DNA of 64,000 bases, taken from the NCBI GenBank assembly GCA_937868725.1, contig CALMMQ010000064.1, positions 1-64,000 on the forward strand, read 5' to 3'. The translations under genes and the position numbers were made by a program. This document shows, in pieces, positions 1 to 64,000 of the stretch. Each line of letters opens with the position of its first letter. Position 1 is the first letter of the stretch. The notes below the pieces were generated by a model. That model worked only from the letters and a program-made list of their open reading frames with translations, did not search any database and was not told the DNA's origin. The stretch comes from an uncultured Pleomorphomonas sp. Its GTDB lineage: Bacteria; Pseudomonadota; Alphaproteobacteria; Rhizobiales; Pleomorphomonadaceae.

Positions 1-622
<622 letters not shown>

Positions 623-790
623 GCCTGGATATCCCTTGTTTCAGCCCGTGCCGATCGTCCGTAGCCCGGTCGGCGCGTCCTGGACATCTGGCGGCTGTTC
701 ACCGCCGTTCGGTCTCCATATGGGAAGGGGCGAGGACGAGGAAAAGGGCAAGCCTGTTGTTTCGGCTGGGTATATCGGCACCCAAACGAC

Positions 791-826
791 AAGGACCGCC
801 AAACCCTCGGCGGGCTGGCGGTCCTT
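791..826 (-). terminator. hairpin between DUF4167 gene and clpB
   Basis: AAGGACCGCCA (791-801) pairs perfectly with TGGCGGTCCTT (816-826) across a 14-nt loop. It lies 31 bp past the DUF4167 stop on the minus strand. It probably ends that transcript before clpB, although the following T-run is weak. Confidence 0.55.
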
Positions 827-856
827 GATCATCTGGTCGCGCGGCCGGAGCCGGGC

Positions 857-1882
857 TCACTCCTCGGTCTTGACCTCGGCGGCCGGCTCGCTGTCGGCAC
901 TCGCCCGGGTGCGGCGGGCGCGCGGTCGCGGCGCCGCTTCGCTGCCGGCTGTCGTGGCGGCAAGGCCGGCGCGGCGGCGCGGAGCCCGGCGACGGGTCGC
1001 CTCGCCCTCGGCGGCTTCGCCTGCCGGCATGTCGAGCGGCAATGCCGCCGGAACCTCAGCGGTCCGAACCGGCGCTTCGGCTTCGGCCATCACCGGACGT
1101 TCGACGACCACCGGTCGCTCGATGACGACGGGACGCTCGACCACCACCGGCGCACTGATGTCGGGAAAGCTGACGTCCGGCTGCGGCGCATCGGCCAGCG
1201 TCGGCACGATGGCCGGCGGGACCGGCGCCCGTTCCTGCCGGTTGTTATTGTTGTTGTTGTCCTGCGGCGCCCGCTCGCCCCGCTCGCCGCGACCGAAGCG
1301 GTCGAAGCGCGAGCGGCGATCGCGCCGGAACTCGTTGTTGCGGCCGTCCTGGCGCTCGCCGCCGTCCTGCTGGCGCGACTGATAGCGCTCGCCGCGATTG
1401 TCGTTGCGGTTGTCGCTCCGTCCACCTTCCGGCCGTTCGCCTTCCTGGCGCGGCTGATAGTCGCGGTTCGGCTGGTTGTCGCGCTCGGGGCGCACTTCCT
1501 GCGGCTGGCGATTGTTGTCGTAGGAGCCCGGCGCCTTGATCTCGATCTGGCGCGGCTCGAAACGATCGGAGCCGATCGGCTCGAAATCGTCGTCGGATTC
1601 CTCGTCCTCGCGCCCCTGGGCGGCGGCGAGTTGGGCCGCCTGGGCGGCGGCGATGATCCGGTAGTAATGCTCGGCGTGCTGAAGGTAGTTTTCAGCCATG
1701 ACACGGTCGCCGGCCGACGAGGCGTCGCGGGCGAGCTGCGTGTACTTTTCGGCGATGTGCAGCGCCGTGCCGCGAATCTTGATATCCGGGCCGTTGGAAT
1801 CGAACGACCGGGTCAGCGGGTTCGGGGCCTTGCGATTGGGGCGGCCGCGCATCCGTTGCTTGTTCTGCTGATTTTGCCTCAT
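857..1882 (-). CDS. DUF4167 domain-containing protein
   Basis: A 341-residue protein of unknown function. The N-terminal ~80 residues (MRQNQQNKQRMRGRPNR, then a helical stretch with YTQLARDASSAGDRV and AENYLQHAEHYYR) form the conserved DUF4167 domain, common in Hyphomicrobiales. The rest is low complexity: Arg/Asp/Asn/Gln-rich with a run of six Asn, then Pro/Val repeats (VVVERPV-like units) and a basic tail with RRRAPRRRAG. The composition suggests an RNA-binding or largely disordered protein, which is inference. The ATG at 1882 is chosen over an upstream in-frame start at 1918 because it gives the family's MRQNQQNKQR start. It sits between clpB and prmC, a conserved order. Confidence 0.85.
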   Translation of the reverse strand: MRQNQQNKQRMRGRPNRKAPNPLTRSFDSNGPDIKIRGTALHIAEKYTQLARDASSAGDRVMAENYLQHAEHYYRIIAAAQAAQLAAAQGREDEESDDDFEPIGSDRFEPRQIEIKAPGSYDNNRQPQEVRPERDNQPNRDYQPRQEGERPEGGRSDNRNDNRGERYQSRQQDGGERQDGRNNEFRRDRRSRFDRFGRGERGERAPQDNNNNNNRQERAPVPPAIVPTLADAPQPDVSFPDISAPVVVERPVVIERPVVVERPVMAEAEAPVRTAEVPAALPLDMPAGEAAEGEATRRRAPRRRAGLAATTAGSEAAPRPRARRTRASADSEPAAEVKTEE

Positions 1883-2611
1883 AAGTCCGCTATCTCTTGC
1901 ATTCGCGACGTCTGACAAGCACGCGCGCCTCGCATTCCGCCGATTACTCGGTCTGCCGGAGATGCAATGCGCCTTGTTCGACCATCGTCAACGCGGAAAT
2001 CCGTGAGCCGGTGTTCCGCTCGATGTAACCTGCCGGCGCCGATCGGCCCTTCCTCAATGGAACGACCGAACGCCGCCCGCGTCCGTCGGTTCTGTTTCAT
2101 TTACTGCGGCACGGCCGCGACAAGCGCGGCCGTTTGCCGAGTGACCTGCAAATCCCTCATGTCTTCAATAACATGAGCAACTCGCGATTGGTTTGCCGTC
2201 GCGCCTTGCTGCTGCCACGGCGGGACGACGTCAAGCTCTCCCTCGCGCAATGCCTCGGGGAAACCGCTCAAAGAAAGCCGGGGATGTCTCGACTATCCCT
2301 CGGACCTGGCCGGCACCTTGCCTCTCCGGCCCCGACAACGGACCGCCCGGCTGCGCCTGACGTCTTCCTCTACGACTGAACGTTTCGAGAACAGGTTCAT
2401 AAAGGGCACCGTTGTCACGACGATCGGCAACAGGCTCATCTTCCGGGAAACACCCCGGCATCGCCCTGCCGATATGACCGATCACCCCTTATGGGCACGA
2501 CTCTCCGACGCCTAACGTCGGCTCAAATCGCCCTTCTGTGGTCAGACCCTAGCGTTTCCCAGCGCGTTTTCCAAGTGCATTTTTCATTCGGCCACAAAAA
2601 ACCACACGGAT
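1883..2611. other. 729-bp intergenic region, nothing recognised
   Basis: The gap between prmC and the DUF4167 gene carries only short unsupported reading frames. The one visible structure is a 7-bp inverted repeat, CTCATGT / ACATGAG, with an 8-nt loop near 2156-2177. The promoter of the DUF4167 gene should lie near 1883-2000. No tRNA or known RNA element was recognised. Confidence 0.5.
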
Positions 2612-3496
2612 TCAGGGATTTTGCCCGGGGGCCCGGCCGCTGACCAGCCGATCGCAACCGGCGAGATCGGCGGTAACGGCGATTTCCGTGAGGCCAGCGG
2701 CGGCCAACAGCGACGCCACCACCGCGCCCTGATCGAAGCCGATCTCCACCACCAGCACCCCGCCCGGCACCAGATGGGCCAGCGCCCCGGCCGCCAGCGC
2801 CCGGTAGGCGACGAGCCCGTCGGCGCCACCGTCGAGGGCCAGCATCGGGTCGAACAACCGCACCTCCGGCGCCAGCGACGCGATGACGCCGGTGGCGATG
2901 TAGGGCGGATTGGCGACGATGAGCGGCCAGCGCCCGGGCACCGGCTCGAGATAGCTGCCGGCCGCCAGTCGCAGCCGGTCGCCGACGCCGAGCTGGTCGG
3001 CGTTGGCACGCGCCACGGCGAGCGCTGCCGCGGCGACATCGGTGGCCAGCCCCCGCGCCGCCGGCAGTTCGGCCAAGAGCGTCACGGCAATGGCGCCACT
3101 GCCGGTGCCGATGTCGACGAAATCAAGACCAGCTCCATCCGCCGCCACGCCCGGCAGGCCGCCATCGGCGACGAGGCGCAGCACCAGATCGATCAGGCAT
3201 TCGGTATCGGCGCGCGGCTCCAGCGTGGCCGGACCGAGGCTGAACGACCGGCCGTAGAAGGAGCGGACACCGGCGATGCGCCCCACCGGTTCGCCGGCGA
3301 GACGCCGGGCGAGATTGGCCTGCAACCGCGTCGCCTCGGCCACCGTCACCGGCCGATCGGCATCGGTCATCTGGACGAGACGGCCGCAGCCGGTCGCCAG
3401 CTCGACGAGCCAGACGGCGTCGAGGCCGGCTTCGGCGATGCCGGCGGCGTCGAGCGCCTGACGCGCCGTTGCCACGAGGTCGCCGAGCCGGATCAC
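2612..3496 (-). CDS. prmC: peptide chain release factor N5-glutamine methyltransferase PrmC
   Basis: A 294-residue SAM-dependent enzyme that methylates the glutamine of the GGQ motif in release factors RF1 and RF2. An N-terminal helical domain is followed by a Rossmann methyltransferase fold. The family motif PRADTE is at ~94-99, the SAM-binding DIGTGSG at ~128-134, and the catalytic NPPY at 196-199. Its start overlaps the stop of prfA by 4 bp, so the enzyme and its substrate RF1 are translationally coupled, as in many bacteria. The length is normal for the family. Confidence 0.95.
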
Positions 3497-4566
3497 GCTT
3501 CCGCCTCGCTCAGCAGTCGCGCCTGATGGTCGGCGATCAGCGCCTCGATCACCTCGTCGAGGTCTCCCTCCATCACCTGCGGCAACTTGTAGAGCGTCAG
3601 GTTGATGCGGTGGTCGGTGAGGCGCCCCTGCGGAAAATTGTAGGTGCGGATGCGCTCCGAACGGTCGCCCGAGCCGACCTGGCCGCGTCGTTCGGCCGCC
3701 CGCTCGCTGTCGACCTTCTGCCGCTCCATCTCGTAGAGCCGGGCCCGCAGCAGCTTCATGGCCTTGGCGCGGTTCTTGTGCTGACTGCGTTCTTCCTGGC
3801 AGGCCACGGCCAGACCGGTGGGCAGGTGGGTGATGCGGATGGCGCTGTCGGTGGTGTTGACGTGCTGGCCGCCCGAGCCGGAGGCACGGTAGGTGTCGAC
3901 GCGCAGGTCGCCCTCGTCGATGGCGATGTCGACCTCTTCGGCCTCGGGCAGCACGGCGACGGTCGCCGCCGAGGTGTGGATGCGGCCGGAACTCTCGGTC
4001 ACCGGCACGCGCTGCACCCGGTGGACGCCGGACTCGAACTTGAAACGGGCGTAGACGCCCAGACCGGTGATCGCGGCGATGATTTCCTTGAAGCCGCCGA
4101 GCTCACCCTCTGACACCGACAGCACCTCGGTGCGCCAGCCGCGTCCCTCGGCATAGCGCTGGTACATGCGGAAGAGATCGCCAGCGAACAGCGCCGCCTC
4201 GTCGCCACCGGTGCCGGCCCGCACTTCCAGAATGACGCCGCGATCGTCGGCCCGGTCGCGTGGCAGCAGCGACAGCCGCACTTCCTGCAGCAGGCCGTCG
4301 CGTCGGGCCACCACCTGCGGCCGCTCGGCCTCGGCCAGCGCCCGCATTTCGTCGTCGGTGGCCGCGTCGGCGATCAGACCGTCGACGTCGGCGAGTTCGC
4401 TCTCGGCGGCCCGGAGCGCCCGCACCCGCGCCACCACCGGCTCAAGCTCGGCGTAATCGCGCGACAGGCGCACGAAGGTCTCGGTATCGGGCTGACCGGC
4501 AAGCCGCGCCTCGATGATGGAAAAACGGTCGATCAGGGCGTCGAGCCGCGCGTCAAGTTTGGTCAT
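3493..4566 (-). CDS. prfA: peptide chain release factor 1
   Basis: A 357-residue class I release factor that reads UAA and UAG and triggers peptide release. The GGQ motif is at 232-234 within [14 protein letters not shown]. The stop-codon-recognising PxT tripeptide, which marks RF1 rather than RF2, is PVT at 188-190. The N-terminal coiled-coil domain and GTGGDEA are also present. It lies directly downstream of ptsP on the same strand and overlaps prmC by 4 bp. Length and motifs are normal. Confidence 0.97.
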
Positions 4567-4592
4567 GGGGTCTGGTCAGCAGCTCGGAACGA

Positions 4593-6863
4593 TCAGGTGA
4601 GCGGAATGTCGCGCGCTTCGGCGAAGTCCTGCAGCAGCTTGCGCACCGGCGGGCCGTCCGGCCGGTTGATGGCCGGCGCCAGTTGCGCCTCGAGTTCGCC
4701 GAGGTTGACCGACCGGATCATGTCCTTGACCGGGCCGATCGACGTCGCCGCCATCGACAGCGAGCGGAAGCCGACGGCCATCAGCGCCATGGCCGTCACC
4801 GGCGTACCGGCCAGCTCGCCGCACAGCGTCGCCGGCCGGCCGTACTCCGACGACTTGCGGGCGATCGTCCTGAGCGCCCGCAGGAACGGCGGCGCCAGCG
4901 GGTCGAAGCGGGCGGCCACCTTGGGATTGCCGCGGTCGACCGCCAGCATGAACTGGAACAGGTCGTTGGAACCGACGGAGACGAAATCGACCTCCGACAG
5001 CAGCTCGTCGAGCTCGAACAGCAGCGCCGGCACCTCGATCATCGCCCCAAGCTTCAGCGACGACGGCAGGGCGTGACCGTGCTTTTCGAGGAAGTGCATC
5101 TCGCCGTGCACCGCCTCGCGCGCCAGGCGGAACTCCTGCGTCGAACCGATCATCGGGAACATGATGCGGCATTCGCGGCCGCCCGCCGCCCGCAGCAGGG
5201 CCCGGATCTGGGTGCGCAGCAGCGCCGGCCGGTCGAGGCCGATGCGAATGGCCCGCCAGCCCATGGCCGGATTCTCTTCCTGCACCGACCGCGTCACGTA
5301 GGGCAGCACCTTGTCGCCGCCGATGTCGAGGGTGCGGAAGGTGACCGGCCGGCCGGTGGCGCCGTCGAGAATCTTGGAATAGAGCGACGCCTGCTCGTTC
5401 ATCTTGGGGAACGACGAGGCGATCATGAACTGCAGCTCGGTGCGGAACAGGCCAATGCCGTCGGCGCCCGATTCATCGAAGTGCGGCAGATCGAACAGCA
5501 GGCCGGCGTTGATGTTGAGCGTCATGCGCACGCCGTCCAGCGTCACCGCCGGCTTGAAGCGCAACTGCCGATAGCGTTCCTGCCGCCGGGCCCGGAAACG
5601 CACCTTGGTGACGTAGGCCTGCTCGACGTCGACCGGCGGCCGCAAGTGCACGTAGCCGCTCTCGCCGTCGACGATGATCGGATCGCCGTTCTCGGCCAGC
5701 GACACGACGTTGGCCACCTGGCCGACGGCCGGAATGCCCAGCGCCCGCGCCACGATGGAGACGTGGCTGGTCGAGGCGCCTTCCTCGAGCACCAGGCCGC
5801 GCAGCTTGTTGCGGTCGTAGTCGAGCAGCTCCGCCGCCCCCATCGAGCGGGCGACGACGATGGCGTTGTCGGGCAGATCGGCGTTCTTGTCGCCGGTGCC
5901 CATCAGCTCGCGCAGCAGCCGGTAGGTCAGGTCGTCGAAATCGTGCAGGCGCTCGCGCAGCAGCGGGTCGGTCTGGCGCTGCATGCGGGCGCGGGTGTCC
6001 GACTGCACGCGCTCCACCGCCGCCTCGGCGCTGAGGCCGGACCGGGTGATCGCCTCTTCCATGCGCCGCGCCCAGCCGCGGTCGTAGGCGAACATGCGAT
6101 AGGCTTCCAGCACGTCGCGATGCTCGCCATGATGGGCCACTTCGCCGCGGTCGATCATGTCATCGATCGACAGCCGCAGCTTGGCGATGGCGGCGTTGAG
6201 CCGCTTGACTTCCTTGTCCGGGTCCTCGGCGATGAAATTGGTGACGACGACGCGCGGCTCGTGCAGCACGACGCGGCCGAGACCGACGTTGTCGGACAGC
6301 GCCACGCCTTCGAGGTGCATGGCGCGATTGAGGTCGAGCACCGCCTCCGGCGCCGCCGCCAGCCCCGACACCTCGCCCGAGGCGATGATCTCGGCGATGA
6401 TCATGCCGACGGTCTGGAGCACCTCCTCCTCTTCGTCGGAGTAGCTCTTGCGGGCGCTGTTCTGCACCACCAGCACGCCGAGCGTGCGACCGGCGCGCAG
6501 GATCGGCACGCCGAGGAAGGAGTGGTAGGCCTCTTCGTCGGTACCGGGAATGTAGGCGAAGGCGGGGTGATCCTGGGCGTCGGGCAGGTTGAGCACCGTC
6601 GCCTCGGCGGCGATGACGCCGACCAGACCGTGACCGAGGCGCAGCGTCGCCTTGTGCACGGCATCGCGGTTGAGGCCCTCGGTGGCAAACAGTTCGAGCA
6701 CGCCATCGGAACGCAGGACGTAGAGCGAGCAGACCTCGGCGACCATGCTGGCCGCGATCGTCACGACGATCTTGTCGAGGCGTTCCTGCGCGCTGATCAG
6801 CTCCGCCATCACCTCGCGGAGGCGGCGTAGCAACACCCTCGTTCCAGACTGTGCCCCCCGCAT
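4593..6863 (-). CDS. ptsP: phosphoenolpyruvate-protein phosphotransferase PtsP (EI-Ntr)
   Basis: A 756-residue first enzyme of the nitrogen-related phosphotransferase system. It moves phosphate from PEP to NPr and on to EIIA-Ntr, a regulatory relay tied to nitrogen and potassium status. A GAF domain at ~20-165 probably senses a small ligand. The PEP-utiliser N-domain follows, then the phospho-histidine loop GASTSHVSIVARA with the active histidine at ~367. The C-terminal PEP-binding TIM barrel carries GSNDLFQF and the catalytic cysteine in TLCGELAG. The GAF domain separates it from sugar-type EI. It lies between lysC and prfA, the usual Hyphomicrobiales order. Confidence 0.95.
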   Translation of the reverse strand: MRGAQSGTRVLLRRLREVMAELISAQERLDKIVVTIAASMVAEVCSLYVLRSDGVLELFATEGLNRDAVHKATLRLGHGLVGVIAAEATVLNLPDAQDHPAFAYIPGTDEEAYHSFLGVPILRAGRTLGVLVVQNSARKSYSDEEEEVLQTVGMIIAEIIASGEVSGLAAAPEAVLDLNRAMHLEGVALSDNVGLGRVVLHEPRVVVTNFIAEDPDKEVKRLNAAIAKLRLSIDDMIDRGEVAHHGEHRDVLEAYRMFAYDRGWARRMEEAITRSGLSAEAAVERVQSDTRARMQRQTDPLLRERLHDFDDLTYRLLRELMGTGDKNADLPDNAIVVARSMGAAELLDYDRNKLRGLVLEEGASTSHVSIVARALGIPAVGQVANVVSLAENGDPIIVDGESGYVHLRPPVDVEQAYVTKVRFRARRQERYRQLRFKPAVTLDGVRMTLNINAGLLFDLPHFDESGADGIGLFRTELQFMIASSFPKMNEQASLYSKILDGATGRPVTFRTLDIGGDKVLPYVTRSVQEENPAMGWRAIRIGLDRPALLRTQIRALLRAAGGRECRIMFPMIGSTQEFRLAREAVHGEMHFLEKHGHALPSSLKLGAMIEVPALLFELDELLSEVDFVSVGSNDLFQFMLAVDRGNPKVAARFDPLAPPFLRALRTIARKSSEYGRPATLCGELAGTPVTAMALMAVGFRSLSMAATSIGPVKDMIRSVNLGELEAQLAPAINRPDGPPVRKLLQDFAEARDIPLT

Positions 6864-7031
6864 GTTTCGCTTCCCGGATGCCGGCCGGGCGACTGGCGAG
6901 CCGCCCGGTGTCGATCTGTGAGAATCAACTCAACGATCAGTTCCAGGATGTGTTGTAAAATGCAACACGGCGTCAACGCGAGGATTTTCGTCAGCACATC
7001 CCGGCAATTCGTCTCAACGACATCCTAAGGA

Positions 7032-8285
7032 TCAAGCCTTGTCGAGGCCATACACCGAATGGAGCGTTCTGACGGCAAGTTCCGTATACGCCTCGTCGAT
7101 CAGCACCGAAATTTTGATCTCCGAGGTGGTGATGGCGCGAATGTTGATGCCCTTGGTCGACAGGGCCTTGAAGGCCTGGGCGGCAACGCCGGCGTGGCTG
7201 CGCATGCCGACGCCGATCACCGACACCTTGCACATGCCGGTGGCCGCTTCGAGGCTCTGGTAGCCGATCGCAGCCGCGCGCTCCTCGATCACCGCCTTGG
7301 CGCGATCGCAGTCGATGGCCGGACAGGTGAAGGTGATGTCCGTCTCGGCGCCGTCGGCGGCGATGTTCTGGACGATCATGTCGACGTTGACGTTGGCTTC
7401 GGCGAGCGGCACGAACACCGCCGCCGCCACGCCCGGCTTGTCGGGCACGCGACGGATCGAAATCTGCGCCTCGTCCTTGGAATAGGCGATACCGGTGACG
7501 ACTTCCTGTTCCACGATCTCGTCCTCATCGCAAATGAGCGTTCCGAACGGGTCGCCGTTCGGCTGGGTCTTGGTGTTGTTGGGGTCTTCGAAGGAGGAGC
7601 GCACGAAGGTGCGCACCTTGTGCACCATGGCCAGTTCCACCGAGCGGACCTGCAGGACCTTGGAGCCCAGCGAAGCCATCTCGAGCATTTCCTCGAACGA
7701 AACCTTGTCGAGCCGGCGCGCCTTGGGCACGACGCGGGGGTCGGTGGTGTAGACGCCGTCGACATCGGTGTAGATGTCGCAACGGTCGGCCTTGACAGCG
7801 GCGGCGATGGCAACGGCGGACGTATCCGAACCGCCGCGGCCCAGCGTGGCGATGCGCCCGTCCTTGTCGACGCCCTGGAAGCCGGCGACCACGGCAACGC
7901 GGCCCTCTTCCATCTCGGCGATCAGGCGGCTGCCGTCGATCGACTGGATGCGGGCGGCGCCATGCGCTTCGTCCGTGATCAGCGGGATCTGCCAGCCCTG
8001 CCACGACCGGGCATCGATGCCCATGGACTGCAGGACGATGGCGAGCAGACCACTCGTCACCTGTTCGCCGGAGGCGACCACCGCATCGTACTCGCGTGCA
8101 TCATGCAGCGGCGAAGCACCACGGCACCAGGCGACCAACTCGTTCGTCTTGCCGGCCATGGCGGAAACGACGACGGCCACCTGATGGCCAGCGGCCACCT
8201 CGCGTTTGACATGAGCCGCCACGTTGCGGATCCGATCGAGGTCGGCGACCGACGTGCCGCCGAATTTCATCACCAAACGCGCCAT
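7032..8285 (-). CDS. lysC: aspartate kinase LysC
   Basis: A 417-residue enzyme that phosphorylates aspartate, the committed step to lysine, threonine, methionine and diaminopimelate. The N-terminus MARLVMKFGGTSVADLDRI is the amino-acid-kinase signature, and an earlier in-frame start at 8396 would add 37 unrelated residues. GRGGSDTSAVA lies in the kinase domain. Two C-terminal ACT domains (from ~265, IAYSKDEAQISIR, and ~345, KVSVIGVGMRSHAG) should bind feedback inhibitors. It is transcribed toward ptsP. The 168-bp gap between them contains a small inverted repeat, GTGTTG / CAACAC, at 6950-6968. Confidence 0.95.
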   Translation of the reverse strand: MARLVMKFGGTSVADLDRIRNVAAHVKREVAAGHQVAVVVSAMAGKTNELVAWCRGASPLHDAREYDAVVASGEQVTSGLLAIVLQSMGIDARSWQGWQIPLITDEAHGAARIQSIDGSRLIAEMEEGRVAVVAGFQGVDKDGRIATLGRGGSDTSAVAIAAAVKADRCDIYTDVDGVYTTDPRVVPKARRLDKVSFEEMLEMASLGSKVLQVRSVELAMVHKVRTFVRSSFEDPNNTKTQPNGDPFGTLICDEDEIVEQEVVTGIAYSKDEAQISIRRVPDKPGVAAAVFVPLAEANVNVDMIVQNIAADGAETDITFTCPAIDCDRAKAVIEERAAAIGYQSLEAATGMCKVSVIGVGMRSHAGVAAQAFKALSTKGINIRAITTSEIKISVLIDEAYTELAVRTLHSVYGLDKA

Positions 8286-8453
8286 TTTCTGACTTCGCGC
8301 CTTGAGGGGCCAGGCCCCGTCTAGAGTATCGGAAACCGCGACCGGCAAGCCGGCCGCAGGCGGGCCCTCATTACATGAACCCTCGCCCCGTCGCAACGGC
8401 GGATGATCACGACCGCCGGGATTTTGGCCCGGCCGCCCTGGCTGGGCCGCCCT

Positions 8454-9401
8454 CTAACGCCCGAAATGGGCGTTCAGCCAGGCGACGATGAAGGCGTGCA
8501 TCGGCGCGACGCAGGCCACCGTGCCGGCCAGGCCGAGACAGCCATGGTTGAGCCCGGCAAAACGCTGCGAACGCACCGATACACCCGCCGCCGCGAGCCG
8601 GGCGGCGTAAGCCTCGCCCTCGTCGCGCAGCACATCGCATTCCGCCGTCACCACGCAGGCTACCGGCAGGCCGGCAAGGTCGGCGGCCCTCAGCGGCGAC
8701 ACCCAGGGCTCGGCCGCACGGGCCGGCGGCACGAACTGGTCCCAGAACCACACCATGTCGCGATCGGTGAGACCGTAGCCGTCGGCGAACTCGGCATAGG
8801 ATGGATGACCGGCGCCGTAATGGTCGGTCACCGGGTAGACCAGCACCTGACCGGTGAGGATCGTCTCGCCCGCCTCGCGCAGGCGCAGGGCCACCACGGC
8901 GGCGAGATGACCGCCGGCGCTGTCGCCAGCCACCACCAGCCGGCCGGGGGCGCCACCGATGTCGGCGAGATGCCCGGCCACCCAGCGCAGCGCCGTCACC
9001 GCGTCGTCGGCGGCGGCCGGGAACGGATGCTCGGGCGCCAGCCGATAGTCGATCGACACCACCACCGCCCCGGCGTCGGCGGCGATGTTGCGACAGATGC
9101 CGTCGTGGGTGTCGAGATCGCACAGCACGAAGCCGCCGCCGTGCACGTAGACCACCACCGGCCACGGCCCGTCGCCGAACGGCGCATAGACGCGCGCCGG
9201 CATCGCCTCACCGTCGTCGCGGGGAATGGCAAGGGTCTTGACGGCGGCCACCGCCTGGCCCGGCGGCGACGGCTGCTCGCTGACCATGCGCCGGGCCGTC
9301 GGCGCGTCGAGCGTATCGAAAGCCGGGCGGTTGAGCGCCGCCTCGGCGGCGAGCATGGCGGCGATATCCTGATGAAGCGGCATGTCCTGACCCCGAAGCA
9401 T
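8454..9401 (-). CDS. alpha/beta hydrolase, hormone-sensitive-lipase-type esterase
   Basis: A 315-residue alpha/beta hydrolase of the HSL (type IV esterase) family, expected to cleave short-chain esters. The oxyanion-hole motif HGGGF and the nucleophile elbow GDSAGG are both clear. The acid residue is probably in VVTAECDVLRDEG, and the histidine in FAGLNHGCLG. The ATG at 9401 is preceded by GAGGG at a 10-nt spacing; an internal ATG at 9383 is an alternative. The physiological substrate is unknown. It sits between lysC and ubiG, which are usually divergent neighbours in this order, so it looks like an insertion. Confidence 0.85.
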   Translation of the reverse strand: MLRGQDMPLHQDIAAMLAAEAALNRPAFDTLDAPTARRMVSEQPSPPGQAVAAVKTLAIPRDDGEAMPARVYAPFGDGPWPVVVYVHGGGFVLCDLDTHDGICRNIAADAGAVVVSIDYRLAPEHPFPAAADDAVTALRWVAGHLADIGGAPGRLVVAGDSAGGHLAAVVALRLREAGETILTGQVLVYPVTDHYGAGHPSYAEFADGYGLTDRDMVWFWDQFVPPARAAEPWVSPLRAADLAGLPVACVVTAECDVLRDEGEAYAARLAAAGVSVRSQRFAGLNHGCLGLAGTVACVAPMHAFIVAWLNAHFGR

Positions 9402-9570
9402 CCTGGTGGTTCCCTCGCCGCGAGTTTCGCCCTCCGCTCTTCAAATGCAAGTCACAATGGCCTAATGATCGGCGCATCGTCGCCCCGCCCCGGGTCCGGA
9501 AGGGACTTGCCAGACGCCGGCGCCCGTGCGATCCGAATCCCCCTCGCAACGCCCCTAACGGGAGAATGCC

Positions 9571-10317
9571 ATGTCGCCGACGGCCGGAACCGTGGATCAG
9601 TCAGAGGTCGACCGCTTTTCGGCCATGGCCGCCGAATGGTGGGATCCCAAGGGCAAGTTCAAGCCGCTGCACAAGTTCAACCCCATCCGCCTCTCGGCGC
9701 TGCGGCGCGAGATCGCCGGCCACTTCGGCCGCGATTCCAGGGCGATGGACCCGCTGACCGGCCTCCGTCTCATCGACATCGGCTGCGGTGGCGGCCTGAT
9801 CTCCGAACCGATGGCCCGCCTCGGCGCCACCGTCACCAGCATCGATCCCTCGCCCGTCAACATCGAGGTGGCCAAGCTGCACGCCGCCCAGTCCGGGCTC
9901 GAAATCGACTACCGCGTCGCCACCGCCGAGGACATCGCCGCCGCCGGCGAGCGCTTCGACGTCGTGCTCGCCCTCGAGGTGGTCGAACACGTCGCCGACG
10001 TCGACGCCTTCCTGCACCTCGTCGCCGACCTGCTGCGTCCCGGCGGCCTGCTCGTCGTCGCCACGCTCAACCGCACGCTCAAGGCCTACGGTCTGGCGGT
10101 CATCGGCGCCGAGTACGTACTGCGCTGGCTACCGGTCGGCACCCACGACTGGAAGAAGTTCCTGAAGCCCGAGGAAGTGGAAGCGCCGCTGCAGGCCGCC
10201 GGCCTGACGCTGCTCGACCGGCGCGGCCTGTCGTTCAACCCGCTCCTCGACAGCTGGCGCGAAAGCCGCGACGTCGACGTCAACTACATGGTGTTCGCCG
10301 CCCGTCCCAAGGACTGA
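9571..10317 (+). CDS. ubiG: ubiquinone biosynthesis O-methyltransferase UbiG
   Basis: A 248-residue SAM-dependent methyltransferase carrying out both O-methylations of ubiquinone synthesis. The UbiG-typical N-terminus is present ([19 protein letters not shown] and LHKFNPIRL). The SAM motif [14 protein letters not shown] is at ~67-80, and [10 protein letters not shown] follows. The ATG at 9571 follows a GGGAGAA-like site. It overlaps no gene and converges on the DUF1178 gene eight bp downstream. Confidence 0.95.
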
Positions 10318-10324
10318 GCCCGGC

Positions 10325-10786
10325 TCAGTTGCGTTCGCCCGGCAGCACCGGCAGCGCCAGAATGTCGATACCTTCCTCGACCAGCGCCCGCGCCTCCTCG
10401 GCGCTGGCCTGCCCGTGCACCGGCCGCGCCGGTGTCTCGCCGAAGTGCATGCGCCGCGCTTCTTCGACGAAGCGGGCACCAACGTCTTCCGATCCCTCGA
10501 TCAGCTTGGCCTTGAGCTCCTTGAGCCGGGTCAGCATCTCGCGCGCTTCCGCGCTCACCGCCGCCACCGGCAGCTGTTCGCCCGGCTGCGTCTCGGCCGG
10601 ACGCGGCGCCGCCTTGTTCTCCGAGGTGACGACGCGTGGCGCCATCAGCGCCTTGCTGACACGGGTGTCGCCGCAGTGCGGACAGACCACGAGACCGCGC
10701 TCCGCCTGATGGTCGAAATCATCGGACGAACGAAACCAGCCTTCAAAGGGATGCGCGTCGGCGCAGACGAGCGAATAGCGGATCAT
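10325..10786 (-). CDS. DUF1178 family protein
   Basis: A 153-residue small protein with the DUF1178 start MIRYSLVCADAHPFEGWFRSS. A CPHCG pair follows at ~39-43, so it could bind zinc. The middle is low complexity. The C-terminal half (EEARRMHFGETPARPVHG, then EEARALVEEGI and LPVLPGERN) is the second conserved block. It is common in alphaproteobacteria beside a carbon-nitrogen hydrolase and grxC, as here. Function unknown. The ATG at 10786 is preferred to one 11 codons upstream because MIRYSL is the family start. Confidence 0.85.
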   Translation of the reverse strand: MIRYSLVCADAHPFEGWFRSSDDFDHQAERGLVVCPHCGDTRVSKALMAPRVVTSENKAAPRPAETQPGEQLPVAAVSAEAREMLTRLKELKAKLIEGSEDVGARFVEEARRMHFGETPARPVHGQASAEEARALVEEGIDILALPVLPGERN

Positions 10787-10840
10787 GAACCCAAGATGGC
10801 GTCTTCCGGCAACGAACACAAGAGGCGCCCAGGCGGCCCC

Positions 10841-11674
10841 TCAGGTGGGCTCGACCAGCGCGAAACGCCGTTCGTTGCGCAGGCTCGGGATCGAGCGCCG
10901 CGCTTCGCCGGCCGCCGCGGGATCGATGTCGGCGACGACGAAGCCCGGTTCCTCGTGATCGAGCTCGGCAACGATGCCGCCCCAGGGATCGACGACGAGA
11001 GAATGCCCGAAGGTGTCGCGGCCATCCTCGTGATGACCGCCCTGGCCGGCCGAGATGACGAAGGCGCCGTTCTCGATGGCCCGCGCCCGCTGCAGCACGT
11101 GCCAGTGCGCCTCGCCGGTCTGGCGGGTGAAGGCGGCCGGTGCCGACAGCACCTCGGCGCCGGCGTGGGCGTAGGCGCGGAAGAGGTGAGGGAAGCGCAC
11201 GTCGTAGCAGATGCCGAGCCCCAGTCGGAAGGCCGGCGTATCGGCGAGCACCGCCAGGTCGCCCGGCACGTAGGTGTCGCTCTCGCGCCAGCTTTCGCCG
11301 TGGGCGAGATCGACGTCGAACATGTGGATCTTGTCGTAGCGGCCGATCACCTCGCCGTCCGAGCCGAACACCAGCGCCCGGTTGGCGATGCGGCCATCGT
11401 CGCGCCGAAGCGCCAGCGAGCCGAAATGCAGCGTGATCGACAGCTGCCGCGCCAGCGCCACGCCGAGAGCGACGAAACCGTCATCGGCCTCCGGCCGCAG
11501 CGTGGCGGCCAGCGCCGCCCGGTCACGTTCCAGGAGATTGGTCATCTCCGGCGTCTGGATGTAGGTGGCCCCGGCGGCGGCGGCGGCGCGCACCAGCCGT
11601 TCAACCGTCTCAAGGTTCCGGCCCGGATCACGGCCCGACCGCAACTGCACCACGGCAACTCGCATCGACGCCAT
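10841..11674 (-). CDS. carbon-nitrogen hydrolase (nitrilase superfamily, Nit1-like amidase)
   Basis: A 277-residue nitrilase-superfamily amidase. The catalytic triad is visible: Glu43 in TPEMTNLL, Lys115 in RYDKIHMFDVDL, and Cys156 in GLGICYDVRFPHLFR. The YDKIHMFDVD block is typical of the Nit / omega-amidase branch, which can hydrolyse deaminated glutathione or alpha-keto acid amides. Which substrate applies here is inference. The ATG at 11674 has a strong GGAGG eight nt upstream; further upstream the frame runs into grxC. It follows grxC on the same strand with a 32-bp gap. Confidence 0.9.
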   Translation of the reverse strand: MASMRVAVVQLRSGRDPGRNLETVERLVRAAAAAGATYIQTPEMTNLLERDRAALAATLRPEADDGFVALGVALARQLSITLHFGSLALRRDDGRIANRALVFGSDGEVIGRYDKIHMFDVDLAHGESWRESDTYVPGDLAVLADTPAFRLGLGICYDVRFPHLFRAYAHAGAEVLSAPAAFTRQTGEAHWHVLQRARAIENGAFVISAGQGGHHEDGRDTFGHSLVVDPWGGIVAELDHEEPGFVVADIDPAAAGEARRSIPSLRNERRFALVEPT

Positions 11675-11706
11675 CGTCGGGTCCTCCAAAAATTGTCCGG
11701 CCGCTG

Positions 11707-11961
11707 TCAGTCGGCCAGCAGCCCGTCGAGCCGACCGGCGGCCTCGAGGGCATGCAGATCGTCGCAACCGCCGACATGCGTGTCGCCGATGAAGATCTGC
11801 GGAAAGGTGTTGCGGCCAGAGCGGGCCTGCATTTCGGCGCGCTTGGCCGGATCGGCACCGGCGTTGATTTCCTCGAAGGCAACGCCCTTGGCGATCAGCA
11901 GGGCCTTGGCCCGAGCGCAATAACCGCAGAAATCGCGCGTATAGACGAGAACGGGCCGCAT
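11707..11961 (-). CDS. grxC: glutaredoxin 3
   Basis: An 84-residue dithiol glutaredoxin that reduces disulfides with glutathione. The active site is CGYC at residues 12-15. The glutathione-binding TFPQIFIGDTHVGGCDDL is near 50-70, and the length matches the GrxC family. AAGGAG lies seven nt upstream of the ATG at 11961. It lies between comF and the nitrilase-family gene on the same strand, a conserved cluster in this order. Confidence 0.95.
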   Translation of the reverse strand: MRPVLVYTRDFCGYCARAKALLIAKGVAFEEINAGADPAKRAEMQARSGRNTFPQIFIGDTHVGGCDDLHALEAAGRLDGLLAD

Positions 11962-11995
11962 CGCCAACTCCTTGCCGGAAAAATCGCTTCGGCCG

Positions 11996-12838
11996 TTATA
12001 CCCCGCTTTCCACCGCCCCCACAACCCGCGCCAGCGTCAGCACGTCGACGCGGGCGGCGCCGGCGGCCAGCAAGGTGCGGCTCACCGCCGCCAGCGTCGA
12101 ACCGGTGGTGAAGACGTCGTCGACCAGCACCACCGCCTTGCCGGCGACCTCCGCCCGCCGCCGCGCCGGCACGGCGAAGGCGGCACGCATGTTGGCGAGG
12201 CGCTCGGCCCGCTTCAGCCCCACCTGCTGCGGCGTCCGCTTGACGCGCCGCACCAGATCGGTGCGACAGGCCACGCCGGCCCGCGCCGCCACGCCGTGGG
12301 CGAGCAGCGCCGCCTGATTGAACCGCCGCGCCGCCAGCCGGCTCCAGTGCAGCGGCACCGGCACGACGACATCGGCGTTGGCCAGGAGCTCGCCCGACAC
12401 CCGCAGCATCCAGGCAACGAACATCGGCGCGAGATCGGTGCGGTCGCCATATTTGAACCCGTGGACAAGATCGATCACCGGTCCCTCGAAGGCCACGGCC
12501 GAACGGGCGCGCTCGAAGGGCGGCGGCTCGGCCAGCGCCGCCGCCGACAGCACACCCGGCCCGAGATCGAGTTCCATCGGCGTGCCGAGCCGTTCGCACC
12601 ACGGCCGCTCAATGAAGCGCACCCCCTGCCAGCACGCGGCGCAGAGCCCACCGGCCGACCCCAGGCGCTGGCGACAGGCCGGACAGGCCGGCGGCAGCAC
12701 GAGATCGACGAGTTCGCGCCCCACGGTCGCCACGCCGGCCCGCGACATCGCCAAGGCGCGGCCGAACAGCGGCGCCAGACGCGCCGGCCGCTCGCGCTGC
12801 CCGCCCTCGGGCCACCACATGTCGCCATCGCTCGTCAT
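11996..12838 (-). CDS. ComF family phosphoribosyltransferase-like protein
   Basis: A 280-residue ComF-type protein. An N-terminal zinc-finger-like segment has CPACRQR and CAACW, and a phosphoribosyltransferase domain follows. The PRPP-binding loop VLVDDVFTTGSTL is near the C-terminus. ComF helps DNA uptake in naturally competent bacteria, but homologues are widespread and their role in alphaproteobacteria is unclear. A GTG at 12847 could add three residues; the ATG at 12838 is used here. It is divergent from the methyltransferase gene at 12961, a common arrangement. Confidence 0.85.
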   Translation of the reverse strand: MTSDGDMWWPEGGQRERPARLAPLFGRALAMSRAGVATVGRELVDLVLPPACPACRQRLGSAGGLCAACWQGVRFIERPWCERLGTPMELDLGPGVLSAAALAEPPPFERARSAVAFEGPVIDLVHGFKYGDRTDLAPMFVAWMLRVSGELLANADVVVPVPLHWSRLAARRFNQAALLAHGVAARAGVACRTDLVRRVKRTPQQVGLKRAERLANMRAAFAVPARRRAEVAGKAVVLVDDVFTTGSTLAAVSRTLLAAGAARVDVLTLARVVGAVESGV

Positions 12839-12960
12839 CGGCCACACCCCGTTTCAACGCAGGATAGTCGAGAGCGCAGCGCAACACCAGCCAAGGCCCA
12901 GGCATTTGACGCCGACCGACGCAGCGCCTATTGACGAGGCAACCGAGGCGAGGAAACCCC

Positions 12961-13830
12961 ATGCCGCCCGAACTGATCGATCGCCAGCAACTGGCCCGCC
13001 GCCGCGCCCGCGCCCTCGCCGCTGCCCGTCCGGGCGCCGACTTCCTGCTGGACGTCGTCGCCGACGATCTTATCGACCGCCTGGCCGTCGTGCCGCGCCG
13101 CTTTGCCCGCGCGCTGGTCATCGGCGACCCGACGTCGCGCCTCGACCGGGCGCTCGTCGCCTCCGGTCAGGTCGACAGCGTCGTCGTCGCCGATCTCCTG
13201 GTGCCAGGCCCCGTCAGCGGCCGACCGGTCATCGACGACGAAGCCCTGCCCTTTTCGGCCGAGAGCTTCGACCTCGTCATCTCCTGCCTGACGCTGCAGT
13301 GGGCCAATGACCTGCCGGGAGCGCTGGTGCAGATCCGCCGCACCCTCAAGCCGGACGGCCTGTTCCTCGCCGTCCTCGTCGGCGGCGACAGCTTCACCGA
13401 ACTCAGGCAGTCCCTGATCGCCGCCGAAAGCGACATCGCCGGCGGCGCCAGTCCACGCGTCCTGCCCATGGCCGAAGTGCGCGATCTCGGCGCCCTGCTG
13501 CAACGGGCCGGCTTCGCCATGCCGGTGGCCGATCAGGACCGCATGGTGCTGCGCTATGGCAATTTCTTCGGTCTGGCTGCCGACCTCGCCGCCATGGGGG
13601 CCACCAACTGCCTGACCGCCCGCCGCCGGACGCCGACGGCCAAGGGCCTGCTGATCCGGGCAGCCGAGATCTACGGCCGCGACCATGCCGACGCCGACGG
13701 TCGCGTCCGCGCCAGTCTGACGCTGCTGTCGCTATCCGGCTGGGCACCGGCGCCCGGCCAGCCCAAGCCGCTCAGACCCGGCAGCGCCCAGATGAGCCTT
13801 GCCGAGGCCCTCGGCAAGACCAGGACTTGA
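12961..13830 (+). CDS. SAM-dependent methyltransferase, NDUFAF5/BioC-like
   Basis: A 289-residue class I methyltransferase-fold protein. Its plan (Arg-rich N-terminus, a SAM-domain with degenerate motif I, DEALPFSAESFDLVISCLTLQWANDLPG, then LKPDGLFLAVLVGGDSFTELRQSL) matches the alphaproteobacterial relatives of human NDUFAF5, a complex I assembly hydroxylase. BioC-like annotation is common but not supported by any bio genes here. The ATG at 12961 follows GAGGAAA; a TTG at 12931 is less likely. It is divergent from comF. Confidence 0.85.
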   Translation: MPPELIDRQQLARRRARALAAARPGADFLLDVVADDLIDRLAVVPRRFARALVIGDPTSRLDRALVASGQVDSVVVADLLVPGPVSGRPVIDDEALPFSAESFDLVISCLTLQWANDLPGALVQIRRTLKPDGLFLAVLVGGDSFTELRQSLIAAESDIAGGASPRVLPMAEVRDLGALLQRAGFAMPVADQDRMVLRYGNFFGLAADLAAMGATNCLTARRRTPTAKGLLIRAAEIYGRDHADADGRVRASLTLLSLSGWAPAPGQPKPLRPGSAQMSLAEALGKTRT

Positions 13831-13847
13831 AACGGCAGTGAAGGCGA

Positions 13848-14336
13848 TCAGGCGCCGAGCGCCGGTTGCAGTTCCGCTGCCGGACAGTCGCTTTCAGCGG
13901 CATCCAGTCCCAACATCCCGCGGATATCGACGCGGTCGCGGGCGATGTCGGCCACGGTGTAGCGATCGAGCACCTCGAAGAAAGCCCCGAGCGCCTCGCG
14001 CAATACCCGGTTGTATTCGCAGCTCAGCGTCAGCGGACAATTCTTGCCACCTTCGCCGGCAAAACAATCGGCCATGACGAAGCTTTCCTCGGTGGCCGCG
14101 ATGACATCGCCGAGACGAATCTCTTCGGCCGGCCGGCCGAGCTTCAGGCCACCGTGGCGTCCACGGATGGTCTCGATGAACTTGTTGTCGACCAGAACCT
14201 TGAGGATCTTGAACAGATGCGTCTCCGACATGCCGAACGTCGCGGCGATGTCAGCAACACGGCTGGGGCGATCAGGGTTGACTGCACAATAGAGCAGAAC
14301 GCGAATGGAGTAATTCGTGGCCTGGGTTAGTCGCAT
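13848..14336 (-). CDS. Rrf2-family iron-responsive regulator, RirA-like
   Basis: A 162-residue Rrf2 regulator. The N-terminal winged helix (MRLTQATNYSIRVLLYCAV, then RVADIAATFGMSETHLFKIL and IRGRHGGLKLGRPAEEI) and the three cysteines at 91, 100 and 106 match RirA, the rhizobial Fe-S repressor of iron uptake. The ECF-like segment ESFVMADCF and the FFEVLDRYTVADI tail also fit. NsrR or another Rrf2 protein is possible but less likely. A TGA-N9-TCA palindrome of the RirA iron-box type lies just upstream, so it probably regulates itself. Confidence 0.8.
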   Translation of the reverse strand: MRLTQATNYSIRVLLYCAVNPDRPSRVADIAATFGMSETHLFKILKVLVDNKFIETIRGRHGGLKLGRPAEEIRLGDVIAATEESFVMADCFAGEGGKNCPLTLSCEYNRVLREALGAFFEVLDRYTVADIARDRVDIRGMLGLDAAESDCPAAELQPALGA

Positions 14337-14342
14337 GACGCA

Positions 14343-14373
14343 TCCAGATTAGGGAGTTGACCCAGGAGGTCAA
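14343..14373 (-). promoter_or_regulatory. putative iron-box operator and core promoter of the RirA-like gene
   Basis: TTGACC (14368-14373) and GGTCAA as read on the minus strand form a perfect 6-5-6 palindrome at 14357-14373. It contains TGA-N9-TCA, the rhizobial iron-responsive operator (IRO) form. On the minus strand TTGACC can serve as -35, with TAATCT (14346-14351) 16 nt further as -10. The predicted start site then falls within a few bases of the ATG at 14336, which has no Shine-Dalgarno site. Family knowledge plus direct reading; not tested. Confidence 0.6.
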
Positions 14374-14564
14374 GTTAAAACCAGCCCGAGAATGCGCTTT
14401 CTGACAAGACAATATAATCCGGGCAATTCCTGATCGTCTTTGGTCGGAAAGCTATTGACGGATTTCGCCGCCGGAAACCGGGCTTTTTCGTTGCCGGCCG
14501 CCGGAATACCTTGCCGCCCGCCGCCGACAGGCGGTTGCCACAACGGCCCTGACAGGACAGCAAA

Positions 14565-14595
14565 CCGCCGGTCAGGTGGGCGACCTGACCGGCGG
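14565..14595 (-). terminator. hairpin downstream of secA
   Basis: CCGCCGGTCAGGT (14565-14577) pairs perfectly over 13 bp with ACCTGACCGGCGG (14583-14595) around a 5-nt loop. It lies 31 bp past the secA stop on the minus strand, followed by TTTGC. Probable intrinsic terminator of secA. The rest of the 290-bp gap to the RirA-like gene shows nothing else. Confidence 0.7.
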
Positions 14596-14626
14596 GTTAC
14601 GGCTGAGCCTCGTTGCCGGTGTTCGC

Positions 14627-17401
14627 TCAGGCGAACTGGCCGTGGCAATGCTTGTACTTCTTGCCCGAACCGCACGGACACGGCTCGTTGCGGCCGACCG
14701 ATCCCCAGGTGGTGGGATCGTTGGGATCGCGGGCGCCGTTACGCGTGCGAGCCATGGCCGCCTCGAGCATCTGCACCGCCTGCACCGGCGACAGCTGATC
14801 CTCGCCGGTGACCGGATCGGCGTGGTGGCCGACCATCTGGCTGGCGTCGAAGGCCGGCGTCGGCGCCGGCTGTTCCTCGCGGCGGATCTCGACGCGCATC
14901 AGGCTGGCCGTCACCTGCCGGCGCAGTTCGTTGAGCAGCGCCTCGAACAGGGCGAAGGCCTCGGTCTTGTATTCATTGAGCGGATCGCGCTGGGCATAGC
15001 CGCGGAAGCCGATCACCGAACGCAGGTGGTCGAGCTGGGCCAGATGCTCGCGCCAGAGATTATCCAGCGTCTGCAGCAGAATGGCCTTCTCGACGCGGCG
15101 CATCAGTTCGGCGCCGAAACGCTCTTCGCGCGCCTTGGCCTCATCGTCGCCCGCCTTGAGCAGGCGCTCCTCGATCTCCTGATCGGCGATGCCCTCTTCC
15201 TTGGCCCAGTCGGCGACCGGCAGATCGAGATTGAGGTACTGCGCCACCGCCGCCGTCAGGCCGGCCACATCCCACTGTTCGGCATAGGCGTTCTCGGGAA
15301 TGTGCTTGGCGACGAGGTCGCCGATCACCGTGTGGCGCATGTCGGTCACCGTCTCGGCGACGCTGTCCTCGGTCATCAGCTCGATACGCTGCTCGAAGAT
15401 CACCTTGCGCTGATCGTTCATGACGTTGTCGAACTTGAGGAGGTTCTTGCGGATGTCGAAGTTGCGCGCCTCGACCTTCTGCTGCGCCTTTTCGAGGGCC
15501 TTGTTGATCCACGGATGGATGATGGCCTCGCCGTCCTGCAGGCCGAGCTTCTTCAGCATGCCGTCCATGCGGTCGGAGCCGAAGATGCGCATCAGGTCAT
15601 CCTGCAGCGACAGATAGAAACGCGACTGGCCGGGGTCGCCCTGGCGGCCGGAGCGGCCACGCAGCTGGTTGTCGATGCGGCGGCTCTCGTGACGCTCGGT
15701 GCCGAGCACGAACAGGCCGCCGGCGGCGAGCGCCTTTTCCTTGAGGCGGGCGACGTCGGCGCGGATCTTCTGCTCGCGGGCATCGCGTTCCGGTCCCGGC
15801 GGCACCTCGCCGAGCTTGCGCTCGATCAGCATGTCGGCGTTGCCGCCGAGCTGGATGTCGGTGCCGCGGCCGGCCATGTTGGTGGCAATGGTCACAGCGC
15901 CCGGCAGACCGGCCTGCGAGATGATGTAGGCTTCCTGCTCGTGATAGCGGGCGTTCAGCACCTGGAACACCGGCTTGTCGCCGTCCACCAGCACGTCCGG
16001 ATCGCTCTGGACGAAGCCCTGGCGGGTCAGCAGCTCGGCCAGCGTTTCCGACTTCTCGATCGACGTCGTACCGACCAGAATCGGCTGCCCCTTGGCCTTG
16101 CAGGCCCGGATGGTCTCGATGATCGCCGCGTACTTCTCGTCGACGGTGCGGTAGACCTCGTCGTGATCGTCGATGCGCGACACCGGCCGATGCGTCGGAA
16201 TTTCCACCACTTCGAGATTATAGATGTCGGCGAACTCGTCCGCTTCCGTCGAGGCCGTGCCGGTCATGCCGGCCAGCTTCTCGTACATGCGGAAATAGTT
16301 CTGGAAGGTGATCGAGGCCAGCGTCTGGTTCTCGGGCTGGATGCGCACGTGCTCCTTGGCCTCGAGCGCCTGGTGCAGGCCGTCCGAATAGCGGCGGCCC
16401 GGCATCATGCGGCCGGTGAACTCGTCGATGATGACGACTTCATTGTCCTTGACGATGTAGTCGCGGTCGCGCTGGAACAGCTTGTGGGCCCGCAGCGCCT
16501 GATTGAGGTGGTGAACGACCGAAACGTTCTCGATGTCGTAGAGCGAGCCGCCCTTGAGCAGGCCGCCGGCCTTGAGCCGCGCCTCCATGCGCTCGGTGCC
16601 GACTTCGGTGAAGCTGGCCGTGCGATGCTTCTCGTCGACCTCGAAATCCTCGTCGGGAATGCCGGGGATGTAGGTGTCGATGGTGTTGTAGAACTCGGAC
16701 CGGTCCTCGAGCGGGCCGGAAATGATCAGCGGCGTGCGCGCCTCGTCGATGAGGATCGAGTCCACTTCGTCGACGATGGCGTAGTGATGGCCGCGCTGCA
16801 CCATCTGCGCCTTCTCGTACTTCATGTTGTCGCGCAGATAGTCGAAGCCGAGCTCGTTGTTGGTGCCGTAGGTGATGTCGCAGCCGTAGGCGGCGCGGCG
16901 CTCCTCGTCGGACAGGCCGTGCACGATGACGCCGACGGTCAGGCCGAGGAAGCGGTAGACGCGGCCCATCCACTCGCTGTCGCGGCGGGCGAGGTAGTCG
17001 TTGACGGTGACGACGTGCACGCCCTTGGCGGTCAGGGCATTGAGGTAGACGGCGAGCGTCGCCACCAGCGTCTTGCCTTCGCCGGTCTTCATCTCGGCGA
17101 TGTCGCCGTCGTTGAGGACCATGCCGCCGATCAGCTGCACGTCGAAATGCCGCTGGCCGAGCGTGCGCTTGGCGGCCTCGCGCACCGTGGCGAAGGCGGG
17201 AACCAGAAGATCGTCGAGGCGAGTGCCGGCGGCCAGCTTGTCGCGGAATTCCACCGTGCGGGCGGCCAGGGCCTCATCCGAGAGCTGCTCCACCTCCGCC
17301 TCGAGGGCGTTGATGGCGGCTACCGATGGCCTGTAGCCCTTGATCCGGCGATCGTTTGCCGTTCCGAAAATCTTGCGTGCGATACCACCGAGGCCGACCA
17401 T
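14627..17401 (-). CDS. secA: preprotein translocase subunit SecA
   Basis: A 924-residue ATPase motor that drives unfolded proteins through SecYEG. The start [24 protein letters not shown] is typical, and upstream in-frame starts to 17482 add only unrelated residues. NBD1 has Walker [12 protein letters not shown] and the [16 protein letters not shown] Walker B. TTSIEKSE and NMAGRGTDI belong to NBD2. The C-terminal zinc motif [14 protein letters not shown], which binds SecB and lipids, closes the protein. It is divergent from the peptidyl-prolyl isomerase gene, the order found across Hyphomicrobiales. Confidence 0.97.
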
Positions 17402-17690
17402 GGCAGCCCATCCCTTCGTCAAAGTAACCGTCATCGTCCGACGGGCTATCGTGACGCCGGCCGGTTCGTTTTCACGCCGCAATTATCACGTTTGGCCCAC
17501 CCAGGCACGCTCCATCTATGTTGGGGTAGAAGATATGTCAACGTCGCGACAATCCGCCGGGATCGCGAAAGCTGCCATCATTTCGCCCGCCGGGTACAGG
17601 ATGAAATTGTCTAAGGCGATGCGGCGCTGTATACGGCTGTCGACGTCTTTCGCCCCCGATGTGTGGGGCTACCCATCGATAGGAAACCCA

Positions 17691-18566
17691 ATGTCCCTTC
17701 TCTCGACCATCGGTCGTCTCGCCCTGACGCGTTTCGTGCCGACCCTGCTTGTCGCCGGCTTCGCCTTCGCCATTCCTGCCCACGCCGATGGCGACGTGCT
17801 GGCGCGCGTCAACGGCAAGGACATCACCAAGGCCGAGGTCGACATGGCCATGGATGTCTTCGCCGATCAGCTGGGCCAGGTGCCGGAGGATCAGCGTCAG
17901 ACCATGGTCGTCGACGCCCTCGTCGACATGCACGTCATGGCCGACGCCGCCAAGGCCGCCGGCATCGCCAACAACGACAAGTTCAAGTCGCGCATGGTCT
18001 TCCTCGAGGCCCAGGCGCTGCGCAACACCTACGTCGAGACCCAGATCCAGGGCGCCGTCACCGACGAGGAGATCAAGGCCCGCTACGACAAGGACATCGC
18101 CGGCTACACCGCCCCCGAGGAGGTGCATGCCCGTCACATTCTCGTGAAGACCGAGGACGAGGCCAACAAGGTGCTGGCCGACCTGGCCGCCGGTGGCGAC
18201 TTCGCCGCCATCGCCAAGGAGCGGTCGCTCGATCCGGGCTCCAAGGACAACGGTGGCGATCTCGGCTTCTTCGCCAAGGGCCAGATGGTGCCCGAGTTCG
18301 AAGCCGTCGCCTTCACGCTGGCGCCGGGTGAGATGTCCAAGACGCCGGTCAAGACGCAGTTCGGCTACCACATCATCAAGGTCGAAGAGAAGCGCACCCA
18401 GCCGGTGCCGACGCTCGACGACGTGCGCGACCAGGTGGTGCAGATGGTCCAGCGCGACAAGTACCAGGACGCGCTCAAGAAGATGCGCGCCTCGGCCACC
18501 ATCGAGCGCCTCGACGTGCCGGCCCTGACCACCGCCGAGCCGGCGCCCGACGCCCCGGCCAAGTGA
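17691..18566 (+). CDS. peptidylprolyl isomerase, parvulin type, exported
   Basis: A 291-residue SurA/PrsA-like foldase. A signal peptide (LALTRFVPTLLVAGFAFAIPAHA) covers residues ~8-31. A SurA-N-like helical region follows, then a parvulin rotamase domain from EEVHARHILVKTEDEA to FGYHIIKVEEKR. It should act in the periplasm on outer-membrane and secreted proteins. The ATG at 17691 follows AGGAAA. It lies between secA and argJ, the conserved order. A terminator-like hairpin follows the stop, so argJ probably has its own promoter. Confidence 0.9.
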   Translation: MSLLSTIGRLALTRFVPTLLVAGFAFAIPAHADGDVLARVNGKDITKAEVDMAMDVFADQLGQVPEDQRQTMVVDALVDMHVMADAAKAAGIANNDKFKSRMVFLEAQALRNTYVETQIQGAVTDEEIKARYDKDIAGYTAPEEVHARHILVKTEDEANKVLADLAAGGDFAAIAKERSLDPGSKDNGGDLGFFAKGQMVPEFEAVAFTLAPGEMSKTPVKTQFGYHIIKVEEKRTQPVPTLDDVRDQVVQMVQRDKYQDALKKMRASATIERLDVPALTTAEPAPDAPAK

Positions 18567-18593
18567 CGGCCCGCCGCCGCTGAACCGCCTATC

Positions 18594-18619
18594 GCCTCGG
18601 GGGACACCCCCGGGGCGCC
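18594..18619 (+). terminator. probable terminator after the peptidylprolyl isomerase gene
   Basis: GCCTCGGGGG pairs with CCCCCGGGGC across a 4-nt loop with one mismatch, followed by GCCTTTCC. It lies 27 bp after the stop at 18566. Confidence 0.55.
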
Positions 18620-18652
18620 TTTCCATTCCGAACATCGAGACCGGTCGCCGCC

Positions 18653-19885
18653 ATGTCCCACGCCATCTCCCCGCTCGCCCCCAAGACCTTCGCGACGCTG
18701 CCGCCGCTCGCCGGCGTCCGCTTCGCCACCACGGCGGCCGGCATCAAGTATCAGGGCCGGACGGACGTGCTGCTGCTGGCGCTCGACGAGGGCACCGAGG
18801 TGGCCGGCGTGTTCACCCGGTCCAAGTGCCCGTCGGCGCCGGTCGACTGGTGCCGCGTCAACCTGGCCCAGGGCAAGGCACGGGCACTGCTGGTCAATTC
18901 CGGCAATGCCAACGCCTTCACCGGCAGGAAGGGGCGCGAGACCGTCGAACTGTCGGCCGCCGCCGTCGCCCGCACGCTCGGCGTGCCGGCCGAGACGGTG
19001 TTCCTTGCCTCCACCGGCGTCATCGGCGAGCCGCTCGACCCGGCCAAGTTCGCCGCCGTGCTCGACGAAACGGCGACCCGCCTGGCCCCCGCTCCCTGGC
19101 TCGACGCCGCCCGTGCCATCATGACCACCGACACCTTCCCCAAGGTGGCGACCCGCCGCGTTGATTTCGGCGGCGTACCGGTCACCATCAACGGCTTCTG
19201 CAAGGGCGCCGGCATGATCGCTCCCGACATGGGCACCATGCTGGCCTTCGTCTTCACCGATGCCCCCATCGCCGCGCCGCTGCTGCAGGACCTGATCGGC
19301 CAGGGCGCCGCCGGTTCGTTCAATTCGGTCACCGTCGACAGCGACACCTCGACCTCCGACACCCTCATCCTGTTCGCCACCGGCAAGGCCGCCGCCTCGC
19401 GCGCCACGGCGCTGGACGATCCCCGGCTGCCGGCCTTCCGCGCCGCCCTCGAGGACATGCTGCAGGAACTGGCCCGCTTCGTTGCCCGCGACGGCGAGGG
19501 CGCCCGCAAGTTCGTCGAAGTGCAGGTCACCGGCGCCGTCGACGACGCGTCCGCCAAGCGCATCGCCCTGTCGATCGCCAACTCGCCGCTGGTCAAGACG
19601 GCGGTGGCCGGCGAGGACGCCAACTGGGGCCGCGTCGTCATGGCCGTCGGCAAGGCCGGCGAGCCGGCCGATCGCGATCGCCTCAGCATCTGGTTCGGCG
19701 ACGTCCGCGTTGCCAAGGACGGCGAGCGCGACCCCGACTATTCCGAAGCCGCCGCCTCGGCGGTGATGAAGCAAAGCGACATCGTCGTGCGCGCCGACAT
19801 CGGTCTCGGGGCCGGCAAGGCGCGTGTCTGGACCTGCGACCTGACCAAGGAATACATCGCCATCAACGGCGACTATCGCAGCTGA
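18653..19885 (+). CDS. argJ: bifunctional glutamate N-acetyltransferase / amino-acid acetyltransferase ArgJ
   Basis: A 410-residue ArgJ that transfers acetyl from N-acetylornithine to glutamate in the cyclic arginine pathway. It is made as a precursor that cleaves itself before a threonine in the KGAGMIxPxMxTML motif. Here it reads [14 protein letters not shown], with the nucleophile at Thr195 and glycine rather than the usual alanine before it. [11 protein letters not shown] and [10 protein letters not shown] are further family motifs. Length normal. mutT follows 32 bp downstream. The arginine genes argG and argC are elsewhere in the window. Confidence 0.95.
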
Positions 19886-19917
19886 CCCAAGCGTCACCGA
19901 CCGGCAGGAGGCCGCCG

Positions 19918-20325
19918 TTGAAGATCGTTCTCGTCGTCGCTTGCGCGCTTGTCGATGCCGACAACCGCGTGCTGCTGGCCGAGCGGCCGGCGGGCAAGAG
20001 CCTGGCCGGCCTCTGGGAATTTCCCGGCGGCAAGCTCGAGCCGACGGAGAGCCCCGAGACGGCGCTGATCCGCGAACTCGACGAGGAGCTGGGGCTGAAG
20101 GTCAAGCCGGCCTGCCTCGCCCCGCTCACCTTCGCCAGCCACAGCTACCCCGATTTCCACCTGCTGATGCCGCTTTACGTCTGCCGGCGCTGGGAAGGTT
20201 TCGCGCGGCCGCGCGAGGGGCAGCGCCTTGCCTGGGTGCGGCCGGGGGTGTTGCGCGACTACCCGATGCCGCCAGCCGACGAGCCGCTCATTCCCCACCT
20301 CGTCGACCTGCTCGGCCCCGGCTGA
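19918..20325 (+). CDS. mutT: (deoxy)nucleoside triphosphate pyrophosphohydrolase, MutT-type Nudix
   Basis: A 135-residue Nudix hydrolase, expected to remove 8-oxo-dGTP from the nucleotide pool. The Nudix box GGKLEPTESPETALIRELDEE is complete, with the REL-DEEL core at ~53-59. The start is a TTG at 19918 preceded by CAGGAGG at an 8-nt spacing. It follows argJ by 32 bp on the same strand, the usual alphaproteobacterial order, and probably shares its transcript. Confidence 0.9.
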   Translation: MKIVLVVACALVDADNRVLLAERPAGKSLAGLWEFPGGKLEPTESPETALIRELDEELGLKVKPACLAPLTFASHSYPDFHLLMPLYVCRRWEGFARPREGQRLAWVRPGVLRDYPMPPADEPLIPHLVDLLGPG

Positions 20326-20465
20326 GGGGGCGAGCTCGGCGTGGGAACGGCGCGAGAACGGCCAATTTGCACACGATACTTGAGAAAACATTCATGAATG
20401 GGTGACATACTCCCTGCTACTGGAACAGCCGGTGCGTTCGGCACCTCCTGCCGAAGGAAACAGGA

Positions 20466-20663
20466 ATGGGCCAAGCCATGTCACACCTCATGCGACTGAC
20501 TCGCGCCTTCCGTTCCGACACCCGGGGCGCCGTGGCTGTCGAGTACGGCATTCTCGTCCTCATGCTGGTCATTGCCCTGATTGGCATGTCGTCGATGACC
20601 AACGTTTCCAAATCGCAGTCCAACACCTTCAATTACATATCGAGCAAGCTGGCCGGCGAATAA
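20466..20663 (+). CDS. Flp family type IVb pilin (orphan)
   Basis: A 65-residue Flp/Fap pilin precursor. A short basic leader (MRLTRAFRSDTRG) is followed by the processing site G/AVAVEYG, with Glu at +5, and a hydrophobic segment GILVLMLVIALIGM that forms the fibre core. AAGGA lies seven nt before the ATG. No tad/cpa assembly genes are near, so any pilus would need machinery encoded elsewhere. It sits alone between mutT and typA with its own promoter space (140 bp). Confidence 0.88.
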   Translation: MGQAMSHLMRLTRAFRSDTRGAVAVEYGILVLMLVIALIGMSSMTNVSKSQSNTFNYISSKLAGE

Positions 20664-20683
20664 CCGACCACGCCGCGGCCATG

Positions 20684-20718
20684 AAAAAAGGCGCGCCCCG
20701 CCACGGGACGCGCCTTTG
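20684..20718. terminator. bidirectional terminator between pilin gene and typA
   Basis: AAAAAAGGCGCGCCCCG and CGGGACGCGCCTTTGTC form a hairpin flanked by A-run and T-run, between convergent genes. It can end both transcripts. Confidence 0.75.
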
Positions 20719-20742
20719 TCTTTGTCGCTTGTCGGCCGCCGA

Positions 20743-22569
20743 TCAGGCGGCCGCGTCCTTGCCGCGCATGCGCTTGCGCTCGATGGGATCGAGCAGGATC
20801 TTGCGCAGGCGGATCGACTTCGGCGTCACCTCGACCAGCTCGTCGTCCTGGATCCAGGCCAGCGCCTTTTCGAGCGTCATGCGGATCGGCGGCGTCAGGC
20901 GCACCGCTTCGTCCTTGGAGACCGAACGCACGTTGGTGAGCTTCTTGCCCTTGAGCACGTTGACCTCGAGATCGTTCTCGCGCGTGTGCTCGCCGACGAT
21001 CATGCCCTGATACACCTTCCAGCCCGGCTCGATCATCATCGGGCCGCGATCTTCGAGGTTCCACAGCGCGAACGCCACGGCCTCGCCGATGTCGGTGGAG
21101 ATCAGCACGCCGTTGCGGCGGCCGGGCAGATCGCCCTTGTGCGGCTGATAGTCGTGGAACAGCCGGTTCATGACGGCGGTGCCGCGCGTATCGGTCAGGA
21201 GCTCCGACTGGTAGCCGATCAGGCCGCGCGTCGGTGCGAAGAACACCAGGCGCAGGCGATTGCCGCCGGACGGCCGCATCTCGACCATGTCGGCCTTGCG
21301 CTCGCTCATCTTCTGCACGACCACCGAGGAATAGCCCTCGTCGACGTCGATCACCACCTCTTCGATCGGCTCCAGCGTCTCGCCGGTCGTCTCGTCCTTG
21401 CGGAAGACGACGCGCGGCCGCGACACGGCCAGCTCGAAGCCCTCGCGCCGCATGGTTTCGATCAGCACGGCCAGCTGCAGTTCGCCGCGACCGGACACGA
21501 AGTAGCTGTCCTTCTCGGCACTTTCCTCGATCTTCAGCGCCACGTTGCCTTCGGCTTCGCGGAACAGACGGTCGCGGATCATGCGGCTCGTCACCTTGTC
21601 GCCCTCGGTGCCGGCCAGCGGCGAGTTGTTGACGAGGAAGGTCATGGTGACGGTGGGCGGATCGATCGGCTGGGCGTGCAGCGGCTCGGTCACTTCCAGG
21701 GCGCAGAACGTGTCGGCGACCGTGCCCTTGGTCAGGCCGGCGATGGCGATGATGTCGCCGGCCTCGCCAACCTCGATGCCCTGACGCTCCAGGCCGCGGA
21801 AGGCCAGGAGCTTGGAGACGCGGCCCTGATCGACGACGGTGCCGTTCTGGTCCAGCACCTTGATGGTCTGGTTGGCCTTGACCTCGCCGGAGGTGATGCG
21901 ACCGGTGATGACGCGGCCGAGGAACGGGTTGGCCTCAAGCAGCGTGCCGATCATGCGGAACGGCGCGTCGGCCTCGATGTGCGGCGGCGGCACGTGGCGC
22001 AGCACCAGATCGAACAGCGGCGTCATGCCTTCCGACTGATTGCCCTCGGGGCTGTCGGAGAACCAGCCATTGCGGCCCGAACCGTAGAGGATCGGGAAGT
22101 CGAGCTGCTCTTCGGTGGCGTCGAGCGCGGCGAACAGATCGAACACCTCGTCGACAACCTCGTGGATGCGGGCGTCGGGACGGTCGACCTTGTTGATGGC
22201 GACGATCGGCTTCAGACCAACCTTCAGCGCCTTGCCGACGACGAACTTGGTCTGCGGCATCGGTCCCTCGGCGGCGTCGACCAGCACGATGGCGCCGTCA
22301 ACCATGTTGAGGATGCGCTCGACCTCGCCGCCGAAGTCGGCGTGGCCTGGGGTGTCGACGATGTTGACGCGCACGCCCTTCCACACGACGCTGGTCGCCT
22401 TGGCAAGAATGGTGATGCCGCGCTCCTTCTCGAGGTCGTTCGAGTCCATGACGCGCTCGGCAACCTTCTGGTTCTCGCGGTAGGAGCCGGACTGCTTCAG
22501 GAGTTCATCGACGAGCGTGGTCTTGCCATGGTCGACATGCGCGATGATGGCGATGTTGCGCAATTGCAT
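20743..22569 (-). CDS. typA: translational GTPase TypA/BipA
   Basis: A 608-residue ribosome-associated GTPase linked to 50S assembly, low temperature and stress. The start [24 protein letters not shown] holds the G1 loop (~10-18). [14 protein letters not shown] is G3 and [11 protein letters not shown] is G4. The EF-G-like domains and the BipA-specific C-terminus follow, ending [10 protein letters not shown]. The ATG at 22569 is the family start; an in-frame start at 22614 adds unrelated residues. It converges on the pilin gene. Confidence 0.96.
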
Positions 22570-22792
22570 GAGGGGTTCTCGGTTATCGGAAAAAAGACAG
22601 ACGGCCCGGGACACGCGCCCGGACCGTCATCATCGACCGGCAATATACGAATCATTGTGACAAGAGCAAGAAAAACCGCCAACGGCCGACGATCAGCAGC
22701 CATGCAGGCCGAAAAACCGGCAAAAAAGCGCGCCCGCCGCCACCGCCGCCACTTCCGGTTCAGCCGGCCGTCACAATGCATACCCTTTAACT

Positions 22793-22806
22793 TTGGCTTA
22801 AGCCAA
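22793..22806. promoter_or_regulatory. perfect 14-bp palindrome upstream of the first chemoreceptor gene
   Basis: TTGGCTTAAGCCAA lies in the 348-bp divergent gap between typA and the chemoreceptor, 112 bp before the ATG at 22918, in an AT-richer stretch. It could be an operator. No matching regulator is identified. Confidence 0.35.
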
Positions 22807-22917
22807 GACCGGCAAGATACTTGAGGCTGCTTTGTAAAAACCCGCTGCGAGGATCAGCGGGAACGGTTGAGGTCCGTTGCGGCACCGTTCGGTTGGCACT
22901 TAGGAGGTTTGGCAACC

Positions 22918-24900
22918 ATGAGGCTTTGGCCGCGTCGGCGCAACTTGCGCATTTCCACTCGAATTTTCGCCTTCGGCGTCTTTTCCCTGCTCAGCCTCGG
23001 CGCCGTCGGCTTGATCTACGTGTTGCAGGACGTGCGTGTCGACGGCTACCGCCGTCACTCAGCCAGTGCCCGCATCGACGCCGAACTGGCCTCGGTGCTG
23101 CAGACCGGCGTGCAGACGCTGCGTCAATCCGAGATCAACTTCATCTATACCGATGACGAACGCTTCATCGGCTCGCATGACGACGCATTCCTCAAGACCG
23201 ACAGCACCGTCGAACAGTTGCTGAACCGCCTCAATGCCGACGCCCTCGACTCGCTCGCCTTCTCGCTGACCACCATCAAGCAGGGCCTCGCCGACTACAA
23301 CGCCGCCTTTGCCGACATCGTGTCGATCAAGAAGAAGCTCGGCCTCTATCCCAAGTCGGGCATCAACGGTGTCATCCTGAAGGGCGCTGCGGCCGTCGAA
23401 AGCCGTCTCGCCGACGGGAGCGAGCCGGCGCTCAGTGCCGCCTTCCAATCGTTGCGCGCCTTCGAGCGTGACTACAAGCTCACCCACTTCCCCAGCGCCT
23501 ATACCGATTTCGGCAAGCGCACCATGGACTTCACCCGGCTGTTGTCCGCGAGCGCCCTCGACGCCGACAACAAGAAGGCGCTCGGCGATGCCATGGCCGC
23601 CTACGCCGACGGCGTCCGCGCCTGGGTGGAGAGCGACCAGCGCTTCCGCAGCGTCTATCAGCAGCTGTCCAACGGCTTCGCCAATCTCGAGCCGCAGCTC
23701 GACGACCTCGTTACCAACATCAAGGCGCTCGATTCCAGCGCCACGCAGAGCGAGAACACCATCCGCGCCGAGGCGCGCATCCAGATGGCCATCGCCTTTG
23801 CCGTCATCACCATCATCACCGTGCTGCTGGCCTGGTTCATCGGTCGCGGCATCGCCCGACCGGTGTCGCGCATCACCGTGGCCATGAAGGCCGTGGCCGC
23901 CGGCGAGCTCGACACCGCCATCCCCTATACCGAAAACACCAACGAAGTCGGCGACATGGCCAAGGCGCTCGAAATCTTCGCCATGGGGCTTGCCGAGACC
24001 GAGCGGCTGCGGTCCGAACGCACCGCCACCGACGAGGCCACCGCCGAACGGCGCCTGGTCGAACGCCGCCGCCTTGCCGACGAGTTTCAGTCGACCATGG
24101 GCGCGCTGGCCGATCGCTTCGCCCGCTCGTCGGCCGAGGTCGCCGATGCGGCCCGCGTGCTGTCGGAAACGGCCGAGGCCACCAGCGGTCAGGCCCAGTC
24201 GGTCACCGGCGCCGCCCAGCTCGCCTCGACCAACGTCCAGACCGTCGCCGCCAGCGCCGAGGAACTCACCGCCTCCATCCGCGAGATCAACGAGCAGGTG
24301 GCCAAGTCGGCCAGCATCGCCGGCGAAGCCGCCGACGAGGCGACGCGCACGGAGGGCAACGTGCGGGCCCTGTCGGACGCCGCCCTGCGCATCGGCGACG
24401 TCGTCAGCCTGATCCGGGCCATCGCCGAGCAGACCAACCTTCTCGCCCTCAACGCCACCATCGAGGCGGCGCGGGCCGGCGAAGCCGGACGCGGCTTCGC
24501 TGTCGTCGCCTCCGAGGTCAAGCAGCTGGCCTCGCAGACCGCCAAGGCCACCGACGAGATCGGCGAGAAGATCGGCGAGATCCAGGTGGCCACCAACGAA
24601 ACGGTCGCCGCCATCGGCCGCATCACCTCCACCATCTCGATGATCCGCGAAGTGACGGCCTCGATCGCCGGCGCCGTCGAGGAACAGGGCGCGGCCACTG
24701 GCGAGATCGCCGAGAACACCCAGCGCGCCGCCGAGGGCACCCAGGCGGTGACCGGCACCATCGCCGTCGTCGGGCAAGCGGCGCAGCAGACCGGTCTGGC
24801 CTCCAATCACCTGTCGGAGCTGTCGGCCGAACTCGAGCACCAGTCGGCCGACCTGCAGTCGGAAGTCGCCAAGTTCGTCGACGGCCTGCGGGCGGCGTGA
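22918..24900 (+). CDS. methyl-accepting chemotaxis protein, HBM-like helical sensor
   Basis: A 660-residue chemoreceptor. TM1 lies near 15-37 ([20 protein letters not shown]). A long all-helical periplasmic sensor of ~250 residues resembles the helical bimodular (HBM) type. TM2 is near 290-312 ([19 protein letters not shown]), then a HAMP domain from [19 protein letters not shown]. The signalling hairpin [34 protein letters not shown] is canonical. No C-terminal CheR/CheB pentapeptide is present. GGAGG precedes the ATG. The ligand is unknown. No che genes are in the window, so it works with a pathway encoded elsewhere. Confidence 0.92.
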
Positions 24901-24926
24901 GCGATGAAACAACGGGAGAAAAAGGC

Positions 24927-24952
24927 GGCGCCGTTCCGAGAGGAGCGGCGCC
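24927..24952. terminator. terminator between chemoreceptor and Fic genes
   Basis: GGCGCCGTTCC pairs with GGAGCGGCGCC (10 of 11). On the minus strand the hairpin is followed by GCCTTTTTC, so it is best placed to end the Fic transcript, and it may serve both convergent genes. Confidence 0.65.
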
Positions 24953-25104
24953 ATTGGCTTACCAGCGCCTCCAAGGCGATGCCCCTCTTCACAGCAAGTT
25001 GTTTTCGTTTGTGCGTCACAGATTACGCACGACGCGTATTGTCTGTAATCAAATGGCGGTTCATGACACACAACGTTGGTCGTCAGTAACCCACGACGTA
25101 CAAA

Positions 25105-26226
25105 CTACAGCACCGACCGCCCTTCGGCGATGTTCAGCAACTGCGGAAAGGCATAGACAGCCGGGCGACGTCCCGAGCCGCCAGAGAGGGTACGCAGCAC
25201 CCCTGCCTCGCGCAGCACCTTCAGGATGCGGATCGCCGTCTCGCGCGGGATCTTGGCGCCTTCTATGAAATGGCTGCTGGCGAATATCGGTTTTGAAAAC
25301 AGAAAGTCGACCGCATGCGGCGAGAATTGCGAGTGCGTCCGCTCCGCCACTTCCTTCTGCATGTGCTGATGCAGGTCCAGAATCGAGCGCGCCTTCGTCT
25401 GGTTCTCCGTAGCCTGTTCGATGAGGCCCTGGAGAAAGAACCTCACCCAGCCCGTCCAGTCGGCATCCCGCGAAATCGCACGCAATCGTTCGATGTACTC
25501 GTCGCGGCGCGCTTCCAGATAGCCGCTCATGTAGAAGTTCGGGCCGGAGAGAACCTTCCGCTCATAGAGAAAGAGCGGAATGATCATCCGTCCAAGACGG
25601 CCATTGCCATCCTTGAACGGATGCAGGGCCTCGAACTCTGCGTGCGCGACCGCAAGCTGGACCAGGGGATCCGGCTGCGATCGCGACGCGACGTATGCTG
25701 CCCACGCGTCGAGTCCAGCCAGCAGGTGGGCCTGTGGTATCGGCACGTAGCCGGCTTCGTCCATCGGGCAGCCAGCGTTACCGATCCAGTTCTGCTCGTT
25801 CCGGAATGCTCCCGGATCCTTGTTGCGCCCGCGCACGCCGTCCATAAGTAGCATGTGCGCTTCGCGCAACAGATGCGGCGTCAGGGGGCGGTCTTCAACA
25901 ACCTTGGCCGAGACACCGAGCGCCCGGCGATAATTGCGGATTTCCTCGACATCGTCCCGCTTGGGCTGCTCAATCTCGCCACCAGCGCCCGCCTCGATCT
26001 CAAGGACCTCTCCCATCGTGACGTTGGTGCCTTCGATGCGCGACGAGAGGACCGCTTCTTGCGTGGTCAGCGGCGACAAGAGCACAGCGGCGTTGGGAAT
26101 GGCGGCAACAAGCCCGTCATAACGCGCAATCGCGGCGTTTGCCTGCCCGATGAGCGATACCAGGCTTTCCCAGTCGATCCCGGTGGGCGGAAACCCACCG
26201 AGATGATAGCGGACCGGTCCAGGCAT
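25105..26226 (-). CDS. Fic family protein (class II, self-inhibited)
   Basis: A 373-residue Fic-domain protein, expected to transfer AMP (or another nucleotide moiety) to target hydroxyls. The Fic motif HPFKDGNGRLGR begins at His202. The inhibitory helix motif SSRIEG (~61-66) is N-terminal, marking a class II enzyme that blocks its own ATP site. A Fic_N segment precedes it, and a C-terminal winged-helix-like region follows. GGAGA lies six nt upstream of the ATG at 26226; a TTG at 26238 is less likely. It begins 31 bp after argG on the same strand and may be cotranscribed. No antitoxin gene is adjacent. Confidence 0.9.
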   Translation of the reverse strand: MPGPVRYHLGGFPPTGIDWESLVSLIGQANAAIARYDGLVAAIPNAAVLLSPLTTQEAVLSSRIEGTNVTMGEVLEIEAGAGGEIEQPKRDDVEEIRNYRRALGVSAKVVEDRPLTPHLLREAHMLLMDGVRGRNKDPGAFRNEQNWIGNAGCPMDEAGYVPIPQAHLLAGLDAWAAYVASRSQPDPLVQLAVAHAEFEALHPFKDGNGRLGRMIIPLFLYERKVLSGPNFYMSGYLEARRDEYIERLRAISRDADWTGWVRFFLQGLIEQATENQTKARSILDLHQHMQKEVAERTHSQFSPHAVDFLFSKPIFASSHFIEGAKIPRETAIRILKVLREAGVLRTLSGGSGRRPAVYAFPQLLNIAEGRSVL

Positions 26227-26257
26227 GGCTGTCTCCAAACTGCCGTAACGACCTGGC

Positions 26258-27478
26258 TCACCCCCGATCGCGCTTGGCGAGGGTCCGGAGGCGCAGGGCG
26301 TTGAGCTTGATGAAGCCGGCGGCGTCCTTCTGGTCGTAGGCGCCCTGGTCGTCCTCGAAGGTGACCAGCGTCGACGAGTACAGCGACTTGGCGCTCTCGC
26401 GACCCTGAACGATGACGTTGCCCTTGTAGAGCTTCAGCGTCACTTCGCCCTCGACGTTCTCCTGGCTCTTGTCGATCAGCGCCTGCAGCATGTAGCGCTC
26501 GGGCGCGAACCAGAAGCCGTAGTAGATGAGCTCGGCGTAGCGCGGCATCAGCTCGTCCTTGAGGTGGCCGGCGCCGCGGTCAAGGGTGATGCTCTCGATC
26601 GCCCGGTGGGCGGCCAGCAGGATGGTGCCACCCGGGGTCTCGTAGACGCCGCGGCTCTTCATGCCGACGAAGCGGTTCTCGACGAGGTCGATGCGGCCGA
26701 TGCCGTTGTCATGGCCGAGCTGGTTGAGCTTGGTCAGGAGTTCGGCCGGGCTGAGACGCACGCCGTTGATCGACACGGCGTCGCCCTTCTCGAAGCCGAC
26801 CTTGATGATCGTCGGCTTGTCGGGGGCGTCTTCCGGCGAGATCGTCCGCATGTGGACGTATTCGGGCGCCGGCTGCGACGGATCCTCGAGCACCTTGCCC
26901 TCGGAGGAGGAGTGCAGGAGGTTGGCGTCGACCGAGAACGGCGCCTCGCCGTGCTTGTCCTTGGCGATGGGGATCTGGTGCTTCTCGGCGAAGTCGATGA
27001 GGTCGGTACGGCTCTTGAACGACCAGTCGCGCCAGGGGGCGATGATCTTGATATCCGGGTTGAGCGCGTAGGCGCTGAGCTCGAAGCGGACCTGATCGTT
27101 GCCCTTGCCGGTGGCACCGTGGGCGATGGCGTCGGCGCCGGTCTTCTTGGCGATGTCGATGAGGTGCTTGGAGATCAGCGGCCGGGCGATCGACGTGCCG
27201 AGCAGGTAGACGCCCTCGTAGACGGCGTTGGCGCGGAACATCGGGAAGACGAAGTCGCGGACGAACTCCTCGCGCACGTCCTCGATGAAGATTTCCTTGA
27301 TGCCCAGCATCTCGGCCTTCTTGCGCGCCGGCTCCAGATCGCCGTCGCCCTGGCCGAGATCGGCGGTGAAGGTGACGACTTCGGCACCGAGCTCGGTCTG
27401 CAGCCACTTGAGGATGATCGAGGTGTCGAGACCGCCCGAATAGGCCAGCACGACTTTCTTGACTTCGCCCTTTTTCAT
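26258..27478 (-). CDS. argG: argininosuccinate synthase
   Basis: A 406-residue enzyme that joins citrulline and aspartate in arginine synthesis, using ATP. The N-terminus [23 protein letters not shown] carries the PP-loop [19 protein letters not shown] and [16 protein letters not shown] are family blocks. The ATG at 27478 is the family start; the frame opens further upstream to 27550 with unrelated residues. The gene is monocistronic in most relatives, but here a Fic gene follows closely. Confidence 0.96.
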
Positions 27479-27694
27479 GGGAACTCCACGTGGTGGTCGC
27501 CCCCGCCAACAGGGAGGACAGGACGGCGGCGACGGAAATATCGTCGGCAATTTAGCCAGATATCGCCGCGACGCAAGGCAGGAAAAGCGCCGCCGCCGCT
27601 TCTTTCGCCAGCGGGACGATCGTGCGGGAGGCCATGGCGGAAGGCCCTGATCTGAGCTAGGGAAAGGCGACCAACGCTTAACGGATCATCGTCC

Positions 27695-29194
27695 ATGCTC
27701 TCCTCCGGCCCGATCGCCGCCCCCTCCGATACTGCGCTGTGGACGCGCCGGACCGTCATCGCCCTGCTGGCGCTGCTCGCCTTCCGCCTCATTGCCCTTT
27801 ACGCCACCGGTCTTGAGCTGTTCTACGACGAAGCCCAGTACTGGGCCTGGTCGCGCCATCTCGACTTCGGCTATTTCTCCAAGCCCGGCATGGTGGCCTG
27901 GCTGATCGCCGGCACCACCGCCGTTTGCGGCGACGGCGCCGCCTGCGTCCGCCTGTCGGCGCCCCTCGTCCACGCCCTTACGGCCTTCGCCGTCTTCGCT
28001 CTCGGCGCCCGGCTCTATGACGCCCGCGTCGGCTTCTGGAGCGCCCTCGGCTACGCCCTGATGCCGGCGGTGTCGCTGTCCTCGCTGCTGATCACCACCG
28101 ACGTGCCGCTGCTGCTGTTCTGGACGCTCGGTCTCCTCGCCGGCCACCGCCTGATCGCCGCCCCCTCGGCCGGCACGGCCGTCGCCTACGGCCTCGCCGT
28201 CGCCCTCGGCCTCAACGCCAAGTACGCCATGGCCTACCTGCCGCTGCTGTCCTTCCTCTATGTTCTCGTCGATGCCCGCCGCCGCGCCGTGCTCGCCTCG
28301 CCCTGGCCGTGGATCGCCGTGGTGATCGGCGTCCTCGGCTTCGTGCCCAACCTCGTCTGGAACGCCAGCCACGGCTTCGTCACCTTCGACCACACCGGCG
28401 GCAACACCGGCCTCGCCGAGGCCAGCCTGCACGCCGGCAAGGCGCTGGAGTTCCTCGGCTCGCAGTTCGGCATCGCCGGTCCGGTGATCCTCGTCGTCGC
28501 CGCCATCATGCTGACCGGCCGGCTGCAGAGCGCCCGCCCCGACGCCGACCGCTATCTGCTGTGGCATTCGGTGCCGGTCATCGCCACGGTGGCCGCCAAC
28601 GCCGTGTTCGGCAAGATGAACGCCAACTGGGCTGCCACCGCCTATCCCGGACTGCTGGTCGCCGCCACCGCCGCGCTCGTCGACGGCGGCTGGCGCCGGA
28701 CGTTGCGCCTGTCGCTGGGCATCGGCCTTGTTGCCGCCCTGGCCATCGGCGCCGGCACGCCGGCCTTTCACTTCGTCGACCCGCCGAAGTTCATCGCCCA
28801 GGCGCGCAAGATGGTGCACTGGCAGAGCTTCGGCGACACGCTCGCCGAGGCGGCCGGCGACACCGACCTCGACACCATCGTCATGGTCGGCCGCGAGCTG
28901 TCGGCCCAGGGCGTCTACCTCCTCAGCGGCCGCGGCTTCACCGTCCGCTCCTACACGCCGGTCGGTCAGGCGCCCGACGACCATTTCCAGATGACCATGC
29001 CCTGGCGGCCGGGCGACGCCGCGCCGGTGCTGCTGGTCACCGCCGGCGACATCGCCGATCTCGACCTTGGCGGCTACCAGGTCCGCAAGCTCGCCGACCT
29101 GCCGGCCCGCCTCCACTTCGCCGCCGCCGGCACCGTGCCGCTCTACCGCCTCGACCCGCGGCCGTCAGCGACCGCCGAACCGCCGGCGCAGTGA
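27695..29194 (+). CDS. glycosyltransferase family 39 (PMT/ArnT-like) membrane protein
   Basis: A 499-residue polytopic membrane glycosyltransferase using polyprenyl-phosphate sugars. The N-terminal TM helix is followed by the GT39 periplasmic loop ELFYDEAQYWAWSRHLDFGYFSKPG, with the catalytic acidic pair DE. About ten further hydrophobic segments run to ~360, and then a soluble C-terminal domain. Relatives add sugars to lipid A, glycans or proteins; which applies here is unknown. It converges on a PAP2 phosphatase gene with a 30-bp tail overlap. Confidence 0.87.
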   Translation: MLSSGPIAAPSDTALWTRRTVIALLALLAFRLIALYATGLELFYDEAQYWAWSRHLDFGYFSKPGMVAWLIAGTTAVCGDGAACVRLSAPLVHALTAFAVFALGARLYDARVGFWSALGYALMPAVSLSSLLITTDVPLLLFWTLGLLAGHRLIAAPSAGTAVAYGLAVALGLNAKYAMAYLPLLSFLYVLVDARRRAVLASPWPWIAVVIGVLGFVPNLVWNASHGFVTFDHTGGNTGLAEASLHAGKALEFLGSQFGIAGPVILVVAAIMLTGRLQSARPDADRYLLWHSVPVIATVAANAVFGKMNANWAATAYPGLLVAATAALVDGGWRRTLRLSLGIGLVAALAIGAGTPAFHFVDPPKFIAQARKMVHWQSFGDTLAEAAGDTDLDTIVMVGRELSAQGVYLLSGRGFTVRSYTPVGQAPDDHFQMTMPWRPGDAAPVLLVTAGDIADLDLGGYQVRKLADLPARLHFAAAGTVPLYRLDPRPSATAEPPAQ

Positions 29195-29926
29195 GGCGCC
29201 AGCCCGGCCGAGCCCGGCGCAGAGCCGGTCTTCGTCGAGGCGGCAGACCACCTCCTGGCACAGCGCCATGACGATCAGCGTGATGCACCAGGACAGCGTC
29301 ACGTCCGAAAGGAAATGACCGCCGAAGGCCAGACGGTTGACCGAAAAGACCAGCGCCAGGGCGATGGTGATGCCCGCCGTCGCCCGCCGCCAGGCCGGCG
29401 GCGCCAGCAGCACCAGTGCCGTCAGCAGCATCGCCGTCGAGGCTTCGCCGGAGACGAACGAGCAGTTGCGGCTGCAGGCGTGCGAGAACTCCCACACCCG
29501 GGTGTAGTCGGCCGCGCCACCGAACTCGGTCACCATCACCGGCCGCGCCCGGCCCCAATGATCCTTGAGCAGCAGGTTGACGATGAGCCCGGCGCCAATG
29601 CCGGACGAGGCCAGGAAAAACAGGCTCCAGCGCGGCCCGACGGCGAGGCGTCGACCACCGGCGACCAGCGGAAAGAGCAGACCGGCGAAGGCGGCGATCA
29701 GCAGCAGGCGGAACAGCAGCATGCCGAGCTTGCGCAGCTCGATGAACAGGCCGATGGAGGCGACCGGAAAACGGCCATCGCTGGCGAACAGCCGCGCCAC
29801 GCCGAGATCGAGGCTCGGAAACAGGTAGAAGACGTCGGTCAGCACGAACAGCGCCACGAACGCCGCGAGCCCGGCCCGTCGCAGGCCGTTGTCGATGCCG
29901 GTCGAAGCCGGACGGGTGTCGGACAC
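29165..29926 (-). CDS. PAP2 family membrane phosphatase
   Basis: A 253-residue integral membrane phosphatase. Motif 1 KDHWGRARP is complete. Motif 2 reads VSGEAS in place of the common PSGH. Motif 3 reads NRLAFGGHFLSD with the catalytic histidine. Five to six TM segments are visible. Substrates in this family include undecaprenyl pyrophosphate and lipid A phosphates. The start is taken as a GTG at 29926 with a strong AAGGAGG eight nt upstream; an ATG at 29962 would add 12 residues. The 3' end overlaps the GT39 gene. Confidence 0.82.
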   Translation of the reverse strand: MSDTRPASTGIDNGLRRAGLAAFVALFVLTDVFYLFPSLDLGVARLFASDGRFPVASIGLFIELRKLGMLLFRLLLIAAFAGLLFPLVAGGRRLAVGPRWSLFFLASSGIGAGLIVNLLLKDHWGRARPVMVTEFGGAADYTRVWEFSHACSRNCSFVSGEASTAMLLTALVLLAPPAWRRATAGITIALALVFSVNRLAFGGHFLSDVTLSWCITLIVMALCQEVVCRLDEDRLCAGLGRAGASLRRRFGGR

Positions 29927-30077
29927 GCCAAGGCCCTCCTTCAGTTGCCCCCTGTTTGTCATCGCCCCGCCGTCCTGACAAGTCCGCCACTTGCAACGCC
30001 CCCGACGACGGGCCATCTCTTGCACTTGACCGCCGACCGGTGCCGGCGGCGAACCAGCCCCGACCGGGAAGGACATC

Positions 30078-30464
30078 ATGGCCGATCGTCTCTTTGTCGA
30101 CCCTGAAATCATTGGCCCCGAGGACGGCCGCGCCGAGCGCGTCCGCCGCCGCTTCTGGACGACGGTGCGCCGGGCCATGGCGGCCATACCGTTCATGGAT
30201 CAGGTGGTGGCGGCGTATTTCTGCGCCTTCGACCCGGAGACGCCGACGCGGGTGCGGGCAACGCTGATCGCCGCCCTCGCCTATTTCGTCATGCCCTTCG
30301 ACGTCATTCCCGACTTCATCGCCGGCCTCGGCTTCACCGACGACCTCACCGTGCTCGCCACCGCCATCGCCGTGGCGCGGGCCCATATCGGCGAGCGCCA
30401 CCTCAAGGCGGCGCGCGCCTTTCTTGCCGACCCCGACGCCCGCCCGAAAGACGGCAAGGCCTAG
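30078..30464 (+). CDS. YkvA family (DUF1232) protein
   Basis: A 128-residue protein of unknown function. The DUF1232 core RATLIAALAYFVMPFDVIPDFI-like segment (~72-95, with PFDVIPD) and GFTDDLTVLATAIAVA are typical. One or two membrane-associated helices are likely. The ATG at 30078 follows a GGGAAGGACATC context. A dispersed repeat begins two bp after the stop. Confidence 0.85.
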   Translation: MADRLFVDPEIIGPEDGRAERVRRRFWTTVRRAMAAIPFMDQVVAAYFCAFDPETPTRVRATLIAALAYFVMPFDVIPDFIAGLGFTDDLTVLATAIAVARAHIGERHLKAARAFLADPDARPKDGKA

Positions 30465-30465
30465 A

Positions 30466-30576
30466 ACGCTTTCCGACCTGATAGCCGCATCAGGTCGATG
30501 AAAAATCGCTCCAGATTCACGACCTTGAGCCGCCGCTTGTCGATCATGTTGCTTCAACATGATCGGCGGATGCTTT
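30466..30576 (+). repeat. dispersed structured repeat, copy A
   Basis: About 110 bp, sharing its whole layout with copies at 46245-46357 and 63464-63573. Hairpin 1 pairs CGACCTGAT (30474-30482) with ATCAGGTCG around a 6-nt loop. A central GAAAAATCGCTCCAGATTC-like block follows, then TTGAGCCGCCG. Hairpin 2 pairs CGATCATGTTG (30541-30551) perfectly with CAACATGATCG (30555-30565) around CTT, and is followed by GCGGATGCT. It lies directly behind the YkvA gene. Confidence 0.8.
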
Positions 30577-30928
30577 GGGCCGTCCGGATAGGCCTCTGAT
30601 TCCAAGGGCCGAGCCGCCATGATGACGACCAGGCGCGGCGCCTGGCCGCCACGGCTTCATCTTGCCCGGACCCTGGCGACGTGCAAAGTCGCGGCTTTCC
30701 GCGCCTTGGGCGAGACGCCCCATTGTCGCCCTATTTCAAGCCAAGCCTGAAGGGGAACGGCGACGGGAGCTTCCGAAGTGAAAACGCGGTTCGACGGACC
30801 CTGCCCTGGCGGTCCCGAGAGCGGCCGAAACCCTTTGGTAACCCTGTTGTCCTAACGTTCCGATAAGCATGAGACGGGCTGATTCAGCCTTGTCACTGGC
30901 ACAGCACGACGAAACGCAAGGTGACTTG
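30577..30928. other. 352-bp intergenic region, promoter side of the IalB gene
   Basis: Between repeat copy A and the IalB-family gene. No supported reading frame. The promoter of the downstream gene should lie here. Nothing else recognised. Confidence 0.4.
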
Positions 30929-31486
30929 ATGACGAACGCACGCACCATCGGCCTGGCCGCCTCGATGATCCTCTGCGCGATGACGGTCGCGGGCGCACAG
31001 CAGGCCAAGCCTCAGGCCGCGGCGGCCGCCGCTCAGGGCACCGCCCAGACGCCGACGCCGCTGCAGCAGTACGAGCGCTGGTCGACCTACACCTACACCA
31101 ACGCCGGCGCCAAGGTCTGCTACATCGTGACCCAGCCGGCCTCTTCCGAACCCAAGGGCGTCAACCGCGACCCGGTGTTCCTGTTCATCACCAATCGCCC
31201 CAAGGAAGGCGTGCGCCATGAGGTGTCGGTGATCACCGGTTACACCTACAAGGAAGGCTCCAAGACGCAGGTCAAGATCGGCAACGACGCCTTCGTCATG
31301 TACACCAAGGACCAGGGCGCCTGGGTCGAGAACGCCGCCGAGGAAAGCCGCCTCATCAACTCCATGAAGGGCGGCTCGGACATGGTGATCACCGGCACCT
31401 CCAAGCGTGGCACCGTCACCAGCGACACCTATTCGCTGAAGGGCGTCTCGGCGGCGCTGAAGCGCGTCGACACCGAGTGCAAGTAA
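30929..31486 (+). CDS. invasion associated locus B (IalB) family protein
   Basis: A 185-residue exported protein. A signal peptide (IGLAASMILCAMTVAGAQQA) is followed by an Ala/Gln-rich linker and the IalB domain: WSTYTYTNAGAKVCYIVTQP, then NRDPVFLFITNRP and HEVSVITGYTYKEGSK. IalB was named in Bartonella, but the family is widespread in free-living Hyphomicrobiales, so no virulence role follows. The two cysteines (KVCYI, and TECK at the C-terminus) may pair in the periplasm. The ATG at 30929 follows AAGGTGA. Confidence 0.88.
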   Translation: MTNARTIGLAASMILCAMTVAGAQQAKPQAAAAAAQGTAQTPTPLQQYERWSTYTYTNAGAKVCYIVTQPASSEPKGVNRDPVFLFITNRPKEGVRHEVSVITGYTYKEGSKTQVKIGNDAFVMYTKDQGAWVENAAEESRLINSMKGGSDMVITGTSKRGTVTSDTYSLKGVSAALKRVDTECK

Positions 31487-31647
31487 CGCGGCCAGTTGCG
31501 CGGCGTGGGTTGGGTTTTCCGCCCGGTGCTGCTATATAGGACAAAACCGGATACGGTCGGGAGCGCGGGTCGCTCTCGGCCGTTTCCGTTATTGCTCCCG
31601 CCCGCTGTCGGGAATCCCCCACGTCAAGACCAGCCGGATATCAGCCC

Positions 31648-32904
31648 ATGGCGACCCTTCTCGACCTCAACGGCCCCGCCGTCGATCTGCCCCCGCCCAT
31701 GCCGGCCGAGGACAAACCCTCGTTCATCGGCATGGACCGCGTCGACATGGCCCGGGCGCTGTTGTCGATCGGCGTGCCCGAGCGCCAGCTCAAGATGCGC
31801 GTCAGCCAGATCTGGCACTGGCTCTACGTGCGCGGCGTCACCGCCTTCGCCGACATGACCAACGTCGCCAAGGAGTTGCGGGCCAAGCTCGAGGCCAGCT
31901 TCGTCGTCGGTCGGCCGGAGATCGTCGCCGAGCAGGTGTCCGCCGACGGCACGCGCAAATGGCTGATGCGCTTTCCCTCCCGCGGCGCCGGCAAGCCGGT
32001 GGAGATCGAGACCGTCTACATTCCCGAGGAAGGGCGCGGTACGCTCTGCGTTTCCTCGCAGGTCGGCTGCACGCTCACCTGCGCCTTCTGCCACACCGGC
32101 ACGCAGGTGCTGGTGCGCAACCTGACGGCCGAGGAAATCGTCGCCCAGGTGCTGGTGGCCCGTGACCGGCTCGGCGACTACCCCAACGCCACGCCCAACG
32201 CCGAAGCCGCCATTCCGAGCGAAGGGCGCCTGGTCTCCAACGTCGTCATGATGGGCATGGGCGAGCCGCTCTACAACTTCGACAACGTCAAGAAGGCCAT
32301 GCTGATCATCATGGACGGTGACGGCCTGTCGCTCAGCAAGCGCCGCGTCACGCTGTCGACCTCCGGCATGGTGCCCAACATCGTCCGGGCCGGCGAGGAG
32401 ATCGGCTCGATGCTGGCCATTTCGTTGCATGCCACGCGCGACGAGCTGCGCGACGTGCTGGTGCCGATCAACAAGAAATACCCGATCAAGGAACTGCTCG
32501 ACGCCTGCCGTGCCTATCCTGGCCTGTCGAACGCCCGGCGGATTACGTTCGAATACGTCATGCTGAAGGGCGTCAATGACAGCCTCACCGATGCCCGCGA
32601 CCTCGTAAAGCTGCTCAAGGGCATTCCGGCCAAGATCAACCTCATTCCGTTCAACCCCTGGCCGGGCTCGGCCTATCAGTGTTCGGACTGGGATCAGATC
32701 GAGGCCTTCGCCCAGTTCGTCAACGACGCCGGCTACGCCTCGCCCATCCGCACGCCGCGTGGCCGCGACATCGCCGCCGCCTGCGGCCAGCTCAAGAGCG
32801 AAAGCGAGCGCCTGCGCAAGACCGAGCGCCTCGCCCTCGAAAACGGCCTGTCGGAAGCCGACCTCGCCGTGCGCGCCATGGTCGCCGGCCACGGAGAGGA
32901 TTGA
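31648..32904 (+). CDS. rlmN: 23S rRNA / tRNA adenine-C2 methyltransferase RlmN
   Basis: A 418-residue radical SAM enzyme that methylates A2503 of 23S rRNA and A37 of some tRNAs. The Fe-S motif is CTLTCAFC, with cysteines 141, 145 and 148. The methyl-carrier cysteine is in [10 protein letters not shown] (~134), and the second catalytic cysteine is in IAAACGQL near the C-terminus. [13 protein letters not shown] is also typical. Length is slightly above the average because of N- and C-terminal extensions. It overlaps the next gene by one base (TGATG). Confidence 0.96.
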
Positions 32905-33359
32905 TGCGGGCGGTCGGACGCCTGTTCGTCACCCTCGTCGGCTTCATCGTCGCCATCGCCGTGGCGGCGTTGTTTCTGGTCGTCGCCTCCACCGGCCTGC
33001 ATCCGGCCCCAGCCGATGCGACGGTGCGCTGGTGGTTCGAGTTCACCCTCGCCCTCGGCTATGCCACCAGTCTGATCGGCGCCGCTGCCTTCGTGCCGAT
33101 GGCCGTGCTGATCATCGTCTCCGAGAGCTTGGCCATCCGCGCGATCGTCGCCTACATCGCCTTCGGCGCCGTGCTCGGCGGCGCGGCGGCGCTCGGCCTG
33201 TCGAGCCGCTTCTCGCCGGCCGGTCAGGATGCCACCGGCGCCACGCTGCTCGTCGCCACCGGCATCGTCGGCGGCTGCGTCTACTGGCTGATCGCCGGCC
33301 GGACCGCCGGCCTCACCGCCCGCGTGCCGTCATCCCCCCGAGATACCCCGCCGACCTGA
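32904..33359 (+). CDS. hypothetical membrane protein
   Basis: A 151-residue protein with four hydrophobic segments (LFVTLVGFIVAIAVAALFLV, LALGYATSLIGAAAF, AIVAYIAFGAVLGGAAALG, ATLLVATGIVGGCVYWLIAG). No family recognised. Its ATG overlaps the rlmN stop (TGATG) and GAGAGGA precedes it, so it is translationally coupled to rlmN. Similar short membrane proteins follow rlmN in relatives, but no function is known to me. Confidence 0.75.
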   Translation: MRAVGRLFVTLVGFIVAIAVAALFLVVASTGLHPAPADATVRWWFEFTLALGYATSLIGAAAFVPMAVLIIVSESLAIRAIVAYIAFGAVLGGAAALGLSSRFSPAGQDATGATLLVATGIVGGCVYWLIAGRTAGLTARVPSSPRDTPPT

Positions 33360-33487
33360 CGGTTCAGTCAGGTCGGAAAGCGCTTGAGCTTTTCCTGCGA
33401 AAACCGGATCGCCCGAAAAGCTCTATCTTCTTGTTTTTACGCAATTCCGGACGGAAAATCGGTTCCCGCTTTTCCTGGAATTGCTTT
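33360..33487. repeat. composite palindromic intergenic element (copy D)
   Basis: Two hairpins fill the gap between two convergent genes. GAGCTTTTC (33386-33394) pairs with GAAAAGCTC (33415-33423). GCAATTCC (33441-33448) pairs with GGAATTGC (33477-33484), with GGAAAA / TTTTCC nested inside. The second resembles a palindromic unit widespread in Hyphomicrobiales. The first ~26 bp (33360-33385), read on the minus strand, match the first arm of the dispersed repeat, close to copy B. The element may also act as a terminator. Confidence 0.65.
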
Positions 33488-34127
33488 AGAGCCGCGCCGT
33501 CAGCAGGCGGGCGGCAAAGCCTCCCATGACGCCGGCAAACAGATAGTCGATGGCCCGCATCAGTCGCGGCCGCCGTCGGAGGAAGGCCGCCACCGACGCC
33601 GCGCCCAGCACCAGCGGCAGCGTCGACAGCGTCGACACCAGAAAGAACCACAGACCGAGGAACAGCAGCTGGCCGGCCACCGGCCCGCCAGCCGGATCGA
33701 CGAACTGCGGCAGAAAAGTCAGGAAGAACAGCGCCACCTTGGGGTTCAGCACGTTGATGCCGAGCGCCTTGACAAAGCAGCGTCGCCAGGACGGCGCCCC
33801 CCTGGCGGCATCGGTGACGGCCAGTCGGCCGCCATGCCGGATGGCCTCGATGGCCAGGTAGAGGAGATAGAGCGCCCCCACCACCTTGAGCACGGCGAAG
33901 GCCAGCGGCGAGGCCGCCATCAGCACGGTCAGCCCGGTGGCAACCAGCGCCGTGTGGACGAGAATGCCGGCGTTGGTGCCGGCGAAGGCGGCGAGCCCGG
34001 CCTTGCGGCCCGAGGCGATCGCCGTGCCGAGAAACATCGCCATGTCCGGCCCCGGCGTGTAGTTGAGCAGCACCACCGACGCCGTATAGGCGGCGAGCAC
34101 GCCGGCATCCGGCACGAACGGCATCAT
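33486..34127 (-). CDS. LysE family amino-acid exporter
   Basis: A 213-residue RhtB/LysE-type inner-membrane exporter with about six TM helices. The family signature NYTPGPDMAMFLGTAIASGRKAG is near the N-terminus, and KALGINVLNPKVALFFLTFLPQF is in the middle. The substrate is unknown. Its start ATGATG overlaps the TGA stop of the TMEM175 gene, so the two are coupled. The stop lies inside the edge of the composite repeat. Confidence 0.9.
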   Translation of the reverse strand: MMPFVPDAGVLAAYTASVVLLNYTPGPDMAMFLGTAIASGRKAGLAAFAGTNAGILVHTALVATGLTVLMAASPLAFAVLKVVGALYLLYLAIEAIRHGGRLAVTDAARGAPSWRRCFVKALGINVLNPKVALFFLTFLPQFVDPAGGPVAGQLLFLGLWFFLVSTLSTLPLVLGAASVAAFLRRRPRLMRAIDYLFAGVMGGFAARLLTARL

Positions 34128-34714
34128 CGCTCGCCCTCCGTCCGGGTCAGCCGGCGTTCGATGCGCCGGTCGGGAATGAGCCAGAGGATCGCCACGCCGG
34201 CGTAGAGCAGCGCCGACAGCCACGGCAGCCAGAAGCTCATGCCGATCGCCACCGCGTAGGCGACCACCGAACTCGCCTCCTTGGGCGAACGCCGGATGGC
34301 TTGCGCCAGCACCGAACCGCGACCGTGGACGCGCACGATCACCTGTTCCAGCACCAGCCAGGCCAGCGCCGCCATCAGCAGCACGAAACCATAGAGCGCC
34401 AGCGGTGCCGCGGCGAAGTGGCTCTCGCCGACCCAGTCGGTGGTGACGGGCACGAGCGACAGCCAGAACAGCAGATGAATGTTGGCCCAGAGCATCGCCC
34501 CGGTGACGTGCTCCACCGTGTGCAGCAGGTGGTGATGATTGTTCCAGTAGAGCCCGATGTAGAGGAAGCTCAGCACGTAGCCGACGAACCGGGGCGCCAG
34601 CGGCCAGAGGTCGGCGAAGGCGTGCCCCTCCGGCACCTTGAGCTCGAGCACCATGATGGTGATGATGATGGCGAGCACACCGTCGCTGAATGCTTCGATC
34701 CGTCCGCGTCGCAT
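34124..34714 (-). CDS. TMEM175 family (DUF1211) potassium channel-like protein
   Basis: A 196-residue membrane protein with six TM segments. The family motif RIEAFSDGVLAIIITI (FSD at 9-11) is in TM1, where human TMEM175 forms its potassium filter region. Bacterial members are 4x6TM potassium channels. YIGLYWNNHHHLLH is also conserved. GGAGG precedes the ATG at 34714. The frame is open upstream to 34852, but those residues are unlike the family. Overlaps the LysE gene downstream. Confidence 0.88.
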   Translation of the reverse strand: MRRGRIEAFSDGVLAIIITIMVLELKVPEGHAFADLWPLAPRFVGYVLSFLYIGLYWNNHHHLLHTVEHVTGAMLWANIHLLFWLSLVPVTTDWVGESHFAAAPLALYGFVLLMAALAWLVLEQVIVRVHGRGSVLAQAIRRSPKEASSVVAYAVAIGMSFWLPWLSALLYAGVAILWLIPDRRIERRLTRTEGER

Positions 34715-34806
34715 GGTGCCCTCCCCGCAGTCGATGGTTGCTTGTCCCCAGGCGATCATGGCAAAGCGGGCAATGAACTGTCCATCGCTTTTCTCGCGAG
34801 GTGCCC

Positions 34807-35265
34807 GTGCCGTCGGTCCTGTTCGTCTGCCTTGGCAACATCTGCCGCTCACCCACCGCCGAGGGACTGTTGCGCCATCACGCGCGCGCCGCCGGCCTCG
34901 ACGACCGCTGCCGCATCGATTCGGCCGGCATCGGCGGCTGGCACATCGGCGATCCGCCCGACCGGCGCGCCATCGCGGCGGCGGCCCGCCACGGCGTCGA
35001 CCTGTCCGGCCTGCGAGGCCGCAAGGTGTCGCCGGCCGACTTCACCGCCTTCGACCTCATCCTCGGCATGGACCGGCAGAACGTCGCCGATCTCAAGGCG
35101 CTGGCCCCAGCCGGCGCCACCGCCAAGACCAGCCTGTTCCTGGCCGAGGCACTCGGCCGCAACGCCGACGTGCCCGATCCCTACTATGGCGACCGCGCCG
35201 ACTTTGACGCCGTGTTCGAGCTCTGCGACCGCGCCGCCCGCGCCCTGCTGACCCGCCTCGCCTGA
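34807..35265 (+). CDS. low molecular weight protein-tyrosine phosphatase
   Basis: A 152-residue LMW-PTP. The P-loop CLGNICRSP (nucleophile Cys8, Arg14) is at the N-terminus, and the acid motif DPYYG is near 125. The plain length and the absence of nearby exopolysaccharide genes suggest the general cellular type rather than a Wzb partner. The start is a GTG at 34807 behind GCGAGG; a GTG at 34801 would add two residues. Divergent from the TMEM175 gene and convergent with thpR. Confidence 0.9.
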   Translation: MPSVLFVCLGNICRSPTAEGLLRHHARAAGLDDRCRIDSAGIGGWHIGDPPDRRAIAAAARHGVDLSGLRGRKVSPADFTAFDLILGMDRQNVADLKALAPAGATAKTSLFLAEALGRNADVPDPYYGDRADFDAVFELCDRAARALLTRLA

Positions 35266-35272
35266 CGGCCGG

Positions 35273-35812
35273 TCAGGCGGCGAGCGGGTAGGCTTCCTCG
35301 ACGATGTACGGCCCGCCGCCCACCGAGGCGCGCGAGGAGTAGAGCACGAAGCGGTCGGCGGCGAACGTCGGGCCGCGATAGGCGCCGTGCTCGCTGAGCC
35401 AGCGGGCGACGTCGGTAGAAGTCGTGCCCTTGAGGCGGGCCAGCGACACGTGCGGCAGGTAGCGTCGCCCCTCGGGCTTGAAGCCGAGGCGCTGGACGAT
35501 GCGCTCGTGTTCGGCCTGCAGGTCGAGGAGGTCGTCGGTCGGCTCGATCGTGGCCACCAGCGAGTGCGGCACCCGGCCGGAGGCGAAGCAGTGCAGGCCC
35601 TTGATCGACAGCTGGAACGGCGGCCGGTAGACGCGGTCAAGCGCGGCGGCGATCTCGTCGGCGCTGCGGCTGTCGATGTCGCCGATGAAGCGCAGCGTCA
35701 CGTGATAGTTGGCCGGATCGATCCAGCGGGCGCCCGGCAGCCCCCCCCTGAGCAGGGACAGCTCGAAGGCGGCGCTCTCGGTCACTTCGAGAGCCGTGAA
35801 AAGCCTGGTCAT
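35273..35812 (-). CDS. thpR: RNA 2',3'-cyclic phosphodiesterase ThpR
   Basis: A 179-residue 2H phosphoesterase that opens 2',3'-cyclic phosphates on RNA ends (formerly 2'-5' RNA ligase). The two HxTx-type motifs are HVTL in YHVTLRFIG (~41-44) and HVSL in LPHVSLARLK (~125-128). The N-terminus MTRLFTALE is typical. The ATG at 35812 is the family start. Ends 8 bp from the phosphatase gene. Confidence 0.9.
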   Translation of the reverse strand: MTRLFTALEVTESAAFELSLLRGGLPGARWIDPANYHVTLRFIGDIDSRSADEIAAALDRVYRPPFQLSIKGLHCFASGRVPHSLVATIEPTDDLLDLQAEHERIVQRLGFKPEGRRYLPHVSLARLKGTTSTDVARWLSEHGAYRGPTFAADRFVLYSSRASVGGGPYIVEEAYPLAA

Positions 35813-35949
35813 GGGTCACCCCCGCCTCTGCCAACGGTCGCTGCCGCCATGCTGAAACGACAGGGCTGGCCTTGGCAAGCCCATCGCCCCTTCTCCGTCG
35901 GCCCCGATCGCGGTTATATACAGCTCGCAACACCAGTCGGCGCTCCCAG

Positions 35950-36102
35950 ATGTCATTTCTTCCTCCTGCCAACGACAACGACGACCCGCACGTCATTCTG
36001 GCCAAGAAGATCGCCCGCGTGCTGGCGGCGATCGTCGTGCTTGGCCTGATTGCCTATCTTGTCGGCACCTATGTTTTGCCGACGGCGACGACACCCCCAT
36101 GA
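35950..36102 (+). CDS. small single-TM hypothetical protein
   Basis: A 50-residue protein starting MSFLPPANDNDDPHVILAK, with one hydrophobic segment (IARVLAAIVVLGLIAYLVGTYVL). Short proteins with the PPANDNDD-type start are common in Hyphomicrobiales, but no function is known. The ATG at 35950 is the only start giving that N-terminus. A TATATA-like box lies ~35 bp upstream. Confidence 0.65.
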   Translation: MSFLPPANDNDDPHVILAKKIARVLAAIVVLGLIAYLVGTYVLPTATTPP

Positions 36103-36184
36103 CAGCGGCCAACGTTGATGCTAAGAGGCTGACGCAATTCCGCCCGCGATCGGCGGCGGGCGGCCCCTTCGACGTAGAGAAACC

Positions 36185-37132
36185 ATGACGCGCGCCAAAA
36201 TCTTCATCGACGGCGAAGCCGGCACCACCGGCCTCAAGATCCGGGCCGAACTCGGCATCCGCGACGACATCGAACTGCTGTCGATCGCCGCCGACAAGCG
36301 CAAGGACCAGGATGAGCGCCGCCGCCTGATCAACGCCGCCGACGTGGTCATCCTTTGCCTGCCCGACGACGCGGCGCGGGAATCGGTGGCGCTGATCGCC
36401 AATCCCGACACCCGCGTCATCGACGCCTCCACCGCCCATCGCACCGCCGCCGGCTGGACCTATGGCTTCGCCGAAATGGCCAGGGACCAGGCCGCCGCCA
36501 TCGCCGCCGCCAAGCGCGTCGCCAACCCCGGCTGCTGGCCGCAGGGCTTCATCGCCGCCGTCCGGCCGCTGATCGAGGCCGGACTGCTGCCCGCCGGCGC
36601 CGCCTACAGCTACAACGGCGTCTCCGGCTATTCCGGCGGCGGCCGCAAGATGGTCGAGGACTACGAAAGCGCCGCCGATCCGTCGCCGCTCATGCCCTAT
36701 GGCCTGACCTTCAAGCACAAGCACCTGCCGGAGATGGTCACCTACGGCGGCGTCGCCGAGGCGCCGCTGTTCCAGCCGTCGGTCGGCAATTATGCCCAGG
36801 GCATGCTGTCCTTCGTGCCGCTGCAGCTCTGGGCCCTGCCCGGCGCCGTCACGGCGGCCCAGCTGCACGCCGCGCTGGCCGAACGCTACGCCGGCGAGAC
36901 CTTCGTCACCGTGGCGCCCTTCGAGCCGGCCGAACGGCTGGCCGGCCTCGACCCGCGCGCCCTCAACGGCACCAATTCGCTGCGCCTGCACGTCTTCGGC
37001 AACGACGACCGTCGTCAGGCCATGCTCGTCGCCCTTTACGACAATCTCGGCAAGGGCGCCTCGGGCGCGGCCATCCAGAATCTCAACCTGATGCTCGGTC
37101 GCGATCCGGCCACCGGGCTCAAGACCATCTGA
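36185..37132 (+). CDS. argC: N-acetyl-gamma-glutamyl-phosphate reductase, type 2
   Basis: A 315-residue NADPH-dependent enzyme, third step of arginine synthesis. The short N-terminus ([16 protein letters not shown]) marks the common type-2 ArgC. The catalytic cysteine is Cys117 in [24 protein letters not shown] and FKHKHLPEM are further conserved blocks. Together with argJ and argG this is the third arginine gene in the window, all unlinked. leuD follows 86 bp downstream. Confidence 0.95.
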
Positions 37133-37218
37133 GCGGGCACGGCGTCAGGCCGGACGGTCCGCCGGACCGGCCTGGCGATGGCGCCCTGCCGCCACTCCAC
37201 CTCCGAAAGGGGCTTATC

Positions 37219-37824
37219 ATGCAGAAGTTCGAGGTTCTCACCGGTGTCGCGGCTCCGCTGCCGATCATCAACATCGACACCGACATGATCATCCCCAAGC
37301 AGTACCTCAAGACCATCAAGCGGACCGGCCTCGGCAAGGGCCTGTTCTCGGAGATGCGCTACCACGAGGACGGCTCGGAAAACGCCGACTTCATCCTCAA
37401 CAAGGCGGCCTACCGCAAGGCCCAGATCCTGGTGGCCGGGGACAACTTCGGCTGCGGTTCCAGCCGCGAGCACGCCCCCTGGGCGCTGGCCGACTTCGGC
37501 ATCCGCTGCGTCATCTCGACCAGCTTTGCCGACATCTTCTACAACAACTGCTTCAAGAACGGCATTCTGCCGATCATCGTTTCGGCCGACGACCTCAAGA
37601 AGCTGATGGACGATGCCGAGCGCGGCGCCAATGCCACGCTGACCGTCGACCTCGCCGCCCAGACCATCAAGGGCCCGGACGGCGGCACCATCGCCTTCGA
37701 CATGGACCCGTTCAAGAAGCACTGCATGCTCAACGGTCTCGACGACATCGGCTTGACGCTCGAAAAGGCGCCGGCCATCGCCGCCTACGAGACCCGCGCC
37801 GCCGTCGACCGTCCCTGGGCCTGA
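37219..37824 (+). CDS. leuD: 3-isopropylmalate dehydratase small subunit
   Basis: A 201-residue small subunit of the leucine-pathway isomerase, paired with LeuC (not in the window). The start [20 protein letters not shown], the swivel-domain [17 protein letters not shown] and the C-terminal [21 protein letters not shown] are all typical. GAAAGGGG lies upstream of the ATG at 37219. A strong terminator follows. Confidence 0.95.
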
Positions 37825-37850
37825 CCGGCGCCACCGACCACGCCTTTCCG

Positions 37851-37878
37851 CCCTCCGGTCGCCGCGCCGGAGGGTTTT
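37851..37878 (+). terminator. intrinsic terminator of leuD
   Basis: CCCTCCGG (37851-37858) pairs perfectly with CCGGAGGG (37867-37874), followed by TTTTCATTAT. Confidence 0.85.
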
Positions 37879-37907
37879 CATTATGGTCTGACCCACGGGA
37901 GTGCCGC

Positions 37908-38291
37908 ATGCGTCAGCTCATCTCTTCCGGTTCGCCGTTCGAGCGCCAAGCCGGCTATTCGCGCGCCGTCAGCGACGGCGACTGGTGCTGGGTAGCCGGC
38001 ACCACCGGCTATGACTATGCCACCATGTCGATGCCCGACGGCGTCGCCGCCCAGGCGGAGAACGCCATCGCCACCATCGCCGGCGCCCTTGGCGAGGCCG
38101 GACTGTCGCTCGCCGACGTGGTGCGCGTCACCTATTACATCGTCGACGCCGCCGACGCCGACGCGGTGTTCGCCGTCGTCGGCCGCCACTTCGCCGCCAT
38201 CCGCCCGGCCGCCACCATGGTGGTGGTCGCCGCCCTCATCCGACCCGAGATGCGCATCGAGATCGAGGTGACGGCTCGGCGGACGCTCTGA
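37908..38291 (+). CDS. RidA family protein
   Basis: A 127-residue YjgF/YER057c/UK114-fold protein. RidA members deaminate reactive enamine/imine intermediates. The N-terminus MRQLISSGSPFERQAGYSRAV, the WVAGTTGYDYATM segment and C-terminal ALIRPEMRIEIEVTA fit the Rid superfamily. The arginine that marks active RidA appears in the LIRPEM stretch, so an imine deaminase is plausible but not certain. Stands alone behind the leuD terminator. Confidence 0.85.
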   Translation: MRQLISSGSPFERQAGYSRAVSDGDWCWVAGTTGYDYATMSMPDGVAAQAENAIATIAGALGEAGLSLADVVRVTYYIVDAADADAVFAVVGRHFAAIRPAATMVVVAALIRPEMRIEIEVTARRTL

Positions 38292-38565
38292 CGAAACTGT
38301 GTAGCGCCGGCGCCCGGCCTCAAGCAGACGTGAGTGGTACGCGAACGGTCGCCGTCGTATTTACAATGCTGTGACATACAAGTCCTCAAGGACGGGTCCA
38401 ACATCGTGGCAATGGCGCGCAGCGGCTGACCGTCGGATGGTCGGCGCGCTCCATCGGTTCAACAGGGTCGGATGGTTGCCGGCGGCAGGCGGATCGCCAG
38501 CCCAAGTGGGCAGAGCAGCGCGCCGAAGCCGAACATCAGGCCGAAACGGCAGGGGAACGAGGTCC
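38292..38565. other. 274-bp intergenic region
   Basis: Promoter side of the DUF1223 gene. No supported reading frame or structure seen. Confidence 0.35.
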
Positions 38566-39300
38566 ATGGTCTTTCGTGCAGCAGCCTGTTGCCTGATGCT
38601 GGTGGCCAGCTCCATTTCGGCCAGCGCCACCAACGTCGTCGAACTGTTCACCAGTCAGGGCTGCTCCACCTGTCCGCCGGCCGATCGCCTGCTGGGCCAA
38701 CTCTCCGAGGACCCCGACATCCTCGCCCTCACCTTCCCCATCGACTACTGGGACTATCTCGGCTGGAAGGACAGCAACGCCCGCCCCGAATACAGCCACC
38801 GCCAGCGCGCCTACGCCCGAGCGCGCGGCGACAACGCCGTCTTCACGCCGCAGATGATCGTCAATGGTCGCGTGGCGGTGATCGGCAGCCGCGAGGATGA
38901 GGTGCGCGCCGCCGTGCGGGGGCTCGACGAAGCCGGCTCCAAGCCCGGTCTGACCGTCAGCGCCCGCATCGAGGGCGACCGGCTGGTGGTCGACTTGCCG
39001 GAAGCGGCCAAGGGCGGCGACAATCGCGCCACGCTCTGGGTGGCGAGCTATCTCAAGCCGCAAACCGTACACGTCGGCGCCGGCGAGAACCGCGATCAGA
39101 CCATCGTCTATCACAACGTTGTCGATCGCTGGCAGGTCGCCGCACTCTGGGAGGGCAAGCCGGCCAAGGTCGAGCTGCCGCTGTCGGAGATCGTCGGCGA
39201 CGACACCGCCGGCATCGCCATCATCCTGCAGGACAAGCACGACGGCATGCTCGGCCCCATTCTCGGCGTCGCCCGCCTGCCGCTGACCAGCGGCACCTGA
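38566..39300 (+). CDS. DUF1223 domain-containing thioredoxin-fold exported protein
   Basis: A 244-residue protein with a signal peptide (AAACCLMLVASSISASA). The DUF1223 domain follows, starting NVVELFTSQGCSTCPPADRLL, which carries a CSTC thioredoxin-like pair. DYWDYLGWKDSNARPEYSHRQ-type residues and FTPQMIVNGR (~96-105) are typical. The active function is unknown; a periplasmic redox role is plausible. ATG at 38566 gives the signal peptide directly. Confidence 0.85.
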   Translation: MVFRAAACCLMLVASSISASATNVVELFTSQGCSTCPPADRLLGQLSEDPDILALTFPIDYWDYLGWKDSNARPEYSHRQRAYARARGDNAVFTPQMIVNGRVAVIGSREDEVRAAVRGLDEAGSKPGLTVSARIEGDRLVVDLPEAAKGGDNRATLWVASYLKPQTVHVGAGENRDQTIVYHNVVDRWQVAALWEGKPAKVELPLSEIVGDDTAGIAIILQDKHDGMLGPILGVARLPLTSGT

Positions 39301-39416
39301 CCGCCCTGCTGTCATTTTAGGCAGCTCCGCCGGCGCGGAGCCGATTCCCCCATCCGGCAACGATGCTATAGAGTGCCCCGCCGCCGACGCGATGCGTCGG
39401 CCGAGGAGGCTTCGTT

Positions 39417-40535
39417 ATGACCCGCGTCTTCCCCCGGATCGACCGTGCCGAGCTGCGTCTCGTCCGGCTGCCGCTGATCAACCCGTTCACCATTTCCACC
39501 GGCACCATGTACGACAAGACCTTCCCGCTGCTGACGCTGTCGGCCGGTGGGCTCGAGGGCTACGCCGAAGGGGTGATGGACCCGCTGCCCGACTTCCTCG
39601 AGGAGACCATCGCCGGGACCATGGCGCTGCTCGGCGACACCGTCGTGCCGCAGTTGCTCGGCGCTTCGCTGTCGGGCCCGGCCGCCCTTGAACCGCTCCT
39701 CGCCCCCTGGCGCGGCAACCGCATGGCGCTCGCCACCGTCGAGATGGCGCTCTGGGACCTGTGGGCCAAGTGGCTCGACCTGCCGCTCGCCACCGTGCTC
39801 GGCGGCGTGCGCGAGGCCATCGACGTCGGCGTGTCCTTGGGCATCGGCCCCATCGACGGCACGCTCGACCGCATCGCCGCCCACGTGGCGCAGGGCTACA
39901 AGCGTATCAAGCTCAAGATCATGCCCGGCCACGACCTGGCGCTGGTGGCCGCCGCCCGCGCCGCCTTCCCGGCCGTCAAGCTGTCGGTCGACGCCAACAG
40001 CGCCTACCGCCTGTCCGACTTCGCCATCCTGAAGGAGCTCGACGCCTTCCATCTCGAGTACATCGAGCAGCCGCTGGCCTGGGACGACATTCACGATCAC
40101 GCCGTGCTGCAGGCGCGCCTGACGACGCCGCTCTGCCTCGACGAAAGCATCCGCACCGCCCAGCACGCCCGCCGGGCGCTGGCTTCCGACGCGACGCGGG
40201 TCATCAACATCAAGGTCGGCCGCGTCGGCGGCCACGCCGAAGCCAGGCGCATCCACGACCTCGCCGCCGCCTTCGACGTGCCGGTCTGGTGCGGCGGCAT
40301 GCTGGAGGCCGGCATCGGCCGCGCCCACAACATCCACCTGTCGGCGCTGCCCAACTTCACCAAGCCGGGCGACACCTCCTCGGCCAGCCGCTATTTCCAC
40401 CGCGACATCATCGTCGAGAAGCTCGAGGCCAGCGACGGCCGCATGCCCATTCCGCCCGGCCCCGGCATCGGCGTCCACCTCGATCGCGACTTCCTCGACA
40501 CCGTGACGCTGTCGGTCAAGGAGTTCCGCCCATGA
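39417..40535 (+). CDS. enolase-superfamily N-succinylamino acid racemase / o-succinylbenzoate synthase-like
   Basis: A 372-residue MLE-subgroup enolase-superfamily enzyme. The acid/base lysines are in KRIKLKIMPGHD (Lys165, Lys167) and INIKVGRVGG (Lys266). The metal ligands are Asp192 (SVDANSAY), Glu217 (LEYIEQPL) and Asp242 (CLDESIRT). These match the NSAR/OSBS subgroup of MenC. No menaquinone genes are near, but its stop overlaps by 4 bp the start of a GNAT gene. That pairing fits the known NSAR / succinyltransferase route for converting D- to L-amino acids. OSBS activity cannot be excluded. Confidence 0.83.
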   Translation: MTRVFPRIDRAELRLVRLPLINPFTISTGTMYDKTFPLLTLSAGGLEGYAEGVMDPLPDFLEETIAGTMALLGDTVVPQLLGASLSGPAALEPLLAPWRGNRMALATVEMALWDLWAKWLDLPLATVLGGVREAIDVGVSLGIGPIDGTLDRIAAHVAQGYKRIKLKIMPGHDLALVAAARAAFPAVKLSVDANSAYRLSDFAILKELDAFHLEYIEQPLAWDDIHDHAVLQARLTTPLCLDESIRTAQHARRALASDATRVINIKVGRVGGHAEARRIHDLAAAFDVPVWCGGMLEAGIGRAHNIHLSALPNFTKPGDTSSASRYFHRDIIVEKLEASDGRMPIPPGPGIGVHLDRDFLDTVTLSVKEFRP

Positions 40536-41260
40536 GCATCGTCATCCGCGACCTCGCCGGCATGGCCGAGTTCCGGGCTGCCGAAGCGTTGCAGAAGGCG
40601 GTGTGGGGCGAGGACGAGATCGTCGATCCAGCCGACCTGATGATGGTCATTCAGGTCGAAGGCGGCCTCGCCGCCGGCGCCTTCGACGACGACCGCCTCA
40701 TCGGCTACATCTTCGGCTTCCCCACCGCCACGCCCGGCGTGCAGCATTCGCACCGGCTGGCGGTGCTGGCCGAAGCGCGCGGGCTGGGGCTCGGCGGCAA
40801 GCTCAAATGGTATCAGGCCGACTGGTGCCGGGCGCACGGCATCGACCACGTGCGCTGGACCTACGATCCGCTGCGCCTCACCAACGCCGTGCTCAACATC
40901 GAGAAGCTGGGCGCCGCCGTCTCGACTTATCTGCCCGACTATTACGGCGCCATGGTCGGCATCAACGCCGGTACCGCCTCCGATCGGCTGGTGGCCGACT
41001 GGGCCCTCGGTTCGGCGCGCGTCGAACGCCGCCGCCAGCGCCAGCCGGTGCTGTCGCCCGCCGCCGTGGCGGCGGCCGAACGCGTGGCCATCCCGGCCGA
41101 CTTCTCGGCGCTGCTCATGAGCGATCTCGACGCCGCCAAAGCCGCCCGTCTGCGGGTGCGCGCCGCCCTGCAGGAGGCCTTCGGCCGCGGTCTCGCCATC
41201 GTCGGCGTCGACGGCCGTACGGCCGAGTACCTGCTGCTGCCGCCATCGCACGCGGCATGA
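40532..41260 (+). CDS. GNAT family acyltransferase, probable N-succinyltransferase partner of the racemase
   Basis: A 242-residue GNAT protein. LAVLAEARGLGLGGKLKWYQ holds the CoA-binding R/Q-x-x-G-x-G/A turn (~75-84), and RWTYDPLRLTNAVLNIEKLGA is the typical following block. GNAT relatives of this form are found beside NSAR genes and succinylate D-amino acids in the D-to-L pathway. The ATGA overlap with the upstream gene argues for joint function. The third member, an M20-type desuccinylase, is not in the window. Confidence 0.8.
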   Translation: MSIVIRDLAGMAEFRAAEALQKAVWGEDEIVDPADLMMVIQVEGGLAAGAFDDDRLIGYIFGFPTATPGVQHSHRLAVLAEARGLGLGGKLKWYQADWCRAHGIDHVRWTYDPLRLTNAVLNIEKLGAAVSTYLPDYYGAMVGINAGTASDRLVADWALGSARVERRRQRQPVLSPAAVAAAERVAIPADFSALLMSDLDAAKAARLRVRAALQEAFGRGLAIVGVDGRTAEYLLLPPSHAA

Positions 41261-41289
41261 AAAAGGGGCGGCCCGCCCCGGACCGCCCC
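41261..41289. terminator. bidirectional terminator between GNAT and GH94 genes
   Basis: GGGGCGG (41265-41271) pairs with CCGCCCC (41283-41289). On the minus strand the hairpin is followed by TTTTTC, ending the GH94 transcript. On the plus strand it follows the GNAT stop directly. Confidence 0.7.
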
Positions 41290-41314
41290 GCACTCTTTCC
41301 TGCCGCCCGACCGT

Positions 41315-43759
41315 TCAGCCGAGCGTGACCTCGACCTTCACCGTCTTGGCGCCGTTGGCCGGCGGCGGCACGATGTCGCCGTCGATGTCCTTGCCGTCGA
41401 CCGTCAGCCGCACCGTGTTGCCGGCACCGATGCGCCGGACGCTGATGGCGTAGCTGACGCCGCGGAAGATGCGGGCGACGTCAAAGCCGGCCCAGCGCTC
41501 GGGAATGACCGGCGCCACCCTGAGACCGGCGTATTCCGGCCGGATGCCGAAGATCCACTGGGTGATGGCGTAGTAGTTCCAGGCCGCCGTGCCGGTCAGC
41601 CACGAGTTCTTGGCCTCGCCGTGGGTCGGCGCGTCGCGGCCGGCGATCATCTGGGCGTAGACGTAGGGCTCGAGGCGGTGCACGTCGGAGATGGCTTCGC
41701 GCACCGACGGCGAGATGCGGGAATAATAGTCGAAGGCCGCGTCGCCGTTGCCCAGCACCGCCTCGCCGATGATCACCCAGGGGTTGTTGTGGCAGAAGAT
41801 GCCAGCGTTTTCCTTGTAGCCCGGCGGATAGGTCGAGATCTCGCCGTACTCGATGTAGTAGCGCGAATAGGCCGGCTGCTGCAGCACGATGCCGTGCGGC
41901 GTGGCGAGGTGCTTGCGCACCGCGTCGAGGGCGCTGCGGGCCTTGCCGTCGTCGATGCCGATGCCGGCCAGCGCCGCGAAACCCTGCGGCTCGATGTAGA
42001 TCTTGCCTTCCTCGTTCTCGTGCGAGCCGATCTTGCGGCCGTAGTCGTCGTAGGCGCGGACGAACCATTCGCCGTCCCAGCCGCGCGTCTTGACCGTGTC
42101 CGCCATGGATCTCGACACTTCGGCGTAGAAGGCGGCGTCCTCGGCCTGGCCGATCTCGGCGGCCAGTTGCGCCAGCTCGCGCGCCGACAGCACCATCAGT
42201 GCGCCGATGAACACGCTTTCGGCCACCTTGCCGTCCTTGCTCGTCGTCGTCTGGAACGACTGACCCGGTGTGTTGGAGAAGCAGTTGAGGTTGAGGCAGT
42301 CATTCCAGTCGGCCCGGCCGATCAGCGGCAGGCCGTGCGGGCCGAGCCGGTCGAGGGCATAGGCCAGCGAGCGCTTGAGGTGCTCGTAGAGCGGCGCCTC
42401 GGTGCCCGGCACGCAATCGAACATCACCGGCTCGTCGAGGATGGAGAAGTCACCGGTCTCCTTGAGATACTGGGCGACGCCGATCACCAGCCAGTGCGGA
42501 TCGTCGTTGAAGTCGCCGCCGATGTCGTTGTTGCCCTTCTTGGTCAGCGGCTGGTACTGGTGGTAGGCACCACCGCTCGACAGCTGCGTCGCCGACAGGT
42601 CGAGAATGCGCTGGCGTGCCCGCTCCGGCACCATGTGGACGAAGCCGAGCAGATCCTGATTGCTGTCGCGGAAACCGAGGCCGCGACCGATGCCGCTCTC
42701 GAACGTCGACGCCGAGCGCGACATGTTGAAGGTGGCCATGCACTGGTAGGCGTTCCAGATGTTGACCATGCGGTTGGCGTGCTCGTCGGGCGAGGCCACC
42801 TGATAGACGCCGAGCAGCCGTTCCCAATGCGCCTTGAGCGCGGCGAAGGCCGCCTCGACGTTGTCGTGGTCGCGATAGCGGGCGATGATCGGCCGAACGG
42901 TGGACTTGTCGATGGTCTGGCTGTGCGGCGGATCGAATTTCTTGTCTTCGTCGTTCTCGTGATAGCCGAGCACGAAGATCACCTCGCGGCTTTCGCCGGG
43001 AGCGAGTGTCAGGCGCACGTGGTGCGAGCCCATCGGCGACCAGCCGTGGGCGATGGAGTCGTTGGACTTGCCCGCCTCGACCACCGCCGGCTTGTCCCAG
43101 CCGCGCCAGGGGCCGAGGAAGCTTTCGCGCTGGGTGTCGAAGCCGGCCAGCGGCGCGTTGGCGGCGAAGAAGGCGAAGTGGTTGCGCCGCTCGCGGTACT
43201 CGGTCTTGTGGTAGATGACCTCGTCCTCGACCTCGACCTGGCCGGTGGAGAAGTTGCGCTGGAAGTTGGTGGCGTCGTCGAGCGCTTCCCACAGGCAGAA
43301 CTCCACCGACGAGAACAACGAGACGTCGGCTGGCACCAGGCGCTCGTTGGTCACCGTGAACTGCCAGATCTCCAGCGTCTCGCCCAGCGGCACGAAATAG
43401 CGCGTCGCGGCGCGGATGCCGGCCTTCTTGGAGGAGATGACCGAGTAGCCCATGCCGTGGCGGCAGGTGAAGTCGTCGAGCTTGCCCTGGGTCGGCATCC
43501 ACGACGGCGACCAGTAGTCGCCGCTTTCGTTGTCACGGACATAGACGTAGCGGCCGCCGAAATCCGTCGGCACGTTGTTGTAGCGGCCGCGCGTCAGCCG
43601 CCGCAGTCGGGCATCGCGATAGTAGGAATAGCCGCCGCCAGTGGCCGACAGAATGCCGAAATAGCTTTCGCAGCCGATGTAGTTGATCCACGGCAGCGGC
43701 GTATCCGGACGGGTGATGACGTATTCGCGGGCCTTGTCGTCGAAGTGACCGTATTTCAT
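41315..43759 (-). CDS. GH94 cellobiose phosphorylase
   Basis: An 814-residue GH94 phosphorylase that splits cellobiose with phosphate into glucose-1-phosphate and glucose, saving ATP. The whole chain recalls cellobiose phosphorylase: MKYGHFDDKAREYVIT, SATGGGYSYYRDARLRRLTR, NMSRSASTFESGIGRGLGFR (~345-364). The catalytic acid lies in RADWNDCLNLNC (~482-493). No signal peptide, so it acts in the cytoplasm. Other GH94 activities (chitobiose, cellobionic acid, laminaribiose) are possible but fit less well. Transcribed last in the sugar locus, after a 909-bp gap that probably holds its own promoter. Confidence 0.9.
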   Translation of the reverse strand: MKYGHFDDKAREYVITRPDTPLPWINYIGCESYFGILSATGGGYSYYRDARLRRLTRGRYNNVPTDFGGRYVYVRDNESGDYWSPSWMPTQGKLDDFTCRHGMGYSVISSKKAGIRAATRYFVPLGETLEIWQFTVTNERLVPADVSLFSSVEFCLWEALDDATNFQRNFSTGQVEVEDEVIYHKTEYRERRNHFAFFAANAPLAGFDTQRESFLGPWRGWDKPAVVEAGKSNDSIAHGWSPMGSHHVRLTLAPGESREVIFVLGYHENDEDKKFDPPHSQTIDKSTVRPIIARYRDHDNVEAAFAALKAHWERLLGVYQVASPDEHANRMVNIWNAYQCMATFNMSRSASTFESGIGRGLGFRDSNQDLLGFVHMVPERARQRILDLSATQLSSGGAYHQYQPLTKKGNNDIGGDFNDDPHWLVIGVAQYLKETGDFSILDEPVMFDCVPGTEAPLYEHLKRSLAYALDRLGPHGLPLIGRADWNDCLNLNCFSNTPGQSFQTTTSKDGKVAESVFIGALMVLSARELAQLAAEIGQAEDAAFYAEVSRSMADTVKTRGWDGEWFVRAYDDYGRKIGSHENEEGKIYIEPQGFAALAGIGIDDGKARSALDAVRKHLATPHGIVLQQPAYSRYYIEYGEISTYPPGYKENAGIFCHNNPWVIIGEAVLGNGDAAFDYYSRISPSVREAISDVHRLEPYVYAQMIAGRDAPTHGEAKNSWLTGTAAWNYYAITQWIFGIRPEYAGLRVAPVIPERWAGFDVARIFRGVSYAISVRRIGAGNTVRLTVDGKDIDGDIVPPPANGAKTVKVEVTLG

Positions 43760-44200
43760 GGCGGCATCCTGTTGGTCGATGCGAAGTTCCGCCGGCGCGG
43801 CGGGAAAAGCCGGGCCACCCGACGCACGGGCGGCATTTGACCGCCCTTCTAGCACAGCCCACGGCAAAGAAAAAGCGTAACGTTTCGATTTTTCGCACCG
43901 CTCGCAGTTTCCCAGATGGCGCCGGCCATCGTGGCGGGCCAGCATTTCGCACAAATTCAGGCGACTTTTGCCAAACCAACGCCGTCATTGCCGCCAGCCT
44001 GCCCAACGTGATTCCACGGCTTCGTCAAATTCGCAACGTTTTCAGTTTGCCGAACGCAGCTGTCCGGCCGTGCCGGCGCCACTTCACAGCCGGGCAATGT
44101 CGACGGCTGTCGCGACGCCCGCCGGCCGCGACCACGGGCGCGCCCGCCGCCCATCCGCGTTTTCCCGCTGCTTGACGGCACCACCACGCCTAAATAATAA

Positions 44201-44215
44201 TGCAAGTCATTCGCA
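44201..44215 (+). promoter_or_regulatory. Fur-like 7-1-7 box
   Basis: TGCAAGTCATTCGCA fits the 7-1-7 Fur pattern TGnnAnT-n-AnTnnCA in an AT-rich island. It lies 96 bp before the short frame at 44312. Weak evidence: pattern match only. Confidence 0.35.
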
Positions 44216-44311
44216 AGTTAGGTTGTGGCGCCGTCGCCCCGGTACCAGCCGCATCCAGGCAAACGACGAACGCCGACCGCGAGGCCGGCATCAAGACGAG
44301 CCGTGAGGAGA

Positions 44312-44470
44312 ATGAAGATGGCTGCCCGACCAAACGCCACGTCCCGGCTTGGCCGCTGCCTCGCCACCGGCTGCCGTCTCGCCGCCATCGCCAGCGGCGG
44401 CCGAGGCGCCGCAAACGGCGCTGTCGCGACGGCGCCCGCCAGCGCCCTCGCCGGTTGCCGACGGACGTGA
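44312..44470 (+). CDS. short doubtful reading frame downstream of the Fur-like box
   Basis: A 52-residue Ala/Arg-rich frame (MKMAARPNATSRLGRCL...). GTGAGGAG precedes its ATG at a good spacing, and a Fur-like box lies upstream, which argues for a real start. The peptide matches no family I know. The frame-shifted continuation has a RRRLRLPAGR stretch faintly recalling the C-terminus of HemP-type hemin uptake proteins, so this may be a decayed small iron-regulated gene. Could equally be chance. Confidence 0.2.
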   Translation: MKMAARPNATSRLGRCLATGCRLAAIASGGRGAANGAVATAPASALAGCRRT

Positions 44471-44668
44471 GACCGAATCGACCGGGCGGCGTCTCTCCCG
44501 CCGTCCTGTCGCCCGCAGCGCCATCGCCACGGATCAGCGTGTCCGCCAATCGCGACGGCGCTTGAGACTGCCCGCCGGGCGGTCGAACCTTGCGCCCGGA
44601 GCCGCGTCCACGGCTCCGGGATCGCATGTTGCCGGTGGCCCCGTTCAGGCCCCGTCTGTGCCGGCCGT

Positions 44669-46183
44669 TCAGGCCTTCGGCGCCGTGACGATGACGTTCC
44701 AGCTGCCCGGCATCAGGCGGGCGACGAGCTTGTCGCCGTCGAGGCTGACGCTCTTGATCGGCGCCGGCGCCACGGTGTTCGGCGCGTCCTTGGTGTTCAC
44801 CGCCTTCATGTTGGGGTGGTGCACTTCGAGCGCCTCGACGATCTGCCGCTGACCGCCAAAGCCGCGCAGTTCCACCTTGAGGTCCATCGTCTCGGTCAGA
44901 TGCCGGTTGAGCGCGAAGATCACCACCTGCCCCGTCGCTTCGTCCTCGGTGACGGCGGAAACGAGATAGGCCATCTCCTCCGTCGCCTTGCCGGCGTAGG
45001 TCGCCGAGGTGGCCAGCGTGCGCAGCACCCGGCCGCGGGCATACTTGGCCGTCAGCGCGAACGGATGGAAGATCGTCTGCCGCCAGGCCGGACCGCCCGG
45101 CTCGGTCATGATCGGGCCGATGATGTTGACGAGCTGGGCCATGCAGGCGCACTTGACGCGATCGGCGTTGTTGAGCAGCGTGATCAGGGCACCGCCGATC
45201 AGCAGCGCGTCCTCGGTGTTGTAGACCTCCTCGATGAGCGGCGGATGTTCCGGCCAGCCCGGCTTCCTGAGGTCGTCATGGCCGCGCGCCTTGTACCAGA
45301 CGTTCCACTCGTCGAGCGACAGCATGATGCGCTTCTGCGACCGCCGCGTCGCCGCCACGGCGTCGGCGATGGCCGCCACTTCCTTGATGAAGTAGTCGAG
45401 CAGCTCGATGTTGCCGAAGAACTCCTCGGTCGAATCGTGCGGGTTCATGAAGTAGGTGTGCAGCGAGATGAAATCGACGTGGTCGAAGGCGTGGTCGAGC
45501 ACCTCGTATTCCCAGCGGGCGTAGGTCGGCATGTCGCGGTTGGACGAGCCGCAGGCCGACAGCTCGATCGACGGATCGACCCAGCGCATCACCTTGGCCG
45601 TCTCGTGGGCGGCACGGCCGTATTCGGCCGCCGTCTTGGCGCCGATCTGCCAGGGGCCGTCCATCTCGTTGCCGAGGCACCAGAACTTGATGTCGTGCGG
45701 CTTGTCGTAGCCGTGGCTCTTGCGCAGCTCGCTGAGCTCGGTGCCGCCGGGATGATTGCAGTACTCGATGAAGCGGCGGGCATCGTCGATGCCGCGGGTG
45801 CCGAGATTGACGCCGAACATCGGCTCCACGCCGACCTGGCGGCACCAGTCGATGAACTCGTTGGTGCCGAAAGCGTTGGTCTCGGTCGAGAACCAGGCGA
45901 GATCGAGCCGGCGCGGCCGCTGCTCCTTCGGCCCGACGCCGTCTTCCCAATTGTAGCCCGACAGGAAGTTGCCGCCGGGATAGCGCACGATGGTGACGCC
46001 GAGCTCCTTGGTCAGGTTGGCGACGTCCTGGCGGAAGCCGTTGGCATCGGCCGTCGGATGGCCCGGCTCGAAGATGCCGGTGTAGACACAGCGGCCCATG
46101 TGTTCGACGAAGGTGCCGAACACGCGGCGATCGAGATCGGAAATGGCAAAGTCGGCGTCGACGATGAGGCGAGCGGACGTCAT
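44669..46183 (-). CDS. GH51 alpha-L-arabinofuranosidase
   Basis: A 504-residue GH51 enzyme that removes terminal alpha-L-arabinofuranosyl residues from arabino- or arabinoxylo-oligosaccharides. The acid/base Glu173 is in CLGNEMDGPW and the nucleophile Glu292 in SLDEWNVWY. IVRYPGGNFLSGYNWEDG (~65-82) is the family block. No signal peptide, so it works on imported oligosaccharides. It lies downstream of the ABC transporter genes on the same strand, separated from them by a repeat and a terminator-like hairpin. Confidence 0.93.
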   Translation of the reverse strand: MTSARLIVDADFAISDLDRRVFGTFVEHMGRCVYTGIFEPGHPTADANGFRQDVANLTKELGVTIVRYPGGNFLSGYNWEDGVGPKEQRPRRLDLAWFSTETNAFGTNEFIDWCRQVGVEPMFGVNLGTRGIDDARRFIEYCNHPGGTELSELRKSHGYDKPHDIKFWCLGNEMDGPWQIGAKTAAEYGRAAHETAKVMRWVDPSIELSACGSSNRDMPTYARWEYEVLDHAFDHVDFISLHTYFMNPHDSTEEFFGNIELLDYFIKEVAAIADAVAATRRSQKRIMLSLDEWNVWYKARGHDDLRKPGWPEHPPLIEEVYNTEDALLIGGALITLLNNADRVKCACMAQLVNIIGPIMTEPGGPAWRQTIFHPFALTAKYARGRVLRTLATSATYAGKATEEMAYLVSAVTEDEATGQVVIFALNRHLTETMDLKVELRGFGGQRQIVEALEVHHPNMKAVNTKDAPNTVAPAPIKSVSLDGDKLVARLMPGSWNVIVTAPKA

Positions 46184-46244
46184 GGATTTCTGCTTTCGCG
46201 GTTGGTGGTGGTCATGAAGATCGCCGGGCGCTGAAGCCGGCCTG

Positions 46245-46357
46245 GAGCGCTTATCGACCTGACTGAATCGTCAGATCGACAAGAAATCGTTCCAGGTTCA
46301 AAGGCTTGAGCCGCCGATTATCGATCAGGTTGGGGCAACCTGATCGGCGGATGCTCT
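46245..46357 (+). repeat. dispersed structured repeat, copy B
   Basis: Same layout as copies A and C. Hairpin 1: CGACCTGAC with GTCAGATCG, one mismatch. Hairpin 2: CGATCAGGTTG (46322-46332) pairs perfectly with CAACCTGATCG (46336-46346) around GGG. Relative to copy A one base pair is changed on both sides of the stem. It lies between the binding-protein gene and the GH51 gene. Confidence 0.8.
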
Positions 46358-46425
46358 GGCGCCCCTCGAACACGCCTCCGGCCCAAGGGGGGTCGAAGGC
46401 GTCTGGCGTGGGGGAGACGTGTCCC

Positions 46426-46447
46426 ACCGGTGCCGGTAGGCACCGGT
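46426..46447 (-). terminator. hairpin after the sugar-binding protein gene
   Basis: ACCGGTGCC (46426-46434) pairs perfectly with GGCACCGGT (46439-46447) around GGTA, ten bp past the stop at 46457. Probably a partial terminator or 3' stabiliser of the transporter message before the GH51 gene. No strong T-run. Confidence 0.55.
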
Positions 46448-46456
46448 CGGGGGATA

Positions 46457-47776
46457 TCACTTGGTGTTGGCGAGCAGCTCGTTGATGCGGTGCTCGGCAT
46501 CGCCGAGGGCCTGATCGACCGACTTGTCGCCACGGATGGCCGAACCGACTTCCTCACCCTCGATGTCCTGGATCGAGAACTGGCGCTTGACGGCCGCCGG
46601 CAGGGCGGTGCCGTTGACGGCAAGCGAAGCGATGTCGCCACGATGCGGCAGGCCCTTGAACTCGGCGCTGTCGATGATCGACTTGCGGACGGGCAGATGA
46701 CCGGTGCGCGCCCACTGGAAGTCGTTGTCCCAGAGGAACTTCATGAACTCGACCGCCGAGGCGCGCTGCGCCGCGGAAAGGTCTTGCTTCAGGAGTACCC
46801 AGCTGTGGCCGTCAGCCCAGACGCGCGGGCTGCCGGGATAGATCTGCGGGAAAGCCGTCACGGCATAGCCGTTGGCCAGAGCACCGCTCTTCTTGGCTTC
46901 CTGGTCGTAGGTATCGATCAACCAGGTACCGCAGATGAACACACCGGCGTCGCCCGCCGCGAAGCTCGAGACCGAGGCCGCGTAGTCCTGGTTCTTGGTG
47001 GTCAGCCCCTTGGTATAGAGGTCGGTCAGCAGCTGCAGCCCCTTCTTCGCTTCGGGCGAAGAGAAGTTGACCTTGTTGGGGTCGGCGAAGAAGTTGGCGT
47101 TCTGCTGGTAGAGCAGCGTATCGAAGGTCCGGGTGTAGAAGGCCGTTTCGTTGGCCAGCGTCCAGACGAAGTACGGCTTGCCCGTCTTGGCCTTGAACTG
47201 CTCGGCCTGCTGCATCAGTTCGTCGGTGCTCTTGGGCAGGATCGGCTTGCCGGCGCTGTCGACGAGACCGGCCTGCTTGAAGAGGTTCATGTTGATGTGC
47301 CACAGCCAGGTGTGGGTGTCGAACGGCATGGCGTAGATCTTGCCATCCTTGGTCACACCCTGGCGGGCGGCATCGGTCATGTCGTTGACGTCGACGCCGG
47401 CCTTGGCGAAGTCCTCGTCGAGCGGCTCAAGCAGGCCACGCGACGAATAATCGGAAATGACGGCCTCGTGCATGACCGAGATGACCGGCGGCTCACCCGA
47501 CCGAATGCGGGCGGTGAGCTGGTCATAGCCCGGCCACTCGACGATCTCCGGCTTGACGACGGTCGTCTTGCTCTCGGCGTTGAACTTGTTGATCAGCGCC
47601 GTGATGATGCCGCATTCGCCGTTGGCCTTGGTCACATCGGTGACCGAGCCGTAGTCGGCCTCGCAGGCGCCGAAGAAGCGCGAGACGGAGATCTCGGTCT
47701 TGTCGGCCGCGAGGGCGGCGCTGGCGCCAGTGGCGATGACCAGCCCCGCCAACAGGGCAGTGGTTAGCTTTCTCAT
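46457..47776 (-). CDS. sugar ABC transporter substrate-binding protein
   Basis: A 439-residue periplasmic binding protein of the carbohydrate uptake CUT1 (family 1) type. A signal peptide (residues 1-23, LTTALLAGLVIATGASAALA) is followed by an extracellular-solute-binding fold: IITALINKFNAESKTT, AMPFDTHTWLWHINMNLFKQAG, ADGHSWVLLKQDLSAAQRASA. Size suggests an oligosaccharide ligand. AGGAGG lies just before the ATG at 47776. It is the last transporter gene, 96 bp after the permease, an arrangement that with a following hairpin often allows higher expression of the binding protein. Confidence 0.9.
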   Translation of the reverse strand: MRKLTTALLAGLVIATGASAALAADKTEISVSRFFGACEADYGSVTDVTKANGECGIITALINKFNAESKTTVVKPEIVEWPGYDQLTARIRSGEPPVISVMHEAVISDYSSRGLLEPLDEDFAKAGVDVNDMTDAARQGVTKDGKIYAMPFDTHTWLWHINMNLFKQAGLVDSAGKPILPKSTDELMQQAEQFKAKTGKPYFVWTLANETAFYTRTFDTLLYQQNANFFADPNKVNFSSPEAKKGLQLLTDLYTKGLTTKNQDYAASVSSFAAGDAGVFICGTWLIDTYDQEAKKSGALANGYAVTAFPQIYPGSPRVWADGHSWVLLKQDLSAAQRASAVEFMKFLWDNDFQWARTGHLPVRKSIIDSAEFKGLPHRGDIASLAVNGTALPAAVKRQFSIQDIEGEEVGSAIRGDKSVDQALGDAEHRINELLANTK

Positions 47777-47872
47777 TGGACCTCCTCCAATACGGCCGAT
47801 CTTACAGACAATCCTTCGCGCTCGGCCGGTCATGCGCTGGATTTCGTCTCGCCGAACCCCTCCTCCGAGGGA

Positions 47873-48718
47873 TCAGCTGATCGCCGCGCCAGCCACGGCA
47901 CGGACGATGTATTTCTGGAAGAACAGGTAGACGACGAACACCGGCAGGCCGGCGAACACCGCCTGCGCCATCAGGAAGCCGAGGCCTTCCGACTGGGCGA
48001 AGTTGGTCTGGGTCGAGGCGATACCGACGGTGATGGTGAACATCTCCGGCTTGGTCGCCGAGATCAGCGGCCACAGGTAGTCGTTCCAGGCGCCGAGGAA
48101 GGAAAAGATGCCGAGCGTTGCCTGGGCCGGCACGGTCAGCGGCAGCAGCACCTTCCAGAAGATCTTGAAGCGCGAGGCGTTGTCGAGCATCGCCGCTTCG
48201 TCGATGTCCTTGGGAATGGCCTTGAAATATTGCGTCATCAGGAAGACGCCGAAGGCGCTCGACAGGCCCGGCAGGATGATCGCCGGATAGGTGTTGTGCA
48301 TCCTGAGGTCCGAGAACATCTGGTGACGGGCGATGATCACCGCCTGCTCCGGCACGGCGAGGCCGAGCAGCACCAGCACGAACAGGATGTCGCGACCCTT
48401 GAACTCGGCGCGGGCGAAACCGTAGCCGGCGAGCGAGGACAGGATCAGGATGCCGGCGGTGACGCCCACCGACACCACGGCACTGTTCCACAGCCAGCGG
48501 AAGACGCCCGAGGTCTGGAAGATGTCGGAATAGTTCTTGAGCGTGTAGGGCAGATGGAAGGCCGCCCCCGTCGAGATCATCAGCTCGGCATTGGATTTGA
48601 ACGACAGGATGAGCACCCAGGCGATGGGCAGCATCCAGACGATGGCCACGACGATGACCGAGGCGAGGATCACCTTGTTGCCGATACCACGGCCGACGAT
48701 TTGTTCACTGGCAGCCAT
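47873..48718 (-). CDS. sugar ABC transporter permease, MalG type
   Basis: A 281-residue inner-membrane permease with six TM helices. The EAA loop IDEAAMLDNASRFKIFWKVL (~185-204) contacts the ATPase. The N-terminal cytoplasmic tail and C-terminal position in the operon fit MalG-type proteins. It starts 3 bp after the partner permease stops. Confidence 0.92.
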   Translation of the reverse strand: MAASEQIVGRGIGNKVILASVIVVAIVWMLPIAWVLILSFKSNAELMISTGAAFHLPYTLKNYSDIFQTSGVFRWLWNSAVVSVGVTAGILILSSLAGYGFARAEFKGRDILFVLVLLGLAVPEQAVIIARHQMFSDLRMHNTYPAIILPGLSSAFGVFLMTQYFKAIPKDIDEAAMLDNASRFKIFWKVLLPLTVPAQATLGIFSFLGAWNDYLWPLISATKPEMFTITVGIASTQTNFAQSEGLGFLMAQAVFAGLPVFVVYLFFQKYIVRAVAGAAIS

Positions 48719-48721
48719 GGC

Positions 48722-49651
48722 TTAACCCTCCACGCGCTTGCGGGATGCAAAGAACTGGGCGACGGCGGCGATCGCCATGATCAGGAACAGCACTTCCGAA
48801 GCGGCGGCGGCGTAGCCGAGGTTCCACGAGCGGAAGCCCTGTTCGTAGATGAACAGCACGATGGGCCGCGAGGCATTGTTCGGACCGCCCTTGGTGAGCA
48901 GCCAGGCCTGGCCGAACAGCTGGAACTGGGCGACGATCTCGTAGATGACGACGACGAGCATGGTGCGCCGGATCGACGGCAGGGTGATCGACCAGAACGA
49001 ACGCCAGCGGCCGGCGTTGTCGAGGGCGGCCGCCTCGTAGAGCTCGCCCGGAATCTGCTGCAGTGCCGCGAGGAACAGCATCATCGGCAGGCCGATGATC
49101 CACCAGACGGTGGTCACGGCGATGGCCGGCAGGGCCAGCGTCGCCGAGGTGATGAAGTCCAGCGGCTCCCAGCCGAAATAGCGCATGACACCGGCGATGG
49201 CGCCGTTGCCGGGCATGTACATCATCTTCCAGACGATGGTGACGATGGTGACCGACAACACCGACGTGCCGAAGAACGTGGCGCGCAACGTCGCCGACGT
49301 GCGGTCGCTGCGGTTGAGGGCCAACGCCAGCAGCAGGCCGATCGTCACGAACACCGGCACCGTCATCGCCACGAACCAGGTGGTGTTCCAGATCGTGCCG
49401 ATGAAGATCTTGTCGTTGAACAGACGGTAGTAGTTGGCAAGGCCGGCGAATTTCGACGTGTTGTCGAACATGTCGGACTCGAGCATCGACATCCAGATGC
49501 CCTTGAACAGCGGATAGACCAGCAGCACGACGTAGAACACCAGATAGGGTGCCACGAACAAGGCATTGGCCCAGTGCGGCCCGATCGAGGCGCCGGTCGG
49601 TCGTCTGACCGCGGCGGTCGGCTTGTCGGGCGATAGCGTGACGTCCGTCAT
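48722..49651 (-). CDS. sugar ABC transporter permease, MalF type
   Basis: A 309-residue permease with six TM helices. The EAA loop is YEAAALDNAGRWRSFWSITL. The start is the ATG at 49651 with GGAGG six nt upstream; a GTG at 49657 is less likely. It lies 12 bp after the ATPase gene and 3 bp before the second permease, so one transcript. Confidence 0.92.
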   Translation of the reverse strand: MTDVTLSPDKPTAAVRRPTGASIGPHWANALFVAPYLVFYVVLLVYPLFKGIWMSMLESDMFDNTSKFAGLANYYRLFNDKIFIGTIWNTTWFVAMTVPVFVTIGLLLALALNRSDRTSATLRATFFGTSVLSVTIVTIVWKMMYMPGNGAIAGVMRYFGWEPLDFITSATLALPAIAVTTVWWIIGLPMMLFLAALQQIPGELYEAAALDNAGRWRSFWSITLPSIRRTMLVVVIYEIVAQFQLFGQAWLLTKGGPNNASRPIVLFIYEQGFRSWNLGYAAAASEVLFLIMAIAAVAQFFASRKRVEG

Positions 49652-49663
49652 ATCCACCCTCCG

Positions 49664-50746
49664 TCACTGACGCGCGTGGTAGGCAAGACCATCGGCACCG
49701 AAGAGGTGCGTGGTGGCACCCTCTGCGGCGAGGCGGACGCTGTCGCCGGGCTGAACCCGGCTGACTCCCGTGTCCTCGGCCACCAGCATGCTGCCATCCA
49801 TCAGCCGGACGTGCAGATGCGTGCGATCGCCCAGCCGCTCGACCACTTCCACCTTGGCGGCAATGGCTCCCTCGGGATGAGCCCGGATGGCTTCGGCGCG
49901 AACGCCAAGGCGCAGATCGGTGCGAGACGGCAGCGCGGCGATGGGAACGAGGGACTCGATGACCGAACCGTCGCCGAGCACGGCGGAGGCCAGACCGTCG
50001 CGGTCGCGGATCGTCACGGGCAGGAAGTTCATGGCGGGCGAGCCGACGAAACGGGCGACGAACTCGGTGGCCGGACGACCGTAGATCTCCATCGGCGTGC
50101 CGACCTGCTCGACCTTGCGGGCGTTCATCACCACGATGCGGCTGGCCAGCGTCATCGCCTCGACCTGGTCGTGGGTGACGAAAATGGTGGTGGCGCGCGT
50201 CTGCTGGTGCAGGCGGGCCAGTTCGACGCGCGTGCGTACCCGCAAGGCGGCGTCGAGATTGGAGAGCGGCTCGTCGAAGAGGTAGGCCTTGGGGTCCTTG
50301 ACCAGCGCCCGGCCAATGGCCACGCGCTGACGCTGGCCGCCCGACAGCTGCCCCGGCTTGCGCTGCAGCAGGTGGCCGATTTCCAGAATGCGCGCCGCTT
50401 CCTCGATGCGGCGGGCGATCTCGTCGGCGGCGACGCCGATATTTTTGAGACCAAAAGCCAGGTTTTCCGTGACCGTCATGTGCGGGTATAGGGCATAGTG
50501 CTGAAAGACCATGGCCACGCCCCGCGCCCCCGGCGGCAGATGATCGACCCGCTCGCCACCGATGCGGATCTCGCCGGAATTGACGCTCTCCAGGCCGGCA
50601 ATCATGCGCAGCAGCGTCGACTTGCCGCAGCCGGATGGCCCGAGGAAGGCGATGAACTCTCCGGAGTTGATCGTCAGAGACAGCTCGGAGATGACCTCGA
50701 CGGCGCCGAACCGCTTTGTCACCGCATCCAGTTCAATGCTGCTCAC
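49664..50746 (-). CDS. sugar ABC transporter ATP-binding protein, UgpC/MsmK type
   Basis: A 360-residue ATPase energising the CUT1 importer. Walker A GPSGCGKST (~36-44), signature LSGGQRQR (~135-142) and Walker B YLFDEPLSNLD are complete. A C-terminal MOBE/TOBE domain follows from ~240. The start is a GTG at 50746 behind GGAGGAGG. First gene of the transporter operon, divergent from the GntR regulator. Confidence 0.94.
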   Translation of the reverse strand: MSSIELDAVTKRFGAVEVISELSLTINSGEFIAFLGPSGCGKSTLLRMIAGLESVNSGEIRIGGERVDHLPPGARGVAMVFQHYALYPHMTVTENLAFGLKNIGVAADEIARRIEEAARILEIGHLLQRKPGQLSGGQRQRVAIGRALVKDPKAYLFDEPLSNLDAALRVRTRVELARLHQQTRATTIFVTHDQVEAMTLASRIVVMNARKVEQVGTPMEIYGRPATEFVARFVGSPAMNFLPVTIRDRDGLASAVLGDGSVIESLVPIAALPSRTDLRLGVRAEAIRAHPEGAIAAKVEVVERLGDRTHLHVRLMDGSMLVAEDTGVSRVQPGDSVRLAAEGATTHLFGADGLAYHARQ

Positions 50747-50986
50747 CCTGTGCCCTCCTCCACTAAAGTTGTTTTCTTCTTATGGTAAGATGATATGATT
50801 GTACGGCCACCTCGGGCCTTGTCAATCCTCGGATTGGACATTTTTGGGCGAGAAAGGTAGAGCCGTGAGTGACTTCGCAGCGAGAGATTCCGCGCATTCC
50901 CGGGACGTCGATCGCGCCGGACCAGAGCCCTCCAGAACGGGCACCCTTTCGATGAGACGTGATCCCCCAGAGGGTTCACGGGGGAA
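50747..50986. promoter_or_regulatory. divergent promoter region of the sugar locus
   Basis: 240 bp between the ATPase and GntR genes. An AT-rich island at ~50765-50805 includes TATGGTAAGATGATATGATT, with ATGAT repeats, in contrast to the GC-rich flanks. This is the likeliest site for the transporter promoter and a GntR/FCD operator, though no clear palindrome was seen. Confidence 0.45.
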
Positions 50987-51730
50987 ATGAGCATGTTCGA
51001 GAGAGACTCCGCGATCAGCACCATGAGTGCTCAGGTCGCCCGCATCATCGGTACCCGCATCGTCTCGGGCGAGTTCCGGCCCGGCGACTCGCTTCCCATC
51101 GAGGCCGATCTCTGCCTCGAGTACGGCGTCAGCCGCTCCACGGTGCGCGAGGCGGTCAAGAACCTTGCCGCCAAGCGCCTGATCGAGGTGGCGCCCAAGC
51201 TCGGCACCCGCGTGCTGCCGTTCGCCGACTGGAACCTGCTCGATCCCGACGTGCTGTCCTGGCGCCTCAACGCCCAGTTCGACGAACGCATCATCGAAGA
51301 CCTCTACGAGGTCCGCCAGTGCTTCGAGCCGCGCGCTTGTTATCTTGCCGCTCGCTACGCCACCGTCGAGGACCACGACCGCATCCGCCGGCGCTACGCC
51401 GACATGGTGTCGATGCTCGGGCAGGCAGCGCTGGCCGCCGGCGCCGAAGCTGAATTTCACCTGGCGATCATCGCCGCCACCCACAACGGCCTGTTCGTCA
51501 CCATTGGCGGCGCCGTCAAGACGGCACTGCGCGTCTCCTTCGGCCTGACGCAGAAGGACGCCGGCGGCCTGCCGATTGATCTCGCCCCCTACGAGGAAGT
51601 GCTGTCGGCCATCACCGAGCGGGCCGCCGACAAGGCCGAGGCGGCGATGCGGCGCTTGCTCGAACTGTCGCGCCAGCGCGTGCTGAACGCCCTCGCCCAC
51701 AATCGCGACCGGCGGTCGGAGCGGGCCTGA
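50987..51730 (+). CDS. GntR-family (FadR/FCD type) transcriptional regulator
   Basis: A 247-residue regulator. The N-terminal winged helix has GEFRPGDSLPIEADLCLEYGVSRSTVREAVKNLAAKRLIE. The C-terminal FCD domain is helical, with the metal-ligand-type residues in EFHLAIIAATHN. FCD regulators respond to sugar acids, organic acids or sugars. It is divergent from the transporter operon and is therefore its likely repressor; the effector is unknown. ATG at 50987 follows GGGGAAA. Confidence 0.9.
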   Translation: MSMFERDSAISTMSAQVARIIGTRIVSGEFRPGDSLPIEADLCLEYGVSRSTVREAVKNLAAKRLIEVAPKLGTRVLPFADWNLLDPDVLSWRLNAQFDERIIEDLYEVRQCFEPRACYLAARYATVEDHDRIRRRYADMVSMLGQAALAAGAEAEFHLAIIAATHNGLFVTIGGAVKTALRVSFGLTQKDAGGLPIDLAPYEEVLSAITERAADKAEAAMRRLLELSRQRVLNALAHNRDRRSERA

Positions 51731-51752
51731 CGGCGATCGGGCGGAACCCGCT

Positions 51753-52214
51753 TCAGTTGAGCACGAGGATGCTGGCGTTGAGCAGGCTGGCGAACGCCAC
51801 CCAGAAGCCGTAGGGCACAAACAGCAGCGCCGCGACGCGGTCGCTCCGCCAGCTCACGGCGATGTAGATGGCGATCAGGGCCAATAGCGGCACGATCACC
51901 GCCAGGCCGAGCCCGGCGCTCTGCTGGCCAAAGAAGGCCGGCGACCACAGGAGATTGAGCGCCATCTGCGCCAGCCACAGCCACATCCGTCGTGACGCCG
52001 CCCCCCTGAGCCAGGTGCGGGCGCCAGCCACGGCGATCAGCACGTAGAGCAGCGACCACACCGGCGCGAACAGCCAGGCCGGCGGCTGGAACGGCGGTTT
52101 GCTCAGTCCCTCAAACCACGGACCGGGGGGATTGCAGGCGCCGATGGCAAAGCCGGCGGCCAGGAGGGCGACAATGAACAGGGCGTGGACGACGATCTTG
52201 CGCATGGTCTGCAT
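51753..52214 (-). CDS. TspO/MBR family protein
   Basis: A 153-residue five-TM protein of the tryptophan-rich sensory protein (mitochondrial benzodiazepine receptor) family, which binds porphyrins. WFEGLSKPPFQPPAWLFAPVW, ALNLLWSPAFF and FVPYGFWVAFASLLNASI are the family marks. In alphaproteobacteria it can link oxygen and tetrapyrrole state to gene regulation. The start is unsure: ATG at 52214 or 52205, neither with a strong Shine-Dalgarno site. Converges on the GntR gene. Confidence 0.9.
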   Translation of the reverse strand: MQTMRKIVVHALFIVALLAAGFAIGACNPPGPWFEGLSKPPFQPPAWLFAPVWSLLYVLIAVAGARTWLRGAASRRMWLWLAQMALNLLWSPAFFGQQSAGLGLAVIVPLLALIAIYIAVSWRSDRVAALLFVPYGFWVAFASLLNASILVLN

Positions 52215-52542
52215 ATGGGACGGTCCGATGCCGATTCCCAGCCCCGCCGCCGGCGCCGGCCAGCCGCCACCCCGGCGCACGACTTAAGTACCTTTAGTTT
52301 AGTTCGCCATTTCTACCACCTGCATCGGCAATTTCGACAGGGGCTGACCATCGGGGCCCGATCAAGCCCAAGATTGCGGCAGTCGATCTGAGTCGTCTTT
52401 GGTATTGGCCATGGCAATGACCTCGGCACACTTGGCGCTGCCACCAATTCTATTTGGCCGGTTAACCTTTGCCTCATGAAATATCGTGAAAATGCACGAT
52501 TGAGCAAGCCCGGCACAGCGGCAGGCGACCGAGGAGAACGGC
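52215..52542. other. 328-bp divergent intergenic region
   Basis: Between the TspO and second chemoreceptor genes. AT-rich stretches near 52285-52310 and 52450-52500 should hold the two promoters. No clear operator or structure seen. Confidence 0.35.
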
Positions 52543-54228
52543 ATGCATTTCCTGCGACAGATTCCGGCCCGCATCGCGGCCATCGCCATCCTGGCGGTTC
52601 TCTCCGTTGGCGGCCTGGGCTACTTCGCTTACGGCGAACTCAAGAATGCCCTCTATGAGCAGAAGCGGCTCGAGCTCGCCCACGAGGTCGAGATGGCCGT
52701 CGGCGTCGTCAACAGCTACGTCGCCCGCGAAAAAAGCGGCGAGCTCAGCCACGCGGCGGCGCAGCAGGCGGCGCTCGCCACCCTCCGCCCCCTGCGCTTT
52801 GGCGCCGACAGCAACTATTTCTTCATCTACCGCTCCGACGGCACCAACGTGCTGCTGCCGACCAAGCCGGAGAACGAAGGCAAGGACCTGTCCGGCCTCA
52901 AGGACCAGAACGGCGTGTTCTTCGTGCGCGAGCTGATCGCCGCCGCCAAGGCCGGCGGCCGTTCCGTCGCCTATCTGTGGGTCAAGCCCGGCGACAAGGA
53001 AGCGTCGGAGAAGCTGGCCTATGCCGGCCGCGTCGACGACTGGGACTGGTCGATCGGAACCGGCTTCCACGTTCAGGACATCAACGCCTGGCTCGTCGCC
53101 AAGTCGCGTCTGCTGACGCTGGCTTCGATCGCCATCGTGCTGCTGCTGGCCGGCGTCGCCGGCGCCGTCGGCTTCGGCATCTCGACGCCGCTGCGCCGCC
53201 TGACGGCGTCGATGGCCCGGCTGGCCAGCGGCGATCTCGATGCCGAGGTGGCCGGCACGCGGCGGCACGACGAGATCGGCGCCATCGCCCGGGCGGTCGT
53301 CAGCTTCCGCGACCTGCTGCGCCGGCAGCTGCGCGAACAGGCCGAGGCGGAAGCCCAGGGCAAGGCCGAAGCGGAAGCCATCCGCATCGCCGAACGTCAC
53401 GCCATCGCCGACAGCTTCCTGGCCAGCATGGGGGCGCTGGCCAACAACTTCGTCACCACCTCCAAGGAAGTGTCGGAGGCGGCGCAGAACCTGTCGGCCA
53501 CCGCCGAGGAAACCTCGCGTCAGGCCATGGCGGTGACCGCCGCCGCCGAGGAAGCGGCCCTGAACGTCGAAAACGTCGCCTCCTCGTCGGAAGAACTGGC
53601 CGCCTCGGTGCACGAGATCAGCGCCCAAGTGACGCGGTCGTCGGAGATCTCCGTCGCCGCCGCCAACGAAGCCGCCCGCACCGAATCCCAGATCCGCGCC
53701 CTGTCGACGGCCGCTTCCAAGATCGGCGAAGTGGTGAGCCTCATCAACGACATCGCCAGCCAGACCAACCTGCTCGCCCTCAACGCCACCATCGAAGCGG
53801 CGCGGGCGGGCGAGGCGGGCCGCGGCTTCGCCGTCGTCGCCTCCGAGGTCAAGCACCTGGCCGAGCAGACGGCGCGCGCCACCGACGAGATCTCGACCAA
53901 GGTCAACGAGATCCAGGACGCCACCTCGACCACCGTCACCTCCATCGGCTCGATCGTCGCCACCATCACCACCATCCGCGAAGTGACGGCGGCCATCGCC
54001 TCGTCGGTCACCCAGCAGGGGGCGGCCACCAACGAAATCGCCGCCAACACCCAGCGCGCCTCGGCCGGCACCCATGAGGTGACCGGCAATATCCAGGGCG
54101 TCAGCCAGGCGGCGGAAGTGACCGGCGCCTCCGCCATCCAGCTGACCTCCCTGTCGGGCACGCTAAAGGAACGGGCCGACGAACTTCAGGTCGAAGTCGG
54201 CCGCTTCGTCACCCGCCTGCGCGGCTGA
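52543..54228 (+). CDS. methyl-accepting chemotaxis protein with single Cache sensor
   Basis: A 561-residue chemoreceptor. TM1 is near 8-30. The periplasmic sCache_2 domain follows ([18 protein letters not shown], then [13 protein letters not shown]), typical of small organic-acid sensors. TM2 is near 190-212, then HAMP ([22 protein letters not shown]) and the signalling domain with [20 protein letters not shown]. Like the first receptor it lacks a CheR/CheB pentapeptide. GAGGAGAA precedes the ATG. A strong terminator follows. Confidence 0.93.
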
Positions 54229-54244
54229 ACCGCCGCAGCTACCC

Positions 54245-54277
54245 GCCGCCCGCCAGAGTCCCCCTCTGGCGGGCGGC
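54245..54277 (+). terminator. terminator of the second chemoreceptor gene
   Basis: GCCGCCCGCCAGAG (54245-54258) pairs perfectly with CTCTGGCGGGCGGC (54264-54277), followed by AGGCCTTTATT. A near copy follows the second PPC-like paralogue. Confidence 0.85.
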
Positions 54278-54314
54278 AGGCCTTTATTGCAACGGAATGA
54301 ACCGCAATTTTGCG

Positions 54315-54360
54315 GAGTGCATCTTTATGGCGAAGCCACTATAGCTGGTTGTCGAGAAAG
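54315..54360 (+). promoter_or_regulatory. 46-bp conserved box upstream of paralogue 1
   Basis: Starts GAGTGCATC and ends GGTTGTCGAGAAAG. It matches 56153-56198 at 41 of 46 positions by eye, and both lie 122-123 bp before the ATG. It includes a TATAGC that could be a -10. Probable shared promoter or operator, duplicated with the gene. Confidence 0.55.
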
Positions 54361-54482
54361 GGCCTCACGGTTCAGCTACAGGTAGAGCCTCGACCATTTG
54401 AGGCGGGTTGGATATTCAGCGCATTTGTGGCTGTCGCACTGCTGATGCCGCGACACCGCCAGAGCATTTCAGGGGGAAAAGC

Positions 54483-56072
54483 ATGAGATCGAGCTGGCTC
54501 GCCGGCCTTCTTGTCGCCGCGTTCGTATCCGTTGCGCATGCAGCAGCGGTTCAGCCACAGTCGCAGGAGCAGTCCCCAACCAACGACAACTTTGCCAACG
54601 CCGCAGTGCTGGCCAACACCGCCAATGCCACCATGGGTTCTCTCTACTATGCGACCCATGAAGTGGGCGAGGCCCGGTACTCCAAGACCTCGCTTCGCAA
54701 TACCGTCTGGTACAAGTTCACCGCCACCCAGACCGGCCGGGCGGTGGCCCTGCTGACCACCGCCAGCACGGATCAGGTTCCGCTGCAGCTGCAGGCCTTT
54801 ACCGGTACCACCGTTGCCAGTCTGACGCGTCTTGGCAGAACTCAGATCGGCACTGGGTTCAATCCCTTCAATGCAGGCGGACTGGCTTTCAACACCGTGG
54901 CCGGCAACACCTACTACCTGCAGGTCGACAGCGACGCTCAGGCAGATGTCTTCTTCAAGAGCGACTTCCTGATCGCTGCCCAGCAGTTTGGTGCGTCAGG
55001 CGGTCTCGGCATGCTCACCTATCGCCCCGCCTTCATCCTGGATGGGCAACGGGAATCCCTCGACGTATTGGTGGCCAACGGCCTCACCAGCAAGGCCACT
55101 CTACGGTCGAGCATCGCCGGCATTACCACCAAACTGTCGGTAACGCCGCGATCCAAGACATTGACCGTTGGGCAAACGGCTTGGCTCATGGTCAATGACG
55201 AGGACAACTCGGTCAGCGGTGCTGCAACCGGCAAGCTGCAACTCACCGCCGTCGATGCCTCGACGTCGATCCCGCTCGGCACTCGCTCCGTCCCCCTGAC
55301 GTTGATTGGCGGCCCTTTCTCCAGTGACCACGGCCTGCTCGTGCGCTTTGCCGTTCCAGTCCAGGGTATCATCCGATCGCACCGCTTCTCGTCCACCGTC
55401 AACATCAAGAACATCTCGTCGTCGACAGCCGAACGCTGCCATTTCATTTCCGGTCCTCATGCCGTTTCGCTGATCTGGAACGAAGACCTCCCCGACGGCA
55501 AGCGGGGGAGCACCAACGCGATGTTCTCGCTGGCGAGCGGCAGTACCCGGGCGTTTACCGTCTCGGCGGCAACCAACGACTCCCTCCCCAGCAAGGATAA
55601 CTGGGTCACGCTCTCCTGCTCGAATTATTTCGGCAAAGCCGAGCCCGATTGGCTGGAGGTCATGGGAGCCGTGTCTCAGCTGGGTTACTACGCTGCGGTC
55701 AAGATGAACGTCCCGGCAGCCAACGCCTTCCAACAAATCGCCGTTCCCGATTTCGGTACCAGGAAAGTGGTGGTGGCCATCACCAACATCGGGCGCTATT
55801 CAGGCCCCCTCCAGATCCAGGCCGTTTCAAGCAACAGCACCGTCTCCATGGACTATATGTGCGTTTCCAATAGCCGAGGCACCTGCATCGACGAAACAGA
55901 CCCCTACACAGTCCATACCGATCTCGCCAATGGCGAAACCGGTTACTTGGCGATCACGGTCACCCGCCAGAGTGCGACCGACAGCGGTCTGATCTATGTT
56001 CACGTCGTTCACGACGAAGATCTTTTCGGCACCTATATGGCGGGTGCCGACGGCTTCGAAGTGATGGAGTAG
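54483..56072 (+). CDS. secreted PPC-like four-cysteine protein, paralogue 1 (unknown function)
   Basis: A 529-residue exported protein of no family I can name with confidence. A signal peptide (SSWLAGLLVAAFVSVAHAA) is cleaved near 22. Residues ~30-170 look like a PPC (pre-peptidase C-terminal) beta-sandwich: NDNFANAAVL, TVWYKFTATQTGRAVALLTT, GNTYYLQVDSD. The C-terminal half has beta-rich segments with four cysteines (AERCHF, LSCSNY, MDYMC, GTCID) shared by the two neighbours. It ends GADGFEVME. AGGGGG precedes the ATG at 54483. Base composition is less GC-rich than neighbours. Probably periplasmic or extracellular. Confidence 0.8.
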   Translation: MRSSWLAGLLVAAFVSVAHAAAVQPQSQEQSPTNDNFANAAVLANTANATMGSLYYATHEVGEARYSKTSLRNTVWYKFTATQTGRAVALLTTASTDQVPLQLQAFTGTTVASLTRLGRTQIGTGFNPFNAGGLAFNTVAGNTYYLQVDSDAQADVFFKSDFLIAAQQFGASGGLGMLTYRPAFILDGQRESLDVLVANGLTSKATLRSSIAGITTKLSVTPRSKTLTVGQTAWLMVNDEDNSVSGAATGKLQLTAVDASTSIPLGTRSVPLTLIGGPFSSDHGLLVRFAVPVQGIIRSHRFSSTVNIKNISSSTAERCHFISGPHAVSLIWNEDLPDGKRGSTNAMFSLASGSTRAFTVSAATNDSLPSKDNWVTLSCSNYFGKAEPDWLEVMGAVSQLGYYAAVKMNVPAANAFQQIAVPDFGTRKVVVAITNIGRYSGPLQIQAVSSNSTVSMDYMCVSNSRGTCIDETDPYTVHTDLANGETGYLAITVTRQSATDSGLIYVHVVHDEDLFGTYMAGADGFEVME

Positions 56073-56152
56073 CAACCCCGGGGAGCAGGCATAGGCAGCC
56101 AGACGCAGCCGTCTTCGCGTTATTGTTGCGTCATCGTTTTTGCAACTTTACA

Positions 56153-56198
56153 GAGTGCACTTTAATGGCGAAACCATTATAGCTGGTTGTCGAGAAAG
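56153..56198 (+). promoter_or_regulatory. 46-bp conserved box upstream of paralogue 2
   Basis: Second copy of the box at 54315-54360, differing at about five positions and placed at the same distance from its gene. Confidence 0.55.
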
Positions 56199-56319
56199 CA
56201 TCTCGCAGCTCAGCCACTGGTCAAGCCGGGGTGCACACATCGTGGGTAGGTACTGAATTCATCCGCGGCCGTCGCACCGCCTTCGTCGCGACGCCGCCAA
56301 GGCATTTCAGGGGGAAAGC

Positions 56320-57915
56320 ATGAGATCAAGCTGGCTCGCCGGCCTTCTTGTTGCCGCGTTCGTATCCGTCGCGCATGCCGCAGTTGTTCAGCCACAATCG
56401 CAGGACTTCTCGCCGCACAACGATGACTTTGCCAATGCCCAGGTGCTCCCCGACAGCACCAATGCCACCATGGGCAACCTGTATAACGCAACCAATGAGA
56501 GAGGCGAAGTCCGGTACGCCAAAGGGTCGTACGGGTCAACCGTCTGGTACAAGTTCACCGCCAGCCGCACGGGTCGGGCCGTGGTCGAGCTGGCACCGAT
56601 CAAATGGCTAAGTGCGCCCCTACAGATACAGGCTTTTTCCGGACCCACTATCGCCAGTCTGAAATGCCTAGCCAAGGCTAAGGTGTCCGAACCCAATGTT
56701 CCGTTGACTGGATCGGTCGCTTTCGACACCGTCGCCGGAACCACCTATTACCTGCAAGTCGACATCAACTCCGACGGTTCTGATCATAACAGCAAGACCG
56801 ATTTCCTGATCGCCATGCAGCAGTTCGGCACGTCGGGCGGCTTTGGCATGCTCACCTTGCAGCCGGCGATTCTCCGCGACGAGACCTACGATCAGTACTT
56901 CATGCTGATTGCCAATGGCTTCAAGACCGCTGCCAAGCTCAAGCTGAACATGCTACGCGGCGGCCGCCAGATGGAAGCCTGGACGCCATTTACGACCTTT
57001 GCCTCCGGCCAGTCGGCCTGGCTGAACGTCATGGACAGCAACGGTCATACGGTAAACGACGCCGTGCCTGGTCGGTTGCAAATCGTCGCCAACGACGCTT
57101 CGACGTCCGCTATTCTGGGCACCCGTACCATCGATTTCGTACTCGTGCCCAACAGCGGTCACAACTTGGCGAGCTTGACAACGCGATTTGCCATGTCCGG
57201 CCAAGGCGTTGCCAGATCAAGCCGCTTTTCGTCGAAAGTCGTAATCAAGAATAGTTCAAACATCGCCGCCAATTTCTGCCAATTTTCCTCGAATGACTTT
57301 ACTATGACCCCGAGATGGCGGGAAGTGCTTGCCGACGGCAAGCTTGGCAAGTTCAACGCCCCGTTCAGTCTGGCCGCCGGTGCGACCAGGAAGTTTATCG
57401 TTTCGGCTACCTCGCTCGACGACGGCGACTCGACCTCATATTCCAAGGTCAAGCCGAGCTGCTCCAACTATACGCCCCCCGATTCATACCTGACACTCAT
57501 GAACAGCATGGAAGGCGACCCCCAGCTCGGTCACTACGCGGCTGTGAAGATTGATATTCCGGCCGCCAATGACTTCCGTCAGATTTCCATGGCCGGCATG
57601 CAGGCCAAGATGGTTCGCATAGCCGTCACCAACACCGGGGAATACACGGGCCATTTCACCGTCAGCGCCTTAGGGGCCAGCCAGTACATGTGGGTGAAGG
57701 CCTATTGCACGGCCCGAAAGGATGGTTCGTGCATCAGCGCCTTCAGCACTCGCAGTGCCGATCTCGACCTCAATAACGGCGAAACCGGCTACGTGACCCT
57801 GTCCGTCTACCGGACGTCGACAACCGAAGAGGGTGAAATCGATGTTTCCGTCAGACGCGCCGAACAATCGTCATATGGCGCAGCCGGCATCAGCGGCTTC
57901 GAAATGACGAACTAG
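56320..57915 (+). CDS. secreted PPC-like four-cysteine protein, paralogue 2 (unknown function)
   Basis: A 531-residue paralogue of the upstream gene. The first 21 residues are identical to paralogue 1 and the DNA of that stretch differs at only about four bases. The mature part has diverged much more. The PPC-like region (NDDFANAQVL, TVWYKFTASRTGRAVVEL, GTTYYLQVDI) and the four cysteines (ANFCQF, PSCSNY, VKAYC, GSCIS) are kept. It ends GISGFEMTN. AGGGGGAAA precedes the ATG. Codon use is AT-richer than in flanking housekeeping genes. A terminator hairpin follows. Confidence 0.8.
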   Translation: MRSSWLAGLLVAAFVSVAHAAVVQPQSQDFSPHNDDFANAQVLPDSTNATMGNLYNATNERGEVRYAKGSYGSTVWYKFTASRTGRAVVELAPIKWLSAPLQIQAFSGPTIASLKCLAKAKVSEPNVPLTGSVAFDTVAGTTYYLQVDINSDGSDHNSKTDFLIAMQQFGTSGGFGMLTLQPAILRDETYDQYFMLIANGFKTAAKLKLNMLRGGRQMEAWTPFTTFASGQSAWLNVMDSNGHTVNDAVPGRLQIVANDASTSAILGTRTIDFVLVPNSGHNLASLTTRFAMSGQGVARSSRFSSKVVIKNSSNIAANFCQFSSNDFTMTPRWREVLADGKLGKFNAPFSLAAGATRKFIVSATSLDDGDSTSYSKVKPSCSNYTPPDSYLTLMNSMEGDPQLGHYAAVKIDIPAANDFRQISMAGMQAKMVRIAVTNTGEYTGHFTVSALGASQYMWVKAYCTARKDGSCISAFSTRSADLDLNNGETGYVTLSVYRTSTTEEGEIDVSVRRAEQSSYGAAGISGFEMTN

Positions 57916-57926
57916 TCACCGGCCCC

Positions 57927-57956
57927 GCCGCCCGCCAGCCCCCTCTGGCGGACGGC
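57927..57956 (+). terminator. terminator of paralogue 2
   Basis: GCCGCCCGCCAG (57927-57938) pairs with CTGGCGGACGGC (57945-57956), 11 of 12. The sequence closely resembles the terminator at 54245-54277. Confidence 0.75.
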
Positions 57957-58159
57957 GCGTACTTCTGCCGCAATATTTGGCAGTCTTTTTTGCCTGCCCC
58001 CTTGCAGGACCTTTCGACATGACTAAACTTGCCGGCGAAGACCTTCGCGGTATCGCCGCAAGTTACTTCGCGTCGTTTTAAATATCGCTTCATATTCAGG
58101 TTATCGATCGCTGTCGCACCGAGCATTCCGTTGCGAAGCCTTATCCCCGGGGGGACAAC

Positions 58160-59740
58160 ATGAAATCGAACTGGCTCGCGGGCCTGATCGTTGCCGCGTC
58201 CGTGTCCGCAGCGCATGCGGCAACATTCGTGTCGCAGACGCAAGAGTACTCGCCGCCCAACGACAACTTCGCCCAGGCGCAGGCCTTGCCTGACAGCACC
58301 TATGCCACCATGGGCAACATCTATTACGCCACGCGCGAACTCGGTGAGGCCAAGTACGCCACCGCCTCGCTGGGGCGGACCGTCTGGTACAAGTTCACCG
58401 CCACCAAGACCGGTCGGGCGGTCGCTCTGCTGACCACCGCCGACATGGACACGGCACCACTGCAGATGCAGGCGTTCTCCGGCTCCGCCATCGCCAGCCT
58501 CACCCGTCTTGCCAAGGTGCAGGTGGCCGGCACCGACGCCGCCAACTCCGGCTCGCTGGCCTTCAGCACCGTCGCCGGCACCACCTACTACCTGCAGGTC
58601 GACAGCGCCGCCCAGACATACAGCCTCGACGGCGACTTCCTGATCGCCATCCAGCAGTTCGGCGCCTCGGGCGGCCTTGCCGCCCTCACCTATCGCCCGG
58701 CGCTCATCGAGGATCAATCCTCGGACAAGTTCAAGGTCTTGGTGGCCAACGGCTTCAAGAGCAAGGCCGATCTGCAGTCGGGCATTTCCAGCATCGGCGC
58801 CCAGTTGGACGTGACCTCGACCGCCACGACCTTCGCCGCCGGCCAGACCGGCTGGTTCACCGTCGCCGACAAGTACGGCTCGACGATCACCGGCATTGCC
58901 TCCGGCAACCTGCAGATCACCGCCTTCAGCACGGCGACGTCCGCCTACATGGGCATCCGCGCCATTCCCCTCAAGCTGTTCCAGCGCGACTACAACTACC
59001 ACCCCAGCCTGCTGGTCCGCTTTGCCAAGCCGGTCTAGGGCGTTGCCCGTTCGCAGCGCTTTTCGTCCACCGTCAACATCAAGAACACCTCGGCGACAAC
59101 CGCTCAGTACTGCCGCTTCATTGAAAATAATGATGCCTATGCGCTGATCTGGAACGAGAACCTCGCCACCGGCAAGCTTGGCAGCACCAATGCCCTGTTC
59201 ACGCTGGCCGGCGGCGCCACCAAGAAATTCACCGTCTCGGCAGCGACCGAGAGCCGCTATTCTGACTACAACAAGATCCGGGTCGACTGCTCCAACTACT
59301 ACGCCACGATCAACAACGACTATCTGGCGTCCATGGGAGCTACCGCGCAGTTTGGCAAGTATGCTGCGGTCAGCATGGCCTTCCCAGCCGCCAACACCTT
59401 CCAGCAGATCGCCATTCCCGACTTCAACACCAAGAAGGTGGTTGCGGCCATCACCAACACCGGCGATTACTCCGGCTATTTCAAGGTCTACGCCAGTTCG
59501 ACCAACTACAACGTTTCGATGGACTCGATCTGTGCTTCCACCAGCAAGGGGAGCTGCATCGGTACGGCCAATTCGTCCACCATCTACACAGACCTCGCCA
59601 ACGGCGAAACCGGCTATGTAACGCTGACGATCAACCGCAAGAACGCCACCGACGTCGGCCTGATCTATGTCGACGTCAGCCGCAGCGACGATCCGCAGTC
59701 TTCCGACGCCGGCTATGCGGGCTTCGAAGTGACCGAATAA
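58160..59740 (+). pseudogene. secreted PPC-like four-cysteine protein, paralogue 3, interrupted by an amber codon
   Basis: The frame runs 527 codons with one in-frame TAG at 59036-59038 (codon 293). Both neighbours have a Gln codon there (VQG and GQG before xxARS/IRS), so a single CAG-to-TAG change explains it. The frame after the stop stays open and conserved: RFSSTVNIKNTS, AQYCRF, VDCSNY, MDSIC, GSCIG, ending YAGFEVTE. The signal peptide (NWLAGLIVAASVSAAHAA) and PPC-like region are intact. As written, only a 292-residue N-terminal product with the PPC-like part would be made. Base composition is closer to the host genome than paralogues 1 and 2. A recent nonsense mutation, readthrough or a sequencing error are all possible. 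Confidence 0.82.
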
Positions 59741-59831
59741 GCGCGGCGAGACGACACTGCGCCGGCGAAATTGGCCCTTGTGTCAGCTCGCCGGCGACCC
59801 TATGTTCCCGACGCGGCCGGCTGTTCCGGTC

Positions 59832-59998
59832 GCGAACGTTCTCAGGGCGGGGTGAAATTCCCCACCGGCGGTGTTTGCGCCCTGCGCATCAGCCCGCGAG
59901 CGCCCGTTGCCGAAGCCGTCAGGCCGACGCGACGGGGTCAGCAGATCCGGTTGGATTCCGGAGCCGACGGTATAGTCCGGATGGTAGAGAACGCTGAC
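59832..59998 (+). ncRNA. FMN riboswitch (RFN element)
   Basis: The conserved RFN blocks are in order: CTCAGGGCGGGGTGAAATTC, CCCACCGGCGGT, AGCCCGCGAGCG, GTCAGCAGATCCGGT, ATTCCGGAGCCGACGGT and ATAGTCCGGATGGTAGAGA. It lies 92 bp before ribD and should shut the riboflavin operon off when FMN is plentiful. Confidence 0.95.
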
Positions 59999-60090
59999 GC
60001 CCGACGTGTGTCCCGCCCCCTGCCGGGGAGGGCGCGCGTTGCGCGTCCGCTTGGCCCTGCGGTTCGTTCTGACTCTGACGAGACGAATCC

Positions 60091-61089
60091 ATGGGTCGAA
60101 CCGAAACGCAACACACCCCGCTGCCCCCGGCCATTGTCGCCGCCGCCTTCCGGCGCGCGCTCGACGAAGCGGCCGTCTATGCCGGCAGCACCGCTCCCAA
60201 TCCGCCCGTCGGCTGCGTCCTGCTCGACGCCGCCGGCCGCCTCCTCGCCGCCGCCGCCCACCGCCGGGCCGGAGAAGCGCACGCCGAGGCGCGCGCCATC
60301 GCCGCCGCTCAGGACCTAGGCCTTGCCTCGGCGATCCACACCGTCGTGGTGACGCTGGAGCCGTGCAACCACACCGGCCGGACACCGCCATGCACCGACG
60401 CCATTACGGCGACGCCGGCGCGGCACATCGTCATCGGCGCCGTTGACCCCAACCCGGGCGTCACCGGCGGCGGCGCGGCGCGCCTCGCGGCCGCCGGCTT
60501 CGCGGTAACCTCCGTCGCCGACCTCGCCGACCCCTTGGCCCCGGCGCTCGCCGCCGACGCCGCCCGGCTGATCGCCCCCTTCGCCAAACGCGTCACCACC
60601 GGCCAGCCGTTCATCACCATCAAGCAGGCCCTCGACGAGACCGGCAGCATGATCCCGCCGCCGGGCGCCCGCACCTTCACCAGCGACGCGTCGCTGACGC
60701 TGGCCCACAGCCTGCGCCGGCGCGCCGACGCCATCCTGACCGGCTCGGGCACGGTGCTGGCCGACGATCCCGCCTTCACGGTGCGGCGTGTCGCCGACTT
60801 CCCCGGCAAGCGCCGACGGCTGGTGCTGGCCGATCGCCGCCACCGCGTGCCCGCCGCCTACCTCGAGGCCGCCCGTCAACGCGGCTTCGAGGTCGAGGTC
60901 AGCGACGATCTCGCCACCTCGCTCGCCCGCCTCGGCGCCGACGGCGCCCTGGAGGTGCTGGTCGAGGCCGGGCCGACGCTCACCGGCTACATGCTGGCCA
61001 GCGGCCTCTGGGACGAGCACGTCCGCATCACCCGCCACGGCGCCGCCGACGGCACGGACCACGTCGAAATCCGCCACATCGCGGCTTGA
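60091..61089 (+). CDS. ribD: bifunctional riboflavin deaminase/reductase RibD
   Basis: A 332-residue enzyme for two steps of riboflavin synthesis: deamination of diaminohydroxyphosphoribosylaminopyrimidine, then ribose reduction. The zinc deaminase site is HAEARAI (His64, Glu66) with PCNHTGRTPPC (Cys92, Cys101). The reductase domain starts at ~165 (GQPFITIKQALDETGSMI) and ends VLVEAGPTLTGYMLASGLWDE. It is slightly short for RibD but both domains look complete. First gene after the FMN riboswitch, with ribE 15 bp downstream. Confidence 0.95.
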   Translation: MGRTETQHTPLPPAIVAAAFRRALDEAAVYAGSTAPNPPVGCVLLDAAGRLLAAAAHRRAGEAHAEARAIAAAQDLGLASAIHTVVVTLEPCNHTGRTPPCTDAITATPARHIVIGAVDPNPGVTGGGAARLAAAGFAVTSVADLADPLAPALAADAARLIAPFAKRVTTGQPFITIKQALDETGSMIPPPGARTFTSDASLTLAHSLRRRADAILTGSGTVLADDPAFTVRRVADFPGKRRRLVLADRRHRVPAAYLEAARQRGFEVEVSDDLATSLARLGADGALEVLVEAGPTLTGYMLASGLWDEHVRITRHGAADGTDHVEIRHIAA

Positions 61090-61104
61090 ACAGGACCCAG
61101 CATC

Positions 61105-61716
61105 ATGTTTTCAGGAATCGTCGAAACGGCCGCCCCGGTGCGCGCCGCTACATGGACGGGTGGTTCGCTCGTCGCCCACATCGACACCGGCTTTACCGAT
61201 CTGACGCTTGGCGAGAGCATCGCCGTCAACGGCGTCTGCCTGACGGTGACGGCCTTCGACGCCGCCGGCACCGCCAGCTTCTTTCTGAGCCCGGAAACCA
61301 TCGCCCGCTCCAACCTCGGTCGGCTGGGGGATGGCCGCGTCGTCAACCTCGAACGCTCGGTCCGGCTGGACACGCGGCTGTGCGGCCACATGGTCCAGGG
61401 CCACGTCGACGGCAAGGGCCGGCTGGTGGCCGTTGAACCCGACAGCGACGCGCGCCGCATCGCCGTCGACATCCCGGCCGAACTCGGCCGCTACTGCGTT
61501 GAAAAAGGTTCGATCGCCCTCGACGGCATCAGTCTGACCATCAACGGCCTCGCGCCGGCCGGTGACGATCGCCTGCGCGTCGCCGTCACCATCATCCCCC
61601 ACACCTGGGACAACACCAACCTTCGGGACATCAGCATCGGCGACGAAATCAACGTCGAAGTCGACGTCTTTGCCAAGTATGTGGAGAAGCTATGTCTGCC
61701 GTATCTGACGCGCTGA
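61105..61716 (+). CDS. ribE: riboflavin synthase alpha chain
   Basis: A 203-residue trimeric enzyme making riboflavin from two lumazines. The two internal lumazine-binding repeats are visible: MFSGIVETAAPV with GESIAVNGVCLTV, and GHMVQGHVDGKGRL with EKGSIALDGISLTI. It overlaps ribBA by 25 bp, so the two are translated together. Confidence 0.96.
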   Translation: MFSGIVETAAPVRAATWTGGSLVAHIDTGFTDLTLGESIAVNGVCLTVTAFDAAGTASFFLSPETIARSNLGRLGDGRVVNLERSVRLDTRLCGHMVQGHVDGKGRLVAVEPDSDARRIAVDIPAELGRYCVEKGSIALDGISLTINGLAPAGDDRLRVAVTIIPHTWDNTNLRDISIGDEINVEVDVFAKYVEKLCLPYLTR

Positions 61717-62894
61717 GCCGGCTAAGTGCCGGCGGCATGGTGCTGCTCGTCGACGACGAGGACCGCGAAAACGAGGGCGATCTGGTGGCTGCCGCCAGCC
61801 TCGTCACGCCGGATACCATCGCCTTCATGGCCCGCAAGGCCTGCGGCCTCATCTGCCTGGCCCTTGATGGCACCCAGGTCGATCGCCTGGGCCTGGCGCC
61901 AATGGTGGCCAGGAACCTCGCCCGCCGCTCCACCGCCTTCACCGTCTCCATCGAGGCGCGCGAAGGCATCACCACCGGCATCTCGGCCTTCGACCGGGCC
62001 CACACCATCCGGGTTGCCGCCGACCCGGAGGTCAGGCCCGGCGCCATCGTCTCGCCCGGCCACGTCTTCCCGCTGCGGGCCGCGCCCGGCGGCGTGCTGG
62101 AACGCAACGGCCACACCGAAGGCGCCGTCGATCTCTGCCGTCTCGCCGGCCTGACGCCGGCGGCGGTGATCTGCGAGGTGATGGGTGAGGACGGCCACAT
62201 GGCCCGCCGGCCGGAGCTCGAACGCTTCGCCGCCGCCCATGCCATCCCCGTGCTGACCATCGCCGAGCTGATCGAGCACCGCCACGCTACCGAGACGCTG
62301 GTCGAGGAAGTGGCGCGCACCGTGCTGCCGTCGGTCCACGCCGACGACACGCTCGAGCTCGTCGCCTTCCGCAGCCGCGTCGACGGCAGCGAACATCTCG
62401 CCCTCGTCAAGGCGCCGTTCGGGCCGGAGCCGCTGCTGCGGCTGCACTCGGAGTGTCTGACCGGCGACGCCCTCGGCTCGCTGCGCTGCGATTGCGGCCC
62501 GCAGCTGCAGGCGGCCATCCGCCTGATCTCGCAGAGCGAAGACGGCGGCGCCGTCATCTACCTGCGTGGCCAGGAAGGGCGCGGCATCGGCCTGGCCAAC
62601 AAGGTGCGTGCCTACGCGCTGCAGGACACCGGCCTCGACACGGTCGATGCCAACACCGGCCTCGGTCTGCCGGCCGACGGCCGTCACTACGGCGTCGCCG
62701 CCCAGATCGCCAAGGCGCTCGGGCTCGACGCCGTGCGCCTTCTCACCAACAACCCCGACAAGGTCGCCGCCCTCGAGCGCTACGGCGTCCGGGTAACGGC
62801 GCGGCAATCGCTGTCGATCCCGCCCAACGCCTTCAACCGCCGCTACCTCGCCACCAAGGGCGAGCGCTTCGGCCACATCTTCGCCTGCCAGTGA
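61692..62894 (+). CDS. ribBA: bifunctional 3,4-dihydroxy-2-butanone 4-phosphate synthase / GTP cyclohydrolase II
   Basis: A 400-residue fusion supplying both riboflavin precursors. The N-terminal RibB domain has DDEDRENEGDLV and RNGHTEGAVDLCRLAGL. The RibA domain starts near 210 and keeps the zinc ligands in SECLTGDALGSLRCDCGPQL and the catalytic RGQEGRGIGLANK, so both halves look active, unlike some alphaproteobacterial RibBA proteins whose second half has decayed. Overlaps ribE. Confidence 0.95.
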   Translation: MSAVSDALSRLSAGGMVLLVDDEDRENEGDLVAAASLVTPDTIAFMARKACGLICLALDGTQVDRLGLAPMVARNLARRSTAFTVSIEAREGITTGISAFDRAHTIRVAADPEVRPGAIVSPGHVFPLRAAPGGVLERNGHTEGAVDLCRLAGLTPAAVICEVMGEDGHMARRPELERFAAAHAIPVLTIAELIEHRHATETLVEEVARTVLPSVHADDTLELVAFRSRVDGSEHLALVKAPFGPEPLLRLHSECLTGDALGSLRCDCGPQLQAAIRLISQSEDGGAVIYLRGQEGRGIGLANKVRAYALQDTGLDTVDANTGLGLPADGRHYGVAAQIAKALGLDAVRLLTNNPDKVAALERYGVRVTARQSLSIPPNAFNRRYLATKGERFGHIFACQ

Positions 62895-62902
62895 GACCAG
62901 CC

Positions 62903-63370
62903 ATGATCGAATCCGACCACTCCCGCACGCCGCCGCGCCTGGCGGTCGTCATCAGCCACTTCAACAGCGAGGTCACCTCGGGCCTCATCGCCGGCACCCG
63001 GGCCGAACTTGCCGAACGCGGCGTGCCGCTGGCCGACAGCGCCGTCTACGACGCCCCCGGCGCCTTCGAAATCCCGCTGATCGCCCAGAGCCTGGCCGAA
63101 AGCGGCCGCTACGACGGTGTCGTCTGCCTCGGCTGCGTCATCAAGGGCGACACCGCTCATTTCGAGTTCATCAGCCTCGGCGCCACCATCGGCCTGATGA
63201 ATGCCACGCTCAAGACCGGGGTGCCCGTCACCTTCGGCATCCTCACCACCTATGACGATGCCCAAGCCGCCGCGCGCAGCCGCGACGACGGCCACAACAA
63301 GGGGCGCGAGGCCGCCGCCGCCTGCCTGCAAGCCCTGACGACACTCGCCCGCATCCGGGCTGGCGCCTGA
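62903..63370 (+). CDS. ribH: 6,7-dimethyl-8-ribityllumazine synthase
   Basis: A 155-residue lumazine synthase, condensing the RibD and RibB products. Phe20 in SHFN stacks on the substrate, APGAFEIPL binds it, and the catalytic His86 is in GCVIKGDTAHFEFI. It lies 8 bp after ribBA and ends the operon. nusB, often next in relatives, does not follow here. Confidence 0.95.
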   Translation: MIESDHSRTPPRLAVVISHFNSEVTSGLIAGTRAELAERGVPLADSAVYDAPGAFEIPLIAQSLAESGRYDGVVCLGCVIKGDTAHFEFISLGATIGLMNATLKTGVPVTFGILTTYDDAQAAARSRDDGHNKGREAAAACLQALTTLARIRAGA

Positions 63371-63463
63371 CCTGGCCGCCGTCCCGGCTTACGCCGGGGC
63401 GGCAACGGCCGATCACGTTGTGCCGGCCGGGCACGTTTTGGCGTTTGCCCGGACCGCTGCCTC

Positions 63464-63573
63464 CGCTTTCCGACCAGACTGGATAGTCAGGTCGATAAGA
63501 AATCGCGCCAGAGCCGAAGGTTTGAGCAGCCGCTTGTCGATCAGCTTGTTGCCACCTGTTCGGCGGATGCTCT
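63464..63573 (+). repeat. dispersed structured repeat, copy C
   Basis: Third copy, in the same orientation as A and B. Hairpin 1: CGACCAGACT with AGTCAGGTCG, one mismatch. Hairpin 2 is degenerate (CGATCAGCTTG against CCACCTGTTCG). The central block and GGCGGATGCTCT end are kept. It lies between ribH and the antiporter gene. Confidence 0.75.
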
Positions 63574-63648
63574 AGATGTGAGCTTTCAACGGTTTGTCAC
63601 TGGTCCGCTTGGCGTCATCGGCTGTGACGCCGATAGCGGGACTGTGAC

Positions 63649-64000
63649 ATGCCATCCTTGCCGACCTTCGTCCTCGCTGCCGCGCTGCTGACCGGCAGCC
63701 TCTCGACCGAAGCCCGCGCCGCCAGCCTCGACGGAGCCACGCTCGGCCTGCCTTGGGCGATGCCCTTCGTCGGCATGCTGCTGTCGATCGCCCTCGGACC
63801 GCTGCTGACGCCGTCGTTCTGGCATCACCACTATGGCAAGGTGGCCGCCGCCTGGGCGCTGGCTTTCGCCCTGCCGCTCGCCCTGTGCCACGGTGGCGAC
63901 CTGACGCTCCGCGAACTCGCCCACATGGCGGTCGGCGACTATATCCCGTTCGTGGTGCTGCTCGCCGCCCTCTTCACCATCTCCGGCGGCATTCTCGTCA
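63649..64000 (+). CDS. sodium:proton antiporter / citrate-transporter-like membrane protein, N-terminal part (cut by window edge)
   Basis: The first 117 codons of a polytopic membrane protein. A hydrophobic N-terminal segment with an ARA-type end (~1-24) is followed by PWAMPFVGMLLSIALGPLLTP, FWHHHYGKVAAAWALAFALPLAL and YIPFVVLLAALFTISGGILV. This layout matches sodium:proton antiporters of the NhaD / ion-transporter superfamily. Ion specificity cannot be judged from the fragment. The start ATG at 63649 has no strong ribosome site. Confidence 0.75.
   Translation, partial: MPSLPTFVLAAALLTGSLSTEARAASLDGATLGLPWAMPFVGMLLSIALGPLLTPSFWHHHYGKVAAAWALAFALPLALCHGGDLTLRELAHMAVGDYIPFVVLLAALFTISGGILV

Follow-up and report, generated by a model that had tools for sequence, protein, structure and literature searches.

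Three adjacent genes for exported proteins in a 64,000-nucleotide stretch of Pleomorphomonas DNA (the window) raise the question of whether they constitute an undescribed biological system, as the initial annotation proposed, or a protein family that has so far gone without a name. The three are same-strand paralogues, copy 1 (54483..56072, + strand, 529 aa), copy 2 (56320..57915, +, 531 aa) and copy 3, whose frame spans 58160-59740, and their pairwise identities of 47% (copies 1 and 2), 56% (copies 1 and 3) and 48% (copies 2 and 3) are far above chance. They had been described as three genes of ~530 codons; three adjacent paralogues are indeed present, but copy 3 is broken by an in-frame TAG and only two intact genes remain. 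The common architecture was confirmed as one layout in all three. In copy 1, a signal peptide is followed by a PPC-like module (54549..55007, +, residues 23-175), by D2 (55008..55361, +, residues 176-293), which has no recognised relative, the limits of both being placed by eye, and by the four-cysteine D3-D4 module (55362..56069, +). Copy 2 has the same layout, and D2 is the region of lowest identity among the copies. As read from the sequence, all three have a Sec-type signal peptide ending AHA/A, and no clear second transmembrane segment was found besides it (highest 19-residue hydropathy 0.87-1.17). The four cysteines correspond in position in all three frames, as had been claimed (319/379/460/468 in copy 1, 320/381/463/471 in copy 2 and 318/377/458/466 in the copy 3 frame), and the conserved GFE(V/M) tail is likewise present in each. 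The GC contents of copies 1 and 2 (60.2 and 57.5%) are low as initially noted, the window as a whole having 66.6%, the chemoreceptor gene 68.7% and ribD 75.2%, but this is not limited to the first two copies, as copy 3 is also low (62.1%).

Searches of Pfam, NCBIfam and the PDB sequences did not turn up the D3-D4 module. Its signature, consisting of C1 and C2 in D3, C3-x(7-8)-C4 in D4 and an N/G/F framework, was found in the family, and in an alignment of 28 rows, 11 of which had built the profile and to which G16b, G136, L109 and L114 yielded no row, the cysteines were retained in every row covering them (C1 26/26, C2 27/27, C3 24/24, C4 24/24). The columns N, C, G and F were invariant across two orders. 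Four relatives without D4 have no cysteines past the D3 pair in their C-terminal half, exactly C3 and C4 being missing. L022, the L026 tandem pair and L062 (~400-440 aa) share with the window copies the signal peptide, the PPC-like module, a middle part and D3 with the first cysteine pair, but lack D4 and the second pair. Because C3 and C4 vanish together with D4, we infer one disulfide within D3 (C1-C2) and another within D4 (C3-C4), and the earlier idea of two disulfides gains support at the level of sequence, as C1 with C2 and C3 with C4 act as separate units across relatives. Some relatives carry additional cysteines of their own (CC in D2 of G14c, G14d and G16a; two in G332), and pairings other than 1-2/3-4 may occur in these. 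A fifth conserved cysteine was rejected, C116 being confined to copy 2 among the three copies, and mutual repetition of D3 and D4 was unsupported, with hhalign giving a probability of 0.6% and E 0.09 across 24 columns.

Outside the home order, carriers of D3-D4 were found in two genomes of one genus (g345) belonging to another order, where this unnamed module, common to them and the window, stands behind M10 (Peptidase_M10, PF00413), reprolysin-like, Vgb-type (Vgb_lyase, PF24684) and InlB-repeat regions and in front of HbpS-like domains (PF03928). These carriers were matched at E 1.1e-15 and 3.3e-14 prior to entering the profile, and hhalign of the window's D3-D4 against the g345 module gave E 6.1e-5 with a probability of 65%. 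The partners of the module thus differ, being a propeller, a peptidase or an HbpS-like domain in g345 and the PPC-like module with D2 in the window. In G195, the D3 half is located after an M23 peptidase.

The Pfam PPC model (PF04151) scored 14.1 and 16.4 bits with copies 1 and 3, respectively, against a cut-off of 25.9 and did not match copy 2; its sub-threshold match to copy 1 (E 0.092) covered residues 75-150. Four S8-attached modules from related genomes were likewise under this cut-off (20.7-25.5 bits). With family profile A1, modules behind S8 domains in related genomes were matched at E values from 2.0e-13 to 7.3e-6, and the module of copy 1 could be aligned with PPC modules from S8 and M12B peptidases. 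Hence, the original ‘PPC-like’ call misses the Pfam cut-off but stands through the family profile, and sequence evidence makes the N-terminal module a homologue of the PPC modules carried by S8/M12B peptidases in related genomes. Both share the block order ND-F-A, GE, VWY/F, L-x-x-Y/F and AG-TY, whereas the module is N-terminal, in proteins with no peptidase, in the window and C-terminal in the peptidases. A DTxL motif present in 12/12 peptidase-attached modules occurs in none of the eight family rows, three of which have D in this column with three additional residues after it, and a DD pair found in 9/12 peptidase-attached modules is again absent from all eight. Isolated PPC modules of protease E495 are reported to bind casein and C-phycocyanin (PMC3327674), with D26, D28, Y30 and Y/W65 required for binding; a collagenase segment with PPC is described as binding collagen (PMC6168687). 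As the E495 binding residues have no firm placement in the window's module, protein binding cannot be transferred to it residue by residue.

A conserved block containing TGG-N5-CCA and TATA precedes copy 1 (54315..54359, +) and has a counterpart before copy 2 (56153..56197, +). None of 100 shuffles yielded such a block, and its 31-base core occurs at only two places genome-wide, suggesting a putative promoter or regulator site. The block was not found within 400 bases of five relatives, a consensus promoter scan gave nothing exceeding shuffles and a terminator scan no clear excess over them. Full-length relatives in G014 adjoin genes which we take to be of the era/rnc/acpS and purB/murI types, and those in G007 adjoin genes presumably of the ABC-transporter type, while other genes lie upstream of ribD in 12/12 congeneric loci. 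An operon or multi-gene system was ruled out for the loci read, as no partner gene is common to them. The proposal of an undescribed system is therefore not supported, given the lack of a shared partner gene at these loci, the interruption of copy 3 and the occurrence of both recognisable modules on other secreted multidomain proteins. The accompanying statement that no named system has this architecture holds in the libraries and open-licence papers searched, the latter yielding none by title or abstract.

As the leading but still tentative explanation, we propose from the sequence that the copies are exported, disulfide-braced, non-enzymatic multidomain proteins, most likely binders of a polymer or partner surface that would act on the cell surface, in the surrounding matrix or in the medium. 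Copies 1 and 2 would yield products of ~54-55 kDa, exported by Sec via the predicted N-terminal signal peptide, and periplasmic oxidation would then close a local disulfide in each of D3 (C1-C2) and D4 (C3-C4), the pairing to which conservation and co-loss point. The PPC-like and D3-D4 modules, homologous to those of the carriers described above, would serve for binding or as spacers in proteins that have no catalytic domain, and tandem duplication would have led to variants with divergence greatest in D2 and, in the case of copy 2, in D4 as well. As copies 1 and 2 are nearly identical in signal peptide and upstream block, they are probably under the same control but may present different binding faces. 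A possible but doubtful alternative is that the proteins are structural and build or crosslink a layer or matrix outside the cell, with no specific ligand and with the modules as spacers. This would be consistent with a layout lacking any recognised enzyme, with tandem paralogues, with no shared partner gene at the loci read and with D3-D4 lying behind InlB-type repeats in other proteins. However, no self-assembly motif was seen by eye, and full-length relatives were found in only 3/20 genomes of the taxonomic family, the window's genome counted, unlike what a layer essential to every cell would lead one to expect. Counts from the wide genome searches, which scored 3-8 candidates per genome, are lower bounds.

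The family is sparse and has undergone local duplication at least three times; the tree of its relatives retains its long branches. A scan of genome contigs with copy 1 gave four loci, all from Bacteroidota and aligned to the N-terminal part, and phage or plasmid carriage was rejected, as copy 1 had no match in phage and plasmid collections. The 5' part of copy 3 (58160..59038, +) encodes the signal peptide, the PPC-like module and D2 in 292 aa without cysteines and terminates at the TAG (59036-59038, codon 293), immediately 5' of the cysteine half. The 3' part (59039..59740, +) is an otherwise open frame encoding D3-D4 with 4/4 cysteines but no in-frame ATG, GTG or TTG before 59333, which lies 3' of both D3 cysteines. 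Copy 3 may be interrupted, a two-domain version may be produced, or the stop may be a sequence error. Decay of lineage-specific paralogues with little present function, to which this interruption and the absence of a match in 16/20 genomes of the taxonomic family could point, is unlikely, since copies 1 and 2 are intact, dN/dS among the copies is 0.44-0.53, and the post-stop values of copy 3 (0.58 for D3 and 0.31 for D4 against copy 1; 0.40 and 0.62 against copy 2) fall inside the pre-stop range of 0.20-0.70.

Somewhat less probable still are free PPC-type proteins that target secreted peptidases as inhibitors, decoys or partners, competing for or regulating a peptidase in trans. In related genomes, kin modules form part of S8 and M12B peptidases, but the three copies occur in a genome in which a genome-wide search covering the S8 class gave no subtilase match, so that the proteins have no matched S8 enzyme there to assist. 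Within copies 1-3 themselves, no peptidase family in Pfam was matched at E up to 1, in agreement with the peptidase domain having been called absent and in contrast to the PPC-bearing secreted peptidases of classes S8, M4, M9 and M12B, and no catalytic family reached its cut-off in Pfam or NCBIfam. The NCBIfam match of copy 2 to PmbA (E 0.041, 12.6 bits versus 438) is at chance level. TIGR00275, an FAD-binding oxidase family (E 0.0029, 16.5 bits versus 183.8 in copy 2), YibX (E 0.0054), Ntox25, DUF2846, ANT and others were rejected as far under their cut-offs and each seen in one member only. No significant PDB relative was found by sequence: copy 1 and D3-D4 each gave 0 matches, the family profile one (E 1.4) and the PPC-like module 49, the best being nitroreductases (E 0.034), with the metalloprotease 2luw at E 0.4. 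An exported enzyme of a new family with its active site hidden in D2 or D3-D4 is the most improbable reading, for although neither region has a known family above cut-off and copy 2 shows the TIGR00275 match missing from copies 1 and 3, the invariant N, C, G and F of D3-D4 are no typical catalytic set and this module is also found beside catalytic domains.

The array is accordingly an unnamed small protein family that merits a name, rather than a new biological system. D3-D4 represents an accessory module absent from the searched libraries. It is clearly marked by its four cysteines and is carried by metallopeptidases, propellers and HbpS-like proteins among others, and its definition would aid the annotation of ‘hypothetical’ exported proteins. 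The array also offers a natural case of PPC-type modules without a peptidase, and its two intact paralogues make a stand-alone role of PPC testable. More speculatively, and with considerable reservation, the family might be a new class of exported binders of alphaproteobacterial type, in which modules of secreted hydrolases were gathered in stand-alone form, the acidic loops of PPC remodelled and the products diversified by repeated local duplication, which would furnish each cell with related binders for different ligands.

Three paralogous genes lie adjacent to one another on the forward strand (copy 1, 54483-56072; copy 2, 56320-57915; copy 3, 58160-59740), and their products share 47% (copies 1 and 2), 56% (1 and 3) and 48% (2 and 3) identity. 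The initial annotation had described three adjacent genes of ~530 codons, and the array of paralogues stands, but copy 3 is broken by an in-frame TAG that had been overlooked (59036-59038). Its product as written is 292 aa long and devoid of cysteine, as the stop falls immediately before the cysteine-bearing half, and the first in-frame start thereafter (59333) lies beyond both cysteines of D3, the first half of the four-cysteine module D3-D4. Apart from this stop the frame is open, and its conservation continues downstream, with dN/dS values of 0.58 (D3) and 0.31 (D4) against copy 1 and of 0.40 (D3) and 0.62 (D4) against copy 2; ahead of the stop the values range from 0.20 to 0.70. Judged by these ratios and the otherwise open frame, copy 3 shows no sign of long decay, and the stop represents either a recent inactivation, a variant or a sequence error. 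Each copy starts with a short predicted signal peptide, read from the sequence and ending AHA/A, beyond which hydropathy revealed no other strongly hydrophobic segment in copies 1-3.

The array is located, as first described, between a chemoreceptor (sCache_2) and the riboflavin genes, on whose side it is bordered by the FMN riboswitch ahead of ribD (59834-59996). This riboswitch was retained at all 12 congeneric ribD loci fetched, whereas the genes upstream of ribD differed from those of the window at 12/12, and none of these 12 congener genomes gave a family match. Another locus of the same genus (L164, genome G007) is without a close RibD, its best match being partial and 38% identical, compared with 61-68% in the 12 others. 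The GC content of copies 1, 2 and 3 is 60.2%, 57.5% and 62.1%, respectively, against 66.6% for the window, and third-position GC is 75, 73 and 86% against 83-91% in five measured neighbours; the first two copies are indeed lower in GC, as had been noted, but the third also falls below the window. Copies 1 and 2 have in common a 45-base upstream block, whose 31-base core occurs just twice in the whole genome; the block was found neither before copy 3 nor in the 400 bases ahead of five relatives.

The designation of the N-terminal module as PPC-like holds by homology rather than by Pfam, as PPC (PF04151, cut-off 25.9 bits) matched copies 1 and 3 below the cut-off and copy 2 not at all. The family profile matched the modules that trail the S8 catalytic domain in proteins of G007 and G016, with E-values between 2.0e-13 and 7.3e-6, and when 8 family modules were aligned with 12 attached to peptidases, both groups showed the same framework. 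Four scanned proteins with Peptidase_S8 (from the G007, G016 and G214 set) scored 20.7-25.5 bits with PPC, also just under the cut-off. In the same alignment, DTxL was present in all 12 peptidase-attached rows and in none of the eight from the family; for a DD pair the respective counts were 9/12 and 0/8. As copies 1 and 3 and the G014 protein G14a, three of the eight family members aligned, retain the D of the DTxL column, followed by three extra residues, and as the distant relatives G332 and G228 have both DTALA and DD, the window clade probably remodelled an acidic loop rather than simply losing one. The same PPC-like module was also seen at the start of RTX-type-looking proteins of genus g39 (L058, L059, L060 and L061), apparently lacking a signal peptide and with a Pfam repeat shown for L058 only; two copies of this type lie near one another in G158 and again in G263.

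D3-D4 matched no Pfam or NCBIfam family at cut-off and no PDB sequence. Profile A3, built from the PPC-containing family only, detected it in G640 (1.1e-15) and G719 (3.3e-14), two genomes that share a genus in another order, and profile A4, with four of those carriers added, found more carriers in the same two genomes. The module is placed behind Vgb_lyase propellers (L104, L108, L145, L146), matrixin-like peptidases (L143, and L142 with the module interrupted) and a reprolysin-like peptidase that also has InlB-type repeats (L144); in L105 and L107 it stands ahead of HbpS-like domains. The D3 half alone comes after Peptidase_M23 in L150 (G195). L106, with nothing in Pfam, may resemble a glutamic peptidase. 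In hhalign, family and other-order rows were matched with E 6.1e-5 and a probability of 65%, all four cysteines being aligned. The matched placement of the cysteines, proposed initially, was confirmed: they are equivalent across the three copies, and were conserved in all covering rows (C1 26/26, C2 27/27, C3 24/24, C4 24/24) among 28 matched rows, of which 11 are themselves part of the profile. Four relatives without D4 keep C1 and C2 and lack C3 and C4, the pattern that local disulfide pairs C1-C2 and C3-C4 would give. Some relatives have extra cysteines (CC in D2, the middle part, of G14c, G14d and G16a; two in G332).

Full-length four-cysteine relatives share 28-31% identity with copy 1; G007 has one, and G014 has four, which form two pairs of neighbouring genes. 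More distant relatives either possess D4 (G7c, G332, G228) or lack it (G14e, the G16 tandem pair, G136), and L109, L110 and L114 are weaker still. Genomes with any match, the window's included, numbered 4/20 in the bacterial family, at least 10/397 in the order (profile A1) and at least 7/385 in the class (A3), many of these matching one module only. With A4, at least 8/397 genomes in the order and at least 3/385 in the class matched, again including the window's, which was the sole match among candidates scored in a phylum sample of 309 genomes; all counts beyond the bacterial family are lower bounds. In the tree, the three window copies, G14c+d and G16a+b each grouped with 100/100 support, indicating that local duplication occurred at least three times; the placement of G14a and G14b was not settled, and distant rows, kept in, carried a long-branch warning. 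About 5 kb from the G007 member, L021 encodes two adjacent collagen-like (GXX)n proteins (13315-14166 and 14217-15001), the first with a Pfam Collagen match and CBM_5_12 just under cut-off. Near the second G014 pair, a 661-aa gene of low third-position GC (0.48; L020, 2281-4266) encodes what we take to resemble an FkbH-type HAD protein.

No catalytic signature was recognized in any part of the window proteins, in agreement with the reported lack of a peptidase domain, and their PPC-like and D3-D4 modules are carried elsewhere by secreted multidomain proteins, including peptidases. PPC modules of the protease E495 are described as binding casein and C-phycocyanin (PMC3327674), and a PPC-containing segment as binding triple-helical collagen (PMC6168687). 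We therefore tentatively regard the window proteins as exported non-enzymatic binders, a reading to which we give slightly less than an even chance; the changed DTxL and DD motifs argue against simply carrying the PPC function over. A structural role is the main rival. A partnership with S8 peptidases is disfavoured, since S8 subtilase matches, found in G007 (three), G014 (seven), G016 (five) and 7/14 control genomes, number zero in the window's genome. If the proteins are binders, we would look for ligand-facing parts where the copies agree least, in D2 (35-45% identity) and, for comparisons with copy 2, in D4 (37-41%); the copies are most alike in the signal peptide (73-95%) and the PPC-like module (59-64%). 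What had been put forward as a candidate for an undescribed system is a protein family rather than a system, with one of its three copies here interrupted; that family is real, sparse and unnamed, and its most useful novelty is the undescribed four-cysteine module.
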